20,014 nt of DNA from a virus, in IMG/VR virus record IMGVR_UViG_3300032342_000094, positions 1 through 20,014 of that record. One strand, given 5' to 3'. A program made the position numbers and the translations under genes. The notes under the pieces are model-generated. The model saw nothing but the letters and a program-made list of their open reading frames with translations. It did not search any database and was not told the origin of the DNA. This document shows positions 1-20,014 of the stretch, one piece after another (positions within the stretch are counted from its first letter, which is position 1; every line of letters begins with the position of its first letter).

Positions 1-300
1 ATGAATATAAATAGTCGATATGGACCAATCGTTGTGGAAGGTATTTATACCTGCGCCCCCCCAGCGGCCAAATACTTGCGGGCTTCGGTAGGGGGCTCCG
101 AACATTTAAAACCCACCCTGCGACCTGGGGCTGAGTGGGTCGGCTCTGGGTACGATGGTATCCTCCTTAGTTCCGGGTGCCGAGCAGCATCCCAGCCTGT
201 GGAGGCATAGGCCGATTCCCGGACGACCATGTCCCCCTGCCCCGGGCGACGGACCAAGTTATCCCGAGCCTAGGAGTTTAACCTAGTGCTTAGGTAAAAA
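1..300. other. GC-rich structured intergenic stretch, candidate non-coding RNA
   Basis: No convincing gene lies here. Bases 61-270 are about 64% G+C by count, clearly richer than the genes around them, and the stretch can form several perfect stems: 55-60 with 91-96, 111-116 with 135-140, 172-177 with 218-223 (TCCGGG/CCCGGA), 195-198 with 203-206 (loop GTGG) and 281-285 with 291-295. A TATA-like box at 4-12 and a palindromic one at 40-51 (GGTATTTATACC) could start transcription on either strand. I compared it by eye with archaeal SRP RNA, RNase P RNA, 5S rRNA and tRNA and could not match it. It could be a viral non-coding RNA, a replication or packaging site, or a leader for genes left of the window. 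The reading frames through it have odd composition and no ribosome site. Confidence 0.35.
40..51. promoter_or_regulatory. palindromic TATA-like box
   Basis: GGTATTTATACC is an inverted repeat (GGTAT, TT, ATACC) that reads as a TATA box on both strands. A rightward start would fall near 70-75, inside the GC-rich stretch. A leftward start would fall near 15-20 and leave the window. Another A/T box (AATATAAATA) lies at 3-12. Function is inferred only from sequence. Confidence 0.3.
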
Positions 301-303
301 GAG
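281..303 (-). terminator. possible terminator of the leftward operon
   Basis: On the minus strand, just after the last gene of the leftward operon, there is a T-rich tract including TTTTT (296-300), followed by a perfect 5-bp hairpin (281-285 with 291-295, loop GTGCT). Archaeal termination mainly needs a T-tract, so the tract alone could suffice. The same bases could instead be a weak promoter box for the GC-rich stretch. Confidence 0.3.
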
Positions 304-315
304 GCTGAAAGGAGT

Positions 316-621
316 TTACTTCTTGCGTGGCCTCGTCTCTACTTTCATCCACCAGACATTGCCTATCTTCTTGACAAGCCGTCTCTGATGGACTTTGTAG
401 ATAACCTCACTGTGAGGTATCTTCAGCTGCTCTCTGATCTGCTTCTGGCAGAACCTCCATACCCCGCTGGCTCCATGCGTGCCTATCTGCTTCTGGGTGT
501 AGGTCTTACCCCCATAGGCATCGGGCCACTGAGCCATGCACTTCTGGTAGCTTCTCCAGATCTGCGTCCTCCACAGTTCTATGGCTTTCTCTGGTACTGC
601 TACATACCCTACGTACTTCAC
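316..621 (-). CDS. hypothetical basic protein, last gene of leftward operon
   Basis: A 101-residue protein with GTG as start codon. The start is set by a GGAGGT ribosome site that overlaps the end of the upstream 54-aa gene, 6 bases before the GTG; the two genes are adjacent, with no gap. The protein is strongly basic, ends in RPRKK and has many Trp residues (WRTQIWRSYQKC, VWRF, VWWMKV). There is no signal peptide or membrane segment. I do not recognise a family. A small basic protein at the end of a viral early-type operon could bind nucleic acid, but that is only a guess from composition. Confidence 0.7.
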   Translation of the reverse strand: MKYVGYVAVPEKAIELWRTQIWRSYQKCMAQWPDAYGGKTYTQKQIGTHGASGVWRFCQKQIREQLKIPHSEVIYKVHQRRLVKKIGNVWWMKVETRPRKK

Positions 622-786
622 TTACTTACCTCCTAGTCTGGCATACAGCTTCTTGCTGTCTGCAAGGTTCTGGTGCTCTTCTAGAGTCCAGTCTGCGCTG
701 TCTTCTTGTTCGTACTCAGCTATGTCTATCCATTCCCACAGTGCGTCTAGCACTATCTTGGTTTCCTTCTTGTTCAACAGCTTCAT
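622..786 (-). CDS. hypothetical small acidic protein (54 aa)
   Basis: A 54-residue protein starting MKLLNKKETKIVLDALWEWI and ending LYARLGGK. The start has a GGAGAGG-type ribosome site a few bases upstream, and the stop is directly followed by the GTG of the next gene. It looks all-helical, with acidic residues and an amphipathic N-terminal helix. No family is recognised. It sits in the middle of the leftward chain of small genes, so it is probably a host-interaction or regulatory protein made from the same transcript; this is inference from position. Confidence 0.6.
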   Translation of the reverse strand: MKLLNKKETKIVLDALWEWIDIAEYEQEDSADWTLEEHQNLADSKKLYARLGGK

Positions 787-797
787 AGTTTCCTCTC

Positions 798-1016
798 CTA
801 CTGGTCGTATGTCCTTAGATATGTGGACATGAGTACTATGTACAGCGCAGCTTCTTCAAGTCTCTCAAAGAAGTCTGGCTTGGCCCATTCTGCTTGGAGC
901 CTATGGTACTCATCCACAGTCATCTGAGCTACATCTGCGTGGTTCCAGTCATCGTAGCTTTCATACTCCTTGACGTCTTCAATGAATCTCTTCATTGCTT
1001 TTTCATGTGGTGTCAT
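798..1016 (-). CDS. hypothetical small acidic helical protein (72 aa)
   Basis: Residues 1-72 start MTPHEKAMKRFIEDVKEY and end STYLRTYDQ. A GTGAG ribosome site lies just before the ATG. A second in-frame Met at residue 8 could also start translation. The gene lies 4 bases after the upstream 61-aa gene and 11 bases before the 54-aa gene, so it is part of one operon. Predicted mostly helical with many Glu and Asp; no cysteines, no membrane segment. No family recognised. Confidence 0.65.
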   Translation of the reverse strand: MTPHEKAMKRFIEDVKEYESYDDWNHADVAQMTVDEYHRLQAEWAKPDFFERLEEAALYIVLMSTYLRTYDQ

Positions 1017-1020
1017 GTTC

Positions 1021-1206
1021 TCACTTCTCGTAGTATGCCTTCTCAGTTCTCTCTGAGCTTACTATGTCTCCTCTGAAGCCCTTGTACTTAGACTTCAGTT
1101 CAGTCCGCTCTTCCCTGCTCATCGGTGGCAATGGTATGATGAAGTACTCTCCATACATCCAGTCCACATTCTCTGGTATTGACACTACCAGGCGTATGTT
1201 TCCCAT
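1021..1206 (-). CDS. hypothetical small protein (61 aa)
   Basis: A 61-residue protein starting MGNIRLVVSIPENVDW and ending SSERTEKAYYEK. A strong GGAGGT site lies 8 bases before the ATG, inside a leader that resembles the leader of the zinc-ribbon gene at 1825-1956. The N-terminal half is beta-like with a Pro-rich turn (IPLPPM), and the C-terminal half is charged and helical. No family recognised. The 46-bp gap to its upstream neighbour is among the longer gaps in this operon and may hold a secondary promoter. Confidence 0.65.
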   Translation of the reverse strand: MGNIRLVVSIPENVDWMYGEYFIIPLPPMSREERTELKSKYKGFRGDIVSSERTEKAYYEK

Positions 1207-1210
1207 GTGT

Positions 1211-1249
1211 GTACCTCCTGTGTTAAAAGGTTTGGAAGGGGTTTGTGGG
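1211..1249 (-). repeat. leader repeat, copy A
   Basis: On the minus strand the leader of the 61-aa gene contains CACAAACCCC, then AAACCTTTTA (1224-1233), then ACACAGGAGGT. The same three blocks in the same order precede the 43-aa zinc-ribbon gene (about 1961-2017), with about 17 extra bases there. They may be copies of one promoter/ribosome-site leader. Confidence 0.55.
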
Positions 1250-1252
1250 AGT

Positions 1253-1609
1253 TTACTGGAGTTCCTCCGAGTAGTCTACTGCTGCCTGACTGTTGGCTAG
1301 CTTCTTCTGGAGTCTCCTGTCTCTTCTGCGAGCCTGCCTTCTGGACCTCTTGTCCTCGAGAGTCTGCTTGGCTATGACTCTGGTCTGGAGCTCTATCTCC
1401 TGACTCTTGTCTGGCTGCAGGACTCTGAGGTCCAGCTTGTACCACTGGCCTCCCTGCTCAAAGTACAGCCAGTCCTTGGCTGTCAGACCTATCTTCTCCT
1501 CTCCATCGAGGAAGAAGACAAGCTCCTTCCAGACTCTGCCACCTATCGTAGTGATAGGCTTCTCGTCCTTCTTGGCTCTCAGGCTCACTTCTCTGTACTG
1601 CAGTTTCAT
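1253..1609 (-). CDS. hypothetical very basic protein (118 aa)
   Basis: A 118-residue protein starting MKLQYREVSLRAKKDEK. Residues 1-75 look beta-rich (TIGGRVWKELVFFLDGEE, WLYFEQGGQWYKLDL). Residues 76-105 are an Arg/Lys-rich helix (DKRSRRQARRRDRRLQKKL) that could bind nucleic acid. The ATG overlaps the TGA of the upstream 50/54-aa gene as ATGA, and a GGAGGCG ribosome site lies 7 bases before it. No family recognised; an RNA- or DNA-binding accessory protein is a reasonable inference from the basic tail. Confidence 0.7.
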   Translation of the reverse strand: MKLQYREVSLRAKKDEKPITTIGGRVWKELVFFLDGEEKIGLTAKDWLYFEQGGQWYKLDLRVLQPDKSQEIELQTRVIAKQTLEDKRSRRQARRRDRRLQKKLANSQAAVDYSEELQ

Positions 1610-1758
1610 CTGCTTCGCCTCCTGTTGTATATCGCGTCCGCAAAGATGATCTGTCCAATCATCTCGTGGACCTCCTCTACGCTTACGTTCCTCACGCTGT
1701 TCCCATACGAGGCCTGGGTCGGCTGCTGGTTCTTCCCAGCTCGGAGTATTGCTTGCAT
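1606..1758 (-). CDS. hypothetical small protein (50 or 54 aa) translated through a start-codon hairpin
   Basis: A short gene whose product ends IFADAIYNRRRSR and whose TGA overlaps the ATG of the next gene. Two Met codons four codons apart can start it, at 1770 and 1758. The second is favoured because GGTGAG lies 5-6 bases before it. In the mRNA the stretch AUGGU-GAGA-ACCAU forms a 5-bp hairpin with a GNRA loop that contains both the ribosome site and the start. The upstream 70 bp are duplicated before another ORF at 1961-2086, which begins with the same MVRTM. No family recognised. Confidence 0.55.
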   Translation of the reverse strand: MQAILRAGKNQQPTQASYGNSVRNVSVEEVHEMIGQIIFADAIYNRRRSR

Positions 1759-1826
1759 GGTTCTCACCATACTAGCGCCAGTGCAAACGTTGAAGTCTGC
1801 ACTGACATAAAGGATGTAAGAGGTTT
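1756..1826 (-). repeat. duplicated regulatory module, copy I
   Basis: Read on the minus strand: AAACCTCTTACATCC, then TTTATGTCAGTG, a 7-bp stem (CAGTGCA at one side, TGCACTG at the other; 1779-1785 with 1798-1804; 12-base loop), then TATGGTGAGAACCATG containing the start codon of the following gene. The same blocks occur in copy II. CTTTATG may be the TATA box. The two stems differ in sequence yet both pair. Confidence 0.7.
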
Positions 1827-1956
1827 AGAGCGTGATGTGGGCAGCGACAAGCTTCTTCGCTGCACAGTCATCACACCGCCAGACTCCATAGAGTCGGCTT
1901 CTGTGGATGGCAAGCTCGCGCATGGTCATGCCATCACCGCACTGTGTGCACCGCAT
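1825..1956 (-). CDS. tiny zinc-ribbon protein (43 aa)
   Basis: A 43-residue protein, MRCTQCGDGMTMRELAIHRS at its start, with two CxxC pairs: C3/C6 and C28/C31. This is the pattern of a treble-clef or zinc-ribbon fold. The start is supported by a very strong GGAGGTGA site 4 bases before the ATG. The stop TAA is itself the beginning of the AAACCTCTTAC block of repeat copy I. Small zinc proteins of this kind in viral operons are often regulators or adaptor proteins; the target here is unknown. Confidence 0.75.
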   Translation of the reverse strand: MRCTQCGDGMTMRELAIHRSRLYGVWRCDDCAAKKLVAAHITL

Positions 1957-1960
1957 GTGG

Positions 1961-2017
1961 TCACCTCCTGTGTAAGTATATGGCTGTAGGTAAGAGGTTT
2001 TCTGGGGTTTGTGTGGC
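1961..2017 (-). repeat. leader repeat, copy B
   Basis: Minus-strand leader of the 43-aa zinc-ribbon gene with CACAAACCCC, AAACCTCTTA (1991-2000) and ACACAGGAGGT in order, as in copy A at 1211-1249. It also contains CCATATAC, which could act as a TATA box about 20 bases before the ribosome site. Confidence 0.5.
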
Positions 2018-2086
2018 TGTGATTAGTAACTGTATTCTGCCTGTGTGCAGCCACACTCTGCTTGTTGTCTCCATGGTTCTCACCAT
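1961..2086 (-). CDS. doubtful ORF (41 aa) after repeat copy II, perhaps a gene remnant
   Basis: After the second copy of the regulatory module an ORF starts MVRTMETTSRVWLHTG and ends AIYLHRR. Its TGA lies inside the ribosome site of the zinc-ribbon gene. The first five residues equal those of the gene after copy I because the start region is duplicated, but the rest is unrelated and its composition is odd (many Thr and His). It overlaps the leader repeat copy B. It could be a short leader peptide, a decayed gene copy, or non-coding. Confidence 0.3.
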   Translation of the reverse strand: MVRTMETTSRVWLHTGRIQLLITATQTPENLLPTAIYLHRR

Positions 2087-2144
2087 AGTCGACGTCAGTG
2101 TTAGCTCTTGAAAGCCTACACTGACATAAAGGAGTAAAGTGTTT
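2072..2144 (-). repeat. duplicated regulatory module, copy II
   Basis: Read on the minus strand: AAACACTTTACTCC, TTTATGTCAGTG, an 8-bp stem (GTCAGTGT with ACACTGAC; 2118-2125 with 2094-2101; 16-base loop) and TATGGTGAGAACCATG. Blocks of 16 bases (CATGGTTCTCACCATA on the plus strand) and 15 bases (CACTGACATAAAGGA) are identical to copy I, while the loop is not conserved. Confidence 0.7.
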
Positions 2145-2154
2145 GCGAGTGGGA

Positions 2155-2268
2155 TTAGTATGCTCTGTGGCAGAATGCACAGGCGGGCATACCTGCGTCC
2201 CTCTCTACTGCCTTTGCAGTGAACTGTCTGCAGAAGTGGCAGTATCTGAGTATGCGCTCAGTCTTCAT
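2155..2268 (-). CDS. tiny zinc-ribbon protein (37 aa)
   Basis: A 37-residue protein starting MKTERILRYCHFCRQFTAKA and ending CAFCHRAY. Two CxxC pairs, C10/C13 and C30/C33, spaced as in a zinc ribbon. A strong GGAGGTGA site lies 6 bases before the ATG, within the end of the HAD gene, and the two genes overlap by 11 bases, so translation is probably coupled. It resembles the 43-aa protein at 1825-1956 in size and cysteine layout but not in sequence. Function unknown; probably a small regulator or adaptor. Confidence 0.75.
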   Translation of the reverse strand: MKTERILRYCHFCRQFTAKAVERDAGMPACAFCHRAY

Positions 2269-2692
2269 TTCTCTTCACCTCCTCCATCGTCTCCTTCCAG
2301 CTCTGGAAGGTGATGGCTCTATCGTCGATGTAGAATCGAGCGTAAGTCTTGGACTCAATGTAGTCGAATGGTATAGCATTGGCATGCAGCCATTCAGCTA
2401 CAAGATCCTTCCTCTTCCTAACGGTATGGATCACAATGATGTATCCATCCCTCTTCAGTCTTATCATAGCATCTCTTGCTCCATTAGCTATAGCATAGAA
2501 GGTATGCTCACCAATCCACTTACCAGGCACAGTAAGCGTACCATCTACATCTACAGCTACTACCTTGCTTGCATTCATTCTTATCCACTCCTCATCTTGC
2601 GGTGCTGCGTACATATCATTCTTCTTCATATCGTTCACATCTCCTGCGCATATAGTTTTCCCAGTTGTAGGATTCATCCTATACACCTTCAT
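2258..2692 (-). CDS. HAD-superfamily phosphatase-like protein
   Basis: A 144-residue protein. Motif I of the HAD fold is clear at residues 44-52 (VVAVDVDGT, nucleophile D48, acid D50). Motif II is probably T90 (IVIHT), and motif IV is FYIDDRAI with D123/D124. There is no large cap domain, so it belongs to the small HAD hydrolases common in tailed viruses, which act on nucleotides or other phosphorylated small molecules. Residues 1-40 precede the fold. The reading frame is open to a GTG at 2731, but a TATA-like box at 2717-2725 places the transcript start near 2695, favouring the ATG at 2692 as a leaderless start. It is the first gene of the leftward operon. Substrate unknown. Confidence 0.85.
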   Translation of the reverse strand: MKVYRMNPTTGKTICAGDVNDMKKNDMYAAPQDEEWIRMNASKVVAVDVDGTLTVPGKWIGEHTFYAIANGARDAMIRLKRDGYIIVIHTVRKRKDLVAEWLHANAIPFDYIESKTYARFYIDDRAITFQSWKETMEEVKRNED

Positions 2693-2716
2693 GGTAGGCG
2701 GTTTTGCAACGACCAG

Positions 2717-2725
2717 CATAAATTG
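2717..2725 (-). promoter_or_regulatory. leftward TATA-like box before the HAD gene
   Basis: Minus strand CAATTTATG. The centre is about 28 bases before the ATG at 2692, the spacing expected for a leaderless archaeal transcript. It faces away from the rightward TATA box at 2755-2762, giving a divergent promoter region of about 100 bp. Confidence 0.5.
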
Positions 2726-2754
2726 GGGCACCTACGAGTCGGTACCGAACAAAG

Positions 2755-2762
2755 TTTATATA
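2755..2762 (+). promoter_or_regulatory. TATA box of the late (structural) operon
   Basis: TTTATATA matches the archaeal TATA consensus; the bases before it (CGAACAAAG) include an A-rich BRE-like segment. The predicted start near 2781-2786 leaves only 5-10 bases before the ATG of the small terminase at 2792. No ribosome site is visible in that short leader, in contrast to most genes further inside the operon. Confidence 0.7.
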
Positions 2763-2791
2763 GGTCTACTTCCATAGTATAGACTGTTACT

Positions 2792-3283
2792 ATGGTACAT
2801 GAAGACCCTCCACCTGGTACTCGATGTACTCCTGAAATAACTAGACGAATAGCTGACGCAGTGCGATTAGGTAGCGCACTAAAATGGGCCGCGGCAGGGG
2901 TGGGTGTCAGCTCAAAACTGGCCCGTAGGTGGAGAGACCAAGGTGCTGTGGATGATTCTATGGGTGCAGACACTTGCTACAGCGCCTTCTACCTAGCCCT
3001 TCAGGCAGCTGAGGCTGATTTAGAGTCTCGGTTGGTTAGAAAGTGGACAAAAGCGCTTGAAGAGGTTGAAGGAGGCTGGAAAGGCATTGAAGCCTTCCTT
3101 CAGAAGCGCTTTAAGGATGATTGGGGCAAAGCACCTGTGGAACTTCAGGCACAGGTACTGGACCTCCGTAAGAGTCCTGAGTTTACTGAGCTTGTGAGAA
3201 TGATAGTGGCAACTATGCCTCCAGAGAAGCAAATAGAGCTCTCTGAGTTTCTTGACAAGTTGAGTGAGAACGATGAAGAGTGA
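2792..3283 (+). CDS. terminase small subunit
   Basis: A 163-residue protein directly upstream of the large terminase. Residues about 15-52 (EITRRIADAVRLGSALKWAA, then SSKLARRWRDQG) form a helix-turn-helix of the type that recognises viral DNA. The rest is helical (residues 64-125), with a charged C-terminal tail rich in Glu that may contact the ATPase. It recognises the packaging site and regulates the large subunit. It is the first gene after the TATA box at 2755-2762, with an almost leaderless start, and it overlaps the large terminase by 11 bases. The assignment rests on the HTH, size and position. Confidence 0.8.
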   Translation: MVHEDPPPGTRCTPEITRRIADAVRLGSALKWAAAGVGVSSKLARRWRDQGAVDDSMGADTCYSAFYLALQAAEADLESRLVRKWTKALEEVEGGWKGIEAFLQKRFKDDWGKAPVELQAQVLDLRKSPEFTELVRMIVATMPPEKQIELSEFLDKLSENDEE

Positions 3284-4577
3284 GTTGGCATATGCTCTCA
3301 ACCCAGCTTTGTTCGCCGAGAAGGTATTACATTTCCGGCCCGACCCGTGGCAAAGGGAGTTACTCATAGAGAAGAGAAGGAACAGCATCCTCAATTGCTC
3401 ACGACAAGTTGGAAAAAGCACTACATCCTCTATTCTCGCCCTCCACTTCGCGTTGTATAGGCCGGGAAGCACGGTTATCCTTATTTCACCGTCGCAGAGG
3501 CAATCACTAGAACTCTACGACAAAGTGTATCAAACTTTTCAAGACCTTCCCCACCGCCCAAAGACATCCGAAGAGTCTGCCTCCTCTCTAGGGATTGAGG
3601 GCGGTGGGCGCGTAATATCACTACCTGCCTCTGAGGCAACGATCAGAGGATATTCAGCAGTATCGTTGATAATCGAGGATGAAGCGGCAAGAGTCCCCGA
3701 TGAACTGAATGCCGCAGTTAAACCCATGCTTGCTGTCAGTCAGGGTAGGCATATTCTGATGTCCTCCCCGGATAAAAAATCTGGCCACTTCTATGAGATA
3801 TGGCGAGATGAGATAACCTACCCTGATTGGCAACGTATTGCTGTCCCTGCTACAGCTTGTCCGAGGATCACACAGAAGTTCTTAGATGCGGAACAAAGGG
3901 AGTTAGGCACCAGGGTGTTTCGAAGAGAGTACATGTGTGAGTTTCTTGATGAGGGTGAGGTCCCACTCTTCATGAGGGATTGGTTCAAGGGTAAGATGGT
4001 TAAAGAGGTTCCCAATGGTGCAAAGCTAGTCAGGCGCTGGGATCTAGCTGCCAGTAAGCCCCTCGAGAGCATGAAAACTGATCCTGACTACACAGCCGGC
4101 GCATTAATGGGCAAGTGGCGAGGCCAATATTACATTATACATGTAAGACACCTTCGCGGGACACCACTAGAAGTGGAAAACACAGTCAAAGTCATGGCCA
4201 TCAATGATTCTAACAAGGGCCCTGTGATGGTTAGGATGGAACAAGAGCCCGGCAGCTCTGGAATCAATACAATTGACCACTACGCGAGAGAAGTTCTCGA
4301 TGGGTATGACTTCAGGGGAGTTAAGACCACAGGGAGCAAAGCTGATAGAGCGGCACCATTGGCTGCTGCAGCTGAGTGTGGCAATGTATTCATCGTCGAG
4401 GGAAATTGGGATATCAAGCACATGTTAGATGAACTGTGCTCATTCCCAGGTGGATCTCACGACGATATAGTAGATGCTTTGTCAGGGGCATTTATGGACC
4501 TACAGACTTCATACCTGCTTCCTGATGATCCAGCAACACTAGGGGAGCTATCAGACATAGGAGGAATGAGCTTTTGA
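3273..4577 (+). CDS. terminase large subunit (packaging ATPase and nuclease)
   Basis: A 434-residue motor protein. ATPase domain: Walker A SRQVGKST at 43-50 after the adenine-motif-like PWQREL (25-30), Walker B LIIEDEA at 132-138 (D136/E137), coupling motif MSSPD at 163-167. Nuclease domain, RNase H fold: RRWDLAAS with D257, RMEQEPGSSG with E323, HDDIVDA with D397, D398 and D401. All key residues are present, so it should be active: it pumps DNA into the prohead through the portal and cuts concatemers. A GTG at 3264 could also start it, but the ATG at 3273 follows a GTGAG-type site. Its TGA overlaps the TTG of the next gene. Confidence 0.95.
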   Translation: MKSELAYALNPALFAEKVLHFRPDPWQRELLIEKRRNSILNCSRQVGKSTTSSILALHFALYRPGSTVILISPSQRQSLELYDKVYQTFQDLPHRPKTSEESASSLGIEGGGRVISLPASEATIRGYSAVSLIIEDEAARVPDELNAAVKPMLAVSQGRHILMSSPDKKSGHFYEIWRDEITYPDWQRIAVPATACPRITQKFLDAEQRELGTRVFRREYMCEFLDEGEVPLFMRDWFKGKMVKEVPNGAKLVRRWDLAASKPLESMKTDPDYTAGALMGKWRGQYYIIHVRHLRGTPLEVENTVKVMAINDSNKGPVMVRMEQEPGSSGINTIDHYAREVLDGYDFRGVKTTGSKADRAAPLAAAAECGNVFIVEGNWDIKHMLDELCSFPGGSHDDIVDALSGAFMDLQTSYLLPDDPATLGELSDIGGMSF

Positions 4578-4972
4578 TAACCGAGCAAGATTGGGACCAC
4601 ATGTATGAGAAGTCTATGTCAGGCAGAAAAGTTGTGGTAGATGACTTCTGGCGTATGTTTAGAAGTGCTAAGCGTAAGGATGAGCTCAAAGAGATTGATG
4701 ATAGAGCTAGACAAATGGCTCGTTCTCATCTTAGCGATACACCAAAGGCCAAATGGCGCCACCTAGGTAAGCAATCACTCATGGATGTTCCATCGAGTGT
4801 CCCACTTGAAAAGATACTCATGGAGCAAGCAGGAGTTCACCACGAGTATGGTGCACCTTGGGTATGTGATAAATGTGGGGCCCGTGCATTTATGGGCCTA
4901 CCACCGGACAAATGCCCCTCCTGCGGGTATCCAAGCCTCATAGTGAGGAGATTAGTAAACCTGAGGGCTTAA
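4574..4972 (+). CDS. zinc-ribbon protein between terminase and portal
   Basis: A 132-residue protein with TTG as likely start, chosen because GGAGG (4560-4564) lies 9 bases before it and TTG overlaps the terminase stop. Residues 1-70 are charged and helical (FRSAKRKDELKEIDDRAR). Residues about 97-120 hold a zinc ribbon: CDKCG and CPSCG, 4 cysteines. The position between the large terminase and portal suggests an accessory packaging or head protein. No named family recognised. The zinc ribbon resembles the two in the portal next to it, so these proteins may interact or share ancestry; this is inference. Confidence 0.75.
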   Translation: MITEQDWDHMYEKSMSGRKVVVDDFWRMFRSAKRKDELKEIDDRARQMARSHLSDTPKAKWRHLGKQSLMDVPSSVPLEKILMEQAGVHHEYGAPWVCDKCGARAFMGLPPDKCPSCGYPSLIVRRLVNLRA

Positions 4973-4973
4973 A

Positions 4974-6638
4974 ATGGCTGAAGAACCCATCCTGGTAAAA
5001 GTCAACGATAAATTCTCCATGAAGTCAGTATTCACATGGATGGCAAGCTTCTTCCCTAATAGAGCTCCTCCAGCTTCACCCGGCGATTTGTCTAGGATGG
5101 CATCCACAGAGAGACCTGGCTTAAATGCCATAGACATGATTAACTTCGGGTTTGTTCAGCCTGTACTTCGAAATGCATATACACTCGCTGAGAACTGTTC
5201 ACTTCTCTCAGATATTGCTCAAACACTCACACAAGAGACATTTAGAGCTGGAATCACCACAGAGCCTAAGTTTGCAGTAAGGTGTGAATCTTGCGGCTAT
5301 GAGATGAAAGAGAAACAAGCGACTTGTACCTCCTGTGGTAGTAAGGCATTAAGGGAGCCGAGACAAGCTCAACAGCTTATGATGAAGAGACCTGATGGGT
5401 TCTCATGGTTGGAGAGGGTGAATGACAATGGACAGAACATGGCAGAGTTTTGTACTCAAGTGGACTTGCACATTAACACCGCAGATAACGCATACATCGT
5501 CGCCATCAAAGATTACCTATTCTACAAGATTGGAGACGACTTCATTCCAGAAGGAAAAGTTCCAGGTGATGTAAGTGACTCATTTGTTAGAGAGTTTATT
5601 GCACTTGACCCGAGGTTCCTCGAAAAAATCTTCGACAAGGGTGGTAAGCCGGGCGGACATAATAGAATCTGCCTACGGCACAGGGATGACCTTTTGGACA
5701 TCAAGACGACTAGATGCCCTAAGTGCGGGCTACGCACTCATGACATCATTGCCAGATATTATGCCTCTACCGACAGAATGGCATACTTCATCGAAGACGA
5801 GATTATTCATCTCACCAAGTTTTATCCGCATCCCCTATATGGTACGCCACCTGCTTTCAAACTCAGAATGGATGTCTTCGCCTATCTCTACATCGAGGCC
5901 AGAATCAAGAACTACTACGAAAAGGGAAGGCCACCAGGCATAATCTCCATAACTACTGACAATCCACAAGCTGTTGATGAGAACATTCGTAAGGTTAATG
6001 CCCAGATGGCCAAGGACCCCAATGTGTTGCCATGGATGCCAGTCTCAACAGGTCAGAGTAAGGTAGGGAAGGCTATTGAGTATGTGCCATTCATGCAAGA
6101 TCCATCTGACCAGATGATGAATGTCAAGAATGAGGTTCGAAGAGCTATTTGCTCATTCTTCAACGTATCTCCTCTATTCATGGCAGATGTTTCTGGTGCA
6201 TCAGGGTTCAACAACCAGGGTCACCAGATAACAATCCTCAACCGTGCAATTACTAAAGGTCAGGCTATCTGGAATGACAAAGCCTTTATCTGGATGATGA
6301 GGCAGCTTAGGATTACAGACTGGCGTTTGCACCTTACTAAGTCTGAACAAGCAGACGAGAAGGATGATGCAGAGCTTCAGTTGCTTAAAGACCAGCATGC
6401 AATGAATTTGCAGGATATGGGCTTTGAGATATGGAGCTATGAGGGTGAGTATAAGCACAGCGATAGACCAGTAAGGCCAACCCCAGATGAACAGGCTATA
6501 ATCGAAGCTCAGGCTTCTTACGCTGGGATGAATCAACCAATCCCAGACAAAGACGCCGATAAGAAGACTGGAGCTCAGGTTCAGAAGCGTCTCAAAGAGA
6601 AGAACCAGAAGGAGATGAAGAACGATGTTAGGGGATGA
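4974..6638 (+). CDS. portal protein with two zinc-binding insertions
   Basis: A 554-residue protein in the portal position, directly before the protease and capsid genes. Residues 300-445 show portal features: a long helical region (VFAYLYIEARIKNYYEKGRP), repeated Asn/Gln, and NEVRRAICSFFNVSPLFMAD, as in SPP1/HK97-type portals. It forms the ring at one capsid vertex through which DNA passes. Unusual are two Cys clusters: C104/C107 with C118/C121, and C233/H236 with C248/C251, each the size of a zinc ribbon. The C-terminus is charged. The start follows GAGG by 7 bases. The 3' end overlaps the next gene by 14 bases. Confidence 0.88.
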   Translation: MAEEPILVKVNDKFSMKSVFTWMASFFPNRAPPASPGDLSRMASTERPGLNAIDMINFGFVQPVLRNAYTLAENCSLLSDIAQTLTQETFRAGITTEPKFAVRCESCGYEMKEKQATCTSCGSKALREPRQAQQLMMKRPDGFSWLERVNDNGQNMAEFCTQVDLHINTADNAYIVAIKDYLFYKIGDDFIPEGKVPGDVSDSFVREFIALDPRFLEKIFDKGGKPGGHNRICLRHRDDLLDIKTTRCPKCGLRTHDIIARYYASTDRMAYFIEDEIIHLTKFYPHPLYGTPPAFKLRMDVFAYLYIEARIKNYYEKGRPPGIISITTDNPQAVDENIRKVNAQMAKDPNVLPWMPVSTGQSKVGKAIEYVPFMQDPSDQMMNVKNEVRRAICSFFNVSPLFMADVSGASGFNNQGHQITILNRAITKGQAIWNDKAFIWMMRQLRITDWRLHLTKSEQADEKDDAELQLLKDQHAMNLQDMGFEIWSYEGEYKHSDRPVRPTPDEQAIIEAQASYAGMNQPIPDKDADKKTGAQVQKRLKEKNQKEMKNDVRG

Positions 6639-6888
6639 ACACTACAGGTTAATCATAGACCATCCTCTAGCTGAGATCATGGAGTATGGCACTGTAGATC
6701 AACCCGCAAGGCCCTTTGTGAGGCCAGCAATAGCAGAACTTGAGCCGCAGGTTGAGAAGCTCTATGAGATGGGTGGCACTGATAAAGTCCTTGCTAAGTT
6801 CAAAGAGCTCTTAAAGAAGCACTTGGCTAAGTATGGTAAGCAAGACATAGCTGAATCCATATCATTCGAGGTGAGAGACGATGTATGA
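6625..6888 (+). CDS. small head protein with gp10-like C-terminal motif
   Basis: An 87-residue protein with GGAGATGA 6 bases before the ATG, inside the end of the portal gene. Residues 20-60 (MEYGTVDQPARPFVRPAI, then a long helix) resemble the C-terminal part of HK97-gp10-type tail-completion proteins, where ARPFLRPA-like text precedes a final helix. The usual family member is about 130 residues and sits in the tail module, so this one is short and out of place. It could be a truncated duplicate, or a head protein with a chance similarity. Weak assignment; real gene by coupling and ribosome site. Confidence 0.6.
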   Translation: MLGDEHYRLIIDHPLAEIMEYGTVDQPARPFVRPAIAELEPQVEKLYEMGGTDKVLAKFKELLKKHLAKYGKQDIAESISFEVRDDV

Positions 6889-8368
6889 CTCCATAGCAGA
6901 GTTGCCTACCCAGGTTAAAGCTGCCTTAGATGAAGCAGCGCAGATCTGCTGGATGAAGTCGTATAACCATCACCTTGAACAAAGCCACGACCCAGATTAT
7001 TCCAACAAGATGGCTTGGCACTTTGTTGCGAAGAAAGCAGACTCACGGTTTGTTAGCGGGCCGCTCTCAAGAGAAGTAATTGATGACCAGAGGGAGAAGC
7101 TTAACCAAGATACAGTTTACAGTGAGCTCAACAAGATGTTTAAAACCACAGGGGTTCCAATGCACGACTTGCACAGTAATCGTCCTGTGGGAGTATGGTT
7201 TGATGCTGCTCTTGAAGAAGTTAATGGCATCAGGCAAGTTAGGGCATTTGGTATGGTTAACAAGGGTTTACCATACTATGATGAGTTCTGGGACCAAGTG
7301 AAGGGTAAGAAGATGGGCCACCTCTCGATAGGCATCATGAAGATTGACCCTAAGTTCCAGTGTGATGCACATCAATGTTGGAAACAAGTCGACCAGTTGC
7401 AAGTATTTGAGGGTAGCATTGTTCCGCGAGGCTCTTGTCCAGGGACTAAGATGGATGACATCAACTTTGGGGCCAAGGGTTACAAAGAGGAGTTGGCGAT
7501 GGGTATGAAAGTAGAACTTGAGCACGGGACAGTTAATCCAGAGACCAACATCACTAATGACGACCCTGTGATGACTGCAAAGATTGCTCAGGCCCATCTC
7601 AATGAGATCCATGATTATTACACTCGGTTAGCAAAGATGGAGAGTGAAGCGAAGATGGAGAATAAATCCAACCCAGGCGAGGGCGATACGATAGCTCAGC
7701 TACCAACGGCTCCACAAGTCGAGGAGAAGTGCCACGACGATGTCGGCAAACTAGCCAACAAAGACACCCTCGGTTTGGGAGACGCCGGCGTTGAAGCTCT
7801 GCAGAAGATCATCATGTTGGTCTCTGAAGGCAATAAGAGACTTGCAGACCTTGACGCAAAGCTTAGCTCTCATATCACCTCTGAAGAGTCTGCTGAAGGA
7901 GCACCAGGAGAAACATCTGATCCTTCGCAGAAGCAAGAACCAAGTCAGAATGCCCCTACTCCCGCGGGGGAAAAGAAGGGAGACGAGCCGGAAAAGGACA
8001 AGGATGACAAGAATGCTAACAAGGCTGCTGTGGAAGTAGCTGACAAGAGCAATGCAATTGTTCCTCCTATGCCTCCGACAAGTCCGGCTTCACCAGATGA
8101 CATTCATCCCGTTGGGATGACAGAGAGTGCGGAAACCCCGGTCCTGAAGAAGGATCTCGAGGATGTCGCTGCTCTACAGGAGCGTAAGAAAATGGCTGAA
8201 AAGGAAGGCGCAACAACGCCAAGACCAGAATCGGCAGCTCAGGATCAGGGCGCTAGTCCTAAGAAAGACGCGCTGACCGCACTGCTCGATGACACTGAGA
8301 AGCTTCGGAAGATGTCTGCTATGGACATCGAGAGGTTTGTCAGCAAGTATGCGAAGGGAGAACTATGA
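6881..8368 (+). CDS. ChaB-like / prohead protease / scaffold fusion
   Basis: A 495-residue protein in three parts. Residues 1-35 (MYDSIAELPTQVKAALDE...) match the ChaB-like motif found at the front of some viral head proteases. Residues about 45-190 look like the S78 prohead protease: His at 95 or 98 (MHDLHSN), Ser149 in GHLSIGIMKI, and a typical end DQLQVFEGSIVPRGSCPGT. Residues about 200-495 are acidic, Pro/Lys-rich and helical, as expected for an internal scaffold removed during maturation. It would shape the prohead, then cleave scaffold and capsid protein. GAGGTGAG precedes the ATG. ATGA overlap with the capsid gene. Confidence 0.8.
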   Translation: MYDSIAELPTQVKAALDEAAQICWMKSYNHHLEQSHDPDYSNKMAWHFVAKKADSRFVSGPLSREVIDDQREKLNQDTVYSELNKMFKTTGVPMHDLHSNRPVGVWFDAALEEVNGIRQVRAFGMVNKGLPYYDEFWDQVKGKKMGHLSIGIMKIDPKFQCDAHQCWKQVDQLQVFEGSIVPRGSCPGTKMDDINFGAKGYKEELAMGMKVELEHGTVNPETNITNDDPVMTAKIAQAHLNEIHDYYTRLAKMESEAKMENKSNPGEGDTIAQLPTAPQVEEKCHDDVGKLANKDTLGLGDAGVEALQKIIMLVSEGNKRLADLDAKLSSHITSEESAEGAPGETSDPSQKQEPSQNAPTPAGEKKGDEPEKDKDDKNANKAAVEVADKSNAIVPPMPPTSPASPDDIHPVGMTESAETPVLKKDLEDVAALQERKKMAEKEGATTPRPESAAQDQGASPKKDALTALLDDTEKLRKMSAMDIERFVSKYAKGEL

Positions 8369-9522
8369 ACGTAGACGCGTTTTCGAACAAGGGGTACTTC
8401 GACAATTGGAACGAGATGTTTGAGGCCTACTTTGGTGTAGACCCCATGAGCATCTTCGGAAACAAGGTTGAGGCACCCTACCTGACGACCACAACGGGCG
8501 TCAGAAACATCATCTACGGTGCATGGCTCACCACAATATTCGTCACTACGGCGAACTCATTGGGTGCGCTCAGAGATGCTCCGTGGAGGAAGTCTGGGTA
8601 CAGGACTGTCACGTCGCCGTACTTTGCTTCTGCCCCAGGTGATGGAGTGACTCAGGGAGGCGCGATTCCGTCGTCTACCCAGGATACACTCGACTACCTA
8701 GAGCTGAACCCAAAGACGCTCAGCAACGTGCTCGACATATCCACTGCAGAGCTTGCAATGGAAGGACGAGACGATGTCGCGAAGTGGGCAGAACTGGTGG
8801 ATGCGAGACGAAAGATCATGATGTCCGGCTGGGACAGATCCAGCTTGAAGTACTGTGCGAAGACCTCTGGGTTGACTAACCTCAACATGGAGACAATCGA
8901 CAGGATCATTGCTTCGTACGATGAATACACAAATGGTGGAGAATCACCAGTTTCTGGATCCATGACGTACTGTGGCAAGACTAGGGCATCAGCAGCGTCA
9001 GAGTATGATGCGTACGTGAAACACTTCAGTGGATCACCAACCACGCTCGCTCTGAAGCATCTCGACGACATGGTAGCATCGTGCCAGCCATATTGGGACG
9101 ATGGATCATTCGACAACAAGCACTTCGTAACTGGTGTGGACACATCCGCAAGGATCCAACAGCTCCACATGGTTCAGTTCCGCGGGAAGCTTGAGACCGC
9201 CCCGGCATCATACACAGTTGGTGGAGTAAGAACTCTGCCAGGACAGACTGGTATGAGCTTCGTCAGCAAGTACGACAACATGCCGATCGTACCTGACAAG
9301 TACACGGACGGCACCTACGCAGGTACTTTGACGGGTCTGTCAAAGGTCTACCTCATTGACGACAACTACATGGAAGTAGCTGTTGGTCAGCCGCTTGAGT
9401 ATCAGGAAAGCAAGGAGTACCTTGCAACTGGATACCTTGCGAAGAGAGGTATATTCCACGCAGTCCTTGAGATTGCGGCCTGGAAGTTTGGTTGCCACGG
9501 GAAAGTCATGTCCATCGTGTGA
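8365..9522 (+). CDS. major capsid protein, HK97 fold
   Basis: A 385-residue protein directly after the protease/scaffold, the normal place for the capsid protein. The N-terminus (residues 1-60) is probably the delta/N-arm; the middle has an elongated segment with a helix rich in Arg/Asp (EGRDDVAKWAELVDARRKIM, 'spine'-like), and the C-terminus ends in beta-strands and ALEIAAWKFGCHGKVMSIV-type P-domain text. Codon use is more GC-ending than in its neighbours, as often seen for a very highly expressed gene. The start overlaps the protease stop as ATGA, with GGGAG before it. Fold inferred from position, size and general pattern, not from a search. Confidence 0.85.
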   Translation: MNVDAFSNKGYFDNWNEMFEAYFGVDPMSIFGNKVEAPYLTTTTGVRNIIYGAWLTTIFVTTANSLGALRDAPWRKSGYRTVTSPYFASAPGDGVTQGGAIPSSTQDTLDYLELNPKTLSNVLDISTAELAMEGRDDVAKWAELVDARRKIMMSGWDRSSLKYCAKTSGLTNLNMETIDRIIASYDEYTNGGESPVSGSMTYCGKTRASAASEYDAYVKHFSGSPTTLALKHLDDMVASCQPYWDDGSFDNKHFVTGVDTSARIQQLHMVQFRGKLETAPASYTVGGVRTLPGQTGMSFVSKYDNMPIVPDKYTDGTYAGTLTGLSKVYLIDDNYMEVAVGQPLEYQESKEYLATGYLAKRGIFHAVLEIAAWKFGCHGKVMSIV

Positions 9523-9531
9523 GGTGAGTCA

Positions 9532-9822
9532 ATGACTCACACGACAGTAGTGACTAAGCATACCAACCAAGGTAGCCAAAGGGCCATAGAGGCCGTGGTT
9601 ACCATCTCCTCCTATACAACCGGGGGAGAGGATCTGAGTGACCTGACAGACCAGCTAGGGTCTCTTGACTCAGTCGGAGTCACCCACGAGGGTGCCACAG
9701 CGTGGTACCTGTGGAATTGGGTCAAGGCAACCAACAAGCTAGCTCTGGCGACAGCAACAGGCACACAGGTAACTGCCGCAGTAAACGTGGGTGTGTTCTA
9801 CATCCGCGTAGTCGGGGTGTAA
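9532..9822 (+). CDS. small head protein after the capsid gene (decoration or stabiliser candidate)
   Basis: A 96-residue Thr/Ala/Val-rich, beta-looking protein (TSKH-like start, AVVTISSYTTGGEDLSDLTD, ATGTQVTAAVNVGVFYIRVV). GAGGTGAG lies 3 bases before the ATG. Many tailed viruses have a similar short beta-rich protein just after the capsid gene, often a decoration or capsid-associated protein. No cysteines, no signal. Assignment rests on position and composition. Confidence 0.65.
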   Translation: MTHTTVVTKHTNQGSQRAIEAVVTISSYTTGGEDLSDLTDQLGSLDSVGVTHEGATAWYLWNWVKATNKLALATATGTQVTAAVNVGVFYIRVVGV

Positions 9823-9824
9823 GC

Positions 9825-10001
9825 ATGGCCTGGCTAGTCAAGATACTCGAGAGTTCAGAAGACATCGAGAAGATGACTACGGACATCAACACTGCTATCG
9901 CAGCGCTCTCACCAGCGCCAGCGGCAGGCAGTGATGTTATAGTCACTCTTGACGGCGGCATGCACAGAGTACGAATAGTACTTTCGTACAGGAGCGTCTA
10001 A
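9825..10001 (+). CDS. hypothetical protein (58 aa)
   Basis: A 58-residue protein, MAWLVKILESSEDIEKMTTD at its start, then an Ala/Pro hinge (AIAALSPAPAAGSD) and a short beta segment (VIVTLDGGMHRVRIVLSYRSV). It begins 2 bases after the previous stop, so it is read by coupled translation. The frame is also open upstream to 9702, but that part overlaps the 96-aa gene. The last codons include one arm of a 7-bp stem-loop (9969-9989). No family recognised. Confidence 0.6.
   Translation: MAWLVKILESSEDIEKMTTDINTAIAALSPAPAAGSDVIVTLDGGMHRVRIVLSYRSV
9969..9989 (+). terminator. stem-loop at the end of the capsid unit
   Basis: GTACGAA (9969-9975) pairs perfectly with TTCGTAC (9983-9989) around a 7-base loop. 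It lies inside the 3' end of the 58-aa gene and is followed about 10-30 bases later by a T-rich tract (10004-10019). This may end or weaken transcription after the abundant capsid genes. Confidence 0.4.
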
Positions 10002-10020
10002 ACCTTTTCAGCCTTTATTT
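9999..10020 (+). promoter_or_regulatory. promoter-like element before the membrane-protein genes
   Basis: AAACCTTTTCAGCC followed by TTTATT (10014-10019) lies 27 bases before the ATG at 10043. The same arrangement (AAACCTCTT, a few bases, CCTTTATGTC) occurs on the minus strand in both copies of the duplicated module at 1756-1826 and 2072-2144. In all three cases a TTTAT box follows an AAAC box by a similar distance, so a virus-specific promoter pattern is likely. Confidence 0.5.
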
Positions 10021-10042
10021 CCCTCTCATGGAGATGAATAGT

Positions 10043-10393
10043 ATGGAACAAGGAACCGTAGCAAGGATACTTGCTGTAGTGGTGTTGATTGCGATGTTCG
10101 CAATAGGTGCATCCCAAGGGGACCTAATAGAACTAGGTATCGCATTCGGCGCTGGTATCGCCGCGAGCGTAGGCATCTGGCTGATGCCGCCATCAGACTG
10201 GAGAGGCGACCCAACTAAGCTTAGAGACCATCTACTTCTGAGCTTACCACTAGCGGGATTAGCAGTAGTCAGCGGAGCAGTAACACTTTACGACGGGACG
10301 ACTTTCAATCTTCCCGCGTGGATGGCACTAATAGTGACTCTGCTTGTACCTGCAAGTGTCCTAGAGCAAAGACTAATGGACGAAAGGGGCTAA
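10043..10393 (+). CDS. holin-like membrane protein (4 TM)
   Basis: A 116-residue membrane protein with four predicted hydrophobic segments: about 7-23, 29-48, 63-83 and 91-108, and a charged C-terminus (EQRLMDERG). Three Met codons are possible (10028, 10034, 10043); GGAGATGA (10030-10037) lies just before the last, which I chose. Size and topology fit holins, which form pores in the membrane at the end of infection. The gene is placed between head and tail genes, and no endolysin is seen in the window. A role in host membrane entry or remodelling is an alternative. Confidence 0.6.
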   Translation: MEQGTVARILAVVVLIAMFAIGASQGDLIELGIAFGAGIAASVGIWLMPPSDWRGDPTKLRDHLLLSLPLAGLAVVSGAVTLYDGTTFNLPAWMALIVTLLVPASVLEQRLMDERG

Positions 10394-10470
10394 CACCCCA
10401 CCCTTCCCTTTCAGGAAGTGATACTATACCACCCGTTGATGACCATAAGATACGACAGAGATACGCTAAC

Positions 10471-10671
10471 ATGGATGACCATGACAAGCTCACGGAACTC
10501 TTGGTTAGAATGGACCATGTACAAGAGGTTCTTGGAGGTAATGGTGGACCTGGTCTTTGCACAAGAGTAGACAATGTGGAGACGCTTACAGACCGTCACT
10601 CTACTTACTTTACACTCCTCGTTGGGGCCATACCAACAGCCATCATAATCATCGACATACTCCTGAGGTAA
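10471..10671 (+). CDS. XhlA-like protein with C-terminal membrane anchor
   Basis: A 66-residue protein, MDDHDKLTELLVRMDHVQEV at its start: a short heptad-like helix, a Gly-rich turn (GGNGGPG), a second charged helix and one C-terminal hydrophobic segment at about 48-64 (TLLVGAIPTAIIIIDILL). This layout, coiled coil then membrane anchor, is that of XhlA-type proteins that work with holins. It stands directly after the holin-like gene. The frame is open upstream to 10318, but that region overlaps the previous gene and has no ribosome site. Start uncertain. Confidence 0.55.
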   Translation: MDDHDKLTELLVRMDHVQEVLGGNGGPGLCTRVDNVETLTDRHSTYFTLLVGAIPTAIIIIDILLR

Positions 10672-10675
10672 ATAC

Positions 10676-12586
10676 ATGCCTGCACCATTCCAATTCTATG
10701 ACACGGACCTAAACTATGGATGTAAGAATACTCCGGGGTTTTTCAATAACGTCGTACAGTATGGCAATGTTCTTTACGTAGCCCTATGTGGTTACAACGG
10801 GAATTATTACGCACTGAAATACGACGGTGTACACTGGTCAGCCCCCGTGTTAATAGCTAATGTAGACACACCTTGGGATGGTCACAAAGTTGCTGCTATA
10901 GTGAGAAGCAACGATGGTTATTTGCATGTCTTCTATGGTGCCCATGATTCAGCACGTATTCATTATGCTGTTTCAAATGCACCGGATGATATCAGTGCAT
11001 GGACTAATGTAGATTCACGCATAGGTACTCTCTACGGTACATACCCCCTTCCATTCATGGATCCTTACAGTAAGGCTCTCTACCTCTTCTATAGACCACT
11101 CGACAACTATTATTACTGCTACAGGAAGTCAACAGACAACGGGGTAACTTGGGGTACTGTACAACAGTGGTGGAGTGGAACTGGCAAGATGATTTACATG
11201 GTAGACCGTTGCCAATATCTTAGAGAAGTAACACCAGATCACTGGAGACTTTGTCTTACTTATGACCACTACCAGTCTCCTAACAGAAGAAACCTCTACT
11301 ACATAGAGTTTGACTTCACAGATAACCATTTCTACAATATCTCTGGGACTGACCTAGGTACAACCATCACCGGTACTAGTGATGAGACGGACTGCAAGGT
11401 ATTTGACTCAGCTGCGTTAGCCTGTTTTAATGGGTCAACACTTAGGACTCCTTTTGGTGTACTAGCCGCGTTTCCGTATGAATACTCCACAGGACTTTAC
11501 CGTTTCGGTTCGCTTGAATGGAATGGGTCAACATGGACAAATATGAGGACTTTTGGTACACCACCAAGAGCTCAGTGGGAAGTAGTTGCACTTATCATGT
11601 GTGGTACTCGCATTCTCGGTTTAACATATGAGAATGAGGCTGACATCTTAGTCTGGGAGTATGATTGGACTGCTAAGACCTGGACTAATCTACCCGACAT
11701 ACTTACGATGGCTGCTGCTCCTCATGGTGGTACAAACTACTGGTGGAATCTTCACGTTCAACCCACTGATAACCCTATGATTATAGCTTCAGAAGCTGGA
11801 CCTTGCATGAGTACTACTGGCGCATCCCAGGTCATGATAGTCGTAGATGCTCATGGTGAACTTAAGTTCTTGACTGACCACACAGATCTTGGGTTACCAA
11901 CTACCATCAGAAACTACTCAGATGGGTATAGGCTCTTTGACACCGATGCAGATTCATTGCTATTAGCTCTGCAGGGTATTGGAGTACAATCAGGCTGTAT
12001 TTGTTCTACTCCAGGAACTAATACTATTGTCAGTTGGACTGCTGGAAAAGTACAACTTGGACATGGTCATTTACTTTCTATAGCGGCTGGCTCCGTAGAC
12101 TTGACAAGTTTACAGGACGCGAATTATCCACGTAAAGTAATCCTCTACGTAGATGCCGTAGATTTCCTTGTTAAAGCAGTAGCTGGAGCAGCTGCATCAG
12201 CAGTACCAATATCATCCATAGGGAGATTGGCAACTGAACCAGTCCCACCGGATTTCTCAGGTAGCAGTGTTCTAACTGCCAATGATATCACACTTTGCGA
12301 AGTGTGGTTGAGGCCTACCGGAAATAACATCAGTATCATCGATGTTACAGATAGACGGATTGGAACCTATGGAACTGCAAGTGGGACAGCCCTAATTCCT
12401 AATGGCGCTAGTACTGTAACAGTTACTCATCCACTAGGTGTAATTCCATCTCTCATCTATATTGAGGGCAGTGATACAGAGACAAAGACTAGTTGGATAA
12501 CAGACAAGACGGCAACTACCTTTGTTATTAACTTACCAGCTGTAGTTACAGCTAACCGTTTGGTAGAATGGAGAGCTTGGCCATGA
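10676..12586 (+). CDS. beta-propeller receptor-binding / tail fibre protein
   Basis: A 636-residue protein. Residues 1-400 contain repeated propeller-blade text (DGYLHVFYGAHDS, YPLPFMDPYSKALYLFYR, STDNGVTWGT, GLYRFGSLEWNGSTW), like BNR/sialidase-type six-bladed propellers that bind glycans. Residues about 500-636 form a beta-rich C-terminal domain (VTVTHPLGVIPSLIYIEGSD, KTATTFVINLP), like the tips of many fibre proteins. The propeller is paralogous to residues 218-620 of the 1042-aa protein at 15002. Position among head genes, before the connector, is unusual for a fibre. GAGGT lies before the ATG. Confidence 0.75.
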   Translation: MPAPFQFYDTDLNYGCKNTPGFFNNVVQYGNVLYVALCGYNGNYYALKYDGVHWSAPVLIANVDTPWDGHKVAAIVRSNDGYLHVFYGAHDSARIHYAVSNAPDDISAWTNVDSRIGTLYGTYPLPFMDPYSKALYLFYRPLDNYYYCYRKSTDNGVTWGTVQQWWSGTGKMIYMVDRCQYLREVTPDHWRLCLTYDHYQSPNRRNLYYIEFDFTDNHFYNISGTDLGTTITGTSDETDCKVFDSAALACFNGSTLRTPFGVLAAFPYEYSTGLYRFGSLEWNGSTWTNMRTFGTPPRAQWEVVALIMCGTRILGLTYENEADILVWEYDWTAKTWTNLPDILTMAAAPHGGTNYWWNLHVQPTDNPMIIASEAGPCMSTTGASQVMIVVDAHGELKFLTDHTDLGLPTTIRNYSDGYRLFDTDADSLLLALQGIGVQSGCICSTPGTNTIVSWTAGKVQLGHGHLLSIAAGSVDLTSLQDANYPRKVILYVDAVDFLVKAVAGAAASAVPISSIGRLATEPVPPDFSGSSVLTANDITLCEVWLRPTGNNISIIDVTDRRIGTYGTASGTALIPNGASTVTVTHPLGVIPSLIYIEGSDTETKTSWITDKTATTFVINLPAVVTANRLVEWRAWP

Positions 12587-13257
12587 CAACGACATATTGC
12601 ACAGTAGCAGAAGTAGTAGCCAGACTGATGATGCTTGACCCAGCAACTGGTGTAAGAAGGGTCTTGGATACTAATTCCAATCCAACTGCACTAGAAGTTG
12701 AGGCAAGGATCAATGCCTTTGAGGATTACATTGACCAATACACTAGGGACCAGTGGAGGATTAAAGCTTCAGACTTGGAATACTACTCATCAGATAACCT
12801 CTGGCCTGGTTGGTTCCCCCATGAGCAGTATTGCTGGGTAAGGGGCTGGAAGCTTCAAACCTTTAGTGCTGCTGCTGGAGATGTCTTGAAGCTACGCAGA
12901 GGAGACACTTGGACTGACCTGTTGGATGTCAACCATACAGAGGGTATAGGGCAGGACTTCTGGGTGGAATATGACACAGGCATTCTTCACTTCTACAAGA
13001 CCAGACCACAGTATGGTGAACACCAGGTAATGGTTAAGTATCGCTGGGGAAATTCAACTGTACCCAATGATATCAAGAGAGCCTGCTCTAACCTTGCAGC
13101 AGCTGACGTACTCAGGTCTGAGATGTATGCTGTGATAATGGGCCAGGGTGGAGGCTTTACAACTCATAGAGAAGAAACCGCTGACAAGTGGGAAGCAGAA
13201 GCCAAGGATATACTGAACAGGCATCAGAGACTGCCACAACAAATGCTGGGAATGTGA
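12583..13257 (+). CDS. head-tail connector (adaptor, gp6-like)
   Basis: A 224-residue protein starting MTTTYCTVAEVVARLMM. The N-terminal helices with EVEARINAFEDYIDQYTRD and the later helix after PNDIKRACSNLAAADVLRSE are typical of gp6-like/gp15-like adaptors, which bind below the portal and connect head to tail. Between them is a beta-rich part (residues 55-150). The ATG overlaps the previous TGA as ATGA, and GGAG lies before it; an earlier in-frame ATG at 12568 is less likely. It starts the neck/tail gene block. Confidence 0.75.
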   Translation: MTTTYCTVAEVVARLMMLDPATGVRRVLDTNSNPTALEVEARINAFEDYIDQYTRDQWRIKASDLEYYSSDNLWPGWFPHEQYCWVRGWKLQTFSAAAGDVLKLRRGDTWTDLLDVNHTEGIGQDFWVEYDTGILHFYKTRPQYGEHQVMVKYRWGNSTVPNDIKRACSNLAAADVLRSEMYAVIMGQGGGFTTHREETADKWEAEAKDILNRHQRLPQQMLGM

Positions 13258-13913
13258 TGACGCAACCAATAGTCGGATTGAGGGGATCACTAGGTAACCT
13301 TATCTCAAGTGACTATGGTACTATCCATGTTATTAATGGCGGGACTACCAGTTTTAATCATTACCCATTAACCTGGCCTGCAAAAACAGCTTCATGGTTC
13401 TGTAACACTTATAATCCTGGGATTTGGCTTGTAGTAGCATGGATAAATGGGGTGGGTAAAAACTACATGCGAGGTGATCCACCTAGTCAAGATTTCACAC
13501 TTGACCCAACTACTACGACACTTGCTTATTTCTACGGGGATGCAACTCTGGATGCACATATATTACCGATGCCAGTAGTATTCTGGGACGACGAGTTCAG
13601 AGAACTGCAAGGCTTTACCCCTGTGGTTAAAGTCTATCAGGTTACTTCTACAGCTACTATGAAAGGCTTTGGTTATGGGTGGAGGAAGATAAAGACCCAG
13701 TTGACCATTGATATCAAATGCAGAGACAATGCTAAAGCTCAGCTTGCAAAGGAAGAAATAGCTAGGGTCTTAGGAGATAAGCGGAAGGGACCATTTGCAG
13801 ATTGCGACGTAATGGAGTATACCCAGGGAACCCAAAAAGCCGGCTATAGTGGATTCTACTGGTGGATCATCGAGGTCATATCCTGGCAGATAAGGAAGCC
13901 GGTAGCAATATAA
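13257..13913 (+). CDS. tail-terminator-like protein, copy 1 (with inserted beta domain)
   Basis: A 218-residue protein; the ATG shares bases with the previous stop (TGATG). Residues 107-218 (VVFWDDEFRELQGF... YSGFYWWIIEVISWQIRKP) show a strand/helix/strand pattern that fits tail-terminator proteins, which cap the tail tube next to the head. By eye 63 of 112 residues equal the C-terminus of the 1042-aa protein. The short segment GLRGSLGNLI at 7-16 also matches. Between the two matching parts this copy has about 85 extra residues (22-104) of beta-rich text, absent from the other copy. Terminator function is inferred from position and pattern. Confidence 0.6.
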   Translation: MTQPIVGLRGSLGNLISSDYGTIHVINGGTTSFNHYPLTWPAKTASWFCNTYNPGIWLVVAWINGVGKNYMRGDPPSQDFTLDPTTTTLAYFYGDATLDAHILPMPVVFWDDEFRELQGFTPVVKVYQVTSTATMKGFGYGWRKIKTQLTIDIKCRDNAKAQLAKEEIARVLGDKRKGPFADCDVMEYTQGTQKAGYSGFYWWIIEVISWQIRKPVAI

Positions 13914-13934
13914 GGAAGTGAGTAAGTGGTAGCA
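13896..13934 (+). repeat. duplicated gene junction, copy 1
   Basis: CCGGTAGCAATATAA, then GGAAGTGAGTAAGT and the first codons (GTAGCAAC). The same order occurs at 18113-18154 with nearly the same bases. The copied segment spans the end of the terminator-like gene, the ribosome site and the beginning of the next gene. Confidence 0.7.
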
Positions 13935-14426
13935 ACAGTCTATCTAAGTGAGTCAAATGGTGCTGGTCCAACAGTAACGGACAATATCACCAATTGCAAC
14001 TACGGGAACACGGATGCGTTTCAGCTTGTTCCGGCAACCTGGCCTATACCGGTGTCGGAAAACTCTTACACCAAATGGTGGAGGATCAAGCTAGATGCAT
14101 TGGGCGGCTCTAACAAGATAGCCAACCTTCAGATTTGGAAATCTGTTGGAGCTTACGTAACAGGTGAAGGAATTCAGACCAACTTGAGAACATCTGGGTA
14201 TGTCAACACAACCTATGTGACTCCTACAAAGACAACCTATACCAACCAGGTTATGCCAATTGCAGCTCCTGGCTCAGCAAACCTAGGTATAGCTGGAGTT
14301 TTGTCTGGAGAGTTGACTGCACAAGGTTACAGTGACTACATGGTGTCTCAACTGCAGACAACTGGATCAACGCCACCTGGCAACGCCAACCAAAAGACTC
14401 TTACGTTCCAGTACGACGAGAGCTGA
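13926..14426 (+). CDS. beta-rich structural protein (166 aa)
   Basis: A 166-residue protein with GTG start after GGAAGTGAG. Text is beta-rich with many Thr, Asn and Gly (VYLSESNGAGPTVTDNITNC, KWWRIKLDALGGSNKIANLQ). Its start region is a copy of the start region of the tail tube gene (MVAT versus MAT), but the proteins do not align further. Similar short beta-rich proteins occur in the tail or neck part of other viruses. It may be a tail or decoration protein; no firm family. Confidence 0.6.
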   Translation: MVATVYLSESNGAGPTVTDNITNCNYGNTDAFQLVPATWPIPVSENSYTKWWRIKLDALGGSNKIANLQIWKSVGAYVTGEGIQTNLRTSGYVNTTYVTPTKTTYTNQVMPIAAPGSANLGIAGVLSGELTAQGYSDYMVSQLQTTGSTPPGNANQKTLTFQYDES

Positions 14427-14430
14427 GCAA

Positions 14431-14751
14431 TTGGAATACCACGCCTGGGCCTTACGCACTAAAGACGGTCGGGTTTTTAGTGGGGAAGACAGTTTCCCGA
14501 ATGAAGAGCTTAAGGCTCAGGCTTCATGGTTCTTTTTCCTCATGCCAGGGGACAAGAAGGCTATAACATTCCCCGTGAGAAAGAATGAGAAGGCCTTCAT
14601 GCTGCGTAGGGTAAGGGTGGATGGAGATACTGGAGAACCATTCGAGTGGGACTACTATGTCGGTGTAGAAACCAACCACGATAAAAGGCTACATAAGATT
14701 TCTACAGTCCAGGGTCAGATAGTAAAGCGAGAGGTTGTGACTAAGCTATGA
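14431..14751 (+). CDS. hypothetical protein (106 aa)
   Basis: A 106-residue protein, likely starting at TTG 14431 (MEYHAWALRTKDGRVF when read as start), 4 bases after the previous stop. An earlier ATG at 14332 would overlap the previous gene by almost 100 bases and is less likely. Text is mixed alpha/beta with many aromatic residues (ASWFFFLMPG, EWDYYVG). Its last codons overlap the next ATG as ATGA. No family recognised. It is in the tail block between structural genes. Confidence 0.6.
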   Translation: MEYHAWALRTKDGRVFSGEDSFPNEELKAQASWFFFLMPGDKKAITFPVRKNEKAFMLRRVRVDGDTGEPFEWDYYVGVETNHDKRLHKISTVQGQIVKREVVTKL

Positions 14752-15002
14752 GACTCTTGGTAAGATTTGGCACCTGTGATAGATGCGGTCGTTGCTGCGA
14801 AGGGTGTAATAACTTCGTTGCCCCAGATTGCTCTATCTATGAGACTAGAGGTGAAGGTTGTAGGAATTGGCCTCCACACCCATTTGAAAGACCAGACTAC
14901 TGTGCTTACCACTTCTATGACTTAGAAACAGGAGAAGAGGTCTTGGGTTATAAGGACAAAGAGAGTTTAGAGATTTATGCACCTGTACAGGAGGTTTGCT
15001 GA
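14748..15002 (+). CDS. CxxCxxCC-type zinc/iron-binding protein
   Basis: An 84-residue protein with nine cysteines: 10, 13, 16, 17, 20, 28, 38, 52 and 84. CDRCGRCC at 10-17, followed by CSIYETRGEGCRNWPPHP and YCAYHF, matches the CxxCxxCC (YkgJ-type) domain, thought to bind Zn or an Fe-S cluster. It is coupled to its neighbours: ATGA overlap upstream, TGATG overlap downstream with the 1042-aa adhesin. A metal-binding protein within a tail block could be a tail part (an iron-sulfur cluster is known in the lambda tail tip protein gpL) or a modifying enzyme for the adhesin. The link is inferred. Confidence 0.75.
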   Translation: MRLLVRFGTCDRCGRCCEGCNNFVAPDCSIYETRGEGCRNWPPHPFERPDYCAYHFYDLETGEEVLGYKDKESLEIYAPVQEVC

Positions 15003-18000
15003 TGGCAATGCGTCTTTATCTCAGAACTGCTCCTGCTATAGAACCTAAGCCTAACACTAGACAAGAGGCAGACTACTCTATTACTCAGTGGCTTACAAAC
15101 ACAGATGGGGGTCAGGATGGAAGTGATGCAATTTACCCACTTAAGATGGTAGGTAACCATGGCACTGCTGGTAGGGTGAATTATCAGACATTTACTGAGC
15201 CAGGAGCTACACATTACGGCTGGTGTAAAGCATTTGTATCTCGTCCACTTGCTGCTCAGACTATAAGTGGAACCTTCACATTCGTTGCAGATTTTGAAGA
15301 AGGTTCTGTAGTACAGAATATGTATCCACATCTGAACATCTACGTGTGGAAGTCTGATGATTCTGGAGTTAGAGGCTACTTATTTGCTGATGGAGTTACT
15401 CCCACCGGAGAGTCAGCAGTAGAAGCAGATACAACTAGGATGTCTAAACAGACTTTCTGGACTGCACAAGCCATTTCTAGCCTAGCAGTGTCAGAGGGGG
15501 ACGTAATAGTCGTTGAGATTGCTTGGTGTGACAAGAGTACTAAAACTTCGGCTTATGAGCATGGGTTCGACTTTAACGGTCCAACTCTACAAGGTGCAGA
15601 TGCTGGTTGGTATGACAGCTACCTTGAGTTCTCAATGGACATTAAACTCAAGACGACATTCCAATTCGCAGAAGATATGATTGACACCCCCGGGTTTTAT
15701 AACAACTGCGTCCAAGTTGGTAACGACCTGTATGTGGTCTACCAGGGTTGCAGTTTTGCATACTTTGCTGTGAAGTATACAGGTGGAGTATGGGGTCTAC
15801 CAACTAGATTTGCTGTTGAAATTCTACCAGAAGATGGACATAGGGCACCAGCAATAGTTCGTAGTGCAGATGGGTATCTTCACGTATTCTTTGGTGCACA
15901 TGATGGTCCTGTGAAATACTACCAGTCTATGAATCCTAATGACGTTACAGGTTGGACTGATGTAACTACCCGTATATCAACGCCTTGGGGTAATGGTACA
16001 TACCCTCTTCCAATCATAGACCCATTGACGAATAAGCTCTTTTTGTTCTTCAGAAATGGAAACCAGTATTCACAAGACTTCATCTCCTCTACTGATAATG
16101 GAACTACTTGGACACAAACTCCAACCACCTGGTTGATAACTGATGGAAGTACCCATCTTCCATATCTTGTTGACAGGTTGCACTATATAGTCAATGAGGG
16201 CGGTACAAGTTACTTGTATATCCACTGGGACCTACATGACACAGCTATAGGCAAGAGACGTGACCAATACATAGCCAAGATTAATCTAAGCACTCTTGAT
16301 GTATATAACATGGCTGGAACTAACCTAGGCCCACAGGTAAGCTATACTGAGATGGAAAACAACTGTAAGATATTTGACTCCGGCACCTTGGCTAGTTACA
16401 ATGGTGGCACGATAATTACTCCAGATGGGACATTAGCAGTGTTTCACTATGAGTATTCAGCCGGCCTTTATCGCTTGGCATCCTTAGAGTGGAATGGCTC
16501 AGCGTGGGTTAACCAAGCTACAATTTGCACTGTGGATAGGTTGACCTGGGTTAATAACGCGCTCTTTGTGCTAAGTGGGGTAACTCATGCCCTGCATGAT
16601 GGGAACAGCGGACCAATCGAAGACTGGTATTACAACTGGACTACACATGCTTGGACACAGGGGACAGACTTCGTAACTGTGAGTGAGTTACAATACCCAG
16701 ACAGCTCTGACTACTGGCGTAACTGCAAGAGACAACCAACTCAGACTCCTATATTCTTGTATCAGGATGGTACAAACGTTAGTGATGTCAATAACAGGAT
16801 AGGTAGAGTTCTCTGTGCTGGTTATGTAACACCTAGTGGAACACTAGCCAAATTGGTTAATGGCTCTGTACTAGTTGCAAATACTTACTCTTTCACAAAG
16901 ACCTCAGACTCAAGATTCAAGAAGACCCAGTCTATCACTAAACTAGCGGATACAGCGTTCAAGAAGACCTCATTCTTCAACCTGCTATCAGATGCCGCAT
17001 TTATTGCAGGTGGTGTTACAACTAGGTCCTTCAACCTATTGTCAAATGTTGCTTTCAAGAAGACCATGACGCTCACTAAAGCATCTGACGTAGCCTTCAA
17101 GAAAGTCATGTCTATTACAAAATCCTCAGACTCAAGATTCAAGAAGACGCAGACTTTTACTCAGCCATCAGATACTCGGTTCAAGAAGACGCAGAGTTTC
17201 ACTAAGTCCGCTGATTCACGTTACCTCAAGCCCACTATATTCACCAAGTACTCTGATGTAGCTTTCAAGAAGACTATGAGCTTCACTAGGCTTTCAGATG
17301 CTGTTTTCCAAGCTGGTGGAGTGTTTACTTACTCCTTCATCAAGTATGCAAACACCGCATTCAAGAAAACCATGTCTCTTACTAAGTCATCTGACTCTAG
17401 GTTCTTGAAGACCAGTAGCCTTACGAAGTTTTCAAATACGGCATTCAAGAAGGCCATGTCCCTTGTCTTAAACTCAAACTCTAGATTCATGAAGACTGGC
17501 ACCTTTACCAAGGCCTCAGATGTGGCTTTCAAGAAGTCTATGAGTTTCACTAAGGCTACTGACTCAAGATTTAGAAAAACACAGTCATTCAACGAGCTCT
17601 CAGATACTAGGTTCCTTAAGCATCAATCTTTCAATGAGCTATCAAACTCATATTTCACCCGCAGAAGCTCATTTAATAAATTCTCAGATGCAGTATTCTA
17701 CTGGGCTGGTCCTACCTTCAACTATGCTGAAGGATTGAGGGGACTCGTTGGGCAGCTAATAAGACAAGTGTACACTCAGCCTATTACCCCTGTGGTATAT
17801 TGGGACGACGAACCCAGGGAACTTCAGGGGTTTAAGCCAATCATCAAGGTATATACTCCCACTACCGAAGTAGATATGGTAGGCTTGGGCTATGGACAAA
17901 GGAAGATAGCACACACAGTCATAGTTGACATTAAAGGCAGAGACAACCAGGGAGTATTCAACGCTGTGAATGAAGTTATCAGGGTGCTAGGGAGATATAG

Positions 18001-18130
18001 GCGGGCTCCCTTCATAGGGTACGACATGATAGAGTTCAATGATGGAACCCAACTTGCCGGTTACAGTGGGTTCTATTGGTGGACTGTAGAAGTTACCGTC
18101 TGGCAGATAAGGAGACCGGTAGGCATATAA
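15002..18130 (+). CDS. adhesin / propeller / repeat / terminator-like fusion (1042 aa)
   Basis: Four parts can be seen. Residues 1-215 (RLYLRTAPAIEPKPNTRQEA ... AAQTISGTFTFVAD, HLNIYVW) look like a domain found in other phage minor tail proteins. Residues 218-620 are a propeller paralogous to that of the 636-aa protein (DGYLHVFFGAHDG, STDNGTTWTQ). Residues 630-902 are about nineteen 14-residue repeats of SFTKxSDxxFKKTQ type, basic. Residues 911-1042 repeat the terminator-like domain of the 218-aa protein (931-1042, 63 of 112 identical). GGAGG 8 bases before supports the ATG at 15002; a TTG at 14996 is less likely. A virion protein carrying its own receptor-binding parts is inferred. Confidence 0.75.
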   Translation: MAMRLYLRTAPAIEPKPNTRQEADYSITQWLTNTDGGQDGSDAIYPLKMVGNHGTAGRVNYQTFTEPGATHYGWCKAFVSRPLAAQTISGTFTFVADFEEGSVVQNMYPHLNIYVWKSDDSGVRGYLFADGVTPTGESAVEADTTRMSKQTFWTAQAISSLAVSEGDVIVVEIAWCDKSTKTSAYEHGFDFNGPTLQGADAGWYDSYLEFSMDIKLKTTFQFAEDMIDTPGFYNNCVQVGNDLYVVYQGCSFAYFAVKYTGGVWGLPTRFAVEILPEDGHRAPAIVRSADGYLHVFFGAHDGPVKYYQSMNPNDVTGWTDVTTRISTPWGNGTYPLPIIDPLTNKLFLFFRNGNQYSQDFISSTDNGTTWTQTPTTWLITDGSTHLPYLVDRLHYIVNEGGTSYLYIHWDLHDTAIGKRRDQYIAKINLSTLDVYNMAGTNLGPQVSYTEMENNCKIFDSGTLASYNGGTIITPDGTLAVFHYEYSAGLYRLASLEWNGSAWVNQATICTVDRLTWVNNALFVLSGVTHALHDGNSGPIEDWYYNWTTHAWTQGTDFVTVSELQYPDSSDYWRNCKRQPTQTPIFLYQDGTNVSDVNNRIGRVLCAGYVTPSGTLAKLVNGSVLVANTYSFTKTSDSRFKKTQSITKLADTAFKKTSFFNLLSDAAFIAGGVTTRSFNLLSNVAFKKTMTLTKASDVAFKKVMSITKSSDSRFKKTQTFTQPSDTRFKKTQSFTKSADSRYLKPTIFTKYSDVAFKKTMSFTRLSDAVFQAGGVFTYSFIKYANTAFKKTMSLTKSSDSRFLKTSSLTKFSNTAFKKAMSLVLNSNSRFMKTGTFTKASDVAFKKSMSFTKATDSRFRKTQSFNELSDTRFLKHQSFNELSNSYFTRRSSFNKFSDAVFYWAGPTFNYAEGLRGLVGQLIRQVYTQPITPVVYWDDEPRELQGFKPIIKVYTPTTEVDMVGLGYGQRKIAHTVIVDIKGRDNQGVFNAVNEVIRVLGRYRRAPFIGYDMIEFNDGTQLAGYSGFYWWTVEVTVWQIRRPVGI
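16889..17708 (+). repeat. in-frame 42-bp (14-residue) repeats in the adhesin
   Basis: About nineteen units with consensus S[FL]TKxSDxxFKKT[QM]. Two variants alternate loosely: SDSRFKKTQ and SDVAFKKTM. Two units (about 672 and 774) are lengthened to 18 residues with AGGV. The DNA repeats are diverged, so it is an old array kept by selection on the protein. Each unit carries about two net positive charges. Likely a stiff beta-type shaft. Confidence 0.85.
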
Positions 18131-18154
18131 AAGGAAGTGAGTAGGTATGGCAAC
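18113..18154 (+). repeat. duplicated gene junction, copy 2
   Basis: CCGGTAGGCATATAA, AAGGAAGTGAGTAGGT and ATGGCAAC at the end of the 1042-aa gene and the start of the tail tube gene. Same layout as copy 1 at 13896-13934. Confidence 0.7.
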
Positions 18155-19106
18155 GGGTGCCTTAGCAAATCTCAAATGGGGCCTTGAAACCACATTTGCG
18201 ACGGAAGCAACGAACTTGAACAAAGTCTTCGGGTATGCTGTGGAAATCACAGCTTTGGACTTCGATAGCAGTCCATCCCCTAGACGGGGGCTTGGGAACA
18301 GGAATCTACAAGCTATGGCGTATGGAGAGTTTAAGGGTTCGATGTCATTGAAGTTTGACCTCGTAGACCCTTTCATCTTCAGAGTCATGACTGGTGGATA
18401 TGCAAAGTCAGGTGTAGGGCCATTCGTCTATGACTTTGCGGAAGCACAGACACTGCCTTCATTCACCATCAAAAACTACATAGACAACATTGATGGTGGG
18501 GCTGATACCTTGAGGACATTCCTAGGGTGCATAGTGACTGACTACACGATAGATATCGCTGTAGGAGATGAGCCAGTTTCGGTCACTCTGAATATTGCCT
18601 TTGCGAAGGTTGTAGATGCAGCAACAGTTCAAGCACCTATATTCCCGACGAATACACCCTTGATGTTTACGCAAGGTGAGCTTAAGAAAGCTGGAGCTGC
18701 GCAAACATTCATAGAGAATGTATCAGTCAAGGGTGGACAGAACTCTGTGATGAAGACATATCTCGGATCTAGGTTCCCTACGAGAGCCAGGTTTGGGGAC
18801 AGGGAGTATGAGATGACCACACTCCACTACTATCAGTTACCCTCAGTCTTCTTTGATGAACACTGGGGAGCTGCGGCAGGACCCACAGAACAGGGTCCAG
18901 GGCCTAAGAAAGCTTGGATAGTCACGTTGACTCCAGAGATCGCAGGACAGGTAGCAGACACCTATACCTTCACATTCACAGACGGGTATGTCGTGAAAGT
19001 GTCTCAACCTGAGAAGGTTGGAGAGGACATAATGGAGGAAGCCACACTCATCCTAACGTCAATGATGGTGTCGGTTTCCTCGGCAACAGCAGAACCGATA
19101 TGGTGA
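18147..19106 (+). CDS. tail tube protein
   Basis: A 319-residue protein starting MATGALANLKWGLETTFATE, typical for tail tube proteins, which often begin with a similar text about a 'G..ETT' segment. It has many beta strands and Thr/Val/Asp, with FEEL-like text DSSPSPRRGLGNRNLQAM near residue 38. Good ribosome site GGAAGTGAG. It polymerises into the central tube of the tail. Placement before the chaperone frameshift pair and tape measure is the classic order of long-tailed viruses. Length is somewhat above the usual tube protein, so an extra domain may be included. Confidence 0.8.
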   Translation: MATGALANLKWGLETTFATEATNLNKVFGYAVEITALDFDSSPSPRRGLGNRNLQAMAYGEFKGSMSLKFDLVDPFIFRVMTGGYAKSGVGPFVYDFAEAQTLPSFTIKNYIDNIDGGADTLRTFLGCIVTDYTIDIAVGDEPVSVTLNIAFAKVVDAATVQAPIFPTNTPLMFTQGELKKAGAAQTFIENVSVKGGQNSVMKTYLGSRFPTRARFGDREYEMTTLHYYQLPSVFFDEHWGAAAGPTEQGPGPKKAWIVTLTPEIAGQVADTYTFTFTDGYVVKVSQPEKVGEDIMEEATLILTSMMVSVSSATAEPIW

Positions 19107-19111
19107 GCAAG

Positions 19112-19429
19112 ATGTTCGAAAAGGAGAAGTCAGTAGACCTGAAGCAATTCGGGTTTGAGCAACCAGCGCTTGTAAAAAGACTGTCAGCGGGGGAAAAGAG
19201 GGACCTGGACAATGCTTTGACTGAGGTCAACAGCATTAAGATGAAGGGAACCGAGGTAGTCGGTGACCTTCAACCTGGGGATACCGCCCTTATTGCCGCT
19301 AAGGCATACTACAAAGGTGGACCATTCAAGGTCGATGAACTAGCAGGCCTTGATTGGGAGATCGTTGCACGGATAGCTGAAGCCGGGGACGAGCTCAACC
19401 GCCCTTTAGTACAAAGGGAGGAGAGCTAG
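19112..19429 (+). CDS. tail assembly chaperone, zero-frame product (gpG-like)
   Basis: A 105-residue protein from the ATG at 19112 (GGTGAG 4 bases before); an ATG at 19100, overlapping the tail tube stop, would give 109. It is helical and charged (KSVDLKQFGFEQPALVKRLS, YYKGGPFKVDELAGLDWEIV). It sits between the tail tube and tape measure, the place of lambda gpG. Near its end the zero frame reads CGC CCT TTA GTA: a slippery site, so part of the ribosomes would shift to make the longer GT-like product. It probably binds the tape measure while the tube assembles. Confidence 0.75.
   Translation: MFEKEKSVDLKQFGFEQPALVKRLSAGEKRDLDNALTEVNSIKMKGTEVVGDLQPGDTALIAAKAYYKGGPFKVDELAGLDWEIVARIAEAGDELNRPLVQREES
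19402..19408 (+). promoter_or_regulatory. -1 ribosomal frameshift site
   Basis: C CCT TTA in the zero frame fits X XXY YYZ exactly. The -1 frame is open from 19381 through 19671 and has no usable ATG, GTG or TTG start in its first 50 codons. A 5-bp stem (19423-19427 with 19439-19443) lies 14 bases after the heptamer and could stimulate slipping. Confidence 0.75.
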
Positions 19430-19671
19430 TCCTAAGGAAGCTCAAATTCGCCATAGAGCACAAGACCGCCATAAATGACAAACAGCAACAGGAGCTGTTT
19501 GTCAGGGCCCTCCTCCTCACTAGGCTTACTACTAAGCAGATTGAGGAGGACATGAGTGCCCCAGACATGGAGTTGCTAATGTCACTATACGACGTTCTCA
19601 AACTGAGAGAAGGAGACCTCCTAGCCTATGCTGTGAACAAAGGTTTGGTGGGTGAGAAAGGTGGCCACTAG
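19408..19671 (+). CDS. frameshift extension of the tail chaperone (gpGT-like, T part)
   Basis: After a -1 shift at 19402-19408, reading goes on for 87 codons (STKGGELVLRKLKFAIEHKT at the front, KGLVGEKGGH at the end). The fused product would be 186 residues if started at 19112. The T part is helical and charged, without cysteines. In lambda the T part lets gpGT recruit tube protein to the tape measure. Its first Met is far inside the ORF (DMSAPDMELL), so independent translation of the whole segment is unlikely. Confidence 0.75.
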   Translation, partial: STKGGELVLRKLKFAIEHKTAINDKQQQELFVRALLLTRLTTKQIEEDMSAPDMELLMSLYDVLKLREGDLLAYAVNKGLVGEKGGH

Positions 19672-20014
19672 GAAGAAAGGTTCTCTTGATGTCAGCTTTG
19701 ACATCAGGAGTGTTAACCCAGCTGACATAGCTAAACAGCTAAAAGCCACAGAGAAGCTCATAGCAAAACAGACCCATGATCTCAAGCAATCCTATATCAA
19801 AAAGGAGAAGGCGGAGACCGCACTAGCTAGCAGATCTGAGAAGAGAAGAATTGCTTCTGAGAATGAGATTAGTAAGAAGCGCATGAACACCCACAAGAAG
19901 AATGTTGAAGGATATGCAAGAGAGGGTTTAACCTTCAAGGAGGGTCGGGGCCCCAGCATGAAGAATGCTATTGGTCTCTCAAACAGTGTGTTTCAGCAAG
20001 CTCAGACCATGCTT
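19661..20014 (+). CDS. tape measure protein, N-terminal part (runs off the window)
   Basis: Starts with GTG at 19661 (VATRKKGSLDVSFDIRSVNP), with GGTGAG 4 bases before and an overlap of 11 bases with the chaperone T frame. 118 codons are visible and the frame is still open at the window end. Text is basic, Lys/Glu-rich and helical (residues 25-75), as expected for a tape measure N-terminus. The position right after the chaperone pair supports this. The length, which sets tail length, cannot be seen here. Confidence 0.7.
   Translation, partial: MATRKKGSLDVSFDIRSVNPADIAKQLKATEKLIAKQTHDLKQSYIKKEKAETALASRSEKRRIASENEISKKRMNTHKKNVEGYAREGLTFKEGRGPSMKNAIGLSNSVFQQAQTML

Follow-up and report, generated by a model that had tools for sequence, protein, structure and literature searches.

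In phage lambda the tail assembly chaperones G and GT are encoded by -1 overlapping frames that follow the tail tube gene, and a low level of slippage yields the fusion with the T domain (PMC5009743); the G:GT ratio and the binding partners have been shown experimentally in that system. Shifts to the -1 frame in the tail chaperones of archaeal viruses have already been reviewed (PMC5009743, PMC8211752), and the records of the haloarchaeal siphoviruses HVTV-1, HCTV-1, HCTV-5 and HCTV-2 annotate the chaperones as a joined CDS at the same place, where the chaperone pair stands between the tail tube and the tape measure, with a -1 shift at an X_XXY_YYZ heptamer (G_GGA_AAG, G_GGA_AAC or A_AAA_AAC). 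A -1 frameshift has been demonstrated for one cellular gene of archaea, the alpha-L-fucosidase of Sulfolobus (PMC8211752), an enzyme for which a full-length product is needed and not a ratio of two products. The heptamer C_CCU_UUA has been proposed for the -1 shift between CP and RdRp of Giardia lamblia virus, a eukaryotic dsRNA virus with other genes, a mechanism disputed because conservation of the site between strains is lacking (PMC8230311).

The locus described here belongs to a virus record of 20,014 bases (IMGVR_UViG_3300032342_000094), analysed at its full length and referred to as the window; its features are collected in Table 1. Two overlapping frames, the second in -1 with respect to the first, are found directly 3' of the gene for the major tail tube protein. 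With a probability that we put at about 0.88, they represent a tail assembly chaperone pair of the lambda G/GT type, predicted to be expressed by -1 programmed frameshifting in a tailed archaeal virus. The pair resembles that of lambda in its layout, with the difference that it was found similar to none of the known chaperone families; with the haloarchaeal viruses it shares the probable gene order, the predicted kind of shift and the probable archaeal host, but not the heptamer.

Table 1. Coordinates of the features at and around the chaperone locus (window numbering).
Feature	Position	Strand	Basis or remark
Major tail tube protein, 319 aa	18147..19106	+	Pfam PF18906 Phage_tube_2, E 1.5e-10
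gpG-like tail assembly chaperone (109 aa), product of frame 0	19100..19429	+	ATG 19100, TAG 19427-19429; ORF, alignment to vir335/G002 counterparts
Overlap, frames 0 and -1 both open, 49 nt	19381..19429	+	ORF reading; codon-usage switch inside
Weak Shine-Dalgarno-like GGGGA, possible stimulator	19385..19389	+	-6.4 kcal/mol with anti-SD, P 0.077 vs window coding background
Slippery heptamer C_CCT_TTA	19402..19408	+	In phase with frame 0; counterparts CCCTTTG (vir335 and 4 contigs), CCCTTTT (G002)
Hairpin CCCUUU-AGUAC-AAAGGG, 5' arm is the slippery site	19402..19418	+	z -2.95 for 19398-19424
T domain, read in -1 once the shift has occurred (87 aa); predicted GT fusion 190 aa	19408..19671	+	No ATG/GTG/TTG before 19552
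Downstream hairpin, 5-bp stem GAGCU/AGCUC (19423-19427 with 19439-19443) plus UCC/GGA	19423..19443	+	-8.0 kcal/mol, z -0.68
Start of next gene, probably tape measure	19652..20014	+	Position only

An earlier note on this DNA had described a zero frame ending at 19429 and a -1 frame open from 19381 to 19671 with no normal start codon near its beginning. This description is correct: the -1 frame opens after a TGA at 19378-19380, runs to the TAG at 19669-19671, and has its earliest ATG, GTG or TTG at 19552. Codon log-odds, trained on the other genes of the window, favor frame 0 up to about position 19385; beyond about 19400, and for as far as the second ORF extends, they favor the -1 frame. The optimal switch point lies at 19394-19406, with a flat shoulder that extends to about 19424. 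Since the preferred frame changes inside the overlap, both halves can be regarded as real coding sequence, with the transition at the heptamer. Both frames stop at a TAG, a codon that terminates only one more gene (798-1016, minus strand) among those inspected; it might have a meaning in, for instance, a pyrrolysine-using host.

The exact C CCT TTA heptamer reported in the same note is also present in the overlap, in phase with frame 0. It is the sole in-phase X_XXY_YYZ of the frame-0 gene, and it starts 28 nt ahead of the end of the frame-0 stop codon. In-phase heptamers of this form occupy 14 of 5952 codon positions in the genes of the window (0.24%), so that the overlap, with its 15 in-phase positions, would contain one or more by chance with P ~0.035, or 0.022 if Y is restricted to A or T; a single in-phase heptamer in the overlap is thus suggestive, and by itself carries modest weight. 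The UUA codon at the site is the rarest leucine codon of the virus (36 of 363), and the CGC codon that precedes CCU is also rare.

According to the frameshift reading, most ribosomes would stay in frame 0 and produce G, while a minority, with CCU in the P-site and UUA in the A-site, would slip back by one base, so that tRNA-Pro and tRNA-Leu re-pair with CCC UUU. Reading would then resume at AGU ACA AAG in the -1 frame to yield GT, with the junction ...ELNRPL/STKGGEL..., and the predicted tryptic peptide across the junction would be IAEAGDELNRPLSTK for a slip of both tRNAs or IAEAGDELNRPFSTK for a slip in the P-site only. The rare UUA, together with the rare CGC before CCU, could add a pause. 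If the pair works as in lambda, G would be expected to coat the tape measure, with the T part recruiting tail tube subunits, and the G:GT ratio, set by how often ribosomes slip, would serve tail assembly (PMC5009743). That ribosomes slip here, how often they do so, that the tape measure is the partner and that the pair acts in tail assembly are inferences.

The earlier note had proposed alignment with homologous viruses as a check, and in two of them the overlap and a C_CCT_TTN heptamer do recur at the corresponding codon. One is vir335 (BK063680.1, a Methanomassiliicoccales virus), in which a 133-aa ORF directly after a related tail tube is overlapped by an open, T-like -1 frame, with CCCTTTG in phase. 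Four other contigs carry the identical site, so the split in vir335 is not due to a slip of assembly there. The other, a second divergent IMG/VR virus reached with a portal-alignment scan (IMGVR_UViG_3300014039_000036, hereafter G002), has a tail tube, then an ORF and an open -1 frame, with CCCTTTT in phase; the tail tubes of G002 and vir335 are 37% identical. Local alignment scores between the frame-0 proteins are 57 (window-vir335), 56 (window-G002) and 118 (vir335-G002), with shuffled sequences at about 27; because these scores exceed those of all the shuffles (0 of 500 in each case), the three proteins can be considered homologous. The shift codons correspond in the three viruses: CGC CCT TTA (R-P-L) in the window, GAC CCT TTG (D-P-L) in vir335 and GGC CCT TTT (G-P-F) in G002. 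The C CCT TT needed for the slip is preserved though the flanking residues vary, and the codon before proline always has C in the third position.

Between the T domains of vir335 and G002 homology is clear (score 141 vs 27 for shuffles). The T domain of the window is collinear with a profile of the two, weakly (6.4 bits, equalled by 5 of 2000 shuffles); no significant similarity was seen in pairwise comparisons of the window T domain, so that its significance comes from the two-sequence profile alone. Overall, the two relatives share with the window a homologous frame-0 protein, a collinear T domain and the heptamer; they differ in having longer overlaps and a GGAGGG about 10 nt 5' of the heptamer, and in sequence, the identity being 17-27%. 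It is because these relatives keep both the layout and the heptamer at the corresponding codon that we favor the -1 frameshift reading.

The same evidence bears on the other ways in which the two frames could be understood. The -1 ORF could be a separate gene, translated alone from an internal or unusual start, such as the ATG at 19552 behind AGGAGG, or by coupled re-initiation near the TAG through the strong SD-like GGGAGGAG that lies a few bases 5' of it. Such a scheme would agree with the SD-led starts usual among the genes here, and with the vir335 record (BK063680.1, 42060-42685, minus strand), where the chaperone is annotated as two hypothetical proteins, the second being a 59-aa product with an internal start. 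However, in none of the frames does GGGAGGAG have an ATG, GTG or TTG near enough to be used, while initiation at 19552, where AGGAGG does stand just before the ATG, would produce only 39 aa, so that over half of the T domain, collinear as it is with the relatives, would be missing; furthermore, G002 is without a start near the overlap, and two separate genes give no reason to expect that three viruses have a heptamer at the corresponding codon. Separate translation is, on balance, improbable. As for vir335, the open stretch of its -1 frame reaches back far beyond the annotated 59-aa start and no frameshift is annotated in the record; the split of the chaperone gene in that record looks wrong, which is a warning for annotation pipelines.

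An insertion or deletion introduced in assembly or sequencing, by which a continuous gene would have been artefactually broken, might be suspected where there is only one contig and neither IMG/VR nor the genome set contains a near relative. The -1 layout is, however, the same in vir335, the four further contigs and G002, and it would be surprising for an error to land exactly on an in-phase heptamer; we regard this reading as very improbable. A frame split in one contig could also resemble genuine decay, that is, a recent frameshift mutation with no recoding. This we find hardly credible, as the coding signal is intact in both frames and divergent viruses have the split at the same codon. The pair is thus best explained by programmed -1 frameshifting.

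A classical -1 frameshifting signal has a 3' structure at 5-9 nt from the slippery site, and no stable structure was found at that distance from the heptamer. The 5-bp stem to which the earlier note had drawn attention exists and begins 14 nt past the heptamer, as described, but its strength does not go beyond chance. Neither this compact stem (z = -0.68) nor a longer fold at 19409-19479 (z = -0.72) is better than shuffled sequences, and the stem is for this reason unsupported as a stimulator. A stronger structure, overlooked in that note, is a 6-bp hairpin that contains the heptamer and is unusually stable for its composition; a ribosome at the slip site would already have melted it.

Upstream of the heptamer, at a distance of about 12 nt, the window has a GGGGA that is weaker than the corresponding element of the relatives. 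At the chaperone sites of vir335, G002, HVTV-1/HCTV-5 and HHTV-2, a GGAGG occupies positions -15 to -11, and the site of HCTV-1 has AGGGGAG as SD-like element; no SD-like element at this fixed spacing is present at the sites of BJ1 and HCTV-2. For five viruses, without G002, the combined probability is P = 0.006 (Fisher), for a pattern that was noticed post hoc; three further sites together give P = 0.12, and all eight sites P = 0.004. The fixed spacing between the SD and the heptamer resembles that of the stimulator in E. coli dnaX. An upstream SD as a stimulator of slippage is a hypothesis, to be taken as a lead only. That archaeal ribosomes slip by -1 at C_CCU_UUN in viruses that infect methanogen-related archaea with the assistance of an SD-like element at a dnaX-like spacing is a tentative proposal, against which the odds still lie.

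With respect to the neighboring genes, the earlier note had placed the pair between tail tube and tape measure. The tail tube is confirmed by its PF18906 match, and also by matches to the HCTV-1 protein located just upstream of the annotated chaperone pair (1.7e-9) and to the tail tube of vir335 (1.8e-6). The next gene is taken from its position as the probable tape measure, since only its first 121 codons precede the contig end; this ORF, from 19652 onward, gave no family match above noise. Searches with the portal and capsid proteins among 50,697 phage records retrieved archaeal viruses only (HVTV-1, HCTV-1, HCTV-5, HCTV-16 and vir335, and in the case of the capsid also vir519, a Methanofastidiosa virus). 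These matches agree with the suggestion of an archaeal host made in the earlier note, and such a host is likely; a scan of genome contigs with the portal alignment returned nothing from which it could be named.

Other features of the window can be recorded here. The terminase (3264-4577) looks mosaic, with an N-terminal half nearest to Thermus/Meiothermus phages and a C-terminal half nearest to the Methanomicrobiales virus vir524. Between divergent genes, TTTATATA at 2755-2762, 37 nt before the ATG at 2792, is a plausible archaeal TATA box; genes in the window use SD-led starts, and no tRNA or Rfam family was found in it. Two probable fibre proteins with BNR repeats (sialidase-like), encoded at 10676-12586 and 14996-18130, are paralogous (40% identity over 378 aa), the second having also many short FTKxSDxxFKK-like repeats. 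The C-terminus of this 1044-aa protein recurs, with 57% identity, as the last 113 residues of a 241-aa protein (13188-13913), in what looks like a domain fusion.

Database comparisons of the chaperone itself gave little. There was no family match in Pfam or PHROGs, similarity being seen to the unnamed genes of vir335 and G002 alone; tblastn of the GT fusion against phages gave no match, and neither G nor T of the window has significant similarity to the haloviral chaperones of HVTV-1 and HCTV-1. Direct IMG/VR scans gave no relatives for the tail tube, for the -1 ORF or for the capsid, nor did the genome set for the tail tube; the terminase scan yielded one locus, at which no relative of the tail tube was found. 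AlphaFold models are too poor for comparison, both for G by itself (pLDDT 40) and for G with three relatives (pLDDT 44).

Among other archaeal viruses, unannotated -1 ORFs overlap the gene in the chaperone position of psiM2 (13209-13948, with an in-phase AAAAAAG at 13712) and of BJ1 (32680-33284, with an in-phase GGGAAAC at 33099), and a strict heptamer is absent from vir519 and HHTV-2. HFTV1 differs (17693-18308), as the ORF that overlaps the gene behind its tail tube lies in the +1 frame, a possible +1 shift; a +1 shift has reportedly been found in HSTV-2, to which this layout is likened. The earlier note had implied that -1 frameshifting is rarely described in archaeal translation. The shift reading stands with the relatives, while the novelty is smaller, HVTV-1, HCTV-1, HCTV-2 and HCTV-5 being already annotated in this way: the window pair joins a known, mostly predicted kind, and is not its first case in an archaeal virus. 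In the literature searched (subscription literature was outside its scope), there is no description of the vir335/window lineage or of a C_CCU_UUN site in archaeal viruses.

These results take predicted -1 chaperone frameshifting beyond the haloarchaeal viruses, into a lineage whose relatives are viruses of methanogen-group archaea. The C_CCU_UUN sites, which divergent viruses retain at the same codon, constitute a compact and testable set of natural archaeal frameshift sites. If the participation of the SD-like element proved true, SD-stimulated frameshifting of the bacterial style would be common to the archaeal translation machinery.
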